This document shows positions 1-64,000 of a DNA stretch of 64,000 bases, in pieces. Both the position numbers and the translations under genes were made by a program. This DNA comes from an uncultured Bacteroidota bacterium (GTDB taxonomy: Bacteria > Bacteroidota > Bacteroidia > Chitinophagales > Chitinophagaceae): the NCBI GenBank assembly GCA_903835005.1, contig CAILLK010000153.1, positions 1 to 64,000 on the forward strand, given 5' to 3'. Below the pieces are notes generated by a model that saw only the letters and a list, made by a program, of their open reading frames with translations, had not been told where the DNA came from and did no database searches. The first letter of the stretch is position 1. Every line of letters begins with the position of its first letter.

Positions 1-465
1 TAATCTGATCAATAAGCTCCGAACTGACGTTAATTTATAACAAATAGTTGAATACCGCATGTTTTGTGCCCTTTGTGAATCCTTGGCCTGCCCGTACCGA
101 TAAGTTACGTTCGGGCGGGTGCACCTTGTGGTAAAAACCTTCTTTAATTTATAGAATTTGCAGTTTCATAGGTACAAAATAATTCAAAGCGCGTTTGCAA
201 CCGGTTTCCTAATCCCTAAAAAATGAGACAACATGAGATAATCATAAATTTATTTATATCAGCCACCAGCAAGTGTTTCAGCGTCTACCCTTATCCCTTT
301 GCCTTTTTTCAAGACCATGGGATATGCTCAACCAATAAACAACAGAAAAATTTATAAAATTATCATATTTTAGCATGCCTTTACTGAACTCAGAATAATT
401 CAACACCCTTAAAGTGCTGAATATTTTTAGAAAAATGTAAATTGCGGTAACAAAATAAGGCCCGT
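1..465. other. Intergenic region with small repeat and hairpin
   Basis: No convincing gene is seen in the first 465 bases. Positions 62-79 and 122-138 carry a motif of the type TTTGTG..CTTTGTG / CTTGTGGTAAAA that recurs elsewhere in the window (42923, 55066-55160, 55789). Between the two halves, 87-119 can fold into a hairpin with an 8 bp stem (CCTGCCCG against CGGGCGGG, one G-T pair). The stretch before the next gene is AT-rich and presumably holds its promoter, but no clear TAnnTTTG element could be fixed. Confidence 0.5.
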
Positions 466-1545
466 ATGAATTACTTTAACCGACTTGCTTACATATCTTT
501 ATTTATACTCCTTTTGTGCAGTAGCCAGGCACACGCATTCGAATATGTATTTTCCCTGACAGATAATGCTTTCCATAAGGGGAAGTTTCAATTTTCCATA
601 GTTCGCGTAATTGATGCACGGGTAAATGACACATTGTCTATCGGGTTTATCCCGGGATTTTCCGGCCGGCCACAAAGCATAGGTAATGATTCACTAGCTT
701 ACGACCTTACCGATTTTTTTAAAAGCGATACAGCTCACTTTGATACGCTGAATAATATTATGCTTGTGATAAATCAAATAAATTTTACTATCAACCAGGC
801 GCAGTATGCCACAGTTACCCTATCGCTTGATTATTATCTGTTAAGGGACAACAAATACTCCCTTTTGTATAAACAATATTTGAGTCATGTAAAAAATGTG
901 AAGGCAGTAATGGCGCGTAGCAATGCGGTAAACATCGCATTCAGCAAAGCAATGGAGGCGGCATTCGATGACTTCGATCAGCAACTGGATGGCGGCAATC
1001 CTTCAGTTGTTTATCAAATGGATTCTTCTGTATTTACATCAGCGGTTTTAAAAACACAGACACCGGTCATCAGTAACCAAAATCTCAAAGACGGGATCTT
1101 TTATAGTTGCCGGGATCTTTATCTCAACAAACCCGGATTAATTTCAGGCTATACATTACCAGATACCAGTATGTTCCGTACCAATCAAGTGTCAATACAA
1201 AATGAAAAAACTACGTTCCATCCATACGCCTGCGTGGTAAATAAGAAAATATACATAAACACAGGCAATGACTTTTACAGAGAAGCACTGGTAAGTGATT
1301 CCGGAAAAGTATATTTCCATAATATTAGCAGGTATACGGTATCAACAGGAGCGGGCATTGGCGGGGCAGCCGTCAGCGGATTTGCTTCGTCTTTCGGAAT
1401 ACTTGGTGCCGTTATTGGAGGAATAGCACAGGACAATATTATTAAATCTGGTACCAGAACACATACGGGTGATTTATTTCTTGATTTTGAAACTGGCCGT
1501 TTTGCCTGGTCCGAGATCAAATCTGTTGATAATGGGCCTGAATAA
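466..1545 (+). CDS. Secreted protein of unknown function
   Basis: I do not recognise this 359-residue protein. It begins with a clear signal peptide (MNYFNRL, then a hydrophobic core ending near SQAHA at residues 20-24), so it is exported. The middle is mixed alpha/beta with no motif I can name. Near residues 295-325 lies a Gly/Ala-rich hydrophobic segment (GAGIGGAAVSG ... GAVIGGIA) resembling a glycine-zipper membrane segment. The C-terminus (DLFLDFETGRFAWSE) looks like beta strands. It stands alone on the plus strand, with a 212-base gap before the next gene. Envelope location is inferred from the signal peptide only. Confidence 0.75.
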   Translation: MNYFNRLAYISLFILLLCSSQAHAFEYVFSLTDNAFHKGKFQFSIVRVIDARVNDTLSIGFIPGFSGRPQSIGNDSLAYDLTDFFKSDTAHFDTLNNIMLVINQINFTINQAQYATVTLSLDYYLLRDNKYSLLYKQYLSHVKNVKAVMARSNAVNIAFSKAMEAAFDDFDQQLDGGNPSVVYQMDSSVFTSAVLKTQTPVISNQNLKDGIFYSCRDLYLNKPGLISGYTLPDTSMFRTNQVSIQNEKTTFHPYACVVNKKIYINTGNDFYREALVSDSGKVYFHNISRYTVSTGAGIGGAAVSGFASSFGILGAVIGGIAQDNIIKSGTRTHTGDLFLDFETGRFAWSEIKSVDNGPE

Positions 1546-1757
1546 ATATTTGCTGTGGATAAAGGAAAATAGTTGGTGTATGCTGTATTCATTTTTCAAT
1601 ATTAATAGAGAAAACAGGTTAGGCTAATTAATGGATTTGTCTTGTGCCTCGAATATGACCAGAACTGACAAGGCAAATATTTCCTGACCCGGAATTAGCG
1701 GATTCATTTCAATAATTAAATTTATTTCATAAGATATAATTTACTTTTTTTATCCTT

Positions 1758-2390
1758 ATGACAGCAGCGCAACTCATCTCATCTTTTCGGCTAACAGGTG
1801 ATAAAACACCTGATAGCCTGGCAGATATGTTCGCTTTCAAATCGGCTACTATTGACTATGAACAAAGGGATCTAAACCGTAAATTAAGGACAGAAGTGGT
1901 GAATCGGCTGCTCTATGATTTTACTTTAAAAGATATTTACCTTATTCGCAAACTGACCGAAGAAGAATTGAAATGTGATGCAGCAACAGGCCGCCACGAA
2001 AATATCTACCAGCTTTGTTTTTACTTATATGAGCTGGCACAACCGGAGGATATATTTAGGCTTTACAACGCAAAATTCGATGCCTCCAACTTTGACGTAG
2101 CCTGTACATTGGACAGGGAAATGATTACTATAAGACATACATATAATGACGCTATTTCATATATTGAAAGAGAATTGAAACAAAATCCTGCCTTGCTGAA
2201 GCAATATCCAGTTATACTTAAAGAACTAAATGAACTTAAGAAAGAACCGGATTCGGAAAGTCAGGTGGGATACAGAAGGTTTTTATATGGTTATTTTTAT
2301 GGACATGAAAGGGTAGCCAGGATCAATTTTGACCTTTCAAATGAGATAAACAGGAATCGCTTCAGGAAGCCATGGTGGCGATTTTGGTAG
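1758..2390 (+). CDS. Hypothetical cytoplasmic protein
   Basis: A 210-residue protein without signal peptide or membrane segments; the family is not recognised. It is rich in charged residues and predicted helix, and ends in a basic, tryptophan-rich tail (RFRKPWWRFW). It ends with TAG at 2388-2390, only 8 bases from the convergent gene on the minus strand. That TAG is a normal terminal stop, which matters when judging the in-frame TAG codons elsewhere in the window. It follows the secreted gene at 466 but, with a 212-base gap, is probably transcribed separately. Confidence 0.7.
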   Translation: MTAAQLISSFRLTGDKTPDSLADMFAFKSATIDYEQRDLNRKLRTEVVNRLLYDFTLKDIYLIRKLTEEELKCDAATGRHENIYQLCFYLYELAQPEDIFRLYNAKFDASNFDVACTLDREMITIRHTYNDAISYIERELKQNPALLKQYPVILKELNELKKEPDSESQVGYRRFLYGYFYGHERVARINFDLSNEINRNRFRKPWWRFW

Positions 2391-2398
2391 CTTAACCC

Positions 2399-5008
2399 TT
2401 ACCGTATCAATTCAAAATCTCCCTTCATTAATCTCTTTTTACCCTCAATGCTATAGTTGATCATGTAGAAGAAGGTACCTGAGTCCTGCTTTTCTCCTTT
2501 GAATTTGCCATCCCAGCCGGCATTGATGTCGGTGGTATAGAATACGCGCTGGCCCCAGCGATTATAGATGCTGAGTGAAAAATCGCGTATAAGGGCCAGA
2601 TCTCCACCTACCCTTATTATATCGTTCAGGCCATCGCCATTAGGGGTAAATGCTGAGGGAAACCAGAGATTGCATGGCACAAAATTTACGGTTACAGTAT
2701 CACTCACCGTTCCGCAGGCATTGGTAACAGAGGCCCAATAACTTCCGGATTCATTTACTGTAATACTCTGTGCTTCAGTACCATTGTTCCAGGTAGCTGA
2801 GCCGGAGCTGACTTTCAATTGAAATTGTTCGCCGGTGCAAAGGATAGTATCCGGACCCAGGCTTATGGGTGCGGGAGGGGAGGAAGTGGTGATATGGATT
2901 GTATCGGCTGAGATGCAGCCGCTGTCGGTTACCTGCAGCCAGTAGCTTCCAGCAGTTGTTACTGTTATTGAGTCGGCTGCGCTGCCGGTACTCCATAGCA
3001 AGGCACTTCCGGATGGCTGTCTGGATTTCAGCATAATTGAATCACCATTACAGAAACCGGTGTCTTTACCCAGGTTTATCAATGGGGAGGGTATATCGGT
3101 TACTTTAAAAGAGTCTATTAGAAGGGCACAGGCTTTGTATGCCCTGACCCAGTATTTGCCTCCTGTACTCACAGAAATGGAATCGGTATGGCTGCCTGTA
3201 CTCCAAAGTGCATTGGTATAACCCGGTGGCGGATAGAGGAAAATAGGAAATGCGGAGCTGCACGCAGCTGTGTCATGGCTGATTATGGAGCTGTCGGTAG
3301 TTCCAAACTGAATATTAAATGTGTCTATAAGAGCGTTGCCGCAAATAACACAAGACACATAATACTGGCCTGGAGTAGTAACCAGGAGTGATGATGATGT
3401 GGAACCATTGTTCCACATATAGCTGGAATAACCAGCTGGTGCAGTAATTGTGAAGCCGGATTGCGAGGCACATACCAAACTATCATGAGTCGCATGGGTG
3501 GTATCAGTAGGTGGGATAAATTTAGCAACAAAGAAATACTCGTTAAATTCAACTGTGGTAAACGTATCATTAGGAACGCCACTCAATGTATCAGGGCCTG
3601 CAGATAAGACTCTGGTAACAGAATCGAGCCAGTAATCGCCACATAATAATACGTTACCTGACGGGTCGCACGCAATGCCATTGATATCTTCGCCACCCGA
3701 ACCCAGCCCTGCCACTACCGCAGGGGTAGCTCCCGAAGGGTCGTAACCTGCTATAAAGCAAGGGTCGAAGCCGGGTACAGCTGCAAATGAATCAAGTGAG
3801 TCCAGATGAATGGTACTGGTACAATCGCCACTTATCCAAACCTTGCCACAAGGAGAATAAGCCACAGAATATCCATCCACGTCATGCCCTTTGGACCCTA
3901 TGGTTTTATACCAATCAACTGTATTAGTGGAATTGAGCCGGATAACATACTGAGCAAGATTCATCAGTGGCGCAAGATAAGGATGGTTAATAGTAACCGA
4001 TCCGAAATTAATGGCAGAATCGCGGAAACTGCCGGTTACATAAATGTTGCCTGAGTTATCGCTGGTTATTGCAGATGCATAAGATGCATGGCTACCCCCG
4101 GTGCCAATAGCCCAGAGCGGTGTGCCTGATGAAGAAAACTCAGCAATAAATGTTTTGTTGATGGGGGTAATTGGAGTGGAATAGGGATTGGTAAGGGTGC
4201 TTGGGCCAATGGTGACAGATGGCGAATTATAAACCCCGGCCACATAGACATTACCAGCAGATGAAACTTTAATACCCATAGGAAACTCATCATAAATGCC
4301 ACCAAATTTCGTTGCCCACAGGTTTACACCTGAAGGGGAGTACTTGGCTAAATAAACATCCCTGTACCCCACAGAACTGTTGGTAATAGTAGTAGTGCCG
4401 ATAGTGGTAGAACTTTTAATGAAGGGGCCGGAGACATAAATATTTCCGGCAGAATCGGTGGTGAGCGGATGAAGAATGAGCTTCAGGAAATTGCCATCGA
4501 AACCATTGATTTCCCCGTCATTTAATGCCCATAACACGGTGCCTGCCGGGCTTATTTTTGCCAGCCAGAACTGGTAGTGAAATATTGAAGGATTGGTAAG
4601 TGTGAACGAACCAATTGTCATGGTAGGCCCCTGAAAATAGCCATACACAATAAGATTGCCGGACGGATCGGTGGTGAGGTCTATAAATGTAACATCATTT
4701 CCGGCTGTTACACTTCCGGCCCAGAGCACATTGCCCAATGGGTCATATTTTACCCACATGGGCTGAGGATTGAAAGTTGGCAGAATGCAGGGCACTGTAA
4801 CAGAACCAAAATGAACCGGTAAAACGTTCGTATTAATAAATCCACCACCATATACATTACCGGAGGCATCGATAGCCACAGAATAGGCATCAAACTGCTC
4901 GTTGATGCCAGTTGTGGAGCGGCCCCATATCCAGCCCTGCGCATTTACAAATGAAGGGATTAACCCAAATAGCAGGAGTGAGAAAATATAAATTATGCGC
5001 TTAGTCAT
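2399..5008 (-). CDS. T9SS type B secreted protein with SBBP-like propeller and Ig-like repeats
   Basis: An 869-residue secreted protein. A signal peptide covers about residues 1-23 (ends SFVNAQG). Residues ~25-500 are repeats of the kind D.SGNVYV.G.F ... LWA, as in SBBP/beta-propeller proteins. Next come four tandem Ig/PKD-like modules of about 65-75 residues, each with a Cys near its start, an LWSTGS or MWNNGS core and a Cys near its end. The last ~85 residues (LWFPSAFTPNGDGLND, then YNRWGQRVF and GWDGKFKG) are the gliding-motility-associated C-terminal domain used as a T9SS type B sorting signal. It is likely exported by T9SS and attached to or released from the surface; the ligand is unknown. 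It converges on the 1758 gene with 8 bases between stops. Confidence 0.9.
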   Translation of the reverse strand: MTKRIIYIFSLLLFGLIPSFVNAQGWIWGRSTTGINEQFDAYSVAIDASGNVYGGGFINTNVLPVHFGSVTVPCILPTFNPQPMWVKYDPLGNVLWAGSVTAGNDVTFIDLTTDPSGNLIVYGYFQGPTMTIGSFTLTNPSIFHYQFWLAKISPAGTVLWALNDGEINGFDGNFLKLILHPLTTDSAGNIYVSGPFIKSSTTIGTTTITNSSVGYRDVYLAKYSPSGVNLWATKFGGIYDEFPMGIKVSSAGNVYVAGVYNSPSVTIGPSTLTNPYSTPITPINKTFIAEFSSSGTPLWAIGTGGSHASYASAITSDNSGNIYVTGSFRDSAINFGSVTINHPYLAPLMNLAQYVIRLNSTNTVDWYKTIGSKGHDVDGYSVAYSPCGKVWISGDCTSTIHLDSLDSFAAVPGFDPCFIAGYDPSGATPAVVAGLGSGGEDINGIACDPSGNVLLCGDYWLDSVTRVLSAGPDTLSGVPNDTFTTVEFNEYFFVAKFIPPTDTTHATHDSLVCASQSGFTITAPAGYSSYMWNNGSTSSSLLVTTPGQYYVSCVICGNALIDTFNIQFGTTDSSIISHDTAACSSAFPIFLYPPPGYTNALWSTGSHTDSISVSTGGKYWVRAYKACALLIDSFKVTDIPSPLINLGKDTGFCNGDSIMLKSRQPSGSALLWSTGSAADSITVTTAGSYWLQVTDSGCISADTIHITTSSPPAPISLGPDTILCTGEQFQLKVSSGSATWNNGTEAQSITVNESGSYWASVTNACGTVSDTVTVNFVPCNLWFPSAFTPNGDGLNDIIRVGGDLALIRDFSLSIYNRWGQRVFYTTDINAGWDGKFKGEKQDSGTFFYMINYSIEGKKRLMKGDFELIR

Positions 5009-5249
5009 TCAGATTTTGGTTTATGGGGTAATGAACAGCGTTAAATTGAAAATATCTTTGTTTTGCTAAGATAAGGAAAAATATTCAACACAATTTATAC
5101 TCACTGAATAATAGTGTATTACAGCAAATGTGTTTAGAAGAATTATTCTAAGTTCAAAGTTAAACCTGTAGAATGCTAATAGCAGAAATCACATTAACAA
5201 GGTAGATTTGTGATTCCAACAGCTTTTAGGATAAAAACCTAACGCAGAT

Positions 5250-6803
5250 ATGATCAAAACAATAACACTTGCCCTAGCTCCGGCAGATGCAGCATCTGAC
5301 CAGGCTATAATAAAAAACATTGCATCAGTAAGTGGCGCCGGTTTAAGCCGGATCTCCGGCTATATTATACAGAAACGATCCATTGATGCCCGGTCCAGGC
5401 AGGCAAAGATCATTCTGCAACTTCAGGTTTTTATAGATGAAAAGGTAATAGCAGTGCCTACTTTTGAACCGCAACTGAAAAATGTTGCAGGGGCAAATCC
5501 GGTTGTTATTGTGGGCGCAGGCCCTGCTGGGTTATTTGCTGCTTTAAGGCTGATAGCGCTTGGAGTAAAGCCAATAATTATAGAGCGGGGCAAAGATGTA
5601 AAAAGCCGCCGCCGGGATCTTGCTGTATTGAATAAAGAGGGTATTGTAAACCCGGAATCCAATTACTGTTTCGGGGAGGGCGGGGCAGGCACGTATAGCG
5701 ATGGCAAGTTATATACACGGTCGACAAAAAGAGGCAATGTGCTGCGCATATTGCAGCTGTTTCATTATTTCGGGGCAGAGGCTGATATTTTGTATGATGC
5801 CCATCCGCATATAGGCACCAATAAGCTGCCGCAGATCATTACTGCTATCCGGGAGCAAATTATTGCCTGCGGTGGCGAGGTGTTGTTTGATACGAAAGTT
5901 ACGGACATCCTGCTGGATGGAGCTGCCATTAAAGGCATTACTACAGCCAATGGATTGACAATACACTGCAAGTCAGTTATATTGGCTACGGGGCACTCAG
6001 CGCGGGATATATTTGAGTTGCTGCATAAAAAGAAAATTGCGGTTGAGTGTAAGCCATTTGCTTTGGGTGTGCGTATAGAGCATCCGCAGGAATTAATTGA
6101 CCATGCTCAATACCATTGCAGCGTGCGCGACCCATTGTTGCCACCAGCCAGTTATTCGCTGGTGGCTCAGGAAAACGGGCGGGGGGTTTTTTCATTTTGC
6201 ATGTGCCCCGGTGGCATTATAGCGCCTGCTGCAACTGCTCCGGGCGAGCTGGTTGTAAATGGCTGGTCGCCATCAAAACGCAATAACCCTTTTGCCAACT
6301 CAGGTACTGTTGTGGCTGTTGATGAAAAAGACTTTGCGGCCTATGGCTTTACGGGGCCACTTGCTGCTATGAATTACCAGCAGATGGTGGAACAGCGGTC
6401 TTTTGAAGCCGGTGGTGGTAAACTGGTTGCTCCTGCGCAGCGTATGGCCGATTTTGTGAATGGTGTTGCCTCATCCTCATTACCGGTCTGTTCTTATATT
6501 CCGGGTGTAAGGAGCCTGGATTTAAGTGAAGTGCTGCCAGCCGAAGTGGGTAGGGCGCTTAAAAAGGGAGTTGTTGATTTTGGCAAAAAAATGAAAGGGT
6601 ATTTTACAAATGAGGCAATACTTGTAGGCACCGAATCAAGAACAAGTTCACCGGTGCGTATACCCCGCGACAAGGAAACTTTGCAACATATACAAATAAA
6701 AGGGCTTTATCCCTGTGCTGAGGGGGCAGGCTATGCAGGAGGTATAGTGTCGGCAGCTATAGATGGTGAGCGGTGTGCAGAAATGGCTGCCGGGATATTC
6801 TGA
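5250..6803 (+). CDS. NAD(P)/FAD-dependent oxidoreductase (uncharacterised dehydrogenase family)
   Basis: A 517-residue cytoplasmic flavoprotein. The FAD-binding Rossmann motif GAGPAG is at residues 89-94 (VVIVGAGPAGLFAALRL), preceded by an ~80-residue N-terminal domain typical of the COG2509 'uncharacterised FAD-dependent dehydrogenase' family. A second signature is CFGEGGAGTYSDGKLYTR, and the C-terminal GLYPCAEGAGYAGGIVSAAIDG closes the FAD site. Length fits the family. The substrate is unknown. It lies on the plus strand between divergent and convergent neighbours, with its stop one base from the opposing gene's end, so it is probably monocistronic. Confidence 0.9.
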   Translation: MIKTITLALAPADAASDQAIIKNIASVSGAGLSRISGYIIQKRSIDARSRQAKIILQLQVFIDEKVIAVPTFEPQLKNVAGANPVVIVGAGPAGLFAALRLIALGVKPIIIERGKDVKSRRRDLAVLNKEGIVNPESNYCFGEGGAGTYSDGKLYTRSTKRGNVLRILQLFHYFGAEADILYDAHPHIGTNKLPQIITAIREQIIACGGEVLFDTKVTDILLDGAAIKGITTANGLTIHCKSVILATGHSARDIFELLHKKKIAVECKPFALGVRIEHPQELIDHAQYHCSVRDPLLPPASYSLVAQENGRGVFSFCMCPGGIIAPAATAPGELVVNGWSPSKRNNPFANSGTVVAVDEKDFAAYGFTGPLAAMNYQQMVEQRSFEAGGGKLVAPAQRMADFVNGVASSSLPVCSYIPGVRSLDLSEVLPAEVGRALKKGVVDFGKKMKGYFTNEAILVGTESRTSSPVRIPRDKETLQHIQIKGLYPCAEGAGYAGGIVSAAIDGERCAEMAAGIF

Positions 6804-6804
6804 T

Positions 6805-7422
6805 TTATTTTCCCGGAATCCGGTCTTCTATAATTTCAGCCTTGGTTTTATTAATGTAAAAGGCAATAAAGCTTTTCTGATATGGCTCTGTTTCATCAGT
6901 ATAGAGCTTGCGTAGAATACTCTTTCCTTCAAAATCCTTATCCATGAGAATAAGAGTTATTCCCTTCTGGGTAAGGACTGCATTATAATTCGGGATCTTC
7001 GGCTTTTTCAGGAGCAGATTGTCGTAGATTTTAAGCAAATGCCCAAAAGATATAAGGGCATCGGCCGGATGTTTGGTTTTATACTGGATGATACCACAAT
7101 TAAAAACAGCTTCGGGGGCATCGGGGTATAGCTGAAGGAGTTTTATAGAGGCAGTAAGGCATTTGTCATACTGATCGGTGCGACCGAGATAACTGATTAA
7201 ATTAGCCCATCCCTCATACCATTTCGGATCGATCTTTACCGCCTCATCGAGCAATACATTTATCTTTTTATAGCAATCTGCACTTTCGCCGCAGGTAGTA
7301 AAGAGTTTTATAGCGCTGTCGTCAAGGCGTTTGGCTTTGGGGTTTACTTTATAATTTAACGGTTGAGCCACAGAGTGGAAGGAAAAGGAGAGGATTACCA
7401 AGAGAATTATGCAGTATTTCAT
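6805..7422 (-). CDS. Secreted TPR-repeat protein
   Basis: A 205-residue protein with a signal peptide (MKYCIILLVILSFSFHSVAQ). The mature part has tetratricopeptide-like helices, for example around residues 65-135 (WYEGWANLISYLGRTDQYDKC and AVFNCGIIQYKTKHPADAL). TPR units act as protein-protein interaction scaffolds; here the location would be periplasm or cell surface. No catalytic motif is seen. Its stop is one base from the stop of the convergent FAD gene. Confidence 0.8.
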   Translation of the reverse strand: MKYCIILLVILSFSFHSVAQPLNYKVNPKAKRLDDSAIKLFTTCGESADCYKKINVLLDEAVKIDPKWYEGWANLISYLGRTDQYDKCLTASIKLLQLYPDAPEAVFNCGIIQYKTKHPADALISFGHLLKIYDNLLLKKPKIPNYNAVLTQKGITLILMDKDFEGKSILRKLYTDETEPYQKSFIAFYINKTKAEIIEDRIPGK

Positions 7423-7544
7423 GATACAATTTTAATGAAAAAAACCGATTAATTGGTTTTGGCGCCTGGGAAAAAAGATTTTACTAATTAATCGCCTGGT
7501 AAAGGAAGTTCATAAGTATCTTAAACTGTAAAACCCCTAAAACG

Positions 7545-7574
7545 AAAGTCCCTGCTGTAGGCGGCAAGGACTTT
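7545..7574 (-). terminator. Possible intrinsic terminator after the DinB gene
   Basis: Inverted repeat AAAGTCC (7545-7551) / GGACTTT (7568-7574). On the minus strand it lies just downstream of the DinB stop (7602), and a short T-rich stretch (CGTTTTAGG) follows. The loop is long (about 16 nt) but contains additional pairing. Assigned from position and shape only. Confidence 0.45.
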
Positions 7575-7601
7575 TGAGCATATTCATCAGGAAATTTACT
7601 A

Positions 7602-8099
7602 TTACATGCCCATTTCATCAGCGCTTGGGCCGTAGCTGCCGGGTATAGGTACATTGAGCAGGCGCAGGAAAACGCCCAGTTGCGCCCGGTGATGGATGAT
7701 CTGACTGATAGCCATAACTATCACATCCTCTTTGGGCCTGTTGCTTACTACCTTATCGCCATAGCTTAGTATCCAGATAGGAGTCAGGTCTTCGTCGGTA
7801 GTATTTTGCAGCGAGGTGCGGCCCTGGTTGAGCTTTTGCTCAAAAAAGTGCATCAGTTCCATTTTGGTATGGATTTCCGGCGCCTCAAACGGATTGTTGG
7901 CAAGGTTCAAACCTTCTGTATCCAGCGCAATAGTGATCCAGCCGGGTAATTCGGCTACATGGGTTGCCAGCCGGCCGAGGGTCATGCTTTTAGGGTGGGG
8001 CTGCCATTCCATTTTTTCTTCAGGTACTACCGAGAGCATCTTAAGGGTAGTGGCCGATTCCTGTTCCAACTGATTGAGGAACTTTTCTGTTGTTGTCAT
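7602..8099 (-). CDS. DinB family protein
   Basis: A 165-residue protein of the DinB/DfsA four-helix metalloenzyme superfamily. Start MTTTEKFLNQLEQESATTLKML and the motif WQPHPKSMTLGRLATHVAELPGW fit the family. The three expected metal-ligand histidines are visible: His in ATHVAEL (~residue 48) and the pair in QIIHHRAQLGVFLR near residue 136. Members include bacillithiol or mycothiol S-transferases and many uncharacterised proteins, so the reaction cannot be fixed. A WYL regulator lies 82 bases upstream on the same strand and may be co-transcribed. Confidence 0.9.
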   Translation of the reverse strand: MTTTEKFLNQLEQESATTLKMLSVVPEEKMEWQPHPKSMTLGRLATHVAELPGWITIALDTEGLNLANNPFEAPEIHTKMELMHFFEQKLNQGRTSLQNTTDEDLTPIWILSYGDKVVSNRPKEDVIVMAISQIIHHRAQLGVFLRLLNVPIPGSYGPSADEMGM

Positions 8100-8181
8100 T
8101 CTGTTTCGATTTAGAACACAAAGAAAGATGCGCCCACTGACAGCCCTATGGCAGTCTGATTTAAAGCTCCAAAATTATTTT

Positions 8182-8883
8182 TTAAATTACCTGGATGGGC
8201 TTAATATGAAGACTGGCAATATAATCATTGAGTGAGATGTGCTGCTCCTTCCGGAAAGGAATGCCTGAAGCAGAGAGTGCCAGTATATGCACCACCTTAA
8301 AGTCGCGGTACTCGTTACGGAGGTGGCACCACGCTATGATGTGCCACGCCGAGGCATAGTAGGTAAGGCCTATAGGCTCAAGTTGCCGCCGGGTTTCGAT
8401 GCCTGCATTATTGCGGTAATGCACCTCAATTATGTGCCCTGCAGAAATGGCCGACTGCAACGTAGCCAGGTAGTCTAAATTACCAGGTAAGCAATCGGGT
8501 ACATGTATCCGGATGCGATTGTTAAGCTGCTCAATACGATCCTTCTCCGGGCCGCGGAGAACAGCCTTCACTTTATTGAGCGCTGTGGAATAATGGGCCT
8601 GGATGGATTTATCGGCATACCTGGCTATGATTTTCTCCATCAGGAGTAATGCATTGGCCTCTTCAGGGGTAAAAGATACCGGCGGCAGAAAATAGCCTTG
8701 CACAAGAAAGTAGCCCCGGTTCTGCTCAAAACTTATGGGTATGCCCTGCTCCGTAAGCGCTTTTATATCGCGGTACACGGTACGAACACTGATATCGAAT
8801 TGATCTGCTATTCTTTCGGCAGCTACATATTTTTTTGTTTGCAGCAGGGTAGTGATCCCAAAAAGACGATCAATTCGGTTCAT
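8182..8883 (-). CDS. YafY-like HTH/WYL-domain transcriptional regulator
   Basis: A 233-residue DNA-binding regulator. Residues 1-60 form an HTH_11/DeoR-like winged helix (MNRIDRLFGITTLLQTKK, then ISVRTVYRDIKALTEQGIPI). Residues ~140-215 are the WYL ligand-sensing domain (IEVHYRNN ... EPIGLTYYASAWHIIAWCHLR.EYRDFKV). Such proteins repress or activate nearby genes in response to ligands that are mostly unknown. The next gene downstream on the same strand is the DinB gene, a frequent partner, so regulation of that gene or of itself is plausible. Confidence 0.92.
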   Translation of the reverse strand: MNRIDRLFGITTLLQTKKYVAAERIADQFDISVRTVYRDIKALTEQGIPISFEQNRGYFLVQGYFLPPVSFTPEEANALLLMEKIIARYADKSIQAHYSTALNKVKAVLRGPEKDRIEQLNNRIRIHVPDCLPGNLDYLATLQSAISAGHIIEVHYRNNAGIETRRQLEPIGLTYYASAWHIIAWCHLRNEYRDFKVVHILALSASGIPFRKEQHISLNDYIASLHIKPIQVI

Positions 8884-9017
8884 GGCGCTTTCTGTTTAAG
8901 AGGTAAAATTAAGGATAGCCGGCAAATCCCGTTAAAGATTATATTTTTGTTTATAATAGTATATTAAGTCGTTTTCAAACTAATCTTTAATAATTTTGTA
9001 TCACAAAATATGTAGCA

Positions 9018-9242
9018 ATGAAAGACATCACCCTTTCTATTCCCGATAAAGATTACACATTTTTTATCAAGCTTATAAAAAGCCTTGATTTTGTGCAGGT
9101 AAAAGAACCTAAAAAATTAACCGCTTCTGCTGCAAAACAGCAATTTCTTGAGGAGTTTAAAGAGGCTGTTGAGGAAGTAAATCTTGCAAGACAAGGAAAA
9201 ATAAAACTAAAATCAGCCGAACAATTACTCAGTGAGTTATAA
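9018..9242 (+). CDS. Antitoxin of a RelE/ParE-type TA pair
   Basis: A 74-residue, charged, helical protein (MKDITLSIPDKDYTFFIKLIKSL ... AVEEVNLARQGKIKLKSAEQLLSEL) of the kind that sits directly before RelE/ParE-like toxins in Bacteroidota. The C-terminal half (EFKEAVEEVNLARQGK) is a typical toxin-wrapping helix. Its stop overlaps the GTG start of the next gene, showing translational coupling. The ORF is intact although the toxin gene is broken, so it could persist as an orphan antitoxin. Family assignment rests on context and length. Confidence 0.75.
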   Translation: MKDITLSIPDKDYTFFIKLIKSLDFVQVKEPKKLTASAAKQQFLEEFKEAVEEVNLARQGKIKLKSAEQLLSEL

Positions 9243-9558
9243 GATTGAAATATCGGGCAGGTTTGAAAAGGAAATAAAACGATTGATCAAAAAATTCCCA
9301 TCGCTTAAGAGTGAGTATGCATTATTGATTGAATTGCTGAAAGAGGAACCTTTTCAGGGCGCACCTATCGGAAACGATTGTTATAAAATCCGGCTTGCGG
9401 TATCTTCTTAATGAAGAGGTCAATCAGGAGGCGCAAGGGTCATTACAAATGTATACGTTTCAAAAAATATAGTTTATTTACTATCTATTTATGATAAATC
9501 GGAACAGGAAAATATCTCTGATAAAGATTTAGAAAAATTGTTAAAAGCAATCAGGTGA
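9232..9558 (+). pseudogene. RelE/ParE-family toxin with two adjacent in-frame stop codons
   Basis: Reading from GTG at 9232, which overlaps the antitoxin end, the frame gives a RelE/ParE-like N-terminus (SYKIEISGRFEKEIKRLIKK, later CYKIRLAVSS). It then meets TAA (9409-9411) followed at once by TGA (9412-9414). The same frame continues with RGQSGGARVITNVYVSKN, VYLLSIYDKSEQENISDKDL and stops with TGA at 9556-9558. The part after the stops is unmistakably the toxin C-terminus. From memory of the family, the two stop positions correspond to Lys-Gly in the usual SSKGKGKSGGAR motif; AAA to TAA and GGA to TGA would each need one base change. The total of 109 codons fits a full-length toxin. Confidence 0.85.
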
Positions 9559-9748
9559 TTTTTATCTGATTAATATTCCCAGCTATGCCTGGATTTATCT
9601 GGCTGGTTTCTTTACTATAGTTGCTGTTACCAAGTCATAATTCCAAAACTTATCGCTTCTCGCCAAAAACGATCGTATCTTATATTATTATATCAGAATA
9701 TGAGGATTTGTATTTTAGCTCATCGTTCTTGAAATCTGCCATTGAAAT

Positions 9749-10249
9749 TTATTTTTCAGTTTGTCTCATTCTATCAAACACCAAAATTCCAATAATGAAA
9801 GGAATGGCATAAGATGCAATTAAATATAAAAGATCTTTCAAATGGTATGCATCATAGGGATACTGACTATATAGCTTTGAAGATCCGGGATGGAAAATAT
9901 ATTCAGTACACAATTCCTTATAAAAATCAGAGAGCGAAAATAAATACATCGAACAGGAAACAATCAGCATTGCAATGAATAAAAGGTAAATCTTCGCTGC
10001 CGTTGGACTGTATTTGTTGTAAATATATTTTCTTGCAAATGAAAGAATCAACATGCCCGGAATTGAAAATAAACCAGACATGATTGTGAATATTACAAAC
10101 ATGTACATGATATTCGTAGCATCCGGCGTAACAAAATTGTAGTCACTATAGCTCTTGCCAGAATAAGATATCTTTAATAACGACACACTTATCAAGGAGC
10201 CACAAATACTGGTAATAAGCCATAACCAAATTAGTTTTATGGTTTTCAT
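9749..10249 (-). CDS. Hypothetical membrane protein with four TM segments
   Basis: A 166-residue protein with four hydrophobic segments, roughly residues 5-27, 45-68, 84-105 and 138-158, the last followed by a charged tail (DRMRQTEK). No family is recognised. It probably sits in the inner membrane. It stands alone, with a 34-base gap to the M1 peptidase stop region upstream of it on the same strand, so it could be the last gene of that transcript. Confidence 0.65.
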   Translation of the reverse strand: MKTIKLIWLWLITSICGSLISVSLLKISYSGKSYSDYNFVTPDATNIMYMFVIFTIMSGLFSIPGMLILSFARKYIYNKYSPTAAKIYLLFIAMLIVSCSMYLFSLSDFYKELCTEYIFHPGSSKLYSQYPYDAYHLKDLLYLIASYAIPFIIGILVFDRMRQTEK

Positions 10250-10283
10250 TGAAATTGAAAATAAAGTTTTTTTTGAGAACCAA

Positions 10284-12161
10284 TCAACTTTTCTTCAAAA
10301 CTATCTTATCTAATCCCGCTTGCGCCAGCGGATGATAATTCTTCCGGTATTTTTCATAGATCCGTGCGGCCATTTTAGCTCCTTCGGGTGTTTTCATCAT
10401 TTCGGCATAGAGCGGGTCGAGGAATTTCTGGCGGCCCACACTGCTCAGGAACTGGTCCATGGCGCTGTAGGCGTGTTCATATTTTGCCCTTACAGCCATT
10501 ACAAACCACAGGTCGGCAATCTCGCTGTTAGTGGATTTTGTTAAGCTGAATTCTTCGTCCAGTAGCTTCATCTGCCGGGCAGAAAGGGCAGGAGGCATAT
10601 TGCGGAGAAAATGCAGCCATTCGTGGGTAGTCCAGTCCTTGGTTAAGAGCTCGGTGGGTGGGGTGTCCTGAAGGAAATTATCGCGCTGCGAATCTACTTT
10701 GGCAAACCGCTCCTGTCCTGCGCGTGGGCAGTTGGCGGGTATTCCGGGGCCATATACCCAAGCATTTATGTTCAGCTTAGTGCGCAGCGCCGTATCGTCT
10801 TTTATCAGGTTCGAGTCCAGGTATTGCAAGAAGGCCTCGGTGGTGATGGTTTTGAAGGCGTGTTCATTGAAGTATTTGTTCAGGAACTGGTCCATCTTTT
10901 CACGGCCCACGTTGAGCTCTATCAGTTTCAGAAAGTGGGAACCTTTTTCGTAGGGTATGTTGGTAACCCCTTCTTCAGGGTCGCGGCCTTTGAGGTCGGC
11001 CTTCAGCCAGGTATCGCGGCTGGTGGGGCCGAAGGTTTTTATATCGTCCATCATGTCCTGGTAACCCAGTTCCCATATCATATCGGCATAGCTTTTACCC
11101 ATCATCTGCTCGGTAATGCGGCGCTCGAAGTAGTTGGTAAAGCCCTCATTGAGCCAGAAGTCGTTCCAGGTGGCATTGGTTACCAGGTTGCCGCTCCAAC
11201 TGTGGGCCAGTTCGTGTGCTATCAGGTTCACCAGCGAGCGGTCGCCGGCTATAATGGTTGGGGTGCAGAAGGTGAGCCTCGGGTTTTCCATACCACCTAT
11301 AGGGAAGCCGGGAGGCAATACAATCATATCATACCTGCCCCATCGGTAGGGGCCATAGAGTTCTTCGGCGGTTTTTACCATTTTGCCCACATCTTCAAAC
11401 TCATACCGGGCTTTGGCTATCATGCCCGGCTCGGCATAAACCCCTGTACGTTCATCTATACTGCGGAACACGATATCACCCACAGCCAGCGCCATCAGGT
11501 AGGCTGGTATTGGTATATCCATCCGGAAGCGATACTGACCGCTATCGCTGAGTTGCTGCGGGTTTTCGGCGCTCATCAATGCCATAAGCCCTTTAGGCAC
11601 CTGAACCTGTGCTGCATATGTAAAACGAATTCCCGGCCCATCGGCACAGGGAATCCACGAGCGGGCATGTATACTTTCGGACTGAGTATAGAGGAAAGGA
11701 TGTTTTTTGTCGTGGGTTTGCTGAGGGTCCAGCCATTGCAGGGCGCTGGCATCTTTGCCGGTCTTATACCAAATCAGCACGGTTTTGCTGTTATCGCTGA
11801 TGGGTATATGAAGGGCGCTGCCCAGGTATTTGACGGGTGAATCTAGCCAAAAGGAAACTTTACTGCCATCTACAAATATGCTGTCTATTGTCAGATCGTA
11901 AGTATCCAGTTTTAAGGCCTTTACTTTTTCTCGGTTATTGATGGTCCATGTAGCGCTGCCACTAATCAGCTTCGCATCCATATCTACTTTGATGTTGAGG
12001 TCGAGATGCTGCATCTCCACACTGTCGGCATTCGATTGAGTATGGTCGTCTTTTGGCGCTATAACCTGCGGTTGTTTTATCACTACTTTAGTTGTTTTAT
12101 TGCCATTGCATGCAGCCAGCAATATAAGTGCAAGCAAGGCAGAGCAGGTTAGTTTCAGCAT
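10284..12161 (-). CDS. M1 family metallopeptidase, lipoprotein (leukotriene A4 hydrolase-like)
   Basis: A 625-residue zinc aminopeptidase. A lipobox (LLAAC, Cys18) predicts a lipid-anchored envelope protein. The exopeptidase motif GGMENP is at residues 289-294. The zinc site HELAH is at 316-320, with the third ligand Glu at 339 in NEGFTNYFE. The C-terminal ~150 residues form the helical domain of leukotriene A4 hydrolase-like members. It removes N-terminal amino acids from peptides, probably those reaching the periplasm. Length is normal for the family. A long ORF on the opposite strand (10824-11840) is a shadow of this gene. Confidence 0.93.
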   Translation of the reverse strand: MLKLTCSALLALILLAACNGNKTTKVVIKQPQVIAPKDDHTQSNADSVEMQHLDLNIKVDMDAKLISGSATWTINNREKVKALKLDTYDLTIDSIFVDGSKVSFWLDSPVKYLGSALHIPISDNSKTVLIWYKTGKDASALQWLDPQQTHDKKHPFLYTQSESIHARSWIPCADGPGIRFTYAAQVQVPKGLMALMSAENPQQLSDSGQYRFRMDIPIPAYLMALAVGDIVFRSIDERTGVYAEPGMIAKARYEFEDVGKMVKTAEELYGPYRWGRYDMIVLPPGFPIGGMENPRLTFCTPTIIAGDRSLVNLIAHELAHSWSGNLVTNATWNDFWLNEGFTNYFERRITEQMMGKSYADMIWELGYQDMMDDIKTFGPTSRDTWLKADLKGRDPEEGVTNIPYEKGSHFLKLIELNVGREKMDQFLNKYFNEHAFKTITTEAFLQYLDSNLIKDDTALRTKLNINAWVYGPGIPANCPRAGQERFAKVDSQRDNFLQDTPPTELLTKDWTTHEWLHFLRNMPPALSARQMKLLDEEFSLTKSTNSEIADLWFVMAVRAKYEHAYSAMDQFLSSVGRQKFLDPLYAEMMKTPEGAKMAARIYEKYRKNYHPLAQAGLDKIVLKKS

Positions 12162-12301
12162 AAAAATTGTATATTGGGAGGGTAAAAATATTGAATAATA
12201 GGGAAAGGGAGGGGAAAATGTAGAGTTGCAATATAATTGTCATTAAAATATTCTACCTAAAGTCTAAAACACATTTATTACATTTATTGAAAAACTCCCT
12301 C

Positions 12302-13738
12302 ATGCCCATCCGTGGCTTATTTTTAATTGCCTGCTGCATTTTATCCTGCTACTGCTCAATAGCCCAAAAAACTTCGGCAGACTCAATGGCACATACTGAG
12401 GGGATTGAACTAACTAATGCCAACCGGAATTCCACTTTCGGATTCTATGATGCGGCAGATAGTTGTTCTAAAATTGGGGACAGTGTGAGTGCATCACTGT
12501 TTTTGATGAAAGTGAACCCTTATACGCTACTGTTTGAAAAGCTTACACCACAAACAATTGATACTTTTTTACTTCATAATTTTTTATTGACAAAAAACGC
12601 CCGATTAAAATATAAAGCCCTCTTCATCAAAACCTTTAATGCAACAAAATCGGCAGCTTATCAGAAATTTAAACAAATGAGTGAGGAGGACCAGGATATC
12701 CGGAATGAAAATATTGCCATCAATGATACTCCTGGTTTCTTAATGCACCATAAAAAAATGCGAACCACTGATAGCGTTCACTTTGCTTATTTACAGGATT
12801 ATGTCTCGCATCATGGTTGGCCTTTATTATCTGATGGATCTATGTATGCCTGCGTAATTGCAATGCATGATCATAAGCATCATATAAATTACATACCGCT
12901 GCTTAAAAAAGCGGTATTGAGCGGTGTAGTTGATCTTGAAGTATTGAGATTAATGCAATATTGGAATTCAAACGATCAACATGGATTGAATTTAAACTCA
13001 CTGGTAAAAATATACGCTTTTTCTGTTTTTAATGCTAACGAAATGTTTAATAATGAACTACCCAAATGTTTACCAAATATTGAAAAAACAGTTACAGAAC
13101 ACACTCCTGTTATTTTAAAAGTAATGGTTAAAACCAAAAATAATGATGATTACGATTATTATGCAGAGAGGATGTTTGCTGTGAGACCAGTTGAGAATTG
13201 TGTTTTGGCAAAATTTTTTGCTGACGTTGCAAAATATGATATAAAGGATGATCAACAAATAAGACAAAATATGAGATCTGGTTGTTGGATGATTGCTCTG
13301 GACTCAACTGATTTTGAAAAGCCGGAAATATATGTCTACTTATTTTACGGCAATAAAAAAGAACTTAACTATCCATCAGCCTTCGATAAAATGCTGAGGG
13401 GCAATAAGTTTGTAACGCATAGTATCGTATTTGATGTTAACCAAACAACCATAAAACCTGAAAGTGCTGTATTTCTTAAACAATTATCAAGCTGGCTTAA
13501 GGTAAATGCTCAGGTCAATTTAATAGTTAGTGGTCATACTGATAATGCAGGGGATTCAACAGCAAATCTGAAATTATCACTGGATCGAGCAGAGGAGGTG
13601 AAAAGGCAATTGGTTTATTTGGGTATTGATTCTGTCAGGCTTACCACAAAGGGCTGTGGCGCCTTACAACCTGTGCAATCGAATAATACACCATTAGGAA
13701 AAGCCAGAAACCGGAGGGTTGAGTTTGTTAAGCAATAA
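12302..13738 (+). CDS. OmpA family protein
   Basis: A secreted or outer-membrane protein of 478 residues from ATG 12302. A TTG at 12287 would add five residues, but a TACATTTA -7-like element at 12279-12286 argues for the later start. A signal peptide (ending CSIAQ) is followed by a ~340-residue domain I do not recognise. The last ~110 residues are an OmpA/MotB domain: IVFDVNQTTIKPES, then VSGHTDNAGDSTANLKLSLDR, then GCGALQPVQSN and ARNRRVEF. This domain binds peptidoglycan, so the protein probably links outer membrane to cell wall. The N-terminal region may be a species-specific interaction domain. Confidence 0.88.
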   Translation: MPIRGLFLIACCILSCYCSIAQKTSADSMAHTEGIELTNANRNSTFGFYDAADSCSKIGDSVSASLFLMKVNPYTLLFEKLTPQTIDTFLLHNFLLTKNARLKYKALFIKTFNATKSAAYQKFKQMSEEDQDIRNENIAINDTPGFLMHHKKMRTTDSVHFAYLQDYVSHHGWPLLSDGSMYACVIAMHDHKHHINYIPLLKKAVLSGVVDLEVLRLMQYWNSNDQHGLNLNSLVKIYAFSVFNANEMFNNELPKCLPNIEKTVTEHTPVILKVMVKTKNNDDYDYYAERMFAVRPVENCVLAKFFADVAKYDIKDDQQIRQNMRSGCWMIALDSTDFEKPEIYVYLFYGNKKELNYPSAFDKMLRGNKFVTHSIVFDVNQTTIKPESAVFLKQLSSWLKVNAQVNLIVSGHTDNAGDSTANLKLSLDRAEEVKRQLVYLGIDSVRLTTKGCGALQPVQSNNTPLGKARNRRVEFVKQ

Positions 13739-13830
13739 AACTTTCTGATTATTTATTCCTCCTGGTTATTGCCTAAGTCATTGATAATGGACTTAGAGAG
13801 ATATATCGAAATACCAGAACCAGCAACTGC

Positions 13831-14334
13831 TTATTGTATCCACCGGGTACTCACAGTTTTGACAACTCCCATAGAAGATGTTACTGTATAATTAACCTGG
13901 ATAATCCCTCCTCCGGTATAGCAGGCTATTCCGGATAAAACACTTCCCTGAATAGTCTGTGTTGAAATTATCAGGCTATCAGTGCTGATTACAGATCCGG
14001 TAACCGGTTGGGTAAATTCATTGTCAAAATTGATGATGTTAATGCTGTTGGCAGTTAGCCCGCCTGTCAGGCTAACTGCGAACTGTAATCCCTGTAAGGT
14101 ACCCGAACCGCCATTCTGCTGCCAGTTGCCCAGAAATTTTTGCCGCGATTCTGTGGAGCAGTTTACACCTTCATAACCCGATGAGCAGGTACATAGTCCG
14201 TTATGGCATACGCCGCCGTTATAGCAGCTCATAGTTACGCATCTGTCTTTGTTGCATGATAGCCATGTAGCAGCTGCAAACACTATAAGCACTAATGCTG
14301 AAGAAATAAGAACAGAAAATAAACGAGGTTTCAT
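13831..14334 (-). CDS. Lipoprotein with an EGF-like domain
   Basis: A 167-residue protein with a hydrophobic N-terminus (VLIVFAAATWLSC) that looks like a lipobox with Cys27. Directly after it comes a six-cysteine EGF-like module with the spacing CVTMSCYNGGVCHNGLC.C..GYEGVNC (residues ~32-59). The remaining ~105 residues resemble a beta-sandwich lipocalin-like domain (KFLGNWQQNGGSGTLQ ... IQVNYTVTSSMGVVKTVSTRW). The role is unknown; surface display is likely. EGF-like modules are uncommon in bacteria but recur in Bacteroidota lipoproteins. Confidence 0.85.
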   Translation of the reverse strand: MKPRLFSVLISSALVLIVFAAATWLSCNKDRCVTMSCYNGGVCHNGLCTCSSGYEGVNCSTESRQKFLGNWQQNGGSGTLQGLQFAVSLTGGLTANSINIINFDNEFTQPVTGSVISTDSLIISTQTIQGSVLSGIACYTGGGIIQVNYTVTSSMGVVKTVSTRWIQ

Positions 14335-14528
14335 AAAAGTCTGTATTTGATATTCAAAGATAAGATATGAAATGATATGATTGTATATTTTTTTTCAGAA
14401 ACTGTTTATCAAAGTGTAAATCTTTGCATTTAAGGTTAACCACACTAAGTTAAACACTAAGTGCACCGGGTTCTGTAATTATGAAAAGGATCACAAAAGA
14501 TATTTCTAAGAAAATCAAATATCCCCGA

Positions 14529-16925
14529 TTACTCCCTCATCATTTCTTCAATAACGGCAGCTATATCCTCAGCATTGGGTTTGGAGAAATAATCACCATC
14601 GGTGGCGTATGCAGGGCGGTGGGCATTGGCGGCAATGGTGCGGGGTGCAACATCGAGCCATCGGAAACCACCTTGTTTTTCCATTACCTGCTGAAACATG
14701 TAGGCGCTTGCTCCGCCGGGCACGTCTTCATCAACAAACACGATACGGTTTGTTTTCTTAAGCGATTCCACAATCATATGGTTGATATCAAATGGCAGCA
14801 GGGTGCGCACATCTATTACTTCGCAACTGATGCCCTGAGGTTCAAGGTAGTGGGTAATGGCGTCTTCAATTACCCTCAGCGTAGAACCGTAAGAAACAAT
14901 AGTGATATCTGAGCCCTGACGGATGACTTCTGGTATGCCAAAAGGAACAGTATAGGTATCGAGGTTAGCAGGTGTTTTTTCTTTGAGGCGGTAACCATTC
15001 AGGCATTCTATTACCAGTCCTGGTTCATCGCTCTGCAGCAGGGTGTTGTACATACCGGCGGCCTGGGTCATGTTGCGGGGCACACACAGATACATACCCC
15101 TCAGGGCATTGATGATCATGCCAATCGGTGATCCGCTGTGCCATACACCTTCGAGCCTGTGCCCGCGGGTTCGCACAATGAGTGGGCATTTCTGGCCGCC
15201 ACGGGTGCGGTATTGCAGGGTTGCCACATCATCGCTCAGGGGCTGCAGGGCATAGAGCAGATAATCGAGATACTGGATCTCTGCAATAGGCCTCAAGCCA
15301 CGCATAGCCATACCTATGCCCTGGCCAATTATAGTAGCTTCACGGATGCCGGTATCAGTTATTCTAAGGTCGCCATATTTATCCTGCAGGCCGGCAAAAC
15401 CCTGGTTCACATCGCCAATCTTGCCTACATCTTCACCAAAGGCGAAGACTGCGGGATTATTGGCAAATGTGAGATCAAAGAACTTATTTAGAATCTCGTA
15501 GCCGTTAAGCATTGATGATCCTGCATCATAAATGGCAGGCACTTCTTTTACCTTCAAAGCACTGAAGCGCGACTCAGAATAAAGGTGAGAGGAGTATTTT
15601 TCTTTATTGTCGGTTTTTATGTAGCTGTAAAAATTGCGCAAAGCACGGACTGCCTCGCCATTGCCTGCACAGAGGCTGAGCACCTTACCCACAGACTGCA
15701 TGACATCTTTGCGTATTGGTTCTTTAATGGCGTTCAATTCTTTTACCAGCGCTGCTATTGTGGTGGCATTGTCTCCAGCTTCATATACTACCTGGTTACA
15801 GAGCGATGTAGCCTGCTGTAACTGCTCACGGATAGGCTCCAGAAAGTCGGCCCACGCTCGTTGTTTTGCTTCGCGGGCTTCAGTTTTGGCTTCGTCTTCA
15901 ATGGCCGTTATTTCGTCATTGGTAGCGATTTTGTTGTCCAGGAGAAACTGGCGCATTTTTACCATGCAGTCCCATTCTTTTTCCCAATCCAGCCGCTCCT
16001 TGCTTTTGTAGCGCTCGTGCGATCCGGATGTGGAGTGTCCCTGAGGCTGGGTCATTTCCTGCACATGAAATATAGCAGGTATCTGGCTTTCGCGAACCCT
16101 GGCTATGCCTTGCTGAAAGGTTTGCACAAGGGCAGGGTAGTCCCAACCTTTTACAGTATAAATATTTATGCCTCCTTTTTTATCATCCCACTGCATACCA
16201 GCAAGGGCATCTGACATGGAGCTTTTTACGGTCTGGTATTTTTTGGGTACGGAAATTCCGTAACCATCGTCCCAGATAAATATTGCAAGCGGCACCTGGA
16301 GCACGCCGGCAGCATTCACGCTTTCCCAGAATGGACCTTCTGATGTAGCTGCATCACCAATGGTGCAGAAAATAACTTCATTTCCTTTATCGCTGAATTT
16401 CTCAAAACCTGTTTCCAGTTCCTTTACATTGCGGTACATTTTGGAGGCATAAGCCAGTCCCAAACCCCGCACCATCTGGCCGGCAGTAGGGGAGATATCG
16501 CTGCTGGATTGTGGGGCTTTGGTGAGGTCTTTCCATTCGCCATGGTCATCGAGCCAGCGGGTGCCGTAGTGGCCGTTCATCATGCGGCCTGCAGAGGATG
16601 GCTCTTTTTCGATGCTCATATCCGAATAGAGCTGGGCGAAGAACTTCTGAATATCGCTCATACCGGTAGCAAACATCAGGGTCTGGTCGCGGTAATAACC
16701 AGAGCGGATGTCGCCGGGCTGGAAGCATTTTGCAGCCGCTACCTGCGCCAGTTCCTTGCCATCGCCGAAGATGCCGAATTTAGCTTTGCCGGTCAGTACC
16801 TCGCGCCGGCCAATGAGGCTGGCCTCGCGGCTGGCCACAACCATTCGGTAGTCGTCGAGCACTTCTTTTTTAAACTCTTCGAAGGACAATCTTGCGGACT
16901 TTGATGAGGTGGCGGTTTGCGGCAT
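14529..16925 (-). CDS. Fused 2-oxoacid dehydrogenase E1 alpha/beta (TPP-dependent)
   Basis: A 798-residue cytoplasmic enzyme joining E1 alpha and beta in one chain. The N-terminal half has the alpha signature: SGYYRDQ (75-81), a TPP-binding block read as GDAATSEG (190-197) rather than the usual GDG, and WDDGYGIS (218-225) where NN/DN is usual. The C-terminal half is the beta subunit: FGEDVGKIGDVNQGF, GIGMAMRGLRPIAEIQYLDY, then VIDVRTLLPFD and VDEDVPGGASAYM. It should decarboxylate a 2-oxoacid, probably branched-chain, and acylate an E2 lipoyl domain. No E2 or E3 is adjacent. A second fused E1 of a different subtype lies at 21355-23409. Confidence 0.9.
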   Translation of the reverse strand: MPQTATSSKSARLSFEEFKKEVLDDYRMVVASREASLIGRREVLTGKAKFGIFGDGKELAQVAAAKCFQPGDIRSGYYRDQTLMFATGMSDIQKFFAQLYSDMSIEKEPSSAGRMMNGHYGTRWLDDHGEWKDLTKAPQSSSDISPTAGQMVRGLGLAYASKMYRNVKELETGFEKFSDKGNEVIFCTIGDAATSEGPFWESVNAAGVLQVPLAIFIWDDGYGISVPKKYQTVKSSMSDALAGMQWDDKKGGINIYTVKGWDYPALVQTFQQGIARVRESQIPAIFHVQEMTQPQGHSTSGSHERYKSKERLDWEKEWDCMVKMRQFLLDNKIATNDEITAIEDEAKTEAREAKQRAWADFLEPIREQLQQATSLCNQVVYEAGDNATTIAALVKELNAIKEPIRKDVMQSVGKVLSLCAGNGEAVRALRNFYSYIKTDNKEKYSSHLYSESRFSALKVKEVPAIYDAGSSMLNGYEILNKFFDLTFANNPAVFAFGEDVGKIGDVNQGFAGLQDKYGDLRITDTGIREATIIGQGIGMAMRGLRPIAEIQYLDYLLYALQPLSDDVATLQYRTRGGQKCPLIVRTRGHRLEGVWHSGSPIGMIINALRGMYLCVPRNMTQAAGMYNTLLQSDEPGLVIECLNGYRLKEKTPANLDTYTVPFGIPEVIRQGSDITIVSYGSTLRVIEDAITHYLEPQGISCEVIDVRTLLPFDINHMIVESLKKTNRIVFVDEDVPGGASAYMFQQVMEKQGGFRWLDVAPRTIAANAHRPAYATDGDYFSKPNAEDIAAVIEEMMRE

Positions 16926-17118
16926 AAGTGCGAAAATAAAGGTTATTTACAAAGATAGGGTTTGGGAGGGAAAAAGGAAATGGGGAAATGTTTTCGTGTT
17001 TTCAATTTCCTAAAAGAATTATGGATAAGAATGTTGAAGTTTAAAAATGTTTTATTGAATATGTAAATTCTGGTAATAATTCTAATGTTGATTTGGTTTT
17101 TTGGGTGGAAAAAATGTG

Positions 17119-17126
17119 TATCTTTA
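17119..17126 (+). promoter_or_regulatory. -7 element TATCTTTA
   Basis: Matches the Bacteroidota TAnnTTTG -7 consensus except for the last base. It lies 16 bases before ATG 17143, supporting that start over the upstream TTG at 17101. A TTTG at 17092-17095 could be the -33 element. Confidence 0.5.
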
Positions 17127-17142
17127 TTATAACTTTCGCATT

Positions 17143-18027
17143 ATGAAATGGATAATAGTAATAACTCTCTTACTTCTATTTAATATAAGTTTATCAGCGC
17201 TTGGGCAAAAAATCAGGTTTAGTGATAGTACCAATGTATGGCATGGTTATAATTGGGACGACGCTGATGTTCCTTATTATTCATACCCCTGGACTTATAA
17301 TTATGTTGGCAGTATTATCATTAATGACACTTTTTATAGACTATTAGGGTCGAGTAGTTTCTTAATACGCGAAGATACCAATTCAAACAAAGTTTATCTG
17401 AGTGAAAATGTACTCTATGATTATAATTTGCAATTAGGTGATACTTTTTATTATTCAGGTGCAAAACCTCATATTGTTTCACAAATAGATTCTGTATAGA
17501 TAAACAGTGTCTGGCATAAAATCTGGCACTTTGTTCCAATTAATGATTCCAGTGTAGCAGGAGGGATGCCCGCTGATTATGATGTAATTGAAGGTATAGG
17601 TTGTCTCAATAATCCATTTTATCCGACACAACCTGCTTTTTTTGAAGCACATACTACCCTTACTTGTTTTAATAATAAAGGTACGACGCCACCTCTGAGC
17701 CAAAATGTAGGTGATTATTTTGATAATTATATCAGTTGTAATCTGACCTTTGGGGCAGGAATAAAAAACATTTCGGCACAACAAATAAATCCTGAATTAA
17801 TTCCAAACCCTATAAATGAATTAAGCAAGATTATATTCCCATATACCATCTCCAAGGGTTCTTTTGAAATAGTTAATTTTACTGGAGAAATCATTGCTGT
17901 TTTTACGCTTAATAATATTGGTGAAATATCTGTAGGTTATAAAATAACAAAACCAGGTATCTATTTTTATCAGGTAATTGATTTTTCTAATGGTAATCTA
18001 TTTTCAGGAAAATTCTTAAAGCTATAA
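17143..18027 (+). pseudogene. T9SS type A secreted protein interrupted by one in-frame TAG
   Basis: From ATG 17143 the frame runs 118 codons (signal peptide MKWIIVITLLLLFNISLSALG, then a beta-rich secreted domain) and meets TAG at 17497-17499. The same frame continues without further stops to TAA at 18025-18027. It passes through INSVWHKIWHFVP and GGMPADYDVIEGIG to a typical T9SS type A sorting domain (NPINELSKI ... FEIVNFTGE ... GIYFYQV ... GKFLKL). The two halves are clearly one gene of 295 codons, probably a recent nonsense mutation. Without the C-terminal domain the truncated product would not be sorted by T9SS. The function of the N-terminal domain is unknown. Confidence 0.85.
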
Positions 18028-18076
18028 GCAAAAAAATAGAGTTTTTTTTATTTAATTATCGTGAATTACTGATGAT

Positions 18077-18283
18077 CTACTCGTTTAAAGAACCTTCCTG
18101 CACGTTCTCTAAAAACCGATCCCTCTCTATCATCCTTGCTCCTAAACTTTCCAGGTGGGCAGTATGCACCTGACAATCTATTAATACAATTCCATTTTCT
18201 TTAAGCAATTTCACCCATTTTATAAAGGCAAACTTACTGGCATTGCTTACTTTGCTGAACATGCTTTCGCCAAAGAAAATCAA
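18077..18283 (-). pseudogene. Duplicated 3' fragment of aat
   Basis: This frame encodes IFFGESMFSKVSNASKFAF, WVKLLKENG and CQVHTAHLESLGARMIERDRF. It is nearly identical to the C-terminal third of the intact aat product at 18883-19548, but differs at its last residues (ENVQEGSLNE against EIVKEGSQRQIIF). It lacks the first two thirds of the enzyme. Its 5' edge lies exactly at the stop of the DUF2442 gene, with a 4-base overlap. It is a leftover copy, not a working gene. The two copies form direct repeats that flank the DUF4160/DUF2442 pair. Confidence 0.92.
18092..18282 (-). repeat. Direct repeat, distal copy of the aat 3' end
   Basis: About 190 bp matching 18905-19096. A central block beginning TCTAAAAACCGATCC and running through CAGTATGCACCTG is identical in both copies. 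The rest shows scattered, mostly third-position differences. Homology ends abruptly at 18282, after GCCAAAGAAAATC. Confidence 0.9.
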
Positions 18284-18555
18284 TTAATTCCGATGCTCAT
18301 CAGATACAACATATCCGGACTGAAATCAAGAGGGGCAGGTATAATTGTTCCATCCAGTTCTTTCATTTTTGCAAGCCCTTCCCATTTTATAGTTGGGTAA
18401 TCGTCAAGTGTAGCAGCAATAAAGACTTCCGGCTTTTTTAATACCGGGAAATCCAATAATAGTGGTTCGAAATTAATTAAACGACGTTCTTTATTATCAA
18501 AGATCACAGTAATAGTGTATGGCTGAATGGAAATAATTGAATTAATAAAGTGCAT
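18280..18555 (-). CDS. DUF2442 domain protein (TA-like partner)
   Basis: A 91-residue protein with DUF2442 features: ITVIFDNKERRLINFEPLL, then PVLKKPEVF, TIKWEGLAKMKELDG and a C-terminal LDFSPDMLYLMS. The family has a helix-turn-helix-like character and commonly lies next to DUF4160, in what is regarded as a putative toxin-antitoxin pair. Here the DUF4160 gene ends 9 bases upstream, so the two are co-transcribed. The stop codon overlaps the start of the duplicated aat fragment, marking the edge of the inserted segment. Confidence 0.85.
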   Translation of the reverse strand: MHFINSIISIQPYTITVIFDNKERRLINFEPLLLDFPVLKKPEVFIAATLDDYPTIKWEGLAKMKELDGTIIPAPLDFSPDMLYLMSIGIN

Positions 18556-18564
18556 AACCGGCTT

Positions 18565-18828
18565 TTATTTTAAAGGTTCTATTCTTGAAATAATACCACC
18601 CTCAGTTAATGATTGCTGGTAGTTTATCAATAGCTCATCTCTGTGTAATTCTGTCCATGCCTGTACCAGCCTTAATGCCTTTTTGGGTAATGATCCTTCT
18701 ATTAATTCCCCATCAATTATGTTTATTTTTCCTTTAAACTCAGCATACTCCACATGAAAATGAGGTGGTAAATGATCACGGAAAAACATCCTTATTATTA
18801 TCCCATAAAAGCGGCAAATTTCAGGCAT
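18565..18828 (-). CDS. DUF4160 domain protein (TA-like partner)
   Basis: The start is taken at ATG 18828 (MPEICRFYGIIIRMFF), the usual N-terminus of this family; an upstream ATG at 18879 would add 17 unlikely hydrophobic residues. The 87-residue product carries the family core MFFRDHLPPHFHVEYAEFKG, then ALRLVQAWTELHRDELL. DUF4160 proteins pair with DUF2442 proteins in many Bacteroidota and cyanobacteria and are suspected TA components; which partner is toxic is not known to me. The pair lies between the aat stop (18883) and a second copy of the aat 3' end. Confidence 0.88.
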   Translation of the reverse strand: MPEICRFYGIIIRMFFRDHLPPHFHVEYAEFKGKINIIDGELIEGSLPKKALRLVQAWTELHRDELLINYQQSLTEGGIISRIEPLK

Positions 18829-18882
18829 AAGGTTTTTAAGGCAAAAATACATAGAAGTTATAACAATCAGTAAAATCAAGCA

Positions 18883-19548
18883 TTAAAAAATGATCTGCCT
18901 CTGACTCCCTTCTTTCACTATTTCTAAAAACCGATCCCTCTCTATCATCCTTGCTCCTAAACTTTCCAGGTGGGCAGTATGCACCTGGCAGTCTATCAAC
19001 ACACCCCCGTTTTCTTTAAGCAGTTCCACCCATTTTATAAAGGCAAACTTACTTGCATTACTCACTTTGCTGAACATGCTTTCGCCAAAGAAAATCTTAC
19101 CCAGCAAAACGCCATACAGGCCACCAACAAGGCTTCCGGATTGCCATGCTTCGGCGCTGAAGGCATGGCCTAATTCGTTCAGTTGGGTATAGGCATCAAT
19201 TATTTCGGAGGTGATCCAGGTGCCGGGCTGGCCTTCGCGGTATATCTGGCTGCAACTGGTAATAACTTCCTGAAAGTTGGTATTTACCCTGAATTCAAAT
19301 TCATTTTTGCGGATCACCTGTTGCATACTTTTGCTCACTTTCAGTTCTTCGGGGAAGAGTACAAAGCGGGGATTGGGCGACCACCATAGGGGAGGGTCTT
19401 CTTCATTGAACCAGGGAAAGATACCACTGCTATATGCCAGCAGCAGCCGTTCAGCACTAAGGTCGCCACCAGCAGCAAGCAGGCCATCGGGCATTGCTTC
19501 CTGCACCGGGGGGAACCATAATTCATCATCGAGCAGATATACAGGCAT
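18883..19548 (-). CDS. aat: Leucyl/phenylalanyl-tRNA--protein transferase
   Basis: A 221-residue cytoplasmic enzyme of the N-degron pathway. It transfers Leu or Phe from aminoacyl-tRNA to proteins with N-terminal Arg or Lys, marking them for ClpS/ClpAP. Family signatures are visible: FPPVQEAMPDGLLAAGGDLS near the N-terminus, GIFPWFNEEDPPLWWSPNPR, HAFSAEAWQ..LVGGLYGV..G..FFGESMFS, and CQVHTAHLESLGAR. Length is normal. The 3' end (from about 19096) is duplicated downstream at 18092-18282, and the last residues (EIVKEGSQRQIIF) differ between copies, so the enzyme's C-terminus may have been replaced when the DUF4160/DUF2442 segment arrived. Confidence 0.95.
   Translation of the reverse strand: MPVYLLDDELWFPPVQEAMPDGLLAAGGDLSAERLLLAYSSGIFPWFNEEDPPLWWSPNPRFVLFPEELKVSKSMQQVIRKNEFEFRVNTNFQEVITSCSQIYREGQPGTWITSEIIDAYTQLNELGHAFSAEAWQSGSLVGGLYGVLLGKIFFGESMFSKVSNASKFAFIKWVELLKENGGVLIDCQVHTAHLESLGARMIERDRFLEIVKEGSQRQIIF
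18905..19096 (-). repeat. Direct repeat, copy inside intact aat
   Basis: Partner of 18092-18282, in the same orientation, offset by about 815 bp. The homology stops after GCCAAAGAAAATC at 19096, whereupon the intact aat gene continues with unrelated sequence. The interval between copies is filled by the DUF4160 and DUF2442 genes. Confidence 0.9.
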
Positions 19549-19576
19549 AAAAACGGTGTAAAACTATTTCATTCTC

Positions 19577-19584
19577 TATCTTTA
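19577..19584 (+). promoter_or_regulatory. -7 element TATCTTTA
   Basis: Near match to TAnnTTTG, 15 bases before ATG 19600 of the membrane glycosyltransferase. A -33 element is not obvious. Confidence 0.45.
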
Positions 19585-19599
19585 CCAAGGTTTTAATTT

Positions 19600-20835
19600 A
19601 TGACAGAGCGCAAACTCAATTTTGTAATACCCGCTTTATTGTTCCTGTTTATAACGGCTATGTTGCCATATCTGCCGGGACTTGTATTTGATAACCGGGA
19701 CTGCTGGGAGGCATGGGCGCATTATATAAAGGCCAATGGCTTACGGAATGCCTATGGGTCCACCACCGATTATATGCCCGTTTACCAGTATTTTCTGTGG
19801 TTTTATGTGAAGGTTATCGGGTCAGATCAGGCAATAACTGACCATATTCCATATCTTAGGTGCATTACATTGGGTTTTGATTTTCTGGGTATCTGGTATG
19901 TTTTTAAGTGGATAGATAAAAACCTGGCCTATTATGCTTTGCTTGCTATCTGTATCCTCAACCTAAGCTATACTTATGATACTATTATCTGGGGGCAGAT
20001 GGATGGAACGCTCTCTGCACTGGTTTTTTTAGCCATGTATTTTGTATGGAACGGCTCAAATTTTTTGGGGGCCTTGTTTATGGTGCTGGCATTTAATTTT
20101 AAGATACAATCGATAGTTATTGTGCCGGTGTGGGGGCTGTTGTTTATCAATAATTATCTTGCTTCCCGGAAAATAAAAGATTTAGCAGTGCCGGTAATTG
20201 CAGCTGGGGCACTTCAGGGGTTGCTGTTTTTACCATTTACCTGGGGGCAATATAGTATTGGCAAGATATTGCATGTTATTTCCGGATCATTCAATAAGTA
20301 TCATTCTATTTCGGTAAAGGCGCCCAATATCTGGCATTGGCTGGTAAAAGGAAATTTATTGTATGCTGATGATTCTAAAATATGGATTGCAGGGCTGACC
20401 TACAAACAAATCGGCCTGCTCTTATTTTTTGCCGCTTCTTTTTTTGCGTTGCTGCCAATGATCATCCTTGTATTTAAAAACATAAGAGAGACAACTAAAA
20501 TTAAAATCTCCCGGGAACTGGTCTGGACCACAGGGGCAATGGTTTATCTGTTATTTTACTTTTTCAACACCGAGATTCATGAGCGGTATTGCCATCCGGC
20601 ATTTATTTTCATTACGGCCTATGCATTTTATACACGGGAGTACCTGGTTTATATACTGTTCAGCTTTATGTATTTTATGACCCTGGAATTTTCAATGCAG
20701 CATCTCCGGTTGGCTAATTATGATACCTGGTGGTTTAATTTGAAGTTTTTAGCAGTAATTGATGCATTTATTATTATTTATCTTGCTGGGAAGATCAGGA
20801 AATATTATAGGGTTTCATTGCAAAAATTGGTCTGA
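19600..20835 (+). CDS. GT-C type membrane glycosyltransferase (GT87/mannosyltransferase-like)
   Basis: A 411-residue inner-membrane protein with about ten hydrophobic segments. Features of GT-C enzymes using polyprenyl-phosphate sugars are present: an acidic residue in the first loop (VFDNRDCWEAWAHYIKANG, ~30-48), then YDTIIWGQMDGTLSALV (~127-143), and ALLPMIILV plus FNTEIHERYCHPAFIF in the C-terminal half. It probably adds a sugar to a lipid or polymer on the periplasmic face; donor and acceptor cannot be told. It is divergent from aat and followed by the retropepsin-like gene. Confidence 0.8.
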   Translation: MTERKLNFVIPALLFLFITAMLPYLPGLVFDNRDCWEAWAHYIKANGLRNAYGSTTDYMPVYQYFLWFYVKVIGSDQAITDHIPYLRCITLGFDFLGIWYVFKWIDKNLAYYALLAICILNLSYTYDTIIWGQMDGTLSALVFLAMYFVWNGSNFLGALFMVLAFNFKIQSIVIVPVWGLLFINNYLASRKIKDLAVPVIAAGALQGLLFLPFTWGQYSIGKILHVISGSFNKYHSISVKAPNIWHWLVKGNLLYADDSKIWIAGLTYKQIGLLLFFAASFFALLPMIILVFKNIRETTKIKISRELVWTTGAMVYLLFYFFNTEIHERYCHPAFIFITAYAFYTREYLVYILFSFMYFMTLEFSMQHLRLANYDTWWFNLKFLAVIDAFIIIYLAGKIRKYYRVSLQKLV

Positions 20836-20866
20836 TATTTATGCTTATTATGATCAATTTTCTATC

Positions 20867-20874
20867 TATCTTTA
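20867..20874 (+). promoter_or_regulatory. -7 element TATCTTTA deciding the start of the next gene
   Basis: This element abuts the ATG at 20875. Transcription would begin about 5-8 bases further on, so the ATG at 20875 would be at or before the RNA start. This favours ATG 20893, which also matches the N-terminus of the paralogue at 47388. Confidence 0.5.
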
Positions 20875-20892
20875 ATGCCTAAACTAGAAAAT

Positions 20893-21312
20893 ATGGGTTT
20901 GGTTTATGCTGATGTTGAGTTAATAAATGGATACGACCTTGAGTCTGCCCGCCGTTATATTATCGGAGAAGAAGAAATAAAACGAATGCATGTAAATATA
21001 TTAGTAGATACCGGCTCCATTATGCTCGCTATTAATGAGAATATTCAGGAACAATTGCAATTACCTATCGTAGAAAAGAGAATAATGCAATTAGCTAATG
21101 GCAAAATCGAAGAATACGATATTGTGTCCCAGGTTGAATTAAGGTTTAAAAACAGGCGTACAATGTGCAATGCAGTGGTTTTGCCAGGCGATACAGAACC
21201 ATTATTAGGAGCCATACCATTAGAAGATATGGATGTTTTAATCCATCCCACCAGGAATGAATTAATTGTACATCCAGACCATCCGTATTTCGCGCAAATG
21301 AAACTGAAGTAA
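20893..21312 (+). CDS. Retropepsin-like clan AA aspartic protease
   Basis: A 139-residue soluble protein beginning MGLVYADVELIN. The active-site triad Asp-Thr-Gly is at residues 39-41 (NILVDTGSIML). It is followed by ANGKIEEYDI and LLGAIPLEDMDVLIHP, where the LLG/ALEDMD part is typical of the small bacterial/archaeal clan AA proteases. It should work as a homodimer, like retroviral proteases; substrates are unknown. The start was chosen from the promoter position and from the paralogue at 46972-47388, which matches along its full length. No signal peptide is present, so it is cytoplasmic. Confidence 0.85.
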   Translation: MGLVYADVELINGYDLESARRYIIGEEEIKRMHVNILVDTGSIMLAINENIQEQLQLPIVEKRIMQLANGKIEEYDIVSQVELRFKNRRTMCNAVVLPGDTEPLLGAIPLEDMDVLIHPTRNELIVHPDHPYFAQMKLK

Positions 21313-21340
21313 ATAAGTTCTGCTTTTACATCTTTCCCCT

Positions 21341-21348
21341 TACTTTTG
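21341..21348 (+). promoter_or_regulatory. -7 element TACTTTTG
   Basis: Full match to TAnnTTTG, 6 bases upstream of ATG 21355. If used, transcription would start at or very near the ATG, giving a leaderless or nearly leaderless mRNA for the E1 gene. Confidence 0.45.
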
Positions 21349-21354
21349 CGCCCA

Positions 21355-23409
21355 ATGCTATCCAAAGATATATTATTAAAGGCATACAGGCTGATGATGA
21401 CTGCCAGGGCAATGGCGGAAATCTATGAGGCCAACAGGCAGATATGTAAGTATGTGCACAGCACATCGCGCGGGCATGAGGCCATTCAGCTGGCTACAGG
21501 TTTTTTGCTGCAGCCATGCGATTTTGTAAGCCCTTACTACCGCGATGAAAGCATGATGCTGGGCATGGGCTACCGGCCATATGAAATGATGTTGCAGCTG
21601 CTGGCTAAGGGAGGCGACCCGTTTACGGGTGGCAGGGCCTACTACAACCATCCCAATATGCGCAGGGAAGGATTTCCTACCATTATACACCAGAGCAGCG
21701 CTACCGGTATGCAGGTTATTCCTACTACAGGCGTGGCTCAGGGTATTCAGTACCGCGAAAAAGAAAAATTATCGGATTATAAAATTCCACCGGTTACCAT
21801 TTGCTCCCTGGGCGATGGCAGCGTTACGGAAGGGGAGGTGAGCGAAGCGTTTCAGTTTGCTGTTTTGAAACAATTACCAATTATATACCTGGTTCAGGAT
21901 AATGACTGGGGCATATCGGTGAGCAGTGATGAGGCCAGGACGATGGATGCCTATGAGTATGCCGCTGGTTTCAAAGGTATGGAGCGGGTACAGGTAGACG
22001 GGAGTAATTTTACCGATGCCTACAAGACCATGGAATATACCCTTAACTGGGTAAGAGAACACCGCAAGCCCATACTGGTACACGCCAAAGTGCCATTGCT
22101 GGGACATCATACATCGGGCGTAAGAAAGGAGTGGTACCGCACACCAGAAGACCTGGCAAAACACGCAGCCAATGACCCTGGCCCGAAACTGAGAAAGTTG
22201 CTGCTGCAGCAAAAAGGGATTAATGCAGCAATACTCGATAAAATAGAAGAAGAAGAAAGGATATATGCGCAGGCTGAATTTGACCAGGCGGTTGCTGCTC
22301 CTGAGCCAGACCCGGCAGGTGTTGCTGATTTTATTTATGTGCCAACCCCTGTTGCCATTGAAAAAGGAAACAGATGCCCTGAAGGTAGGGATAAGGTGGT
22401 GATGGTAGATGCTGCACTACATGCAGTAGAAGAGCTATTGCAGGATTACCCGGAAGCCTTGTTTTACGGACAGGATGTGGGTAAGCGGCTGGGAGGGGTA
22501 TTCCGGGAAGCGGCTACTCTGGCTGATAAATTTGGCGATAACCGGGTATTCAATATGGCTATACAGGAAGCCTATATTGTGGGCTCCTGCGCCGGTATGA
22601 ATGCTGTGGGGCTGAAGCCTATAGTGGAGGTGCAGTTTGCCGATTACATTTATCCGGGCATTAACCAGCTGGTTACTGAAATCAGCAAATCGTGCTACCT
22701 GAGTTGCGGAAAATTTCCGGTATCTATGATACTGCGGGTGCCTATTGGCGCATATGGCGGCGGCGGGCCGTATCATAGCGGAAGCGTGGAAAGCACACTG
22801 GCAACCATAAAGGGAATTAAGATAGCTTACCCGAGTAATGCAGCAGACATAAAGGGCCTGATAAAGGCTGCCTTTCTGGATGGCAACCCCGTGGTGATGC
22901 TGGAGCATAAAGGACTGTACTGGAGCAAGGTGCCGGGAACAGAGGAAGCCAAAACCATAGAGCCGGACCGGGACTATGTGCTGCCTTTCGGAAAAGGGAA
23001 TATAGTGCTGGAAGCTGATGAAGAAGCCGTGAATAATGGGGAATCAATTTGCATCATTACCTATGGCATGGGCGTGTATTGGGCCAGGAATGCTGCAAAA
23101 CAATTTCCCGGAAATGTAGAGATAATAGATATCCGCACCATTTACCCGCTTGATGAAGCGCTCATTTATAAAACCGTGAAGCGGCATGGTAAATGCATTG
23201 TACTTACTGAGGAGCAATTACGCAATTCTTTCTGTGAAGCAGTAGCAGGGCGTATAGCGCAGAACTGTTTCCAATACCTGGATGCACCCGTGCAAACAAT
23301 CGGTGCGCTTGACCTGCCTTGTGTGCCTATGAATGTGGGACTAGAGGCGGCAATGCTGCCTAATGCAGATAAAGTTGCGGTAAGGATAGGGGAGTTATTG
23401 AGTTGGTGA
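21355..23409 (+). CDS. Fused 2-oxoacid dehydrogenase E1 alpha/beta, second paralogue
   Basis: A 684-residue cytoplasmic TPP enzyme. The start is set at ATG 21355 rather than the TTG at 21346. The alpha half has SPYYRDESMMLG, the TPP motif GDG at 153-155 (GDGSVTEGEVSEA) and DND at 182-184 (QDNDWGIS). The beta half has FYGQDVGKRLGGVF, QEAYIVGSCAGMNAVGLKPIVEVQFADYI split over the cofactor loop, GAYGGGGPYHSGSVES, and IIDIRTIYPLDE. It should catalyse the E1 step of a pyruvate or branched-chain oxoacid dehydrogenase complex. It is not a close copy of the 798-residue enzyme at 14529-16925. No E2/E3 gene is nearby. Confidence 0.9.
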   Translation: MLSKDILLKAYRLMMTARAMAEIYEANRQICKYVHSTSRGHEAIQLATGFLLQPCDFVSPYYRDESMMLGMGYRPYEMMLQLLAKGGDPFTGGRAYYNHPNMRREGFPTIIHQSSATGMQVIPTTGVAQGIQYREKEKLSDYKIPPVTICSLGDGSVTEGEVSEAFQFAVLKQLPIIYLVQDNDWGISVSSDEARTMDAYEYAAGFKGMERVQVDGSNFTDAYKTMEYTLNWVREHRKPILVHAKVPLLGHHTSGVRKEWYRTPEDLAKHAANDPGPKLRKLLLQQKGINAAILDKIEEEERIYAQAEFDQAVAAPEPDPAGVADFIYVPTPVAIEKGNRCPEGRDKVVMVDAALHAVEELLQDYPEALFYGQDVGKRLGGVFREAATLADKFGDNRVFNMAIQEAYIVGSCAGMNAVGLKPIVEVQFADYIYPGINQLVTEISKSCYLSCGKFPVSMILRVPIGAYGGGGPYHSGSVESTLATIKGIKIAYPSNAADIKGLIKAAFLDGNPVVMLEHKGLYWSKVPGTEEAKTIEPDRDYVLPFGKGNIVLEADEEAVNNGESICIITYGMGVYWARNAAKQFPGNVEIIDIRTIYPLDEALIYKTVKRHGKCIVLTEEQLRNSFCEAVAGRIAQNCFQYLDAPVQTIGALDLPCVPMNVGLEAAMLPNADKVAVRIGELLSW

Positions 23410-23429
23410 TTGGAAAATAAAATATTTAG

Positions 23430-23437
23430 TATCTTTG
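23430..23437 (+). promoter_or_regulatory. Promoter -7 element TATCTTTG of vapBC
   Basis: Exact TAnnTTTG match, 17 bases before ATG 23455, with a TTG at 23410-23412 spaced 17 bases upstream as candidate -33. It supports ATG 23455 as the antitoxin start over the earlier TTG at 23410. Confidence 0.6.
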
Positions 23438-23454
23438 TAAAAGAACCATTATTT

Positions 23455-23673
23455 ATGGAAGCGATCAGACATATTATGACTAATCCCACAAACCATCTGG
23501 AAATTACACTTCCAGATAACTTAGTGAATGAAAAGATAGAAGTTATAATATTATCTTTAAATGAACCGAAGAAAAATGTTGCAACTTATAAAAGCTTAAT
23601 GGGGTCTATGCCAGAAAATGAAGCGCTCAGAATGCTAGAATTTATTGAATCTTCTAGAAACGAATGGGAGTGA
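23455..23673 (+). CDS. VapB-type antitoxin
   Basis: A 72-residue protein (MEAIRHIMTNPTNHLEITLPDNLVNEKIEVIIL) with an N-terminal beta-strand/helix that suits an AbrB- or Phd-like DNA-binding antitoxin, and an acidic C-terminal helix (MLEFIESSRNEWE) that would bind the toxin. It overlaps the PIN toxin gene by 10 bases. It probably represses its own promoter at 23430. Confidence 0.82.
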   Translation: MEAIRHIMTNPTNHLEITLPDNLVNEKIEVIILSLNEPKKNVATYKSLMGSMPENEALRMLEFIESSRNEWE

Positions 23674-24056
23674 AATATCTTTTCGACACCAACTCAGTAA
23701 TTTATTTTCTTGGCAAAGTTGTCTTGAGTAATAGTGCTTTTGTGAAATTAAACACAATTTGTGAATATGGCCAGCATCTTTCCATTATTTCGAAATTAGA
23801 ATTACTCGGATACCGTTTTGAAAGCCTGATAGGTGAGGAAACTACGAAAAATTTTGTAACCAGGTCCCTGATTTATCAAATTACTTCCGAGATTGAAATC
23901 GAAACTATTAACCTTAGAAAATCAAATAAAATAAAACTTCCAGATGCAATAATTGCTGCTACCGCAATTGTAAATGATTATACCCTTATCTCTGCAAATA
24001 CCAAGGATTTCAAACCAATAACACAATTGAAATTACTAAATCCGTTTGATTTGTAG
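23664..24056 (+). CDS. VapC-type PIN-domain toxin
   Basis: A 130-residue PIN-domain ribonuclease. The acidic metal-binding residues are Asp8 (YLFDTNSVIYFL), Glu46 (ISKLELLGY), Asp94 (KLPDAIIAATAI) and Asp115 (SANTKDF). It should cleave RNA, often tRNA or rRNA, when not held by its antitoxin. The reading frame is intact and ends in TAG, so unlike the pair at 9 kb this module looks functional. Confidence 0.92.
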   Translation: MGVKYLFDTNSVIYFLGKVVLSNSAFVKLNTICEYGQHLSIISKLELLGYRFESLIGEETTKNFVTRSLIYQITSEIEIETINLRKSNKIKLPDAIIAATAIVNDYTLISANTKDFKPITQLKLLNPFDL

Positions 24057-24188
24057 ATTATATAACCTTAATTTTTTGAGTAATTTAAATATATTCTATC
24101 CGGTTGAATGCTGATAATGTGGCTGAGCGGATAGGAAAATTGCTCAGATGGTAGCGATATATGCAATAATATCACTACATAAAAGATA

Positions 24189-24539
24189 ATGTCACTGTAT
24201 TTAGCGATTAGATCAGGTTTACAATTAATTTCCCAGATAATCAGTAACAAGACCAACATATTTGTAAGACACCCCACTTCTAGTATTATATTATTGGCAT
24301 ATTACTCATGGTATGTAATATGTATTTCATTGTTTAATTCGAGTAAACCCGATATTTGTGTTCCGGGGGCTGGAATGGCAGGAGTTACAATTATGTTGGT
24401 TTTTATTTACACTTTAGTCTTATTGACATTAGTCTTAATCAGAAAAAATCAAAGGAAGGATTTTCTAAAGTTTCTTGGTCTAGTTTATTTACCTATAGGG
24501 ATCATTATCGGTTTTCTATTTATTGTAAATATATTCTAA
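24189..24539 (+). CDS. Small hypothetical membrane protein
   Basis: A 116-residue protein with three hydrophobic segments, about residues 31-50, 66-84 and 95-115 (FLGLVYLPIGIIIGFLFIVNIF). No family is recognised. The start is uncertain and codon use is AT-rich, so it may be a weakly expressed or decaying gene. It lies between vapC and the secreted protein at 24674. Confidence 0.5.
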   Translation: MSLYLAIRSGLQLISQIISNKTNIFVRHPTSSIILLAYYSWYVICISLFNSSKPDICVPGAGMAGVTIMLVFIYTLVLLTLVLIRKNQRKDFLKFLGLVYLPIGIIIGFLFIVNIF

Positions 24540-24673
24540 AAATGCCATAAAATTATATTTCTTCCATGTTTTGCCTATTAAATCTCCACCTGAAAATGAT
24601 AGAGTGGAAGCTTCCCTTTCTTTTTTCCATAGTTATTTCTTACTTTGGCTTTTTATTCAGTAATTCACAGGGC

Positions 24674-25630
24674 ATGATCAAAAAAATTATAGTAGCTGCA
24701 TTCGGATTAGTTAGCTTGCTGACAGGTAAATCTTATGCACAGGAGTGTCATAATGTATATCCTTATGTTCAGGGCGTTGTATCAGACAATAATGGTTATG
24801 ATTTGTTTGGGTTCATAAAAAAGAATGCAAAAGATGTTGAAGCCAAAGCCCCGAAAATAAAGGAATATTCAGGCGATACGTGGGGTTATCTGCAAATAAG
24901 AGGTGTAAGAGTGCCATCGGTAGATATTAACCGGGTAGATGATAAATATGAGAAAAATCACCTGAGTTACAGCCAGATTATCAATGCAACTCTGGCCTTA
25001 TGCGATACAAAGGATGGCATGAAAGCTACCTGGTGGACCCGCCAGTGCAATAACCCGATAGGGCCGGTTTTTAATATGAGAAGTGAGGAGGATGCTAAAG
25101 GGGAGGTGCCGATTGTGAAATATACGGATATCACCAAAGAACTGACTGAAAAGAAATTCACCCTGATTGAATACAACAACAGCAATTATAACCGCAGAGA
25201 TTATGACCAGTTTGTAAAAAACTATATTACTGTAGAAAAAGGCATAATTAAAGAAGCAGAAGAGTACAAAACCATTATTGATTTCTTCAATAATTTCCTC
25301 ACCAAGTTTACTTATGTCGAAGATCCATTGCTGGAAGATAAATCATTCCTAACCTTCTTTTCTACCGACAAAAATAAATTCATTGGGTGGTTCAATATTG
25401 AGAATTCAAAACTTTCGGGCCACATTGAGCCGCTGGATCTGCAGTTTGAAAGAGACCGGGATACTGTTGTGAATCATGTCTTCAAAAAACTGGAACATAA
25501 AACTGTATTTGTATATGGTGATGATGTATTTGGTATGGAGAAAACCTTACTCAATTACGGATACGATCATCATATAAAAATGATCCGTAGGAAAACTGCT
25601 ACAGATAAAAAGTTTAATACCGCAAAATAA
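24674..25630 (+). CDS. Secreted protein of unknown function
   Basis: The start is set at ATG 24674 (MIKKIIVAAFGLVSLLTGKSYAQE), which gives a normal signal peptide; an upstream ATG at 24566 would add 36 unlikely residues. The mature ~296 residues contain DTWGYLQIRGVRVPSVDIN, then TWWTRQCNNPIGPVF and many Lys/Glu-rich helices. No family is recognised. It is probably periplasmic or secreted. It is followed, 100 bases on, by the DoxX-like gene in the same direction. Confidence 0.75.
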   Translation: MIKKIIVAAFGLVSLLTGKSYAQECHNVYPYVQGVVSDNNGYDLFGFIKKNAKDVEAKAPKIKEYSGDTWGYLQIRGVRVPSVDINRVDDKYEKNHLSYSQIINATLALCDTKDGMKATWWTRQCNNPIGPVFNMRSEEDAKGEVPIVKYTDITKELTEKKFTLIEYNNSNYNRRDYDQFVKNYITVEKGIIKEAEEYKTIIDFFNNFLTKFTYVEDPLLEDKSFLTFFSTDKNKFIGWFNIENSKLSGHIEPLDLQFERDRDTVVNHVFKKLEHKTVFVYGDDVFGMEKTLLNYGYDHHIKMIRRKTATDKKFNTAK

Positions 25631-25730
25631 TAAGTCCTGCTAATTTTCATCTTATTTTAGTGTAAGCCAGCATTTCTTGCATTCATATACCATGCCAGAA
25701 TGTTTTTTTACTGAATATGATTCATAAAGG

Positions 25731-26678
25731 ATGAAAAATATTATTTTATTTCTCAAAAGAAAGGCTCTGTATTATGCCATTGTAAGGTATACACTTAGTT
25801 CTTTTATGATGAGTTTCGGAATTATGAAAGTGATCGGGATGCAGTTTAGCAATATTGCTGGTCCCACTTCTTCCTACCATCAATCACTCGAGTATCTCAC
25901 GGGTATCCAGTTAACCTGGGCATTTCTTGGTTATTCAATGTGGTTGCAGGTGTTGCTTGGTCTGTTTGAATGTGTGCCTGCCTGCCTTTTATTATTCAGG
26001 CGAACTGCTTTCACCGGAGCAATATTATTATTTCCAATGACATTGGGTGTTTGCCTGATCAATTTTGCAATGCATCTATGGAGTGATACCCAGTTAATTT
26101 CGATTGTTCTATTGTTGCTAAACCTCGTTTGTTTCCTTTTTGAATGGCCAGGATTAAGACAAATTATAAGCATTGTACTTGGCCCGAAAATTAAGTACAG
26201 AAATATTTTACCTGAAGTAATTTTCGGGCTTATTTTGATTTCAATCCCTGTGGTAAGGAAGGTGAGGGCTGATTACGGCAGAAGTACACAAACTATTTTA
26301 ACCGGTGACTGGTTTCACGGGCATCCCGATGAATATACTTTAGTTTCAGAAAAAATAAATGACAGTCTTCTGCCGTCGCATCTGCTTAAAATTTATTTCG
26401 GAACGTGGGATGAGTATAGCGAAATAAGTGACAGTACAGGAAACTGGGACGGATATAAACGCTATTCGGTGGATGAACCTAAACAATAGGTTACCATTTC
26501 ATCGTATCAGAACCGAAGAAGCATTTTAAGAGGCGGAGGATATTATTTTCTTTCCGGCAACTTTCATTACAACAATGCAGGAGATTCCCTGTTATTACTA
26601 TCACAAAAGATTAATAACGCTGCAAGCCATATCTGGATATTTAAGAAAAGGGTGATAAGTCCTAATAAAACCTACTGA
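25731..26678 (+). pseudogene. DoxX-like membrane protein interrupted by one in-frame TAG
   Basis: The frame from ATG 25731 runs 252 codons to TAG at 26487-26489. The same frame then continues for 62 more codons (VTISSYQNRRSILRGGGYYF, NFHYNNAGDSLLLLSQK, HIWIFKKRVIS) to TGA at 26676-26678. The N-terminal part has four membrane segments (about 13-33, 56-80, 86-110, 118-137) and resembles DoxX/DoxD-like proteins. The part near the stop is soluble (DWFHGHPDEYTLVSEKIN). A single nonsense change, not a frameshift, separates the parts. The shortened 252-residue protein keeps all membrane segments, so it may still be made. Confidence 0.75.
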
Positions 26679-26848
26679 TTCACTATTAAATTCAGGGGCT
26701 CAAGTTTTCATGTTAAAGCAGTATTACCGATTCAACAAGATATACTTTTTAAATAAAAAGTTATCCAGAACCGGTGTATAAGTTTCGTGACATTCATTTC
26801 TTAGCATTGGTTGAATCTAATTAATTTCACTCCAAACATTCAATCTGC

Positions 26849-27304
26849 ATGAAAGTAATGATAATAATGGGTTCACAGACCGATGAAGCTGTGATGAATG
26901 AAGGTGCCAAATGGCTTACCTGGTTCCGTATTGAACATGAAATGGTGGTAGCCTCTGCACACCGTAATCCGGATAAGGTGCGCGACCTGATGGTAAATGC
27001 TAAAACCAATGGTTTTGGTGTAATTATTGCTGCGGCAGGTATGGCTGCAGCACTGCCTGGTGTTTGTTCGGCTTATACATCATTGCCTGTATTGGGTGTG
27101 CCGCTCGATGGCGGCCTGCCAGGTGGCATTGATGCCTTATACAGCATCGTTCAGATGCCTGCAGGATTGCCGGTTGGCACACTCGCAGTAGGTAAGGCAG
27201 GCGCGCGGAATGCAGCTGCCCTGGCTGCAAGAATTATTGCACTGTCAGATGCTGCAGTTGCTGCAAGACTGGAGGAGTTTAAAGCAAATGATTACCGGAT
27301 CTAA
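26849..27304 (+). CDS. purE: N5-carboxyaminoimidazole ribonucleotide mutase
   Basis: A 151-residue enzyme of purine synthesis converting N5-CAIR to CAIR. Motifs: MGSQTDEAVMNEG at the phosphate site (PurE usually has GSxSD), VASAHRNPDKV, IIAAAGMAAALPGV, and VPLDGGLPGGIDALYSIVQMP followed by VGTLAVGKAGARNAA. Length is slightly below the usual ~160. No purK neighbour is present; phoH follows after 161 bases. Confidence 0.93.
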   Translation: MKVMIIMGSQTDEAVMNEGAKWLTWFRIEHEMVVASAHRNPDKVRDLMVNAKTNGFGVIIAAAGMAAALPGVCSAYTSLPVLGVPLDGGLPGGIDALYSIVQMPAGLPVGTLAVGKAGARNAAALAARIIALSDAAVAARLEEFKANDYRI

Positions 27305-27465
27305 ATACTATAGCGTTCAGAATTGGTATCAGATTTTAATGAAGCTCTTTAATTTACCGGCATGAGGCTAGGAGTAAATAGGATCCGCTTTTACTTAACT
27401 AAGCTTTAATATAGACTTTGGCACGTTCTTTGTACCTTTAAATTAACCACTTAAACTACCCCACA

Positions 27466-28470
27466 ATGACAGAAGCTATCATTAATCTAGAAACCGTAAA
27501 CCCGATTGAATTTTTCGGAGTCAACAACAGCAAATTTGAGATACTGAAACGTAAATTCCCGCTGCTCAAATTATTATCGAGGGGTACACAGATTAAAATA
27601 TCGGGCCAGCCAGACGAAGTGAGCGCCGCCCAGGTGAAAATCGGGCAGGTGATTCAATATCTGGAACGAAACGGCCATCTGTCGGAAAACTACTTCTCTA
27701 AAATTCTGGGAGATGATGAGCAGGGAGATACCGGTAATGAAGACCCTGCTAATAATGACATCCTGGTATTCGGGCCTAACGGCAGAGTAATAAGGGCCAA
27801 GACTCAAAACCAGAAACTGATGGCGCAGGCTTCCGAGAAGAATGATATCATTTTTGCAATAGGCCCTGCAGGTACGGGTAAAACATATACCGCTGTTGCG
27901 CTGGCTGTGCGGGCGCTGAAGAATAAAGCGGTAAGGAAAATTATTCTTACACGTCCGGCAGTGGAAGCAGGGGAGAGCCTTGGATTTTTGCCCGGTGACC
28001 TTAAGGAGAAGATTGACCCCTACCTGCGTCCGCTTTATGATGCACTTGATGATATGATTCCCAGCGATAAGCTGAACTACTATATGGCCAACCGTATTAT
28101 AGAAATTGCACCACTTGCCTATATGCGTGGCCGCACACTTGATAATGCATTTATAATTCTGGATGAAGCGCAAAACTCAACCGAACTGCAGTTGAAAATG
28201 TTCCTTACCCGTATTGGTTCATCGGCTAAGGCCATTATTACCGGCGACCTTACACAGATCGACTTGCCTAAGAATCAGAAGTCAGGGTTATTTAAGGCAA
28301 CGCGTATATTACAGGGTATTGAAGGCATAGCGCATATTACACTGGATGAAGCGGATGTGGTGCGGCACAGATTGGTAAAGATGATTATCAGGGCTTATGA
28401 CAAAGACCAGGCAAGGGAAGATGAACTGGAAGAAAAGCGGGCTGCCAGAAGAGAGCAGGCTGGTCAGTAA
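27466..28470 (+). CDS. PhoH family ATPase
   Basis: A 334-residue P-loop protein of the PhoH/YbeZ type. An N-terminal KH-like/PIN-associated region (residues 1-95) is followed by Walker A GPAGTGKT at 133-140 and Walker B with DEAQ at 233-236. RPAVEAGESLGFLPGDLKEK and TRIGSSAKAIITGD are diagnostic. It is thought to be an RNA-associated ATPase working near YbeY in ribosome/RNA maintenance; that role is family knowledge. The C-terminus is very charged (DELEEKRAARREQAGQ). Its stop is 2 bases from the end of the convergent gene. Confidence 0.93.
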   Translation: MTEAIINLETVNPIEFFGVNNSKFEILKRKFPLLKLLSRGTQIKISGQPDEVSAAQVKIGQVIQYLERNGHLSENYFSKILGDDEQGDTGNEDPANNDILVFGPNGRVIRAKTQNQKLMAQASEKNDIIFAIGPAGTGKTYTAVALAVRALKNKAVRKIILTRPAVEAGESLGFLPGDLKEKIDPYLRPLYDALDDMIPSDKLNYYMANRIIEIAPLAYMRGRTLDNAFIILDEAQNSTELQLKMFLTRIGSSAKAIITGDLTQIDLPKNQKSGLFKATRILQGIEGIAHITLDEADVVRHRLVKMIIRAYDKDQAREDELEEKRAARREQAGQ

Positions 28471-28472
28471 TC

Positions 28473-29147
28473 CTAATTCTTTTGGTTGAATTTGCGGTAA
28501 GAAGGCCTGATTTTATAGGAACAGCCAAAGTTGGCCAGACCTTTATATCCGAAACCGAATTCTGCAAAAACACCGAAACCATTACCTACCCGGAAACATA
28601 AAGGGGAGAATTGTGCGTTCATAAATATTGGTTCAGTTGAGTTGCTAGATGTTTTTGGTGTCTGAACCTCGTTGAAATACCTGAGGCCCAAACCTCCAAA
28701 TCCATAGAACTGGAAATACTTCCCTGATTCGTTTTCAGACTGATCATCGCTTTGGTGGAAATATTGCTTTTTTATTTCAAAGGCAGTAGTAATAACTGAT
28801 GCTTTTGTGGTATAGCTGGGAAAATTAAATTGGGTACCTGTATTGGTATAATTATAGGCCATGGTCTGATAACCTCCTGTTATACCGAGTGACAAATTAT
28901 CGCTTACATACCAGCGGTAAGTGGCAAAATAATTACCTGAATGGGCAGTTTGCGTATAAGCACCATCGTTATATACTCCATGGCCGGTAACAGGTAGAAT
29001 ATATTCTGTGCCCGAAAGAAAACCATAGCTTACTACGATCTCCTTATCGCCTTTTAATGATTGTGCAGATAGGTTTGTGGCAGACAGAAAGAGGAAACAA
29101 CTGAGGAAGTTAATAGCTGTTTTTAGTTTTACAGGTTGTGCCGGCAT
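28473..29147 (-). CDS. Outer-membrane beta-barrel-like protein
   Basis: A 224-residue exported protein. The signal peptide runs to about residue 28 (FLSATNLSAQS). The mature part alternates aromatic/hydrophobic and polar residues: KEIVVSYGFLSG, YFATYRWYVSDNLSLGITGGY, YFQFYGFGGLGLRYFN, GVFAEFGFGYKGL. This pattern suits an 8-stranded porin-like barrel in the outer membrane. The role is unknown. It converges on phoH. Confidence 0.78.
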   Translation of the reverse strand: MPAQPVKLKTAINFLSCFLFLSATNLSAQSLKGDKEIVVSYGFLSGTEYILPVTGHGVYNDGAYTQTAHSGNYFATYRWYVSDNLSLGITGGYQTMAYNYTNTGTQFNFPSYTTKASVITTAFEIKKQYFHQSDDQSENESGKYFQFYGFGGLGLRYFNEVQTPKTSSNSTEPIFMNAQFSPLCFRVGNGFGVFAEFGFGYKGLANFGCSYKIRPSYRKFNQKN

Positions 29148-29249
29148 TATTATATAGTCTTGCTTTGCTGGAATATTTTAATAATTGCTCCAAAAATAAC
29201 CAAGATTTAATTTGCAAATAGGGTTATTGTTAAAAAATTCTGGTAAAAC

Positions 29250-29948
29250 TTAAAACGAATCCTGCATCTCCCTGGCCATTTTAACCGAAACCGGTGTATT
29301 CATAGCCAGTAAATGCTCAATGATCTTCTCTTTATCCTCCTTATTTATTTTCTCCTTAACCGCTATCGTTTTTTTATTGCCCGCATCTACATTTTCAAAC
29401 ATATTCCGGATGGCATCATTAACCACGATATCCATTACCAGGTGCACCCGATCGGTTGACCCGAAATTATTGATTCGGTGCGGCAAATCGAAATTCATGT
29501 ACCAGCATTCACCGGCTTTCATATCCAATCGTTCATTGTCGATGTAAAACTCTACCTGTGGATTGGTTATTATGGGTACATGTATCCTTGCTTCTCCTGC
29601 TTCGTAGCCCAGTTCCCTGTCCCTGTGTTCTTTAATTACTGCACCAGGCTTAAGATTCAACAGGCGGGTAGCTTTATGTTCGCAAGGAAATTGCCTGATT
29701 ATGCTTTTCATGTAGGGGCATTGGTCCATCAATATGGTATCCAAAAAAGATGAACCATCCCTGTTCTCCGCAAAAAGGTTGGTAAGGCTGGCATTCACAG
29801 ACCTGAGGGGCAATGCACTCCATTCACCTTCATAATCATTCGAATTATAATGCCGGACCCATTGTTCATTCAACCCATTGAGTTCGGCTTGTAGTTTATC
29901 GGTTGAAAAAGTAAATGGTAGTTGGAGGTATTTTATAATAGTTTTCAT
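29250..29948 (-). CDS. Aspartyl/asparaginyl beta-hydroxylase-like protein
   Basis: A 232-residue 2-oxoglutarate/Fe(II) oxygenase-like protein of the Asp/Asn beta-hydroxylase family (PF05118-like). The iron-site pattern is visible: EHRDRELGYEAGEARIHVPI gives the first His, and CWYMNFDLPHRINNFGSTDRVHLVMDI gives the second His and the oxoglutarate Arg. The core is normal in length; the C-terminal ~60 residues are a charged helical extension. The target residue is unknown. An Mtf-like protease gene lies upstream on the same strand, 49 bases away. Confidence 0.85.
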   Translation of the reverse strand: MKTIIKYLQLPFTFSTDKLQAELNGLNEQWVRHYNSNDYEGEWSALPLRSVNASLTNLFAENRDGSSFLDTILMDQCPYMKSIIRQFPCEHKATRLLNLKPGAVIKEHRDRELGYEAGEARIHVPIITNPQVEFYIDNERLDMKAGECWYMNFDLPHRINNFGSTDRVHLVMDIVVNDAIRNMFENVDAGNKKTIAVKEKINKEDKEKIIEHLLAMNTPVSVKMAREMQDSF

Positions 29949-29997
29949 AAGGTCAACGTTACAAAATTTTCCTGAATTTAAAACAACATAAAGCGTT

Positions 29998-30771
29998 TTA
30001 CCGGCTCGATTCGGGATGAAACATTTTCACCAGCATTGCGTACAGTTCAGGATGATGCTCTTTTAGTTTATCCGGTTTTTCGAAAAAATACTCTGAAATA
30101 ACAGCAAAAAACTCAGCTTCATTTGTAGCTCCATAACTATCAATATCCGAATGGTTGCTGCTGCGTATTTGCTGAATGGCCGTATGAATCTCACTTACCC
30201 AGGGCAACACCTCTGGCCGGGTAAGCAGGTATTCAGGTATACCATCGGTGGCACCATCGGCCTTGTCAATGAGGTGTGCGAATTCGTGTATGGCGGTATT
30301 GTGCCCGTCAATAGGGTTCTTGAATGATGAGCGTAAAGAGGGCTTAGAGAGGAGCATTTCGTGATGCAGTGCCCCATCGCCTACCATGCCGAGTACATTC
30401 CTGTCGCCACCTTCTGTTTCGAAATCTTTGCTGAAGGTGCCTTTATAGAGCAGTACTTCAGAGATATTATTATACTTCCAATCGGGGAAAGAAAAAATCA
30501 GGATAATTGCTCCAGCTGCAACCAGTACCCGGTCCAGGTCATCTATCTCTACATCAACGCCCCGAATTGAAGTATGCTCCAGGAAATCAATTATACGGGA
30601 TTCAAATGCCAGTTTATCGTTGATTGAGAGATTTTGGTAAAAGGTTACATTTTCTTGCAATAATTGGTGCATTCCAGAAGGTGTCGGATTTTTGCGGGTG
30701 CGTCTTTTATTGTCGTTATAAAGGTAAGCGCCCAACGCCAGTGCGAATATCAGAATTATTAATCCAGCCAT
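29998..30771 (-). CDS. MtfA-like zinc peptidase (M90 family)
   Basis: A 257-residue protein with an N-terminal membrane anchor (MAGLIILIFALALGAYLYND) and an MtfA domain. The zinc motif HEFAH is at residues 162-166, with the downstream family block LIDKADGATDGIPEYL; NEAEFFAVISEYFF forms the C-terminal signature. MtfA in enterobacteria binds the repressor Mlc and has aminopeptidase activity; in Bacteroidota the partner is unknown. The membrane anchor is more marked than in the E. coli protein. The gene following in the same direction is the beta-hydroxylase. Confidence 0.9.
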   Translation of the reverse strand: MAGLIILIFALALGAYLYNDNKRRTRKNPTPSGMHQLLQENVTFYQNLSINDKLAFESRIIDFLEHTSIRGVDVEIDDLDRVLVAAGAIILIFSFPDWKYNNISEVLLYKGTFSKDFETEGGDRNVLGMVGDGALHHEMLLSKPSLRSSFKNPIDGHNTAIHEFAHLIDKADGATDGIPEYLLTRPEVLPWVSEIHTAIQQIRSSNHSDIDSYGATNEAEFFAVISEYFFEKPDKLKEHHPELYAMLVKMFHPESSR

Positions 30772-30932
30772 GGTAAATAAAGTTAGGTACTATATTCCAA
30801 TTAAAATACCCGTAATAGTTAATTTATGAATCGGGAAAGGAAAGCGGAAAAAAAATAAAAGTTTAAATCACAAAAGCCCAAAGATTCAGAAATCCACAAC
30901 AAACTGGCAAAAAAAATAGTGAAAGAGGTAAG

Positions 30933-30968
30933 AAAAAATGTCCCATAATAATAGTTTATGGGACATTT
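30933..30968 (-). terminator. Intrinsic terminator of the efflux operon
   Basis: A perfect 13 bp stem AAATGTCCCATAA (30936-30948) / TTATGGGACATTT (30956-30968) with a 7-base loop. On the minus strand a TTTTTTC run follows, giving a typical rho-independent terminator downstream of the MFS gene stop (31072). Confidence 0.8.
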
Positions 30969-31071
30969 CAATCTAGTAACATTATGATAATAAATTATAG
31001 CAAATTCAATTCTTCAAAACCATACGGTACTTGCGCCTGCTCTTCATTATCTATAACTACTAATTACATCA

Positions 31072-32649
31072 TTAATGCATCGCTTCTGAAAGGTCAATTT
31101 TCTGCTCCTGTTTTTTTGCTTTTACCATTAATACAAATGGAACACAAATCAGGAACATCAGGCCCAGGTACAGGAATACATCCATATAAGATAATACTGC
31201 AGCCTGCTTGGTAATCATAAAGTCTAGCGTCTGGTAAGCGCTTTTCAAAGCTATATCGGGAGCAATGCCATGAGCCATGTAATTGTGCTGCATTCCTGCA
31301 ATTCGCTGCTGCACCAGTGGGTCATCTACCATTATATGGCTGGTCAAAGCATTCCGGTGAACAATATTCTGCCTTGCCATAAATGTAGTAATCAGCGCTA
31401 TACCAAATGAACCACCCAGTTGCCGCATCATACCCGTAAAAGATGCTCCCTGGCCTATCTGCTGACCTTTAAGGGTTGATAACGACAGGGTAGTGATTGG
31501 TATAAACAGCAGCCCCATTCCAAGACCACGGAATATCAGCATCCAGAAGAAGGCATCTTTACCGGTATCAGGTGTCAGTATTTTGTAACCCCAGAAACTG
31601 TAAATAAAAAATATGAGCATACCAATAGCTACCAGAACCTGTTGTTTGGCACCTTTCTGTATCATCCTGCCTATCAGGGGCATCATAAATGCAGTGGTTA
31701 ATGCAGCTGGTATCATCAGTGCACCAGCCTGTTCTGCAGTCCAGCCCAGGCTGCTCTGAGTATAAAGCGGGATGATAAAAGTAGACCCATACAAGCCAAA
31801 ACCAAGAATAAATGAAAGTATGGTTCCTACTCTGAGGTTACCGTTTTTCAATACTCTTAATTCTACTATCGGGTTTTTAGCGGTCATTTCCCGCCAGATA
31901 AAAAAGAATAAGCCCAAAACTGAAGTTATGGCCAGGGAAGTAATAACTTTACTGGCAAACCAGTCATCTTCCTGTCCCCGTTCCAGTACATATTGAAGTG
32001 AGCCTACTGCAATTGCAAGTAATGCAATTCCAGCCCAGTCTACTTCGCTTGCCAGTTTCTTTTCAGCATATTTCGGACTGCGTACAAATTGAAGGGTTAA
32101 CAAAGTTGCGATAGTGCCTATCGGGATGTTGATATAGAAGATGTAGGGCCAGGAAAAGTGTTCAACTATATATCCTCCCAGAGGTGGACCAAGAGTTGGA
32201 CCAATAATCACTCCCAATCCATAGATGGCCTGCGCCATTCCGCGTTTTTCGGGTGGGTAGCTCTCTGTTATTATAGTTTGAGAAGTAACCAATAATGCTC
32301 CTCCGCCCAGGCCCTGCACAAACCGGAAAAATACCAGTTGCCATATTCCATGTGCGTTACCGCACAGGAAGGAGAATACCGTAAAGATAATTATAGAAGC
32401 TGCAAAATAATTACGCCGGCCAAACTGGGCTGCAAGCCAGCTGGTCATTGGCACAATGATTACATTGCCTATTGCATAGGCTGTAATTACCCAGCCTATC
32501 TCATTCAGGGTTGCACCCAGGTTTCCCTTCATATCATTGAGCGCCACATTCACAATGGTTGAGTCAACTATCTCCAGCAATGCGCAGAAGATAGCGGTGA
32601 TCGTAATGATCACCCGCCGTGGTCCATATTCTACTAATGATTCTTGCAT
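31072..32649 (-). CDS. DHA2-family MFS drug efflux permease (EmrB/QacA type)
   Basis: A 525-residue inner-membrane transporter with about 14 membrane segments. Signatures: EIVDSTIVNVALNDMKGNLGA in the first helix (DHA2 motif D1), GWVITAYAIGNVIIVPMTSWLA, QGLGGGALLVTSQTII, and GPTLGPPLGGYIVEHFSWPY (motif C, marks drug/H+ antiporters). It works with the HlyD-like adaptor and TolC-like channel encoded just upstream to expel hydrophobic compounds across both membranes. It is the last gene of the tetR-tolC-hlyD-MFS operon; 171 bases separate it from hlyD and contain a hairpin. Confidence 0.95.
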   Translation of the reverse strand: MQESLVEYGPRRVIITITAIFCALLEIVDSTIVNVALNDMKGNLGATLNEIGWVITAYAIGNVIIVPMTSWLAAQFGRRNYFAASIIIFTVFSFLCGNAHGIWQLVFFRFVQGLGGGALLVTSQTIITESYPPEKRGMAQAIYGLGVIIGPTLGPPLGGYIVEHFSWPYIFYINIPIGTIATLLTLQFVRSPKYAEKKLASEVDWAGIALLAIAVGSLQYVLERGQEDDWFASKVITSLAITSVLGLFFFIWREMTAKNPIVELRVLKNGNLRVGTILSFILGFGLYGSTFIIPLYTQSSLGWTAEQAGALMIPAALTTAFMMPLIGRMIQKGAKQQVLVAIGMLIFFIYSFWGYKILTPDTGKDAFFWMLIFRGLGMGLLFIPITTLSLSTLKGQQIGQGASFTGMMRQLGGSFGIALITTFMARQNIVHRNALTSHIMVDDPLVQQRIAGMQHNYMAHGIAPDIALKSAYQTLDFMITKQAAVLSYMDVFLYLGLMFLICVPFVLMVKAKKQEQKIDLSEAMH

Positions 32650-32787
32650 GGTTTTTTTAGTCTAAAGTCTGAAGTCGTTAGTCTAAAGTTTGTTTCTTTG
32701 GTAACTGCCTGAGAGAACAGACCTTTTTAAAAATAAAAGCATTCTGTTTATTCTATTGAGCACTGAATGGGTAACCCCTGAACAAGG

Positions 32788-32806
32788 TCCCGATTTTTCA
32801 TCGGGA
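32788..32806 (-). other. Hairpin in the hlyD-MFS gap
   Basis: Perfect 7 bp inverted repeat TCCCGAT (32788-32794) / ATCGGGA (32800-32806) with a 5-base loop, just after the hlyD stop. No T-run follows on the minus strand, so it is unlikely to be a full terminator; it could stabilise the hlyD end or lower MFS expression. Confidence 0.5.
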
Positions 32807-32820
32807 AGGATTTTGGGTTA

Positions 32821-33948
32821 TTAGTCAATATGTACATCTACATCCACATTCATACCGGGCCGCAGGTCTTTGATCTGGGGCTCATTGCCAGTAAATTCAA
32901 TCTTAACCGGCAGGCGCTGAACCACTTTCACAAAGTTGCCAGAAGCATTATCAGGAGGCAACAGTGCAAACCTGGCGCCGGTAGCGGGGGAGAATGAAGT
33001 CAGCCTGGCTTCAAAATCCTGGCCCGGATAGGCATCCACATGCACAGTTACTTTCTGGCCGGGGCGCATTTTGGCCAGCTGGGTTTCTTTGAAATTGGCT
33101 ATTACCCATGGATTGGTATCCAGTACTATACTGAATAATGACTGCCCTGCTTGCAAATATTGTCCCACCTGCACATTTACTTTAGAAACAAGTCCATCTT
33201 CAGGAGCAATGACAACCGTATATGAAAGGTTGAGCTGTGCGTTTTCCAGATCTGCTTTGCGTTGCTGTATAGTAGCATTGGCAACGCTTATCTGCTGGCC
33301 GGTAGCATTGGTTTGCGATGATGCTGCGGATGTCTGCCGGTTGGCTGCATTCTTCTGGTTCTGAAGTACTGCCAGTTGCTTTTCAGCGCTTTGTTTTGCC
33401 GCCTCAGCCTGTTCAAACTGCTGCTGGGTTATTGTATGATCTTTAATCAAGTTCACATAGCGGTCATAATCCTGAGTTGCTCTTGTCAGGGTTATTTTAG
33501 CTGCTTCTATCTGCGCATCAACTGTAGATACATTGGCCTGGTAAGTGGCAATGTTAGTTTTTGATGCGGCAGTAGTTGCTTCAGCTACATTAAGGTTGCT
33601 TTGTGCAGCAATAAGTGCAGCCTGGGCCTGCTCAACCATAATTACTTCATTACGGTTATCAAGCATTACAAGTGTATCGCCTTTTTTTACTTTCTGATTA
33701 TCTTTTACCCTTACATCGGTTACATAGCCGGCTATGCGGGGTATTACTGGGCTGATGTTTGCTTCTATCTGTGCATCGTCGGTTTCCTCATGGTGAAGTC
33801 CATGGATATATTTCATGGTACCGAATGAGCCCCCAACAACTACCAATAGAATCAAGGCTATCACAAACCCGTTGCTTTTCTTTTTTGGGGCTGCTGCGTC
33901 TGGTGTGCCTGCTGGTTGGGATGCTTTTACTTCGTTTTGCTGTGACAT
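32821..33948 (-). CDS. HlyD/EmrA-family membrane fusion protein
   Basis: A 375-residue periplasmic adaptor anchored by one N-terminal membrane segment (NGFVIALILLVVVGGSFGTMKYI, about residues 26-47). It has the lipoyl-like half motifs NISPVIPRIAGYVTDVRVKDNQKVKKGD and VIAPEDGLVSKVNVQVGQYL, separated by a long Gln/Ala-rich coiled-coil hairpin (about residues 105-235). It links the MFS permease to the TolC-like channel. It is the third gene of the operon, 82 bases after tolC. Confidence 0.95.
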   Translation of the reverse strand: MSQQNEVKASQPAGTPDAAAPKKKSNGFVIALILLVVVGGSFGTMKYIHGLHHEETDDAQIEANISPVIPRIAGYVTDVRVKDNQKVKKGDTLVMLDNRNEVIMVEQAQAALIAAQSNLNVAEATTAASKTNIATYQANVSTVDAQIEAAKITLTRATQDYDRYVNLIKDHTITQQQFEQAEAAKQSAEKQLAVLQNQKNAANRQTSAASSQTNATGQQISVANATIQQRKADLENAQLNLSYTVVIAPEDGLVSKVNVQVGQYLQAGQSLFSIVLDTNPWVIANFKETQLAKMRPGQKVTVHVDAYPGQDFEARLTSFSPATGARFALLPPDNASGNFVKVVQRLPVKIEFTGNEPQIKDLRPGMNVDVDVHID

Positions 33949-34030
33949 TTGTTTCGTTTTATAATTAAGTTGAATTTTACGTTTATTGCCCTAAGGCAGG
34001 AATCAGTATGAATTATTTAGTGTAGCTGTA

Positions 34031-35380
34031 TTATTTTTTAGGTGTTTCATTGAGCGAACCAGCCGCAAGTTGCAGTTTCTTATAGGCAACAAACGATTCA
34101 GCCTGAGATAAGGTAAAATTCAGTTGAGCCTGTAGTTGCGCTACATCAGCTTCTAGGAGATCTGTGGTCGTTACAAGACTATTGTCATACTTGTTTTTAG
34201 TAATCCTGTAATTTTCAGCCGACTGGCCTACTGCCCGGGCATAGACCTCTATTTTTTTCATGCTCAGGAGGTAGTTTTCATAAGCCTGGTTGATCTGCAG
34301 CCGCACCTGGTCTGTAAGCATATCCTGCATGGCAGTTACTTCGTGCAGCCTGGCCTGTGCCTGAGCTACTTTAGCCCCTGTTTTCCAAATAGCGCCCAAA
34401 TTATATTGCAGACCGATACCCACATTTAAGGCATTGGTTACTGTCAATAAATTAGGGATATCAGCTGCTACATATCCTCCTGTAAGTGCTATGCCGGGAT
34501 AATATTCACCCTTAATCGATTTTATGGATGAATTTGCCGCTTTCTCCTTCCAGGTGAGCGATGCAATGTCTTTCCTGTTCTGCAAAGCTGCCTGTTCATA
34601 ACTTATCACAGAGCCCACATTATCGGGTATCGCCATCCCTGCATTGTCTGGTATCAGTTCTGTATCTTCCGGAAGACCCAATAGCAGGTTCATATTAACA
34701 TTGTTAATTCTGAGGTTGTTCTTTGCTTCCAGCAATGACAACTCTATGTTAGCCTGCTGCAGTTGTGCCTTTAATAAATCATTCCGGGCCAGCAATCCGT
34801 TCTTTTCCAGGTTGCTAAAGTCTGTAACCCTTTGCTGCTGTTGTTTGAGATTGTCTTCTACAATGCTTACAGCCTTTGCAGCTTTGAACAGATTTACATA
34901 AGCATCAATCGCATTAAACATCACTCCTTCCTTATCGTTATCAGCATCCAGTTTAGATGCTTCTTCCAGATATTTGGCCGATTCAACGCCATATTTTATT
35001 CTTAAGCCCGAAAACAAAGGAAGTGATGCATTAGCCATACCATAAGCAGCCTGGTTTACCTTAATTGCGCTGCTCGATGACTTCGCTGTATCACTGCTGC
35101 TGCCACCCAGTTTTACCTTAAGATCTACAGTAGGGTTATTGATGCGCAGATAAGCGCCTGAAACTTTTACATCCGGCAGGTGGTTGTTCCACATATCGTG
35201 GTAGTTGGCTATAGCTTCATCAACCCTGGCATTGCTGAGTTTCATCTGCTTGCTGTTTTGCAAGGCCAGTTTCACAGCTTCGTCCAGCGTAAGCTTCATG
35301 GTTTTCTGGGCAAAGGATGATTGTGTCATTGCCATAAGTACAGTTATTGCCATAACCGACTTGTATATATTATGCTTCAT
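34031..35380 (-). CDS. TolC-family outer membrane efflux protein
   Basis: A 449-residue exported protein with a signal peptide (MKHNIYKSVMAITVLMAMTQSSFAQ). It has the two-fold repeat of long helices typical of outer membrane efflux channels: LTLDEAVKLALQNSKQMKLS at the start, NVNMNLLLGLPEDTEL mid-way, then SLTWKEKAANSSIKSIKGEYYPGIAL and VRLQINQAYENYLLS in the second half. It forms the exit duct of the tripartite pump. Its start overlaps the tetR stop by 11 bases, so translation is coupled to the regulator. Confidence 0.94.
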   Translation of the reverse strand: MKHNIYKSVMAITVLMAMTQSSFAQKTMKLTLDEAVKLALQNSKQMKLSNARVDEAIANYHDMWNNHLPDVKVSGAYLRINNPTVDLKVKLGGSSSDTAKSSSSAIKVNQAAYGMANASLPLFSGLRIKYGVESAKYLEEASKLDADNDKEGVMFNAIDAYVNLFKAAKAVSIVEDNLKQQQQRVTDFSNLEKNGLLARNDLLKAQLQQANIELSLLEAKNNLRINNVNMNLLLGLPEDTELIPDNAGMAIPDNVGSVISYEQAALQNRKDIASLTWKEKAANSSIKSIKGEYYPGIALTGGYVAADIPNLLTVTNALNVGIGLQYNLGAIWKTGAKVAQAQARLHEVTAMQDMLTDQVRLQINQAYENYLLSMKKIEVYARAVGQSAENYRITKNKYDNSLVTTTDLLEADVAQLQAQLNFTLSQAESFVAYKKLQLAAGSLNETPKK

Positions 35381-36014
35381 ATGTCAAAATTACTTTAAAG
35401 AGGTTTTTCAAATGTGCACTCAGCTTCTTTTTCACATACTTCTGAAATTCAGGTTCAGGCATTCCTTCAAGGTGATTCATTTCCTTATAGAACCGCTGAG
35501 CCGTAATCATCTGGCTCACTGTGCCCACCAGTGTGGTCATCATCAGCACTATATCAATATTCTTTTTAAATGCCCCGGCTTTCTGCCCTTCATGAATCAG
35601 TCTTTTGATAGAAGCCTGGTTGCGTTTTTTCAGGTCATAAATAAGAGTGGCAACTGCATTGTTTTTTTCCAAAAGCTGTTCCCTGATCATTATCCGGTGA
35701 AACTCCTGCTGCGCTATAAACTTATCTACATAATCATCAATAAGGATGTTTACTTTTTCAAGATGAGTCAGTTGCTCATTCAGAATCAGATTCTCAACTT
35801 TAATGCGGGTGTGGGTTGCTTTTTGTTCGAAAACGGCCTCCATTAGTTTTTCCTTGGAGCCGAAATAATAAGAAATCATAGCCACATTTATGCCCGCTTC
35901 GTGGGCAATATCCCTTACTGATGTGCCATCAAAACCAGACTCAGCAAATAGTTTCTGAGCAGCGTCTATTATAGCTATTTGTTTATCAGTATATTCTGTT
36001 ACTATCTTTTCCAT
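35370..36014 (-). CDS. TetR/AcrR-family repressor of the efflux operon
   Basis: A 214-residue regulator. The TetR HTH is at residues ~10-55 (QIAIIDAAQKLFAESGFDGTSVR, then INVAMISYYFGSKEKLMEAVF). The C-terminal ~150 residues are the ligand-binding helical domain. It is the first gene of the operon and overlaps tolC. Two palindromes upstream (36070-36083 and 36092-36101) overlap its promoter, so autorepression relieved by pump substrates is likely. Confidence 0.93.
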   Translation of the reverse strand: MEKIVTEYTDKQIAIIDAAQKLFAESGFDGTSVRDIAHEAGINVAMISYYFGSKEKLMEAVFEQKATHTRIKVENLILNEQLTHLEKVNILIDDYVDKFIAQQEFHRIMIREQLLEKNNAVATLIYDLKKRNQASIKRLIHEGQKAGAFKKNIDIVLMMTTLVGTVSQMITAQRFYKEMNHLEGMPEPEFQKYVKKKLSAHLKNLFKVILTYEA

Positions 36015-36063
36015 AACTCATTATCATGCCGCTATCTTCCGGTAAAAGCTTCGAATGACAGCA

Positions 36064-36101
36064 CAAAACTAAACAACTGTTTAAAATTAAACAAACGTTT
36101 G
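36064..36101 (-). promoter_or_regulatory. Promoter and dual operator of tetR-tolC-hlyD-MFS
   Basis: On the minus strand the -7 element TAGTTTTG occupies 36071-36064 (full TAnnTTTG match), and a -33 TTTG occupies 36095-36092, 20 bases away. Palindrome 1, TAAACAACTGTTTA (36070-36083), touches the -7 element. Palindrome 2, CAAACGTTTG (36092-36101), contains the -33 element. Their centres are 20 bases apart, about two helical turns, so two TetR dimers could bind on the same DNA face. Confidence 0.7.
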
Positions 36102-36261
36102 ATTAATTTTTTAACAATAGCGATATAAGGAAAACTGATTTTACTTTGAATGAATAGGTATAACCGATTCAGGAGTAAACAGCTGTCAAATTTATGGATG
36201 CCGGCACAGCAATGAATTAATTACAAAAGGAATCAAAAAAATTTAGTAGCAGGATTGTGAA

Positions 36262-37161
36262 TTATTGCAGAAACCCCGATTCAGTGCCCGATAAATCTTC
36301 CCGTTCCACACGCCCGCAACCGGCATAGCGCCTGCGCCAGTATTTGTCATCAAGGTTGCTGATGGTTACACCACGGGAGCGGGATGCATGAACAAAGTAA
36401 CCATTGGCAAGGTAAATGCCTACATGCGATATGCCCAGGTGGTGTACCCTGAAAAATACAAGGTCTCCTTCACTGGCTTCGCCATATTCTTTTATTATTT
36501 CGCAGTTTCTGTGTTGCTGCCTGGCTGTGCGCAATAGAGTAAGTCCATAAATGGACCCGTATAGTTTCTGAGAAAAACCGGAACAATCTATACCTGTATT
36601 GTCATTACCTCCCCATTTATACCTTACTCCATACCAGTTATCAATAAATTTATAGAGCCTGAAATTGTTCACCTCGTCAGGCGCCACACTGATCATTTCA
36701 GCATATTTGGTGATCAGCAGATCAGTCTCTTCATCAAAAAGCGCTCCTGATAAATCACTTGATGCTTTCCCTGCAACAACTGTAGTTGGGTTTTCTACAA
36801 CAAGGGCTGCTGCGCCCATAAGGCTTTGATTGCCGGCAACTGCATCTCTTGTTTCACTTGAATCGGTATCAGTGTTTATCAGTGTCGCAGAATCAGTTGA
36901 GATAACGGCAATTTTTACCAGGTCTGTTAATTGCCCGGCCCCGATTTGAACCGGCCCCGGAATAAAATTTTCTTTGGGTATAGCAAGTACTGGCAGAAAC
37001 ATATCCTGCACAGGCAAGGCTTTGCACCAGTCATAAATATAGGTAACCGGTGAACCAGTAAAGAATGCCTGTCCATAAGATGATTGCACGGCAAAACAGG
37101 CTACTAAACCAATCAGGAGAAAAGGGTATGAGGTGACGAATGAAAATACTTTTTTCCTCAT
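36262..37161 (-). CDS. NlpC/P60 (C40) cell-wall hydrolase
   Basis: A 299-residue exported protein with a signal peptide or N-terminal anchor (about residues 10-31, ends SSYGQA). A ~140-residue linker of unknown fold precedes the NlpC/P60 domain at ~165-290. The catalytic Cys is at 193 (NTGIDCSGFSQ), the His at 246 (GISHVGIYL) and the third polar residue at His258 (YFVHASRSRGV). It should cleave the D-Glu-to-diamino-acid bond of peptidoglycan stem peptides. It stands alone, with a 248-base AT-rich gap before tetR. Confidence 0.9.
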   Translation of the reverse strand: MRKKVFSFVTSYPFLLIGLVACFAVQSSYGQAFFTGSPVTYIYDWCKALPVQDMFLPVLAIPKENFIPGPVQIGAGQLTDLVKIAVISTDSATLINTDTDSSETRDAVAGNQSLMGAAALVVENPTTVVAGKASSDLSGALFDEETDLLITKYAEMISVAPDEVNNFRLYKFIDNWYGVRYKWGGNDNTGIDCSGFSQKLYGSIYGLTLLRTARQQHRNCEIIKEYGEASEGDLVFFRVHHLGISHVGIYLANGYFVHASRSRGVTISNLDDKYWRRRYAGCGRVEREDLSGTESGFLQ

Positions 37162-37369
37162 AAAAAAATAAATTGGGTCTTAAAGATAAAATTGATTTTG
37201 ATAAAATGAAACTCTATTTCAGAGAGAAATCAATTTATATTGATAACCAGCAACATTATTTTATATTTAAATGCAAATCAGAATATATAATATAAATATA
37301 CTCTGCAATTTTGTTAGCAACTTCCGGATTTTACAAATAGGGTAGGGCAGGAAGGACAAAACACAATAA

Positions 37370-37420
37370 ATGAAAAATAAAAATCCCGGAAAAAGGCTTA
37401 TAAATGGCCTTTTTCCGGGA
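37370..37420 (-). terminator. Intrinsic terminator after the T9SS gene
   Basis: A perfect 14 bp stem TCCCGGAAAAAGGC (37384-37397) / GCCTTTTTCCGGGA (37107+300, i.e. 37407-37420) with a 9-base loop. On the minus strand it is followed by a T-rich run (TTTTTATTTTTC). It lies 17 bases past the stop of the 37437 gene. Confidence 0.85.
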
Positions 37421-37436
37421 AATAAAACTATATAAA

Positions 37437-38744
37437 TTACATTTTCCTTACCGGTGTCCTTGATTTGATATTTCCCTGAGCATCAGTTACAATAAGGATA
37501 TAAGCGCCCGATGGCACATTACCATATCTGAAAGTGTTCATACCATCATGAGTAACTATCCAGTTCATATCTGCCGATCTGCCCAGCATATCATAGAGAC
37601 TTACTTTATCTGAAGATGTTAGTCCGGTAATATTTACTATGTCTCTTGAAGGGTTAGGAAATACGTTCACTGCCTCAATATTATTTATATTGCTGATGCC
37701 GAGAGTAATCGGGCTCAGCATATGCAGTTTGGATATAGCCGAATCCATTGCTGCCGGGCTAAATGCATAAAAATAAGTGAAGGAAGCTTTGTTGAGCGGA
37801 TGTTTGGTATAATAGGTTGATGTTGTTCGCCAGGTGCTATCAGCCGAACTGTCTACAGTTGACAGGTGCGGAATAAATGTAATCAACCCGATGGCTATAT
37901 CCACTGAGTCATGAAAAGATCCCTGAGCATACAAGGTATATGGATCAGAATAAGTTTGATTATACATAGTACTGATATCCCTTGTTGGAGGGTTAGGCCA
38001 GGATTGATAAACCAGCGCTGTAGAATTGGTATCGGTTGTACCCAAAGCCAGGAAAGACATGCCGGGATATACTGTTCCGGTTGCCGATACTACCGTCGTA
38101 TCAGTAGATTGATGTTCGATCTTATTATTTGTCGAATAGTTACTACTCCAGGTTTCATCATTATCGGGGTCAAGTGTCCGGAAATAATATACTGAGTCAA
38201 CCGGGGTAGTTGAAAAATTAGTAAGGGTAATATTAATGGTGAAATAAAGCTGTGTGGTGTCAAGCGTAGTTATTTGTGTCACCTGCAGGCTATCGTAATT
38301 ACCAACCCAGGTACCAGAAACTGTAGTGCCGGAAGTTGTATAACTTATTGTTGACCCTGTACCACTCATACCTCCTGCAAATGATGCGGTAGGATTAAAT
38401 GCCATTGCCCGTTTGCCTCCTTTCACCTGTATTTCCCAACCTTCAAACGGACTGCCGGGCTTGAAATAATCACCCATGTAGGGCGGTGTGCCTGTGGCCC
38501 AGCCATCCATAGCAGGGTCGGCAACAAAACCAATGCCATTGGGTATACTGCATCCCGAACAATGAGGATGATAACCAACGGGTGCGGAAGAATCAGATCC
38601 ATACCAGCCATTATCAGCGATACCCACTTCAACATATTTTCCTTTCAGAAAAATGTCTGAGCCAACCATCTGGCAATGCGCCTTTCCTGCCATGAGCAGA
38701 AAACCGGCAATAATAATTGTCTTAAATAAGTATACAGGTTTCAT
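37437..38744 (-). CDS. T9SS type A secreted protein
   Basis: A 435-residue secreted protein with a signal peptide (MKPVYLFKTIIIAGFLLMAGKAHCQ). The body is beta-rich with many Thr/Ser/Asp stretches (STTPVDSVYYFRTLDPDNDETWSSNY) and a Cys pair near residue 61 (HPHCSGCSIPNG). The last ~80 residues form the type A sorting domain: VNVFPNPSRDIVNITG, KVSLYDMLGR, GAYILIVTDAQGNIKSRTPVRK. The function of the body is unknown. It is followed by a strong terminator and is probably monocistronic. Confidence 0.9.
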   Translation of the reverse strand: MKPVYLFKTIIIAGFLLMAGKAHCQMVGSDIFLKGKYVEVGIADNGWYGSDSSAPVGYHPHCSGCSIPNGIGFVADPAMDGWATGTPPYMGDYFKPGSPFEGWEIQVKGGKRAMAFNPTASFAGGMSGTGSTISYTTSGTTVSGTWVGNYDSLQVTQITTLDTTQLYFTINITLTNFSTTPVDSVYYFRTLDPDNDETWSSNYSTNNKIEHQSTDTTVVSATGTVYPGMSFLALGTTDTNSTALVYQSWPNPPTRDISTMYNQTYSDPYTLYAQGSFHDSVDIAIGLITFIPHLSTVDSSADSTWRTTSTYYTKHPLNKASFTYFYAFSPAAMDSAISKLHMLSPITLGISNINNIEAVNVFPNPSRDIVNITGLTSSDKVSLYDMLGRSADMNWIVTHDGMNTFRYGNVPSGAYILIVTDAQGNIKSRTPVRKM

Positions 38745-38888
38745 ATAAAATTGTTTGCGACTAATGTATTGCTTTTATTTTATTTATTCGCCGCTAAGTC
38801 AGCAAAAAATTTCAGGAAATTCAGACCTATAAACCTCTGGTTAATAAAAAACATGCATATGCAAATTAACCCTTAAATGAAAGCTGAA

Positions 38889-39353
38889 TCAGGGTAGCAG
38901 AATGATGGGACTGGTAATTATATGGTTACTTACATGTCCCGCTCTGTCGGTAATATATACTTCATAGGTTACTGTATCTGCTATAGTGGTATGAATGCTG
39001 TCTGGCCTGGGTATCGGACCTGGAGTAGGATAAAAAGTACAAGTCCCTGTCAATCCTTTTTTAGGGTCTTCTACAGCAGGGTTTATGGCCGGAAAAACTG
39101 AACTGATGAAGGCTCCGGTATCTGCTCTGCGATCTCGGTACCATACCTGCGATGTAGAACTGTTGCCAATATCTCCGTCGCCGTCTGTCAAACTAAAAAC
39201 AATAAAACAACTGTCATTGATTTTTGGATACAGCGTATCAGGCGATACGCCCAGAAAAAAAATACTTGGTATCTTTGACAGCGTATTTTTCTGGCACGTG
39301 GTCAGAAAAAACAATGCTGATAAAAGCACTAAAGTATAGCGTATCATTTTCAT
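38889..39353 (-). CDS. Hypothetical lipoprotein
   Basis: The start is set at ATG 39353 (MKMIRYTLVLLSALFFLTTC), giving a signal peptide with lipobox Cys20; the ATG at 39449 would add 32 residues and overlap the LuxE-like gene. The 154-residue product has PDTLYPKINDSCFIVFSLTDGDGDIGN and TVTYEVYITDRAGHVSNHI, an Ig/cadherin-like pattern seen in Bacteroidota lipoproteins. It is divergent from the LuxE-like gene 20 bases away. Confidence 0.75.
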   Translation of the reverse strand: MKMIRYTLVLLSALFFLTTCQKNTLSKIPSIFFLGVSPDTLYPKINDSCFIVFSLTDGDGDIGNSSTSQVWYRDRRADTGAFISSVFPAINPAVEDPKKGLTGTCTFYPTPGPIPRPDSIHTTIADTVTYEVYITDRAGHVSNHIITSPIILLP

Positions 39354-39373
39354 AATATCAAAGTTACCAAAAA

Positions 39374-40396
39374 TTGTATCACAAACCATCGTTAATAAAT
39401 CCTGAAATTCTATTAAATACTTCTGGCAAAGATTTTGCATCTTTGGCACTTCAGGTTTTTCAGTATCAGTATAAGTTCAATGTGTTTTACCAGCAGTACT
39501 GTATGGCTTTAAAAATTAATCCGGCTAAAGTGTTGCATATATGCCAGGTTCCTTTTCTTCCGGTATCTTTTTTCAAGACCCACAAAATTATTACTGCACC
39601 TGGGGATGATAATCTGAACATGTCAGATAAAGATAATGCCGACCTTATTTTTAAGAGCAGCGGCACCACAGGCGAGACTCCATCCCGTCACTACATTCAT
39701 GATGCCCGTATTTATGAAAAAAGCCTGCTGAACGGATTTAACCAGTTTTACGGTGCTCCTGATCAATATGCAATCCTGGCACTTCTGCCTTCTTATCTTG
39801 AACGCAAAAATGCCTCGCTGGTGCATATGGCAAAAACATTAATGGAGCAAAGCGGCCACCCTGATAATGGGTTTTATATCAATGAATGGGAGCAATTGAA
39901 CCATACATTAGGCAGACTCAAGCAGAAAGGTCAGAAGACTTTATTGCTGGGTGTAACCTTTGCCCTGCTCGATTTTGCAGCAGCTTATCCAATGAAACTA
40001 AAGCACACAATAGTAATGGAAACCGGAGGCATGAAGGGCCGGCGTGAAGAACTTACCAGGAGCGAGGTACATAATATACTGAAACAGCAATTTGATCTGG
40101 AGCATATCCATTCAGAATATGGCATGACCGAGCTGCTATCTCAGGCTTATGCAAGAGCTGAAGGGATATTCGGTAGTACAAATACCATGAAAGTACTCGT
40201 TCGCGATATCAATGACCCGCTCGATGTGAATGAATCAGGAACCGGCTGTATCAATATTATAGACCTGGCCAATATCCATTCCTGCTCATTCATTGCAACT
40301 GATGATATTGGTACTATTGCACCTGATGGCACATTCGAAGTTCTGGGCCGCATGGATCACAGTGCCCTGCGCGGCTGTAGCCTGATGGCAATGTAA
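39374..40396 (+). CDS. LuxE-like acyl-protein synthetase/acyltransferase
   Basis: A 340-residue enzyme of the LuxE family. The P-loop-like motif SSGTTGETPSRHYI is at about residues 94-107. FNQFYGAPDQYAILALLPSYLERKNASL, HTIVMETGGMKGRREELTRSE and SEYGMTELLSQAYA are family blocks. LuxE activates fatty acids as acyl-AMP and passes the acyl group to a Cys for reduction. The start is a TTG (39374), because the conserved N-terminus begins right after it and no in-frame ATG is suitable. The substrate is unknown. It is followed by a 177-base gap to tRNA-Glu. Confidence 0.85.
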   Translation: MYHKPSLINPEILLNTSGKDFASLALQVFQYQYKFNVFYQQYCMALKINPAKVLHICQVPFLPVSFFKTHKIITAPGDDNLNMSDKDNADLIFKSSGTTGETPSRHYIHDARIYEKSLLNGFNQFYGAPDQYAILALLPSYLERKNASLVHMAKTLMEQSGHPDNGFYINEWEQLNHTLGRLKQKGQKTLLLGVTFALLDFAAAYPMKLKHTIVMETGGMKGRREELTRSEVHNILKQQFDLEHIHSEYGMTELLSQAYARAEGIFGSTNTMKVLVRDINDPLDVNESGTGCINIIDLANIHSCSFIATDDIGTIAPDGTFEVLGRMDHSALRGCSLMAM

Positions 40397-40573
40397 GGCC
40401 GAAACATTAAGCTGTTTCCGGAAGGCTTACAGTATAAATGCAGGCCTTCAAAAAATAAATAGCTCCGGGACGCAATAAAATTTTGAGGGTAACAAAACAT
40501 TCCCTACATTTGCACTCCCAAAACGAAAGATATCTGAAGTTTTGGTTTCAAAATTACCCCAAATGACCATTAC

Positions 40574-40645
40574 GGCGTGTTGGTCAATCGGTTAAGACGC
40601 CTCCCTTTCACGGAGGAATGACGGGTTCGACTCCCGTACATGCTA
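40574..40645 (+). tRNA. tRNA-Glu (anticodon TTC)
   Basis: The cloverleaf is visible. Acceptor GGCGTGT (40574-40580) pairs with ACATGCT (40638-40644), including G-T pairs. D-loop TCAATCGGTTAAGA. Anticodon stem CCTCC/GGAGG with loop CTTTCAC, so anticodon TTC. T-arm ACGGGTTCGACTCCCGT. Discriminator A at 40645; CCA is not encoded. Confidence 0.95.
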
Positions 40646-40647
40646 CA

Positions 40648-40677
40648 AAAAGACATCCTTTTCGGGTGTCTTTTTTT
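40648..40677 (+). terminator. Intrinsic terminator after tRNA-Glu
   Basis: Stem AAAGACATCC / GGGTGTCTTT (one T-G pair) with loop TTTTC, followed by a T7 run and C. It begins two bases after the tRNA. Confidence 0.85.
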
Positions 40678-40743
40678 CATTTTGACAACAATGGAGGAGA
40701 GGGGTTCGAGGATCAAGTTGAAAAGTTGGGGGGAAGAAAAATA

Positions 40744-41181
40744 TCAGGGTTGTGGTGCAGTAAAGGTACCGGTAATATGCCCATGCACATTATCAGTGAA
40801 GTCAAAGTTGCCGGAAATAGTAGTTGCTGTCATTCCGGTCATGGATATCGCACCGCTTATTGAAAGTTCAGTCAGTCTGCTGGTTGAGTAATAGGCTGTA
40901 GAATAGTTTGGGTTAATGCCTATACCGGTATTGCGTATCGCGAAGGTTAGGTTACCTGGTTCATAGTTATTTATAAGCAGCACTATACTCTCTCTTGTAG
41001 CAGTCCTGTTGCCCATTATCTGAATGGTGCCATTTTGGTTGCTGGTAGTAATGCCAGTTATTGTCCAGGTGCTGTCGCCGCATATGTTAGCAGTCATGGT
41101 TGTATAAGGAGGATTAGCCTTCTTCTTGCAGGAGGAAAAAGTAACCAAACATAGAATGAGTAAAGCAAAATTTATTTTCAA
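40744..41181 (-). CDS. Hypothetical lipoprotein
   Basis: A 145-residue lipoprotein (LILCLVTFSSCKKKANPPY; lipid Cys near residue 19). The mature part looks like a beta-sandwich: GDSTWTITGITTSNQNGTIQI, RESIVLLINNYEPGNLTF, ISGNFDFTDNVHGHITGTF. This pattern is common in small Bacteroidota lipoproteins whose function is unknown. It lies between tRNA-Glu and the AsmA-like fragment, with a 154-base gap upstream. Confidence 0.8.
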   Translation of the reverse strand: MKINFALLILCLVTFSSCKKKANPPYTTMTANICGDSTWTITGITTSNQNGTIQIMGNRTATRESIVLLINNYEPGNLTFAIRNTGIGINPNYSTAYYSTSRLTELSISGAISMTGMTATTISGNFDFTDNVHGHITGTFTAPQP

Positions 41182-41335
41182 TTGCCCGATTTTTGAAGGT
41201 AAAAATATAACAAATTTCCAGCATTATCAGGTTGTTTTGCTGCGTTTAAAACTTAATAATAAATAACTATTTAAATTTCGTTTTATGATTTTTACTTCTT
41301 CGGGGAAATAATCTTGCCTTCAGTTTATTTGCACA

Positions 41336-41623
41336 TTAGCGAAACAATTTACCGTTTAAGGCAATCGATGCTAATTCAAGTTCAGGCCATAGCTTAAGAT
41401 CAGTGATGGTGATAGGCCGCTTAAAAATATTGATACGTATATCGGCAAATGAATGATGATAAACACTGTCACTACCATTAGCCACCATTTCTGGCAGTCG
41501 GTGCAATAAAGCAGGTTTGTAATGATAAGATAACCATACCAAATAACCACCGGCAACTGCTATTATTGTCCATACCGCAGTGTGTATGATCCGCAATACG
41601 TTGTGCTTCCTGCTTCCGGCCAT
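41336..41623 (-). CDS. Short AsmA/DUF748-like N-terminal fragment
   Basis: A 95-residue ORF with one membrane segment (HTAVWTIIAVAGGYLVWLSY, about residues 14-33). It is followed by SDSVYHHSFADIRINIFKRP and ITITDLKLWPELELASIA, which resembles the start of AsmA/DUF748-type proteins that are normally many hundreds of residues long. The frame ends at 41336 and no continuation in this frame was seen. It is either a truncated remnant or a small membrane protein. It follows the ACP-LnmK-like gene by 72 bases on the same strand. Confidence 0.5.
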   Translation of the reverse strand: MAGSRKHNVLRIIHTAVWTIIAVAGGYLVWLSYHYKPALLHRLPEMVANGSDSVYHHSFADIRINIFKRPITITDLKLWPELELASIALNGKLFR

Positions 41624-41695
41624 GTATCAGCAAAAAACAATAACCATGCCATAAAATTCCTTTTATACCAATAACCTGTAATGGCAATGTTTATA

Positions 41696-42826
41696 CTAAG
41701 ATTTTTGCTTCATGGTAAATACCCGCGCCATTAGCTTATTATCACTTTCCCGGTATAAGGATGTAGCATATTTTACCCGGTCACCTTCCAGATGCTCCAG
41801 CGTATTAAGTTCCACCCTTATTGCCTCATCACTGTTGCAGTTGGCAAAATAAAAGATATCGCGGTGGGTGGTATGGTAGCTGGCATCATAATTCTTAATG
41901 CCGAGGTTCTTTTTCATAAATGCAGTAGTGCATTCATCGGCAATGATAGGGTATGCGGCAAAGTAAAGCAGCCCTACACCATTTATTTCATAATGCGGGT
42001 TTACCGTATGCACTATAGTTGCCAGCAAATCATCACATATCTGGAATTTATACCCGTTCGATTCCACTTCAGTAAGCATATTCTTTTTCAGCATTCTGTG
42101 CTGGTTATAGAAGTCCGGCGTATTCTTCAGCATTTCTATATGATTGACCCTTTGGTTCATTGAGGCGCATTTGGCTATCTGCTTATTATCACCAGTTTTC
42201 CTGGCCGAGAAGCTGGTCATCATATTGGCTTTCAGTTGCTTGTCGCCACTCTTACCCTTTATGGCGCTCAGGTAGGAGAAATCGCCAAAACGTTTTATCT
42301 CTCCCTTTAAATGCAGCATATCATTTTCAATAAACTGGTCCAGCGGACTAACCGAATAATTAACCCTTATAAACGCAGCATACAACCGGTTGCCTTGCGC
42401 ATCATTAAACTCTGATGATTTCTGCTCCAGGCCCCTGCTCAGTAATTCCCAGTGTATATCCCCCATTTCCTTCAGCAGCCAGTTTTCCGACAGTCCTGAA
42501 TTTGCCATCTGGGGCAGGCTTATTCCGTGATTTCGGTAAAGCACATCTGCTTTCTCAAGGCAGTAGACCAGTTGCTCATCCAAGCTCCTTGCTGCCATAA
42601 ACGCTATGGACTCACTAATAGTGCCAAACCTGTACCAGTCGTCATCAGCAATTTCAAAACCAAAATGCCGCTCCAGGCTATCCCTGATAATCACCGTATC
42701 CAGGCTGTGTATCCCCGATTCCCTGAGCGGGGTATCCATATCATCCCGGCTAAATCCAGGAACCGCTTCCCTCAGAAGGGCAATATATTTTTCCATTACA
42801 TTGCTGGTATTAATTGTCTGGTTCAT
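41696..42826 (-). CDS. Acyl carrier protein fused to LnmK/Pnap_2097-like domain
   Basis: A 376-residue protein with two parts. Residues ~10-80 look like an acyl carrier domain: MEKYIALLREAVPG, then ESGIHSLDTVIIRDSLERHFG with Ser41 as the likely phosphopantetheine site (His in place of the usual Asp before Ser). Residues ~95-370 (MGDIHWELLSRGLEQKSSEF, NYSVSPLDQFIENDMLHLKGE, KRFGDFSYLSAIKG ... GLLYFAAYPIIADECTTAF) resemble the Pnap_2097/LnmK hot-dog family. LnmK is an acyltransferase/decarboxylase that loads propionyl-ACP from methylmalonyl-CoA; the assignment here is by eye. It lies downstream of a thioester reductase gene on the same strand, 121 bases away. Confidence 0.65.
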   Translation of the reverse strand: MNQTINTSNVMEKYIALLREAVPGFSRDDMDTPLRESGIHSLDTVIIRDSLERHFGFEIADDDWYRFGTISESIAFMAARSLDEQLVYCLEKADVLYRNHGISLPQMANSGLSENWLLKEMGDIHWELLSRGLEQKSSEFNDAQGNRLYAAFIRVNYSVSPLDQFIENDMLHLKGEIKRFGDFSYLSAIKGKSGDKQLKANMMTSFSARKTGDNKQIAKCASMNQRVNHIEMLKNTPDFYNQHRMLKKNMLTEVESNGYKFQICDDLLATIVHTVNPHYEINGVGLLYFAAYPIIADECTTAFMKKNLGIKNYDASYHTTHRDIFYFANCNSDEAIRVELNTLEHLEGDRVKYATSLYRESDNKLMARVFTMKQKS

Positions 42827-42922
42827 GAGTTATATTTTGAATTATTTATGCTTTGAATAAATTTATTATTAAATAATTGATAGCATTGCGTTCTTAAAAT
42901 TATCGATTTCTATCAGTCGTTT

Positions 42923-42946
42923 ACTTTGCGCCTTTGCGTGAAAACC
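42923..42946. repeat. Copy of the TTTGCG..CTTTGCGTGAAAA dispersed repeat
   Basis: ACTTTGCGCCTTTGCGTGAAAACC lies directly at the end of the thioester reductase gene. Similar motifs occur at 62-138, 55066-55160 and 55789-55816. Confidence 0.6.
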
Positions 42947-42947
42947 C

Positions 42948-44096
42948 TTAGGCCAGCAGGTTATTAAACCCCCTTTCCACTGCATAGTTGCATAGTTCAC
43001 TAAAGTGCGTATCCACATCCGGCTCGCCTATATCATGCATCAGTTCATTCAGCACGCTGATGTTGAACCGCGTTTCCTCAGTTTCAGGCGTATTCAGGTA
43101 GTTGTTGAGTTGCGCACCCACTGTCCGGTAATAAAGTTTCTCCACTGCAGTTTGGGTTTCAGGCAGGGTATCCATAAATTCATAATTCTTCCAGCCTACC
43201 AGCCGCAGCATTTCAGGCACAGTATAAATATTCGGCACACTTCTTTCGCTTACTATATTCAGTTCCTTAATATCAGTTTTGCAGGCCCTTACTATTGCCT
43301 TGGCAGCATAGTCCACAGGTATCAGGTTCAGGCCCGATGTCAGGTTCATTACTATTCTTATGTGCTGATCGCCATAAGCCTGCTTGGCCCTGAAAAAAAA
43401 TGCGCCAAAGAGATAAAATACCAGGAACTTCGGTATCACATGGTGCGGATAGTCCACAAGTCGGCCACATATAATGCTGGGCCTGAATATCTGGTGCGGC
43501 AGGTCGTAAGCTGCACATATTTCGGCCACTTCCTGTTCGGTCTGCACCTTGTATTTTTCATAGTAGTTGCGGTAATCATCCTCACGGCGGATGGTGTTGT
43601 TTTCCAGGATCTGCCCGGTTTTGCTGCTCAGCGAAAAAGCGGTGCTTACATAGCTCACTTTATTCAGGTGCGCATGGAGGCTGTGTATGAGGTTCAGCGT
43701 GCCGAGGTAGTTATTGTGTTTGATTTCCTCAAATGCATAAGCATTGGTGCCCAGGTTCACCGAAGCAGCACAATGAATAAGGTGAAACAGCTCACCTCCC
43801 AGGTGCCTTGTTATCTCATACTCATCTATATATTTTAGATCAAAATCTATAAGCGTGATATTGTTGTGCCTGATTCGTGCCGTATCAATATTTTTCAGAT
43901 AATCAGGTATTACATTTTTTCCAAACAACTCGGCGAAACGCTGCGAATAAGTAGCCGTTTTGCTGCTGCGCAGCAGCAAAACAATCCTGCCCTCATAGTT
44001 GTTGTTATGAATATCCATCATCAGTTCGTAAAGGATGTGAGAGCCCAGGATGCCGGTTGAACCGGTAAGAATGTAATTGTGGTTTGTGTTTTTCAT
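42948..44096 (-). CDS. Thioester reductase-like SDR (fatty acyl/male-sterility type)
   Basis: A 382-residue NAD(P)-dependent reductase of the extended SDR family. Cofactor motif GSTGILG is at 12-18. Catalytic Ser/Thr lies in STAF at 151-154 and the Tyr-x3-Lys in YEKYK at 179-183. RPSIICGRLVDYPHHVIPKF and GLNLIPVDYAAKAIVRAC are family blocks. Such proteins release acyl chains from carrier proteins as aldehydes or alcohols. Together with the ACP-LnmK-like gene downstream it suggests a small acyl-processing unit. A 121-base gap holds a copy of the dispersed repeat. Confidence 0.85.
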   Translation of the reverse strand: MKNTNHNYILTGSTGILGSHILYELMMDIHNNNYEGRIVLLLRSSKTATYSQRFAELFGKNVIPDYLKNIDTARIRHNNITLIDFDLKYIDEYEITRHLGGELFHLIHCAASVNLGTNAYAFEEIKHNNYLGTLNLIHSLHAHLNKVSYVSTAFSLSSKTGQILENNTIRREDDYRNYYEKYKVQTEQEVAEICAAYDLPHQIFRPSIICGRLVDYPHHVIPKFLVFYLFGAFFFRAKQAYGDQHIRIVMNLTSGLNLIPVDYAAKAIVRACKTDIKELNIVSERSVPNIYTVPEMLRLVGWKNYEFMDTLPETQTAVEKLYYRTVGAQLNNYLNTPETEETRFNISVLNELMHDIGEPDVDTHFSELCNYAVERGFNNLLA

Positions 44097-44217
44097 ATGT
44101 TTGTTTTTATTTGATTGATGAATTAATTATTACTGAATGATTATTTTGCCTCATTGATTTTGTACTGTTACTTATCTTTCTCCTTAATTGAGCCTCTGTG
44201 CCTCTACATGAGACTCC

Positions 44218-44376
44218 TTACTTAATTTGAGAAATTTGATTTTCAATCTGAATTTCTTTATACCCGTACCAAATCCATAATGAAATAGCTAATGCGATAC
44301 CGCATACAATGGCAGAAAGTATCAGCAGATCATATCCGCTTAAAAATCTGGTCGAAAATTTTGATTGCTTGCTCAT
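44218..44376 (-). CDS. Small membrane protein, unknown
   Basis: A 52-residue ORF from ATG 44376 (MSKQSKFSTRFLSGYDLLIL) with one membrane segment (LLILSAIVCGIALAISLWIWYGY) and a charged tail (KEIQIENQISQIK). An upstream ATG at 44412 gives a less likely extension. It may be a real small protein. A second copy of the weak Ctg-type repeat (AGCCTCTGTGCCTCTAC) lies just after its stop at ~44190. Confidence 0.5.
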   Translation of the reverse strand: MSKQSKFSTRFLSGYDLLILSAIVCGIALAISLWIWYGYKEIQIENQISQIK

Positions 44377-44412
44377 GGCCCAAAAGTAGTATGGCTGCCA
44401 AGGGGTATCCAA

Positions 44413-44752
44413 ATTTTTGGCGTCACACTTCTATTTCTCACCCGTAACAGTTGCATTTCGGGGCGTAACAAAACCATTTCATATTTGTAAATGAAATAGA
44501 TACGCAATAAAATAAATAATAATAATATAAATTAATTGGAGTAAGATGGGAATGGATATCTTAAATATTTGATGGGAAAGTGGTGTTGTAATTGCTATTA
44601 CATATTTATGAAAATTATGTGATAAATTCGTGATGGTTATTAGTAATAAATATGAACATTAAAAAAAAGTATTTCCCGGCCTTTACCTTAAGTAACTCTA
44701 ATTGAAAAAACGAATCAAGGAAAACAAAAAACGAGCAATATATAAATCTTGT
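44413..44752. other. AT-rich intergenic region
   Basis: 340 bases, strongly AT-rich. No ORF, repeat or hairpin worth naming was seen apart from the HicB promoter at its right end. Confidence 0.5.
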
Positions 44753-44760
44753 TATCTTTG
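44753..44760 (+). promoter_or_regulatory. -7 element TATCTTTG of hicB
   Basis: Exact TAnnTTTG match, 18 bases before ATG 44779. Its position rules out the upstream TTG/ATG starts (44749) that would precede transcription. Confidence 0.55.
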
Positions 44761-44778
44761 AGCTATAAAACGTTTTTT

Positions 44779-44943
44779 ATGAAAAAGAGTACATTAGAAA
44801 GCGTAGTGTGGAAAGAGGATAGGTATTATGTAGCTCAATGCCTTAATGTAGATATTTCACGCTTCGGTGAAACCCGGGAAGATGCACTGAAGCAGTTGGA
44901 TGAAGCATTGTCGCTATATCTTGAAGATGATGCCCATGATTGA
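44779..44943 (+). CDS. HicB-like antitoxin, orphan
   Basis: A 54-residue protein (MKKSTLESVVWKEDRYYVAQC, then LNVDISRFGETREDALKQLDEALSLYLEDD). It has the HicB partially degraded RNase-H-like fold: W.ED..YVA.C....I...GET.EEAL..L.EAL.LYLE. HicB normally pairs with a HicA toxin. The ~220 bases downstream hold no HicA-like ORF, so this is an orphan copy, or a single-domain protein of the same family used elsewhere. Confidence 0.82.
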   Translation: MKKSTLESVVWKEDRYYVAQCLNVDISRFGETREDALKQLDEALSLYLEDDAHD

Positions 44944-45166
44944 ACCTGTAGTTCCGAATAATCTCATACTTTGCAATGCAATCAAAATGTATTTTTTTAT
45001 ACCATTTTATTTAGTAATTAGTACTGTTTTTTCATCATAAAGGGGATCACTTAAACTGCTTTATGCATTACACCTTTCTTTGAAAAAATTACATCGTTCA
45101 CACGATTTTTTTAATATTAATCTACCGCTTTCTATGGCAAAGCTAGTTAGCAAGGTCACAATCAAA

Positions 45167-46867
45167 TCATATGTCATCCACAAGCTCTTCCATCATATCA
45201 TCTTTATCCAGGTCCAGCTTTTTGCGCAGCCGGTGCCGGTTCATGCGAATGGCATTTACTGAAGTGCCCAGCATTGAGGCCATTTCTTTTGAAGTAAGCT
45301 TCATTTTTGTAAGGGCCAGAAACCTTATTTCCGCCTGTGTCAGATCAGGGTATTTCTTCTTCAATCCGCCAAAAAAGCCTTTATGCACCTGCTCGAACAG
45401 GTTGCGGAAATCTTCCCACTGTTCATCAGTAAGTATGGTTGCGCGCTCCAGTTGCGACCGCAATTCATTGTCCGATTGTTCTGCTTCGGTCTGTTTCAGT
45501 TTCTCTAGTTCCAGCGTAAAATGTTCTATCAGCTGATTTTTCTCTTGTGCGCTGTGCCTGAAACTTTCCAGTTTCACAGCCGCATTTTCCAGATCTGCTT
45601 CAGCAACCTTCTTCTCAGCCTCCAGTTTTTTCTGTTTCAGCCGTTGGCGGTTTATATAAAGTATGCAAATAATTACAAGCAACACAGCAAGGGCCAGCAA
45701 GCCATTTCTGATAAGTTCATGTCTGTCCTTTTGATTCTGCAGTTTTTCTGTCTCCAGTTTATGCTGAATAAAATCAGTCTTTTCCTGTGCTTTAGAAAGG
45801 CTGAGTGCATTATATCTCGACTGCACACTGTCTTTCGCCACCATGGCCGAATCGGCATACAGGTTAGCCAGGCGTAGTTCGCTTTCTAAGGTATATACTT
45901 TATGCAATTGGGTAAACAAATGTTCCGCAAGTACATAATCAGGCCAGAAGGGCTTAGATTCACAAAGTTGCAGCGCCTGAATTACTAAATTCCCGGCTTT
46001 CTCAACCTCGTTCTGCGAAAGATATATCTGAGATAGTATATACATGGAATTGGCAGCGCTCCTTATATTATTATTCAATCTGATGCTTGTGCTAATATCC
46101 TGCTCCAGTAATGGAATAGCTTCAGTATATTTTTTCTCATAAAAGTAGTTGATGCCAATATTGCCTGCAGTTATTGCTTTCCATGCCTTGTCGGTATCAT
46201 CATATACCTTCCTGAAAAACCAATTAGAACTGTCGTAGTTTTTTTTATACCTGTAAGACAAACCCAGCGAGGTATATATGGCATTCAATTGGTTTAATCT
46301 CTTTTCAGGTTTGGTCTCCAGTGCCACTTTCAGGAAATGAATGGCGTTCTCATAATCTTCAAAAATATAATAGGCCGTTCCCAAAATATAGATATATTCC
46401 CTCTTGGGAGGAAATTCTTCCGTAGTATAGTCCTTAAATAATTTATAAGATGTAAGGTAATCTTCCATTGCCATGTTAGGGTTTTTACCCCTGCTCCAAT
46501 GATAAACCCCTAAGGTCTTTAGTATTTCGGCTAGTGTATAATTGAAATTTAATTCTTGAGCCCTCCTTACCAGGTTTATTAAGTCTCTTTCAATATTGCC
46601 ATTTAGGGTATCCTTGTCATCCATTTTGCTTTTTAAGGCTACTATTTCAAAATTAATAGCAAGTTCCGGATCACTGTTATCGGATGCCCATTTTTGAAGG
46701 GCAGATATGCTCTTGTAAAATTCCGGTCCTTTAAATTCATTGGAAATCCGGCATATAGAATCAATATAATAATACTTTTCCGCAAACTTTTGATGCAGCA
46801 GCCAGGTAGGCTGTGCAGATACACGGAGAGTGAATAAAATTAATATAGCAATCAGGCAAAAACGCAT
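45167..46867 (-). CDS. Membrane-anchored TPR sensor with cytoplasmic HTH
   Basis: The start is set at ATG 46867 (MRFCLIAILILFTLRVSAQP), giving a signal peptide; the longer ORF from 46921 adds 18 odd residues. The 566-residue protein has an export signal, then ~9 TPR units (for example IYILGTAYYIFEDYENAIHFLK, AITAGNIGINYFYEKKYTEAI), then one membrane segment (RNGLLALAVLLVIICILYINRQR). After that follow a coiled coil and a C-terminal LuxR-like HTH (TQAEIRFLALTKMKLTSKEMA, then SVNAIRMNRHRLRKKLDLDKD). It probably senses an envelope signal and acts on DNA from the membrane. A retropepsin-like gene lies directly upstream. Confidence 0.85.
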   Translation of the reverse strand: MRFCLIAILILFTLRVSAQPTWLLHQKFAEKYYYIDSICRISNEFKGPEFYKSISALQKWASDNSDPELAINFEIVALKSKMDDKDTLNGNIERDLINLVRRAQELNFNYTLAEILKTLGVYHWSRGKNPNMAMEDYLTSYKLFKDYTTEEFPPKREYIYILGTAYYIFEDYENAIHFLKVALETKPEKRLNQLNAIYTSLGLSYRYKKNYDSSNWFFRKVYDDTDKAWKAITAGNIGINYFYEKKYTEAIPLLEQDISTSIRLNNNIRSAANSMYILSQIYLSQNEVEKAGNLVIQALQLCESKPFWPDYVLAEHLFTQLHKVYTLESELRLANLYADSAMVAKDSVQSRYNALSLSKAQEKTDFIQHKLETEKLQNQKDRHELIRNGLLALAVLLVIICILYINRQRLKQKKLEAEKKVAEADLENAAVKLESFRHSAQEKNQLIEHFTLELEKLKQTEAEQSDNELRSQLERATILTDEQWEDFRNLFEQVHKGFFGGLKKKYPDLTQAEIRFLALTKMKLTSKEMASMLGTSVNAIRMNRHRLRKKLDLDKDDMMEELVDDI

Positions 46868-46971
46868 GGATATGGAATAATAACTGCGAAGATAGAAAAG
46901 TGAGGCGCAAGTCTTATTCAATATCAGATTATTTTGGTAAGACCTTTATGAGTTATAAAGACCCGAAATAG

Positions 46972-47388
46972 TTACACTTTCATTTGGGCATAATAAGGAT
47001 GGTCGGGATTCACAATCAATTCTTCCCTAAGCGGATGAATCAAAACATCCATATCTTCCAAAGGAATGCAACCCAAGAGAGGCTCTGCCGAACCTGGAAG
47101 AATCATTGCGCTGCAAATGGTTCGGCGGTTTTTAAATCTGAGTTCTACGCAGGATGCAACATCATATTCCACAATATGGCCATTTGCAAGTTGAGCTTTC
47201 CTTTTTTCAACAATAGGGAATTGAAGCTGCTCCTGGATACTTTCATTGATACACAATAGGTCAGTACCCGTATCAACCCTTATATTTACTGGCATTCTTT
47301 TTATTTCCTCCTCACCAATATAATGCCTCCTGGCCAAAGTAATATCTTCGGCATTAATCAACTCTATATCTGCAAATATGGCACCCAT
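46972..47388 (-). CDS. Retropepsin-like clan AA aspartic protease, second paralogue
   Basis: A 138-residue soluble protein beginning MGAIFADIELIN. It matches the 20893 gene over its full length: active-site DTG at 39-41 (NIRVDTGTDLLCINESIQEQL), ANGHIVEYDVASCVELRFKN, LLGCIPLEDMDVLIHP, and VNPDHPYYAQMK at the end. It should be a dimeric protease; substrate unknown. It is encoded 104 bases upstream of the membrane TPR-HTH gene on the same strand. Confidence 0.87.
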   Translation of the reverse strand: MGAIFADIELINAEDITLARRHYIGEEEIKRMPVNIRVDTGTDLLCINESIQEQLQFPIVEKRKAQLANGHIVEYDVASCVELRFKNRRTICSAMILPGSAEPLLGCIPLEDMDVLIHPLREELIVNPDHPYYAQMKV

Positions 47389-47432
47389 AATTGTATTGCT
47401 TTAGATACGTAAAGTTAATGAAAATAATAACA

Positions 47433-50051
47433 TCACTTCCTGTACTGCTTCACTATCCCTTTCATTTCATTCAGTTTCAGCAATGCCTCAACGGGTGTAA
47501 GCGTATTAATATCGGTATCATCCAGCAACTGCTGTATCCGGCGCATATCATCGGTCACACCATCAAATATATTAAGCTGGTAATTAGGTGCAGGCTTTAT
47601 GTTTTTTACTTTTTGCAGCGTATCTCCGGTGCTGGCATGCTTCTCTTCAAGTTGGGCCAGTATTTCATTGGCACGGTCAAGGAGTTTAGCCGGCATTCCT
47701 GCCATGCGTGCCACCTGTATACCAAAGCTGTGGCGGCTGCCACCAGGGGCCAGTTTGCGCAGAAAGATCACTTTATTGCCGGTTTCTTTGTGAGTAATGT
47801 GGTAGTTACGAACCCGGGGCAATTGGTGCTCCAGTTCATTAAGCTCGTGGTAGTGAGTGGCAAACAGCGTCTTGGGCTTAGCCGGGCTGTTGTGCAGGTG
47901 CTCCACTATGCTCCATGCCAGCGATATGCCATCATAAGTGCTGGTGCCTCGTCCTATCTCATCCAGCAGTATCAGGCTACGCTCACTGATATTGTTAATA
48001 ATGCTTGCGGTTTCATTCATCTCCACCATAAAAGTACTCTCGCCCCCACTCAGATTGTCCGATGCGCCTACCCGGGTGAAAATCTTATCCGTCAGTCCTA
48101 TGGTGGCACTGTCGGCAGGCACAAAACTGCCCATATGTGCCATTAGCGTAATTATGGCTGTCTGCCGCAGCAGCGCCGACTTTCCACTCATATTAGGCCC
48201 GGTAAGTATAATAACCTGCTGTTCTTTCTTATCCAGGTTTATGTCATTGGCGATATAGCTTTCGCCGGGTGGCAGTTGTTGCTCTATTACAGGGTGTCGG
48301 CCCTCCTTTATTTCCAGTATCGGTTCATTTACCAGGGTAGGGCGGTGGTAGTTATAACGGTGGGCATTATTGGCAAAGCAGAGCAGGCAATCCAGTTGGG
48401 CAATAATATGTGCATTGTTCTGGATAGGGGAGATATAGGGTTCAATACTCACCAGCAGCTGCTGATATAATTCCAGCTCAATAGTCAGTATCTTATCCTC
48501 AGCTCCAAGTATCTTTTCTTCATATTCCTTTAGCTCAGGCGTAATATACCTTTCAGCATTGGTCAGCGTTTGCTTCCGTATCCAGTCTGCTGGTACTTTA
48601 TCTTTATGGGCATGTGTAACTTCCAGGTAGTACCCGAATACATTGTTGTAAGATACTTTAAGTGAAGATATACCGGTGCGCTGGCTTTCCTCCTGCTGTA
48701 TTTTCAGCAAATAATCTTTTCCGCTTCTCGATATCAATCGCAGGTGATCCAGCTCTTCATTCAGCCCCTCGCGCATCATACTTCCCTTGCCCACTATAGC
48801 AGGTGGCTCGTCTACCACAGAGTTGATAATGCGTTCCCGCAATTCCTTAAGTGGCTGCAATGGTTCCACTATCCTGCGCAGGGCATCATCTTCGCTACCC
48901 GCACATAAATCCTTAATATCCGCCATGAACTTCATGCTGCGGGCCAGTTGCAGCACCTCGCGCGGATTAATTTTTTTAAGTGGAATTTTGCCAATCAGCC
49001 TTTCCACATCGCCAATCTGTTTTACCAGATGGCCAAGGGCATGGTTCAGGTCCTGGGCCAGTATAAAATGGCTCACCAGGTCCAGCCGTTGTTCTATCCG
49101 GTTGAGGTCGAAAAGCGGAAAAATCATCCAGCGTTTCATCAGCCTTGCCCCCATAGGTGTGTGGGTATGGTCTATCGCCTGCAGCAGATTGGTGCCCTGC
49201 TCATAACTGCTGTGCACAAGCTCCAGGTTGCGGATCGTAAACCGGTCCATCCACAAAAAATCAGTAGCTATAACCCGCTGCAACGAATTGATATGCTGCA
49301 AGTTAGCATGTTCAGTATCTTTCAGGTAATGCAGCGCAACACCGCAGGCTGTAATGGCCGATTTAAGGTCTTCTATGCCATAACCTTTCAGAGATTGCGT
49401 CTGGAAATGCTGCAGCAGCAAATCATAACAATACTGCTCCCTGAATACCCACTCATCCAGTTGGAAAGTATATACTTTGGTATCAAATTGTTCTTTGAAA
49501 CGTTTTACCTGCGACTTCGACAAGATTACCTCAGATGGCTGAAAGCTTTGCATCAGCTTATCCATATACTCCATATTCCCCTCAGCGGTATAAAATTCGC
49601 CGGTAGTAATGTCCAGGAAGGCTATGCCACAGGTTTGTTCGCCCAGGTGCAGCGCGGCCAGAAAATTATTGGTTCTGTTTTCAAGCAGCTTATCGCTGGT
49701 GGCTACGCCGGGTGTCACCAGTTCTGTAACCCCCCTCTTTACAATTCCCTTTGTCAGCTTCGGATCTTCCAGCTGGTCGCAGATGGCTACACGGTAGCCG
49801 GCCTTAACCAGTTTGTGCAAATAAGTATCCAGGGAATGATACGGAAATCCGGCCAGGTCAACCGATGACGCCGATCCGTTCGATCGTTTGGTTAGTGTTA
49901 TTCCCAGTACCCGGCTGGCTATATGTGCATCTTCACCAAAGGTTTCATAAAAATCGCCTACCCGGAACAATAATACAGCATCAGGATACCTGGTTTTAAT
50001 ATCCTTATGCTGCTTCATGAGCGGGGTTTCCGCGACCTTTTCCTTTGCCAT
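47433..50051 (-). CDS. mutS: DNA mismatch repair protein MutS
   Basis: An 872-residue mismatch-recognition ATPase. The mismatch-binding motif KTRYPDAVLLFRVGDFYETFG is at ~18-38 (Phe-x-Glu family site). The connector, lever and clamp domains follow. The C-terminal ATPase has Walker A GPNMSGKSALLRQ, the signature DNLSGGESTFMVEM, Walker B LILLDEIGRGTSTYDGIS and the H-loop ATHYHELNELE. Length is normal. No mutL is nearby. A long minus-strand shadow ORF (48948-49868) is ignored. Confidence 0.97.
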   Translation of the reverse strand: MAKEKVAETPLMKQHKDIKTRYPDAVLLFRVGDFYETFGEDAHIASRVLGITLTKRSNGSASSVDLAGFPYHSLDTYLHKLVKAGYRVAICDQLEDPKLTKGIVKRGVTELVTPGVATSDKLLENRTNNFLAALHLGEQTCGIAFLDITTGEFYTAEGNMEYMDKLMQSFQPSEVILSKSQVKRFKEQFDTKVYTFQLDEWVFREQYCYDLLLQHFQTQSLKGYGIEDLKSAITACGVALHYLKDTEHANLQHINSLQRVIATDFLWMDRFTIRNLELVHSSYEQGTNLLQAIDHTHTPMGARLMKRWMIFPLFDLNRIEQRLDLVSHFILAQDLNHALGHLVKQIGDVERLIGKIPLKKINPREVLQLARSMKFMADIKDLCAGSEDDALRRIVEPLQPLKELRERIINSVVDEPPAIVGKGSMMREGLNEELDHLRLISRSGKDYLLKIQQEESQRTGISSLKVSYNNVFGYYLEVTHAHKDKVPADWIRKQTLTNAERYITPELKEYEEKILGAEDKILTIELELYQQLLVSIEPYISPIQNNAHIIAQLDCLLCFANNAHRYNYHRPTLVNEPILEIKEGRHPVIEQQLPPGESYIANDINLDKKEQQVIILTGPNMSGKSALLRQTAIITLMAHMGSFVPADSATIGLTDKIFTRVGASDNLSGGESTFMVEMNETASIINNISERSLILLDEIGRGTSTYDGISLAWSIVEHLHNSPAKPKTLFATHYHELNELEHQLPRVRNYHITHKETGNKVIFLRKLAPGGSRHSFGIQVARMAGMPAKLLDRANEILAQLEEKHASTGDTLQKVKNIKPAPNYQLNIFDGVTDDMRRIQQLLDDTDINTLTPVEALLKLNEMKGIVKQYRK

Positions 50052-50149
50052 TGATCTTACAAATGTAGTTGGTTAAACGGGTAATGTAAGAAATGATTAA
50101 AGCAGATGTGGAGTAAATGTGGATAACGCATCACCGGTTTTTCAGGCGG

Positions 50150-52174
50150 TCAATGGCAAAATTGATTTACCATCCGGGCCGCAGTTGCATTGCCCAGTTC
50201 CGCTGCTTTTTTCCATTCAGCACATGCCCCGGATGTGTCTTTTTGTTTTAAACGCACATAGCCCAGGGTGTTATATAAACTGTTGTCATTCGGGTTTAGT
50301 TTTATCAGTGAGTCATAATCTGCCGTAGCCCCTGCCAGGTCACCTGCATTTACTTTTATAGCCGCAAGGTTACTGTAAGCCAGAGAGTTCTGGCGATCAA
50401 AACTTATTGCTTTATCATAATCACGGATGGCAGACTGCGTATCACCCGATTCATAATAGGCCCACCCTCTGTTATTAAATGCCCCCGAAAACTTCGGGTT
50501 GATCAGTAATGCTTTATTATAATCGTTCATGGCCGATTGCTTATTTCCCTTTACATAAGCTGCCCAGCCCCTGTTATTGTATGCCTCAGCATTCATAGAG
50601 TCGAGCTGGATCGCTTTGCTGTAATCCGCTATGGCTGAGTCATTAATACCTGCCTGGAAATATGCCCATCCTCTGTAGTTATATATCATGGCCATATTAG
50701 GATCAAGTGCTGCAACCTTTGTATAATCAGCAATAGCCGGTCTGAAGTCACCAAGACTATAGTAAATAAGTGCTCTGTTGAACCATGCATTTTCATATTT
50801 CGGGCAAAACAATATTGAACCCGAAAAATCTTGCAAGGCGCCTTGCATATCCCCTTTTTCCTTTTTCTTTTTTCCCTCTTCAAATAATGCAAGTGACATA
50901 CTATTGGCATGAGGCGTATCTTTTTTTATGATGTCTCCAAAAAGGGTATTATCATCCTTCCATATCCCAATCCGTTGCCATGTCTGTATTGTAAAAATAA
51001 CTAAAATGAAAGCAAACACACCGGTTACTATATTCCGGTATTTAATTATTCCGGAATCGGCTATCCATTGCCCAGGTATATAAAACAAGCCAATGTACGG
51101 AATATAGGTATATCGTTCTGAAACAAACGCTGACCCAACTGGTATCAGCTGGAGCATGATAGAAATAGTAATCAGGAAAAAGGAAACGCCGAAAGTTATT
51201 TCTCTTCTGTAAGCATTTTTCCTGGTTATAAGCCATAAAATCAAGAGCAGGAAGGGCACGCTTGCATAAAACGGCCAGGGAAGCCATCCGTGTTCTGTAC
51301 CCGGGAAAAAGTGATAAAGGCTCAGCTGAAATGGAGCCACCAGTTTTACCAGGTAGAATGCCAGTGATCCGGTAAAAAGAAATAGCCTGTTGCCTGCATT
51401 GTAGATGGAGCTCATGTCTCCCATTGCTCCTTGCTGCGCTATCAGATTCAGTATACCAAATAATAAGGATAACAGGAAGAAGGGAATTTTTTCAAGAATT
51501 AATTTAAGACTAACCTTTCTGTTTTTATACAAGTCAACCGCTATCAGGATAACAGGTAATGTAACCGCAGCCGATTTCGATAAAAGCGCTAACAGAAAAA
51601 GTAAGGCCGAAAAATAGTAAAATCCCGTTTTAAAACCGGAGGAGATATATCTGGTGTATACAAGAAGGGAGGATAAATAAAATAACCCAAACAACATATC
51701 CTTTGTTTCAGATGCCCAAACCACTGATTCCACATGCATCGGGTGAACAGCAAACAGAATAGCTACTACCAATGCAGTAACTTCTTTACCACTTAGCCTT
51801 TGCACCAGTTTAAATACAAGCCAGGTATTTAATACATGTACAAGGATACTGAAAGCATGGTAGGGCAATGGATTCAGGCCGGCCATCTTATACTCAATTA
51901 AAAAAGTGAGCATAGTAAGCGGGTGGTAATTACAATCGTAAAATGAACTGAATATCGCTTTAACACCAGCCCAGCTGAAATCTCTTATAAATAAATTATT
52001 TATTATATAATCATTATCATCGCAGCTGATCAGCCCATTCTGCAGTGCATGGCTGTAGATTATTAGTGTAAAAACTAAAACTGCCGGAAGCGCCCATTGA
52101 GGGATCCGACGGTTGGTATTAATTAGCTGTTCAGTTTGGTTGATTGTATTTTTTTTATGATTTCCAGTTGACAT
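50150..52174 (-). CDS. GT-C glycosyltransferase with C-terminal TPR repeats
   Basis: A 674-residue inner-membrane protein from ATG 52174 (MSTGNHKKNTINQ; an ATG 6 bases earlier is possible). The first ~430 residues have about ten membrane segments with the GT-C motif SCDDNDYIINN in the first loop (the acidic pair binds the polyprenyl-phosphate sugar). The C-terminal ~240 residues are six TPR units (AYNNRGWAAYVKGNKQSAMNDYNKAL and similar). This is the TMTC-like design. It may glycosylate exported proteins; the TPR part lies in the periplasm. Confidence 0.82.
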   Translation of the reverse strand: MSTGNHKKNTINQTEQLINTNRRIPQWALPAVLVFTLIIYSHALQNGLISCDDNDYIINNLFIRDFSWAGVKAIFSSFYDCNYHPLTMLTFLIEYKMAGLNPLPYHAFSILVHVLNTWLVFKLVQRLSGKEVTALVVAILFAVHPMHVESVVWASETKDMLFGLFYLSSLLVYTRYISSGFKTGFYYFSALLFLLALLSKSAAVTLPVILIAVDLYKNRKVSLKLILEKIPFFLLSLLFGILNLIAQQGAMGDMSSIYNAGNRLFLFTGSLAFYLVKLVAPFQLSLYHFFPGTEHGWLPWPFYASVPFLLLILWLITRKNAYRREITFGVSFFLITISIMLQLIPVGSAFVSERYTYIPYIGLFYIPGQWIADSGIIKYRNIVTGVFAFILVIFTIQTWQRIGIWKDDNTLFGDIIKKDTPHANSMSLALFEEGKKKKEKGDMQGALQDFSGSILFCPKYENAWFNRALIYYSLGDFRPAIADYTKVAALDPNMAMIYNYRGWAYFQAGINDSAIADYSKAIQLDSMNAEAYNNRGWAAYVKGNKQSAMNDYNKALLINPKFSGAFNNRGWAYYESGDTQSAIRDYDKAISFDRQNSLAYSNLAAIKVNAGDLAGATADYDSLIKLNPNDNSLYNTLGYVRLKQKDTSGACAEWKKAAELGNATAARMVNQFCH

Positions 52175-52356
52175 ATCCACTCATTCATCAAACTTAATAA
52201 AAATTAATGGTTGAAGTTAGGGTTGGGTATATCATAACCTATTTTATAGCTACAGTATAAAGCATCACAAGTAATTGCCTTTGTTATTTCAATAAATAAT
52301 CACTCATGATTGGCTATGCAGGTTGTAAATCAACTATCAGTCCTGACCATAATTTA

Positions 52357-53556
52357 TTATCGGCCTTCATGAAGCGTTTTTAATGCCGCTGCAATCCTTT
52401 CCATTGCTTCCATAAGGTTGGTCATTGATGTGGCAAAGGAGATACGGATACAATGATTATCACCAAAAGCGCTGCCGCAAACGGTTGCAACATGTGCTTC
52501 ATTGAGCAGGAACATGCTCATATCATCTGCATTGGCTATAACAGAATCACCATACTGTTTTCCATAAAACGAACTGATATCCGGAAATGCATAAAATGCG
52601 CCTTCAGGCATGTTTATCTTTATGCCAGGCATCTTTTTCAGGGCAGCAATCACATAATCTCGCCGCTGCCTGAAAGCCTCTACCATTTTATAAGTAGGTG
52701 CCAGATCGCTCAGCAATGCGGTAATAGCCGCTCGCTGGGTAATTGAATTGGCTGCCGAAGTGACCTGCCCCTGCAGTCGTTCACATCCTTGTATTATTTC
52801 TCTTGGCGCTGCCATATATCCCAGCCGCCAGCCGGTCATGGCAAAGCCTTTGGCCATACCGTTTATAAGAATAACCCTGTCTTTGAGTTCCTCAAATTGT
52901 GCTATACTTTCGTGTTGGCCGGTATAATTGATATACTCATAAATTTCATCGCTGATTATAAAGACCTGCGGATGGCGTTTAAAAACCTCAGCCAGTCCGG
53001 CCAGTTCCTCCCTGCTGTAAAAGCTACCGGTCGGGTTGCAGGGCGAAGAGTATATAAATAGCTTTGTTTTTGGCGTAATCGCTTCTTCCAGTTGAGCCGG
53101 CGTAAGCTTAAAGTCATGATCAATAGTACACTCCAGATATTTGATCACACCGCCTGCCAGTTGCACCTGCGTTGAGTAAGTTACCCAGAACGGCGTAGGT
53201 ATGATCACCTCATCTCCCGGATCTACAATAGTCATTATCGCATTGAATAACGATTGCTTGGCGCCGGTCGACACCATTATCTGGTTGGTGGCATAATCAA
53301 GGTTATTATCCCGCTTCAGCTTGGTGCAGATAGCTTCCAGCAATTCCGGATAACCAACTACAGGAGCGTACTTGGTATATCCATCATTCATTGCCTTTAT
53401 GGCAGCGTTGATGATATGTTCCGGAGTCTTAAAGTCAGGCTCGCCAAGGCTCAGATCAATAATATTTATACCTTTTGCCTTCAATTCACGGCTCAATTTG
53501 GCCATCTTTATCGTCTGCGGCTCTGTAACAGTGTTCAATCTTTGTGCTAATTGCAT
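52357..53556 (-). CDS. PLP-dependent aminotransferase, AspC-like
   Basis: A 399-residue class I/II aminotransferase. The start is set at ATG 53556 (MQLAQRLNTVTEPQTIKMAK); an upstream ATG at 53604 adds 16 residues. Motifs: IIDLSLGEPDFKTPEHI, PTPFWVTYSTQVQLAGG, SSPCNPTGSFYSREEL, and PLP Lys in NGMAKGFAMTGWRLGY. The substrate-binding Arg lies in NHCIRISFATS near the C-terminus. It likely makes aspartate or a related amino acid. The Lys context (MAKGFAM) varies slightly from the usual SKAFAM. Confidence 0.93.
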   Translation of the reverse strand: MQLAQRLNTVTEPQTIKMAKLSRELKAKGINIIDLSLGEPDFKTPEHIINAAIKAMNDGYTKYAPVVGYPELLEAICTKLKRDNNLDYATNQIMVSTGAKQSLFNAIMTIVDPGDEVIIPTPFWVTYSTQVQLAGGVIKYLECTIDHDFKLTPAQLEEAITPKTKLFIYSSPCNPTGSFYSREELAGLAEVFKRHPQVFIISDEIYEYINYTGQHESIAQFEELKDRVILINGMAKGFAMTGWRLGYMAAPREIIQGCERLQGQVTSAANSITQRAAITALLSDLAPTYKMVEAFRQRRDYVIAALKKMPGIKINMPEGAFYAFPDISSFYGKQYGDSVIANADDMSMFLLNEAHVATVCGSAFGDNHCIRISFATSMTNLMEAMERIAAALKTLHEGR

Positions 53557-53696
53557 TTCTGGTTCCCGGAGATTGGAGAATGACAAAGATACAAAAAGTG
53601 GCATTAGGTTGTGTAATAAGGAATTGGGAATTTGGCATTGGGATTTTGAGAATGAATATTAATAGTAAATAAATCATTCTTATTGCTCCCCTTGTC

Positions 53697-54152
53697 TCAC
53701 CAGTAATTCTTCATCAGATCTCCAACCCATTCCGGCTGCCTGATAGCTCCATTAGGCTGAAATTCCCTGAAAACAGGCTTAATATCCACTATTGGCGTGC
53801 CATTAATTGCATCCAGGCCTTTTACTGTTATTGTCCTACCGTTATGTGCCAATAATTCCACCGTACATAAACCAATCCTGTTGGGCCGGTCCTTTTTGCG
53901 CTGACCGAAAATACCCATAACCGGATAATCAGGATTACCTCTCGGCCTGCCCGAATAAACTATGTTATGCTCATCTGCCTGATCAAAAAAGAATACAATT
54001 TCCAGGTGCGAAAAAGCTTCAATCCCATCTAATGCTTCAGTGGGAATAGGTTCCATCAGTGTAATTTCAGATATTATTGTACCCCAGCCGTCATCAATAA
54101 CATCCTTGCGTGAATTATGGACAAATGCTACCGGGTTGAGTTCAATTTTCAT
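53697..54152 (-). CDS. trmO: tRNA m6t6A37 methyltransferase TrmO
   Basis: A 151-residue SAM-dependent enzyme of the YaeB/TsaA/TrmO family, which methylates N6 of t6A37 in tRNA-Thr. Motifs: VAFVHNSRKDVIDDGWGTI, DGIEAFSHLEIVFFFDQAD, FGQRKKDRPNRIGLCTVELL (the SAM site) and GLDAINGTPIVDIKP. It is shorter than E. coli TrmO by lacking the C-terminal extension, as in many bacteria. Only 4 bases separate it from ubiA, so both are probably in one transcript. Confidence 0.9.
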   Translation of the reverse strand: MKIELNPVAFVHNSRKDVIDDGWGTIISEITLMEPIPTEALDGIEAFSHLEIVFFFDQADEHNIVYSGRPRGNPDYPVMGIFGQRKKDRPNRIGLCTVELLAHNGRTITVKGLDAINGTPIVDIKPVFREFQPNGAIRQPEWVGDLMKNYW

Positions 54153-54156
54153 AATT

Positions 54157-55035
54157 CTAAAGGAGTATTGCTAAGATTGTAAAAATCGCAAATACCACAC
54201 TGGCTATACCATTGGTATTACCAAAAGCCATATTCACCTTGCTCAGATCATTTGGTTTTACAAGCATATGCTGGTACACCAGCAACGAAATATAGATCAG
54301 TGTGCCTACCCAGTATATCCACGAAAATTGGCCTTCAACTCCCGCCATAATCACAAATGTACCTGAGCCCACATGCAGCAGGGTAGACACCAGTAATGCA
54401 TTTTTAACCCCAAGTGCGGCTGGTATGGAATGCAGCTGCTGCCCACGGTCAAACTCCTCATCCTGCAAAGCATAAATTATATCAAATCCAGATACCCATG
54501 TCAGTACTGATAACGAAAACAATACCGGCAGCCAGGCAAAATAACCCGTAACCGCCAGAAAAGCCCCGATAGGCGACAGCGATAACCCCACACCCAGCAC
54601 AATATGGCACAACGCAGTAAACCGCTTTGTATAACTATAAAAAAGGATCACAAATAATGCTACAAACGATAACCAGAAACAGGCAGCATTGATAAACCAG
54701 GTAGTAACTACAAACAATACCGAACTGCTAATGGTAAACATCAGGGCCTGTTTTGGCGAAATAATACCCGCTGGTATCTCTCTCTTGGCAGTTCGCGGGT
54801 TCCTGGCATCAAATGATCTGTCGAGGTAACGGTTGAAAGCCATGGCAGCGCTTCGTGCAAAAACCATACACAGCAACATTTTCACAAGCACCAGCCATTC
54901 AAACGGATGGTGGTCATGCACCACAGCGATCGCAAACCCGATTAATGCAAAAGGCAGCGCAAACACAGTATGACTGAACCTGATCAGCGACAGATAATTC
55001 CGGAATTTTGTGATCAATGGCATACTATTATCCAT
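54157..55035 (-). CDS. UbiA-like polyprenyltransferase (menaquinone pathway, MqnP-like)
   Basis: A 292-residue inner-membrane prenyltransferase with about nine membrane segments. The first Asp-rich motif NRYLDRSFD is at residues 68-76 and the second, DIIYALQDEEFD, at 185-196; both bind Mg-polyprenyl diphosphate. It should attach a polyprenyl chain to an aromatic acid in menaquinone synthesis; in Bacteroidota this family is the MqnP-like enzyme. Assignment to that exact step is inferred. TrmO follows at 4 bases. Confidence 0.9.
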   Translation of the reverse strand: MDNSMPLITKFRNYLSLIRFSHTVFALPFALIGFAIAVVHDHHPFEWLVLVKMLLCMVFARSAAMAFNRYLDRSFDARNPRTAKREIPAGIISPKQALMFTISSSVLFVVTTWFINAACFWLSFVALFVILFYSYTKRFTALCHIVLGVGLSLSPIGAFLAVTGYFAWLPVLFSLSVLTWVSGFDIIYALQDEEFDRGQQLHSIPAALGVKNALLVSTLLHVGSGTFVIMAGVEGQFSWIYWVGTLIYISLLVYQHMLVKPNDLSKVNMAFGNTNGIASVVFAIFTILAILL

Positions 55036-55065
55036 ATTTATTCTTACCTATTTTAAGATTGCCAG

Positions 55066-55160
55066 GCTTTGTGCCCTTTCCTTTCATCTGTTTTCACATC
55101 TTATCCATTGTGTTTTGTCTTAGTGTCCTTTGTGGTAAAACAGCACCTTTGCGTGAGGAA
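55066..55160. repeat. Cluster of TTTGTG/CTTTGTGGTAAAA dispersed repeats
   Basis: Three motif parts lie in this gap: GCTTTGTGCCCTTTC (55066-55080), TTAGTGTCCTTTGTGGTAAAA (55120-55140) and CACCTTTGCGTGAGG (55144-55158). The same family occurs at 62-138, 42923 and 55789. No gene is encoded here. Confidence 0.65.
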
Positions 55161-55161
55161 T

Positions 55162-55653
55162 CTACTTTATCTCCGCATCAAAACCTATCGATACCGCCTC
55201 CGGCACTGCATTTGAGTGTACCATTATATTCTTATGCTGTGTACCAGATTTCCCCTTGGGGTTAAAAGATACCGTTATCTCTCCATCCGCCCCCGGAGCA
55301 ATAGGGTCCTGGCTGTAACTGGGCACTGTGCAGCCGCACGATACATCTGTCTTGGCTATCATCAGCGGATTAGTTCCGGTATTCTTAAACTTATATACAT
55401 ACTTCACCACGCTGTCTGCCGGTATTTTCCCGAAGTCATGCTTGGTTTCATAAAAACTCATAGTTGTCTTAAGCATGGCATTTACCTTCTGAGTGCGCGG
55501 ATCCACTGTTGGCACAAACGGTTTGGCCGCCTGCCTGCTGTGCCACAGTGCATTCAGAGAATTGCTGCTGATACCCGTAAGTTCAATAATCACCAATGTA
55601 AAAACAGATAGTGTCAGCACAGTCAGCAACACAGCCTTTAAATTCGGATTCAT
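55162..55653 (-). CDS. DUF1573 domain protein
   Basis: A 163-residue protein with an N-terminal membrane anchor or signal (AVLLTVLTLSVFTLVIIELTG) and a DUF1573 Ig-like domain: MSFYETKHDFGKIPADSVVKY, FKNTGTNPLMIAKTDVSCGCTVPSY, GADGEITVSFNPKGKSGTQHKNI. The function is unknown; the fold is an Ig/ASH-like domain common in Bacteroidota periplasmic proteins. It is flanked by dispersed repeats on both sides. Confidence 0.88.
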   Translation of the reverse strand: MNPNLKAVLLTVLTLSVFTLVIIELTGISSNSLNALWHSRQAAKPFVPTVDPRTQKVNAMLKTTMSFYETKHDFGKIPADSVVKYVYKFKNTGTNPLMIAKTDVSCGCTVPSYSQDPIAPGADGEITVSFNPKGKSGTQHKNIMVHSNAVPEAVSIGFDAEIK

Positions 55654-55788
55654 TTTTGTTAAGTCTTTACTAGTTAGTATTAAGTCTGAAATTTAAATAA
55701 TTAATTCAGTCTTCTCATCAATGCGTTTGTCTGATATTGAAGGTTTGCGTCCTTAATTTTTACTGCAAATTGGCTTTCAGAAATAAAA

Positions 55789-55816
55789 ATTGCGCCTCCG
55801 CGCCTTTGCGTAAAAC
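55789..55816. repeat. Copy of the dispersed CGCCTTTGCGTAAAA repeat
   Basis: TTGCGCCTCCGCGCCTTTGCGTAAAAC lies 8 bases after the pepT stop on the minus strand, the same family as at 42923 and 55066-55160. A partial copy (TTTGCGTCCTTAATTTT) lies at ~55744. Confidence 0.6.
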
Positions 55817-55823
55817 TTCTTTA

Positions 55824-57074
55824 TTACGCCTTCTCCTCCCAAATCCTACTCAGATGCACCAGCATCTCCACTGCCTTTTCCATATCCTGCACGCTCACAT
55901 ATTCCTGCTTCGAGTGTATACCCATTTCCCCGGTAAACAGGTTAGGGCAGGGCAGGCCCATAAACGATAACCGCGATCCATCAGTCCCACCCCTTATGCT
56001 CTTGCGCTCCGCAATCATGCCCGCACGCTCATACGCTTCCTGTGCATAGTCCATCACCTGTGGGTGCAGATCCAGTATTTCCTTCATGTTGCGGTACTGC
56101 TCCTTCACAACAAATGTGGTAGTCACACCCGGAAAAGCCTCAGCAGTAGCATACATCAGTTCTCTTAGACGGTCTTCATGTTTTTCCAGTTCAGCGGTTA
56201 CAAAATCGCGCACAATAAATTGCACAGTAGCTTGCTCCAGTCCGCCCTCAATAGAGGTAGGGTGCACAAAACCCTGCATACCGTCCGTCGTCTCAGGGCA
56301 CCACTCATACCTGGGCAGGCTGTCCACAAATGAAGATGCCACTTTTATGGCATTTACCATTTTACCCTTGGCATAACCAGGATGCGCACTCACACCTGTA
56401 AAGGTAATGATCACTGCATCGGCCGAGAATGTCTCGCCCTCCAGGTGCCCGCGCTCACCGCCATCCAGCGTATAGCCATAATTGGCGCCCAGCTTCTTCA
56501 TATCTATTGCAGCCACACCCCGGCCCACCTCTTCATCAGGGGTAAATAGTATACGTATTTTGCCATGCTTTATCTCCGGGTGCTGCATCAGGTAGCAAGC
56601 CAGGTCCATTATTATGGCCACACCGGCTTTGTCATCAGCCCCCAGCAGTGTATGCCCCGATGCGGTAATGATATCATCACCAATTCTCTCCTTCAGGTAG
56701 GTATGGTTATTGACGCTGATTACCACACTGTTATCATCTGGCAGCACTATATCCTTGCCATCCCATTTCGGGTGCATTATTGGCTTTACATCCTTGCCGC
56801 TGCAGTCGGGTGCAGTATCCACATGCGAGCAATAGCACAGTACAGGCACATCTTTGTTAGTAGTAGCCGGCAGGGTAGCATATATATAGCCATGCGCATC
56901 CAGTTTAGCATCAGCAATACCCAGTTTTTTCAGTTCCTCCACCAGTATCCTGCTCAGGTCTTTCTGTTTCTCTGTGGATGGTTGAGATGCCGAAGTCGGA
57001 TCACTCTGTGTATCCACCTGAACATACCTCATAAACCGTTCTGCAGCTGTATGTTGATAATTGATTAATGCCAT
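55824..57074 (-). CDS. pepT: Peptidase T
   Basis: A 416-residue zinc tripeptidase of the M20B family, close to the usual length. Metal and catalytic blocks: SHVDTAPDCSGKD (His and the catalytic Asp), LLGADDKAGVAIIMD (bridging Asp), FTPDEEVGRGV (catalytic Glu), YTLDGGERGHLEGETF (Asp), and the C-terminal His in CPNLFTGEMGIHSKQEY. It removes N-terminal residues from tripeptides in the cytoplasm. It is monocistronic. Confidence 0.95.
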   Translation of the reverse strand: MALINYQHTAAERFMRYVQVDTQSDPTSASQPSTEKQKDLSRILVEELKKLGIADAKLDAHGYIYATLPATTNKDVPVLCYCSHVDTAPDCSGKDVKPIMHPKWDGKDIVLPDDNSVVISVNNHTYLKERIGDDIITASGHTLLGADDKAGVAIIMDLACYLMQHPEIKHGKIRILFTPDEEVGRGVAAIDMKKLGANYGYTLDGGERGHLEGETFSADAVIITFTGVSAHPGYAKGKMVNAIKVASSFVDSLPRYEWCPETTDGMQGFVHPTSIEGGLEQATVQFIVRDFVTAELEKHEDRLRELMYATAEAFPGVTTTFVVKEQYRNMKEILDLHPQVMDYAQEAYERAGMIAERKSIRGGTDGSRLSFMGLPCPNLFTGEMGIHSKQEYVSVQDMEKAVEMLVHLSRIWEEKA

Positions 57075-57844
57075 GGTTTGATTTTGAGGTGTAAAAGTAG
57101 GGAGTTTATTGCAAAAGGGTAGGGTATAGCATAGTTAAATTGGTAAAGGATTAAAAAGTGTGTTGTTACGGCTTTATTTTAGCTATTTGGTTTCAGTAGC
57201 AGAGCCTGCCCTGAGGAGGAATCGATAGGGCGCACTTCAAGTTAGGCTATCAATTGTTCTTGCCTGCTATTCCCATAATAGCTGAAACCAGCCAGCCAAG
57301 ATGAATTAAGCGATAGTGCAAATTTCCCTTGCCGTGTAGGCTTGTGAATGTGCGAATGGGGATTAAGCGGGATGTTAACCCGCTTCCATCAGGAAATTTG
57401 CAAACTCCCCCGCTTTTTATCAAAGGGTACCAATTGAATGAGACGAATGCCGGATGTAACTCGAGGTGTGGGAATCTCGTGCTGTGAACCAAATAGGAAG
57501 CAATTCGAATATCTGGTCACAATAATTGATAAAATAATACGCAACAAAAAATTGGCTAAAGAACCTGTTGTTTTGCCGAATTACATCCACTTAGTACCAA
57601 TCTTTGAATTACTTTGGAAGCTGCCAAAGGTTTCATTCATATCCGGCGTCTAAAGTTAGAGTATACCCTTAATTGTGCAGGAATAATACCGCATGGTATC
57701 CCATCTTTTCTTCTTCATTATTATTATCTGTATTTAATTTTAGGTACATAAAATAAATTTATTTTATAATTAAACTACCTTTAGACCTTTTATTCTTATA
57801 ATAGTACATTTTTATAAATAACTAATAAATTTAAAAACTATTGT
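57075..57844. other. Gene-poor stretch with degenerate sequence
   Basis: 770 bases with no ORF I can support. 57250-57492 (minus) and 57438-57653 (plus) are short open frames without recognisable similarity or clear starts. A small hairpin AAGCGGG/CCCGCTT lies near 57365-57386. Positions 57486-57558 form an imperfect direct repeat with 59579-59650. The stretch is locally more GC-rich than its surroundings and may be the decayed remnant of an element or gene. The last 100 bases before the next gene are AT-rich. Confidence 0.5.
57486..57558 (+). repeat. Imperfect direct repeat, left copy
   Basis: About 73 bp similar (roughly 80% by eye) to 59579-59650. Shared parts include GAAGCAATTC and a 23-base stretch TAAAATAATACGCAACAAAA and onward. 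The copies flank the arylsulfotransferase-like gene. Confidence 0.7.
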
Positions 57845-59509
57845 ATGAATAAAATTTGTTTTTTCCTGAGTTGCATTTCCTGCAACATTTTGTTTTCCAT
57901 AATTAATATAAATGCACAAACACCCACAGTTGGATTAATCAGCCATTTGAGTGGCAGCCTCGATGACGGATATGTGCTCTTTGCGCCTATTCACTCAGAT
58001 ACTACTTATCTCATTGATAAGTGCGGGAGAGAAATTCACAAATGGGCCAGCGGAAATGCACCTGGCTTATCAGCTTACTTACTTTCTGATGGCAGTATTC
58101 TGAGAACGGAAGCGCTGATGAGCACTGTTTTTAATCTCAATGGTGCTGCAGGAGGTAAAATTCAAAAAATAAATTGGGATGGCAGTGTGTCATGGTCATA
58201 TACATTGCACACTGCAACAGAAACTCAAAACCATGATATATACCCGCTGCCCAATGGAAATATATTGGTTTCGGTATGGGTGGTTATTTCCGATAGCCAG
58301 GCAATTGCAGCCGGAAGAAATCCCGCTCTGCTTGGATCAAGTTTGTGGAGTGCCGAAATAATGGAATTACAGCCGGTCGGCACCAGTTCAGACAATATCG
58401 TCTGGCAATGGAATTTATGGGATCATTTAATTCAGGATTTCGACAGCACTAAAAGCAACTATGGCGTAGTTGCGGATCATCCCGAATTACTGAATCTGAA
58501 TTTTACCGCAAGCACATCTCCCGATTGGATACATCAGAATGCGGTTATTTATAATCCTGGTTTAGACCAGGTCATGATTAGTGCACACAATTTAAGCGAA
58601 ATTTATATTGTAGATCACAGCACTACTACTGCTGCAGCTGCATCCCATTCCGGAGGTATTCATGGCAAAGGGGGAGATTTTTTGTACAGATGGGGCAATC
58701 CTCAGGCATATAATCGGGGCGCTGCCACTGATCAGAAATTATTTCTGCAACACAACCCGACATGGATCCCACAGGGTTATAAAGATGCCGGAAAAATAAT
58801 GATTTTCAATAATGGCAATGGCAGGCCCGGAGGAAACGCATCATCTGTTGATATTATTAACCCGCCTGTAGATTCATTGGGTAATTATACCATCTTTACC
58901 GGGCAGCCCTTTGGCCCGTCTGCTTTAGACTGGACGTATATGAATGTTGTTCCTGCCGATTTTTATGCCAAAAGTATGGGAAGCGCCCAGCGACTTTCCA
59001 ATGGCAATACGTTGGTAGACGCAGCTACTACAGGTGATTTTTTCGAAATTGACTCAATGAAAAATACAGTATGGGAATACATTAATCCAGTTGATTCCAC
59101 CGGCCCGGTTTCCCAGGGAACAACAAGTGCTTCAACACAGGTTTTTCGTTGTGTTTTTTATCCCGATTCCAGTTCTGCATTTACAGGTGTGGTTTTAACT
59201 CCGGGCAATCCGATAGAGCAAAATCCATATCCATATATCTGTAGTCTGAATTCAACTTCAGGGGTAGCTGAAATAAAAATGAATCAGGAAATTACTGTTT
59301 TTCCAAATCCCACATCAGGTTATTTCAATATCGATCTGGAGAATGGCGAAGTAACCAAGTCAGTTGAAGTAACAAATTTACTCGGTCAAACCGTTTGTCT
59401 TTCAACCAGCCAGGAAATAAATTTATCGCAAGAGCCTGTTGGATTATATTTTATAAAAGTAACAACCCGAAATGGTAATTTCATTACAGTGAAACTGGTT
59501 AAAAATTAG
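57845..59509 (+). CDS. Arylsulfotransferase-like secreted protein with T9SS type A sorting domain
   Basis: A 554-residue secreted protein. The signal peptide ends near INAQTPT. The body resembles ASST-type arylsulfotransferases: GYVLFAPIHSDTTYLIDKCGR, KIQKINWDGSVSWSYTL, ETQNHDIYPLPNGNILVSVW with the His of the six-blade propeller, PDWIHQNAVIYNPG, and RWGNPQAYNRG. The last ~75 residues are a sorting domain (ITVFPNPTSGYFNIDLENG, then GLYFIKVTTRNGNFITVKLV). It may transfer sulfate between phenols at the surface; the catalytic His should be checked. It lies between the imperfect direct repeats. Confidence 0.83.
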   Translation: MNKICFFLSCISCNILFSIININAQTPTVGLISHLSGSLDDGYVLFAPIHSDTTYLIDKCGREIHKWASGNAPGLSAYLLSDGSILRTEALMSTVFNLNGAAGGKIQKINWDGSVSWSYTLHTATETQNHDIYPLPNGNILVSVWVVISDSQAIAAGRNPALLGSSLWSAEIMELQPVGTSSDNIVWQWNLWDHLIQDFDSTKSNYGVVADHPELLNLNFTASTSPDWIHQNAVIYNPGLDQVMISAHNLSEIYIVDHSTTTAAAASHSGGIHGKGGDFLYRWGNPQAYNRGAATDQKLFLQHNPTWIPQGYKDAGKIMIFNNGNGRPGGNASSVDIINPPVDSLGNYTIFTGQPFGPSALDWTYMNVVPADFYAKSMGSAQRLSNGNTLVDAATTGDFFEIDSMKNTVWEYINPVDSTGPVSQGTTSASTQVFRCVFYPDSSSAFTGVVLTPGNPIEQNPYPYICSLNSTSGVAEIKMNQEITVFPNPTSGYFNIDLENGEVTKSVEVTNLLGQTVCLSTSQEINLSQEPVGLYFIKVTTRNGNFITVKLVKN

Positions 59510-59578
59510 GCAATTTATAGTCCGACCAAAACCAGAAGCTAACCAGAAGCAATCGGGAACCAAAATCCGGAGTTTTAG

Positions 59579-59650
59579 GTAACAAACAAGAAGCAATTCA
59601 AATACCAGTAAACAATAACTAATAAAATAATACGCAACAAAAATTAGCTA
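59579..59650 (+). repeat. Imperfect direct repeat, right copy
   Basis: Partner of 57486-57558, about 2.1 kb away and in the same orientation. It lies 70 bases after the stop of the arylsulfotransferase-like gene. Confidence 0.7.
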
Positions 59651-59846
59651 TGACCCTTTGCTGAGTTGAAAATCACTATCCTTCGGGGCTTATCATTGTA
59701 TTTGTTCTGAAATATATAATTGTGGGACATTGCATAGGCAGTACCCACATGCTTGCTCCAACGCCGCCTTTCAAAAATACAGAATTACCCCAATGGCATA
59801 CCCTTCTGTCCCGAAGGAAACACAATCAATCGAATAAAACTATTAT

Positions 59847-59854
59847 TATCTTTA
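59847..59854 (+). promoter_or_regulatory. -7 element TATCTTTA
   Basis: Near match to TAnnTTTG, 18 bases before ATG 59873. It supports that start of marC over the ATG at 59753. Confidence 0.5.
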
Positions 59855-59872
59855 CCTCAATATTTTTATGCC

Positions 59873-60469
59873 ATGCAGCTATTCCATCTCAACAAAACAG
59901 ACATCTCGCAAATAGTCACAGTTACCTTCACCCTGTTTGCGGTTATTGATGTTCTTGGCAGCCTGCCGGTAATCATTTCCATCAAAAAGAAGGTAGGCGA
60001 TATCAATGCCTGGCAGGCCACGCTTGTATCAGGCGGATTAATGCTGCTGTTTTTCTTTATAGGCGAGCAGATGCTCGAGTTTATGGGCCTCGATATCAAA
60101 TCGTTTGCCATCGCTGGTTCCATAGTTATCTTTATCCTGGGCCTGGAGATGATCCTGGGCCTCGAATTCTTCAAACCCGATCAGGATGCCGCCCGCACCA
60201 GCACCTTGGTACCTGTGGCCTTCCCGCTTATAGCTGGGTCGGGCACACTCACCACAGTCATGTCGCTTAAGGCCGCCTACGAAGAGTATAATATACTGAT
60301 AGCCATACTCATAAACCTCATTATCATCTATATCACTTTAAGGTCAGTCAATTTCCTGGAGCGGATGCTTGGCCCTTCAGGCATAGCAGTAGTGCGAAAG
60401 TTTTTCGGTGTCATTCTGCTGGCAATAGCAGTAAAGATTTTCCGGAATAATATCGGGGTAATGAAGTGA
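59873..60469 (+). CDS. MarC family membrane protein
   Basis: A 198-residue inner-membrane protein from ATG 59873 (MQLFHLNKTDISQIVTVTF) with six membrane segments. MarC family blocks: FTLFAVIDVLGSLPVIISI, GLDIKSFAIAGSIVIFILGLEMIL, VPVAFPLIAGSGTLTTVMSL, and GPSGIAVVRKFFGVILLAIAVK. Function unclear; the old link to antibiotic resistance is not supported by later work. Its stop is 4 bases from the end of the convergent gene. Confidence 0.92.
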   Translation: MQLFHLNKTDISQIVTVTFTLFAVIDVLGSLPVIISIKKKVGDINAWQATLVSGGLMLLFFFIGEQMLEFMGLDIKSFAIAGSIVIFILGLEMILGLEFFKPDQDAARTSTLVPVAFPLIAGSGTLTTVMSLKAAYEEYNILIAILINLIIIYITLRSVNFLERMLGPSGIAVVRKFFGVILLAIAVKIFRNNIGVMK

Positions 60470-60473
60470 CTTT

Positions 60474-60986
60474 TTATTTTTGCGGAGGCAGAAAGTTCGG
60501 GCTATAATAGATTACTGAGCCTTTACCGGTAGCTGTATCAATTTTTACTCTTACCAGTTTTTTATCATCTCCCACAAGTACATCATATTTAGGATCCTCA
60601 TCCAATAATTGACTCATTTTTGATTTCAGAAACGGGTCCATGCCTTCCACATCCACAAACAACCTTCCCCCATGAATATGTACATAATAATACTTTTTGG
60701 CATCAGAAGGCAATACCTTCAGCCCCCTCAGCTTATAATATTTGCCATCGGCTTCCACGCCTATTTTATACATACCTGTAGGTATTAGTGTGGTGTAAAA
60801 CAGCCCGTCGTTATCGCTCCGTGTCTCAATCATATCACCCTTCCATTTCAGTTGAATGATTGCTCCCTTCAGCGGCAGGCCGTCTTCGCCCAATATCTTA
60901 CCTTCAAACATTGTCAACTGGGCCATTGCAGTAATTCCTGAAAGCAAGGCAATAATCAGCAACATAAAGAAACCACGATGTTTCAT
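60474..60986 (-). CDS. Secreted carboxypeptidase-regulatory-like protein
   Basis: The start is set at ATG 60986 (MKHRGFFMLLIIALLSGITAMAQ), a clean signal peptide; the ATG at 61013 adds 9 residues. The 170-residue product has a CarboxypepD_reg-like domain (MFEGKILGEDGLPLKGAIIQL, SDNDGLFYTTLIPTGMYKIGVEADGKY) and a C-terminal part of unknown fold (KKLVRVKIDTATGKGSVIYYSP). It is probably surface-exposed. A related protein lies at 61202-61582, and the two flank a hairpin array. Confidence 0.82.
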   Translation of the reverse strand: MKHRGFFMLLIIALLSGITAMAQLTMFEGKILGEDGLPLKGAIIQLKWKGDMIETRSDNDGLFYTTLIPTGMYKIGVEADGKYYKLRGLKVLPSDAKKYYYVHIHGGRLFVDVEGMDPFLKSKMSQLLDEDPKYDVLVGDDKKLVRVKIDTATGKGSVIYYSPNFLPPQK

Positions 60987-61062
60987 AACAGAAAGTTTCA
61001 ATAAAGATAGCAAAGAGGTTGGAATTATCTATCCATGAATTCCAATCTCATTAAATGTTTAA

Positions 61063-61185
61063 GGAAGTCTGAAAGACTCCAATGTTTATAGCAGGTGGTG
61101 AAACCACGGGTAATCATTTGTATATTCCGACCCGGAAGCGGGTCAAATACGTGTTGTGGAATATGGTAATGGCTTAAGGCCATTA
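61063..61185. repeat. Array of four short hairpins with GAA/TTAAG loops
   Basis: Within 123 bases lie four perfect small inverted repeats: AGTCT-GAA-AGACT (around 61065-61078), GTGGT-GAA-ACCAC (61095-61107), GACCCG-GAAG-CGGGTC (61129-61144) and TAATGGC-TTAAG-GCCATTA (61167-61185). Three share a GAA loop core. No protein is encoded here. Confidence 0.75.
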
Positions 61186-61201
61186 ATGCAATAATTATCA
61201 A

Positions 61202-61582
61202 CTATGGGTATGATAAATAAGCTGCCTGGGGCCTGCTTTGAGCCATAATGCTTACTGTAACCCCCTGAGCATAGAGTTTGAAGTTATAATAAACTTTAAC
61301 CCTGCCTTCTGGCTGAATATATATTCTTTTATTCCTTACAATCCTTCCGTTGGCATTAATATCAGCATAATATTCGCCTGCGGCTATATGTGAAATAGTA
61401 AACAAACCTTCATTATCTGCTATAAGATCCGCACCTGTACCATGCTTGAAAATCCGGATATGACTGCCCGCAACCGGCTCATTTTGTTCATCTACAATTT
61501 TACCGGTAAATGAAGTTATTTGCCCGAAAGATGATTGTAGTGTTGAAAAGAATAAAATTAACAATAAATAAAACGCCTTCAT
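61202..61582 (-). CDS. Secreted carboxypeptidase-regulatory-like protein, paralogue
   Basis: A 126-residue secreted protein with a signal peptide (MKAFYLLLILFFSTLQSSFGQ). Its single CarboxypepD_reg-like domain (FTGKIVDEQNEPVAGSHIRIF, DNEGLFTISHIAAGEYYADIN, RNKRIYIQPEGRVKVYYNF) is like that of the 60474 gene. The ending ARPQAAYLSYP-like tail is unique. Function unknown. Confidence 0.82.
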   Translation of the reverse strand: MKAFYLLLILFFSTLQSSFGQITSFTGKIVDEQNEPVAGSHIRIFKHGTGADLIADNEGLFTISHIAAGEYYADINANGRIVRNKRIYIQPEGRVKVYYNFKLYAQGVTVSIMAQSRPQAAYLSYP

Positions 61583-61763
61583 ATTTGTTTTCTTGATTTT
61601 GGGGCGAAGGTACTTTTATGCTTTAATTTCAGCTGCTAATTATGTGTTAATAAAATCAATTATTATTCCACAGCTGATTTGCCCGTACCTCCCGAATAGA
61701 CTAATTTTGCTGAACAGTTACCACAATCCATACCTGCTTTTTAATATCAAACCAACCACTACA

Positions 61764-62372
61764 ATGCTGAACGATATTATTAATATTGCTAATCAATACG
61801 CCACGGGCCTCGAACAGGTGCAAAACCGTAAAGCGCAATGGATTAACAAACATGAGGAATTAAAAAACCACCTCAAATTGGTTGCCGAATCATTAAATGC
61901 AGGTACCACTTACAAACAAGGGTACTTTGTAGACAGCCTTCATGCTTTTGATGAAGAAATGAATGGCACCTGCTCTGGCTTGCAGTCTCTTGTCTTCCGG
62001 TCGGGCGATATGCCTATGATGGTGGCTTTCAGCAATGAGAAAGGCGAAAAAAAAGAATTTACTGAACATGGTTTTCAGATCACCTTCACGCCTATGGTAA
62101 CCGGCGAGGTCATTGTGTTATTGATGCCACATTTCAGTGAGCTCAATAAAAATCCGCCGCAAATAACAACACTTGCAATTATCAGCAATGCAGCTGAATT
62201 ATTGATGGATGATATTGATGAATTGCTGGCAAGAGGCATGGAACTGGCTTACTATTCCAGTTTCACAGGTATTGCTGCTCAGAAAGAGGTTCAGGAAAAT
62301 GGCGCTCAGAATATTCCCCATCACAACCCAATAGGATTTAAAAGGTATGAAACTACTGAAAAAACTAAATAA
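61764..62372 (+). CDS. Hypothetical cytoplasmic protein
   Basis: The start is set at ATG 61764 (MLNDIINIANQYATGLEQVQ), because the 57 upstream residues look untranslated. The 202-residue product has no signal peptide. It starts with a helical stretch (NRKAQWINKHEELKNHLKLVAE), followed by a beta-rich part (GLQSLVFRSGDMPMMVAFSNE, FQITFTPMVTGEVIVLLMPH). No family is recognised. It overlaps the following lipoprotein gene by 26 bases, suggesting joint transcription. Confidence 0.75.
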   Translation: MLNDIINIANQYATGLEQVQNRKAQWINKHEELKNHLKLVAESLNAGTTYKQGYFVDSLHAFDEEMNGTCSGLQSLVFRSGDMPMMVAFSNEKGEKKEFTEHGFQITFTPMVTGEVIVLLMPHFSELNKNPPQITTLAIISNAAELLMDDIDELLARGMELAYYSSFTGIAAQKEVQENGAQNIPHHNPIGFKRYETTEKTK

Positions 62373-63186
62373 TTATTCCGTTTTTGTATTGCTGATGCTG
62401 GCTGCCGCATGCAAAAATGATAATAAACCTGCAGAAACCGCAACAGCCGAGAATAAGGATGCCGTTGTCATACCTTCCACTATATCTTGGGATCTGGTGC
62501 ACGAATACCCGCACGATCCCGGTGCATTTACCGAAGGACTGGAATATGCCGATGGCTTCCTCTACGAAAGTACCGGCCAGTATGGCCAGTCTGATATCCG
62601 TAAAACCGAACTCAAAACCGGTAAAGTGGTACTGCAAACCAAAATGGAAGGCAGGTATTTCGGCGAAGGGTGTACGCTCCTGAACGGAAAAATTTACCAG
62701 CTCACCTACCGGGAAGGAAGGGGATTTGTTTATGATGCGACAACATTGAAGCAAACAGGCACCTTTCACTTTGATGCTGCAGAGGGGTGGGGCATGTTCA
62801 ACAACGGTACCAGCCTGATATTTGATGATGGCTCCAATGTTTTTCATTATATAGACCCTGCAACTTTTAAAGAAATTAAAAAGCTTACTGTCACAGATGA
62901 ACATGGCCCGGTAAATGAGCTCAATGAACCTGAGCTGATCAATGGCTTCATTTATGCCAATATATGGGAAACAGAGAAAATTGTGAAAATAGATACTGCC
63001 ACAGGCAGGGTAGTGGGCAGGGCAGATTTAAGTGGTATAAGAGCACGCATTGGTATTCCAGGCCTTTCCCGAAGGCCCGGCTCACCTGAAGTAATGAATG
63101 GCATAGCCTGGGATAAATCAGGCAACCGGGTTTTCATTACAGGCAAAAACTGGCCTAAAGTACTGGAGATTAAGCTGGACAATTAA
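62347..63186 (+). CDS. Glutaminyl-peptide cyclotransferase, lipoprotein
   Basis: A 279-residue bacterial-type glutaminyl cyclase (glutamine cyclotransferase, five-blade propeller). A lipobox with Cys22 (VLLMLAAACKN) anchors it to a membrane. Motifs: PHDPGAFTEGLEYADGFLYESTG, FGEGCTLLNGKIYQLTYREG, FDDGSNVFHYIDP, and GIAWDKSGNRVFITGKNWPKVLEI. It turns N-terminal Gln into pyroglutamate, which many Bacteroidota exported proteins carry after signal peptidase cleavage at Q. It overlaps the preceding gene. Confidence 0.93.
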   Translation: MKLLKKLNNYSVFVLLMLAAACKNDNKPAETATAENKDAVVIPSTISWDLVHEYPHDPGAFTEGLEYADGFLYESTGQYGQSDIRKTELKTGKVVLQTKMEGRYFGEGCTLLNGKIYQLTYREGRGFVYDATTLKQTGTFHFDAAEGWGMFNNGTSLIFDDGSNVFHYIDPATFKEIKKLTVTDEHGPVNELNEPELINGFIYANIWETEKIVKIDTATGRVVGRADLSGIRARIGIPGLSRRPGSPEVMNGIAWDKSGNRVFITGKNWPKVLEIKLDN

Positions 63187-63302
63187 CAACATTTAACCTC
63201 GATTAACATTGCAAATTGATTAAGTTACATAAATTTGATGGTGAAATATTATGAGTATTATATAAAAAATATTCAGTAACTTAGCTATTCAAATTCCAGC
63301 TT

Positions 63303-63497
63303 ATGACACTCTTCCTGATGCTTCCCGGCAGCCCGATTCCAGACTGGCTGATACTGCTCACACCCTTAGCTGTATTGTTTCTCTCTATTTACGGTGGTGA
63401 GCGTATCCATAAATGGTACAAAAACCGGATGGCCAGGCACCATCATAATAAAGAATCAGAATTTATCCAGAACCCGGATATGCCGGAACAATTGTGA
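63303..63497 (+). CDS. Small membrane protein, unknown
   Basis: A 64-residue ORF, or 59 from a second ATG at 63318. One membrane segment (IPDWLILLTPLAVLFLSIYGG) is followed by a basic/His-rich stretch (HKWYKNRMARHHHNKES). It sits between the cyclase gene and guaB on the same strand. It could be a real small protein; no family is known. Confidence 0.5.
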   Translation: MTLFLMLPGSPIPDWLILLTPLAVLFLSIYGGERIHKWYKNRMARHHHNKESEFIQNPDMPEQL

Positions 63498-63612
63498 TTC
63501 TAAACTTGCGCCGATCATAGAGTAGTTGTTATTGGTTTTACCAATTGCACTATAAGCACAATTACGCATTAACCACATTTGCACATTTGCACATTACTAC
63601 ATAACTTTGCAC

Positions 63613-64000
63613 ATGGCAATAAAATCCAAGTTTTACGGTGAAGGTCTTACATTTGATGATGTGCTCCTTATGCCGGCTTACTCCGAAGTCCTGCCTCGCG
63701 AAGTAAGTATTATTACCCAACTCACAAAAGATATACGGATCAACATTCCTATGGTGTCGGCTGCCATGGATACGGTTACCGAAACACCGCTGGCTATCGC
63801 CCTGTCGCGCGAGGGAGGTATAGGTATTCTGCACAAGAATATGAGTATTGAGCGCCAGGCCGAGCAGGTGCGCAAAGTAAAGCGGTCAGAAAACGGACTT
63901 ATACTGGACCCGATAACCCTTAAGCCCGATGCTACAGTAGGCGATGCCCTCAAAATAATGAAGGACAATAAGATAGGTGGTATACCTATTGTAGATGACA
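63613..64000 (+). CDS. guaB: IMP dehydrogenase (5' part, runs off the window)
   Basis: The first ~129 codons of IMP dehydrogenase, which oxidises IMP to XMP in GTP synthesis. Visible: [21 protein letters not shown], then [41 protein letters not shown] and the beginning of the CBS region ([21 protein letters not shown]). The catalytic Cys loop lies beyond the window end. The start is ATG 63613, the family's normal beginning. Confidence 0.95.

Follow-up and report, generated by a model that had tools for sequence, protein, structure and literature searches.

A candidate toxin-antitoxin pair in the window (the whole stretch of 64,000 nucleotides analysed here) was found between an intact aat gene and a second copy of the 3' end of that gene. 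On balance we favor, with some reserve, the reading that the cassette arrived together with a gene end, by which the gene was rebuilt and its old end stranded, the join being homologous on the gene side and illegitimate on the far side. How toxin-antitoxin pairs move without a nearby plasmid, phage or transposon is, to our knowledge, an old open question. The recurrence of the layout at other genes suggests that such pairs can enter chromosomes even though they carry no transposon or integrase genes.

On the minus strand, the order was intact aat, DUF4160, a DUF2442-like gene and the second aat 3' end. The features are as follows.

18883 to 19548, minus strand: aat, leucyl/phenylalanyl-tRNA-protein transferase, intact, 221 aa (PF03588, E 2.1e-72)
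18908 to 19096, minus strand: copy A, the 3' third of aat in place; the last 25 nt of the gene (18883 to 18907) follow
18829 to 18882, minus strand: leader from the aat stop to the DUF4160 ATG, 54 nt, of which at most the last 24 nt are common to related cassettes
18565 to 18828, minus strand: DUF4160, DhiT-like toxin candidate, 87 aa from the ATG; the longest ORF extends to 18879 (PF13711, E 3.6e-22)
18280 to 18555, minus strand: DUF2442-like antitoxin candidate, 91 aa (PF10387, E 0.015, sub-threshold; C-terminus comparison)
18280 to 18282, minus strand: right junction, where the antitoxin stop TGA consists of T plus GA from the aat copy
18093 to 18281, minus strand: copy B, displaced aat 3' end, 90.5% identical to copy A; open frame 18077 to 18283 from a TTG

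The two aat ends (18093 to 18281 and 18908 to 19096) formed an ungapped direct repeat of 189 nt in the same orientation, 815 bp apart, with 18 differences (90.5% identity). Its blastn E value of 2.8e-69 excluded a chance origin, and the layout given in the initial annotation was thus real. Three further statements made there also held. The distal copy, said to begin at the DUF2442 stop, started 2 nt inside the TGA of the antitoxin gene. The C-terminal residues of copies A and B were different. No integrase or recombinase gene lay between the copies, where the two ORFs of the pair were the only ones of at least 50 aa and filled the space. Copy B still matched PF03588 (E 1.3e-18). Beyond the repeat, a faint similarity (AGATCAT) could be followed by eye up to about the stop codon.

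An artefact of a fragmented draft assembly (the genome is in 163 contigs) would be one way to obtain such a layout, but its probability is negligible. The copies differed by 10%, the junctions lay inside contiguous sequence, and the same layout was found in eight other genomes (G010, G020, G025, G054, G071, G079, G105 and G136), of which G054 is in about ten contigs.

Other features of the window were recorded. Adjoining copy B were two open pieces (17101 to 17499 and 17566 to 18027), by eye one broken gene, the second of which carried a T9SS sorting domain (TIGR04183, E 2.6e-5). A small ORF and a PIN-domain toxin (PF01850) stood directly 3' of a dehydrogenase gene at 23410 to 24056; this is likely another pair at a gene end, and no duplicated end of at least 40 nt was found there. 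Besides the aat repeat, only one direct-repeat family of at least 40 nt was found in the window, a 61-nt repeat (57490 to 57550 and 59583 to 59643, 84%) flanking a secreted-protein-like gene (function by eye). An inverted repeat of 277 nt (21030 to 21306 and 46975 to 47251, 71%) had one arm within an aspartyl-protease-like gene.

The DUF4160 protein matched PF13711 with 78.8 bits against a cut-off of 23, and the curated DhiT equivalog model NF048015 with 80.4 bits (E 1.1e-22), below its cut-off of 100. The partner gene, downstream as in DhiTA, matched PF10387 (DUF2442) weakly, with 16 bits against a cut-off of 23.9. The earlier DUF4160/DUF2442 label was therefore firm for the first protein and weaker than claimed for the second. 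In the available part of its description, DhiTA of Dickeya dadantii is a DUF4160/DUF2442 toxin-antitoxin system in which the toxin gene precedes the antitoxin gene, and it was tested in Dickeya and E. coli (PMC8198452). The window pair is likewise DUF4160/DUF2442-like with the toxin gene first; unlike DhiTA, its toxin falls below the curated DhiT cut-off and its antitoxin match is sub-threshold. We regard the two proteins as candidates for a DhiT-like toxin and a DUF2442-like antitoxin.

The closest relatives of the pair, at L122, L121 and L115 (DUF4160 proteins 91, 80 and 77% identical), had no flanking direct repeats and other neighbors in view. The DNA common to these three cassettes and that of the window began 0 to 24 nt before the toxin ATG and ended 15 to 24 nt before the antitoxin stop. 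The window antitoxin had a tail unlike all three, departing just before the junction. An illegitimate join would readily trim the shared cassette DNA in this way, whereas for a precise mobile unit such trimming would be odd.

The aat gene was found in 52 of 60 genomes, including that of the window (G000). Apart from G000, two matches occurred only in G023, where a single gene was split between two contigs. The 109 other aat loci comprised 29 from relatives (L003 to L031) and 80 from a public set (L032 to L111), some genomes being in both; the top named public loci included a Chitinophagaceae bacterium and a Flavipsychrobacter sp., both metagenome genomes. A second aat end was detected in none of the 109, of which 102 had at least 1 kb downstream, so the duplication was not seen without the pair. 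No pair stood beside aat in these loci, and accordingly none was found there behind aat without a displaced end; the sole pair-protein match was a remote DUF4160 about 5 kb from aat in L086.

The nearest relative, G020 (L003 and L032), had an aat 89% identical to that of the window and one copy of its end. The same dehydrogenase gene lay downstream of aat in G020, L034 and L035, and the DNA between did not align. Because this intergenic DNA had turned over, the empty site was unreadable at aat, and copy A can be called only a putative import there.

Aligning the copies to cassette-free aat had been proposed as a way to recognize the native end. With L032, which polarized 15 of the 18 differences, this gave a single switch: L032 agreed with copy B at 8 of 9 sites in repeat positions 1 to 100, and with copy A at 6 of 6 from position 105 on (permutation P 0.0044 with 15 sites, 0.0083 with 14). 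Near the switch lay a tract of 65 nt (positions 109 to 173) identical between A and B. The mosaic was not reproduced with L033, the next relative, whose identities to A and B were 76.9 and 76.0% in one part and 72.6 and 69.0% in the other; the remaining relatives were too distant. The mosaic is consistent with a crossover within the repeat, and less so with an imported A and a drifting B.

A single switch point would also be expected if a unit of copy A, cassette and copy B was formed once per gene and passed between strains by ordinary homologous recombination or by single crossover of a circle. We consider this unlikely as the whole explanation: it accounts for spread, not origin, and no second genome with a pair at aat appeared in the 109 loci.

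The layout was not confined to aat. DUF4160 was found at 50 places in the genus search (16 of 35 genomes, six places in G000) and in 42 of 149 genomes in an order-wide draw that included G000. From both searches 111 loci were tested, of which 98 extended for 700 nt or more to either side. Direct repeats that enclosed the DUF4160 match within 1.5 kb were present in 18 of the 111 loci and at 18 of 636 control anchors (P 3e-7), and tight ones (spacing at most 850 bp) in 14 and 10, respectively (P 6e-7); these anchors were ill-matched to the tested genomes, since they lay on 80 aat contigs of other genomes, many from other phyla. A gene-end detector scored 8 of 294 gene ends at DUF4160 loci against 2 of 749 in the control (P 1e-3). 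Removal by eye of L136 and L196 (DUF4160) and of both L051 hits (control), as REP or paralogous ends, left 6 of 294 against none of 749 (P 5e-4).

The clean protein-gene cases were aat (L124), acyl-CoA carboxylase (L164), transketolase N-subunit (L167, with a repeat of just 25 nt), nadB (L211), 3-hydroxyacyl-CoA dehydrogenase (L215) and aspS (L229, with a partner gene without Pfam match). Transketolase, nadB and aspS were named by eye. In the clean protein-gene cases, inspection by eye showed no ORFs between the copies other than those of the pair. The search for DUF4160 pairs by duplicated gene ends in other genomes, as once suggested, thus yielded five more protein genes and tRNA-Leu. In the earlier view, a toxin-antitoxin-like pair at a protein-gene end with no integrase would be unusual. 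Our emphasis differs, in that the layout was confined neither to this pair nor to aat: other pairs and genes showed it too.

Several repeats were set apart by eye. Those at L136 (REP-like, with a transposase-like ORF), L172, L178 and L208 were dispersed repeats. The tight repeats at L128, L156, L186, L204 (among the matches listed) and L213 were intergenic, terminator-like or at a 5' end, and stayed outside the gene-end counts. L125 was also set aside, being a larger block that included another toxin pair. On either side of the DUF4160 pairs of L172 (997 to 2537) and L208 (1176 to 2672) stood 240-nt repeats whose ends, CGCCCAAC...GTTGGGCG, resembled integron attC sites by eye.

A same-strand gene of at least 100 aa lay close upstream in 46 of the 111 DUF4160 loci, and a displaced protein-gene end was found in 5 of these 46, which include all but one of the six clean cases; most of the DUF4160 pairs that stood behind genes thus bore no scar. 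A phylum-wide replicate of 30 fresh DUF4160 loci (296 genomes), 27 of them from one genome family (f37), gave no clean protein-gene end. Spanning repeats occurred in 9 of the 30 loci, and the detector gave one hit (L415, doubtful) in 78 gene ends. Both the many pairs without a displaced end and the replicate without a clean protein-gene case count against generality. At L401 of the replicate (1328 to 2062), a pair lay 3' of tRNA-Met with a displaced 45-nt copy of a terminator-like hairpin.

The two tRNA-Leu cases were excluded from the codon counts given below. At L142, a second pair of G000 stood behind an intact tRNA-Leu(CAA), and downstream of the pair lay a 197-nt repeat containing the 3' half of the tRNA. 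A similar pair was present at the same tRNA-Leu/hscB site (hscB by eye) in G010 (L190). The two were 82% identical over 761 nt including the tRNA ends, against 65% in the neighboring stretch, as spread of a formed unit by homologous recombination would predict. L142 (937 to 1993) also contained nested tRNA 3' ends behind the tRNA-Leu, two in each repeat copy, so the site may have received more than one insertion.

The displaced copy of L190 started, by eye, in the anticodon loop, which is a known kind of crossover region. This start and the use of tRNA-Leu in two cases would fit an integrase-mobilized mini-island with gene ends as attachment sites and a recombinase acting in trans. Such an element is nevertheless very improbable, given that no integrase ORF lay between the copies and that ten different protein genes and several terminators were used.

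Other toxin-antitoxin families were also found at displaced ends. Among HigB-type (PF05973) loci in the genus, 4 of 30 had spanning repeats, two of which were displaced gene ends, of dnaJ (G020, L259) and tyrS (G025, L262), both named by eye; the detector scored 2 of 103 gene ends in these loci. A census of the window's own genome (about 1.67 Mb, window included; 1150 gene ends) gave 19 detector rows. Thirteen (L287, L340, L342, L344, L349, L368, four of L369, two of L372 and one of L386) were dismissed by eye as paralogues or low-identity repeats. This left six places: aat, ispG (HigB toxin PF09907 with an HTH antitoxin), a TonB receptor gene (AbiEii with DUF6922, on the opposite strand), a GH3 gene (a lone 67-aa ORF without Pfam match), rsmG and L367 (unclear). 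Recognized pairs thus stood at two of the five places besides aat. Displaced ends were strongly linked with toxin-antitoxin pairs in the pair-centered tests, whereas the census was no more than suggestive of such a link. Since HigB/HTH and AbiEii/DUF6922 pairs also showed the layout, and many genes were used, there is no sign that a single landing site is recognized.

The HigB toxin behind ispG (L291, 1222 to 1554) matched PADLOC PD-Lambda-2_A (E 7.6e-21), which PADLOC places with its phage-defense proteins.

At L386 (15282 to 18591), two paralogous di-haem peroxidase genes lay behind rsmG, separated by a 65-nt copy of the rsmG end, and there was no toxin pair. This tandem arrangement with non-toxin genes speaks for another rival, a tandem duplication of gene end and pair with later loss of the second pair. 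As the origin of the pair-bearing loci such a duplication is scarcely probable. At ispG of G000, where the pair lay between copies A and B, copy B and the following DNA aligned with the empty site of G020 over 611 positions in all (90.5%), joined directly after the stop as there. Later loss of a second pair would therefore have had to be exact, and no strain with two pairs was seen.

Relatives that carry the pair alone were found at two genes. In G028 the order was ispG, HigB, antitoxin, with a cassette 82% identical, and no displaced ispG end was found in about 640 nt downstream. The ispG of G000 was nearer to that of G020 than to that of G028 in 10 of 11 segments, so G028 was not the direct donor. 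At aspS, the cassette of G116 occupied the same position as that of G105 and matched it at 88.6% over 446 nt; no displaced aspS end was found in 591 nt downstream in G116, against a copy at +455 to +515 in G105. Spread of a once-formed unit does not predict a second pair-bearing genome without the displaced end, as was found at both genes. In the last codons of aspS, copy A resembled G116 and copy B the empty G054, a weak signal. At dnaJ, copy A was nearly that of G000 and copy B had diverged, so that A, not B, looked native.

The codon differences between copies A and B were counted in 11 protein-gene cases, and 35 were synonymous and 24 not. The neutral expectation of a synonymous share of 0.24 gave P 8e-9; a share of 0.37 to 0.39, a rough estimate for a constrained A and a drifting B, gave P 4e-4 to 1.3e-3. 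The aat copies alone gave 11 to 4 (P 5e-5 and 7.5e-3). Without aat and TonB the count was 17 to 16 (P 0.10 on the strict null), and without nadB and the carboxylase as well it was 11 to 16 (P 0.50). The silent bias leans on these four cases. Seven of ten changed codons in copy B of dnaJ were non-synonymous, as were five of seven, with gaps, in that of ispG, and these two copies look like products of neutral decay. Since the differences lean silent, many A/B pairs look like two alleles. Import of an allele is thus supported over the set, not in each case.

The borders were tight on both sides. The outer edge of homology lay -25 to +9 nt from the gene stop in 10 of 11 cases (the alignments reached +12 at most) and at about +30 at nadB. 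From the antitoxin stop to the start of the copy, the distance was -2 to 27 nt in the nine protein-gene cases measured, and 62 and 51 nt in the two tRNA-Leu cases.

Such borders are what the main rival would produce, namely a unit that inserts with duplication of 25 to 240 nt of its target, the copies being identical at birth and altered later by conversion or drift. The 189-nt direct repeats of target DNA bordering the pair at aat agree with this, as do the two ancestral flanks at ispG, which it also predicts. In the accessible text of the published cases, the pattern is the same, in that the repeats vary in length around 100 nt and addiction genes bound the mobile unit (PMC3874152, PMC1643837). 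Target duplication does not, on the other hand, lead one to expect the silent bias between copies, seen over the set though not in each case. For a precise unit, the aat mosaic and the antitoxin tail departing at the border are unexpected, and so are pair-bearing relatives without a displaced end, unless copies were lost. We consider target duplication rather unlikely, though a serious contender.

The favored reading, entry with a gene end, is supported by the layout at unrelated genes with unrelated families, the silent bias, the empty site at ispG, the pair-only relatives at ispG and aspS, and the departing antitoxin tail. The original proposal of a cassette that carried its own aat end and restored the gene was thereby partly supported, while at aat itself copy A is a putative import. 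We infer the mechanism from the anatomy. The incoming DNA would have consisted of a compact toxin-antitoxin cassette and the aat 3' end of a close relative. Homologous recombination inside aat would take in the incoming end and leave the gene whole; the far side, just behind the antitoxin, would be joined illegitimately to resident aat sequence, and the resident end would be stranded behind the cassette. The probable route, like the presumed donor, is deduced from this arrangement: homology-facilitated illegitimate recombination (HFIR) after transformation or conjugation. A formed unit may later spread by plain homologous recombination, since both of its arms match the end of the target gene. 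The benefit for the cassette would be twofold: a position downstream of an expressed gene is safe, and a coding arm stays conserved where the turnover of intergenic DNA is too rapid for recombination.

Against this route stands the tight spacing between antitoxin and copy, as random illegitimate ends should scatter more. Also against the favored reading are the lack, among the 109 other aat loci, of a pair behind aat with no displaced end, the dependence of the silent bias on four cases, the native look of copy A at dnaJ, the decayed look of the dnaJ and ispG copies B, the failure of L033 to show the aat mosaic, and the small share of DUF4160 pairs behind genes that have a displaced end. HFIR is described, in the part of the source available, as occurring in competent bacteria and, at a low rate, in E. 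coli conjugation, with products that usually delete target DNA (PMC3240628). In the window and at ispG, unlike such products, target DNA was duplicated, not deleted.

A wider proposal is possible, though we hold it only tentatively and rather doubt it: small toxin-antitoxin pairs in general may be integrase-free mobile cassettes that carry the end of a host gene and rebuild that gene on entry. The stranded end and the new end would then serve as two coding arms, allowing homing into the same gene in relatives without common intergenic DNA, and possibly a clean exit.

Stranded gene ends are a readable scar of pair moves. They mark the entry point, may distinguish the old end from the new one, and lend themselves to counting in any genome. 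Should the pattern hold, one could test the mobility of lone pairs directly. No report of a host gene separated from a copy of its own end by a toxin-antitoxin pair was found in the literature searched, which mostly excluded subscription papers.

Several known systems resemble the arrangement in part. Prophages and islands that rebuild the end of their target gene, such as e14 in icd, supply a new 3' end and strand the old one, and they carry an integrase. The loci described here share the new and the stranded end, and unlike these elements show no integrase. In fungal mitochondrial gene-end replacement, a foreign 3' end arrives along with a homing endonuclease gene and takes the place of the native one. 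The foreign end and the rider gene are alike here, and the endonuclease ORF is absent.

HFIR has been invoked for stranded 3' ends in T6SS effector-immunity and Rhs loci (PMC5361080). To judge from the accessible part of that work, the homology anchor upstream, the illegitimate far end and the orphaned 3' ends left behind are the same. The replaced end is the toxin there, whereas here a housekeeping gene receives an equivalent end and the pair rides behind it.

Long target duplication has been described for restriction-modification genes in Helicobacter (PMC3874152, PMC1643837), and insertion with long target duplication was proposed as a form of gene mobility by Nobusato et al. 2000, as cited in the available portions of later papers (PMC3874152, PMC1643837, PMC2654758). 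As far as these portions describe them, the Helicobacter pylori insertions share with the present loci the addiction genes, the long and variable direct repeats of the target and the lack of a known transposase. They differ in that the payload here is a toxin-antitoxin pair, the duplicated stretch is often the very end of a gene, and several of the copies are allele-like. This resemblance to restriction-modification genes hints at a single route common to addiction genes.
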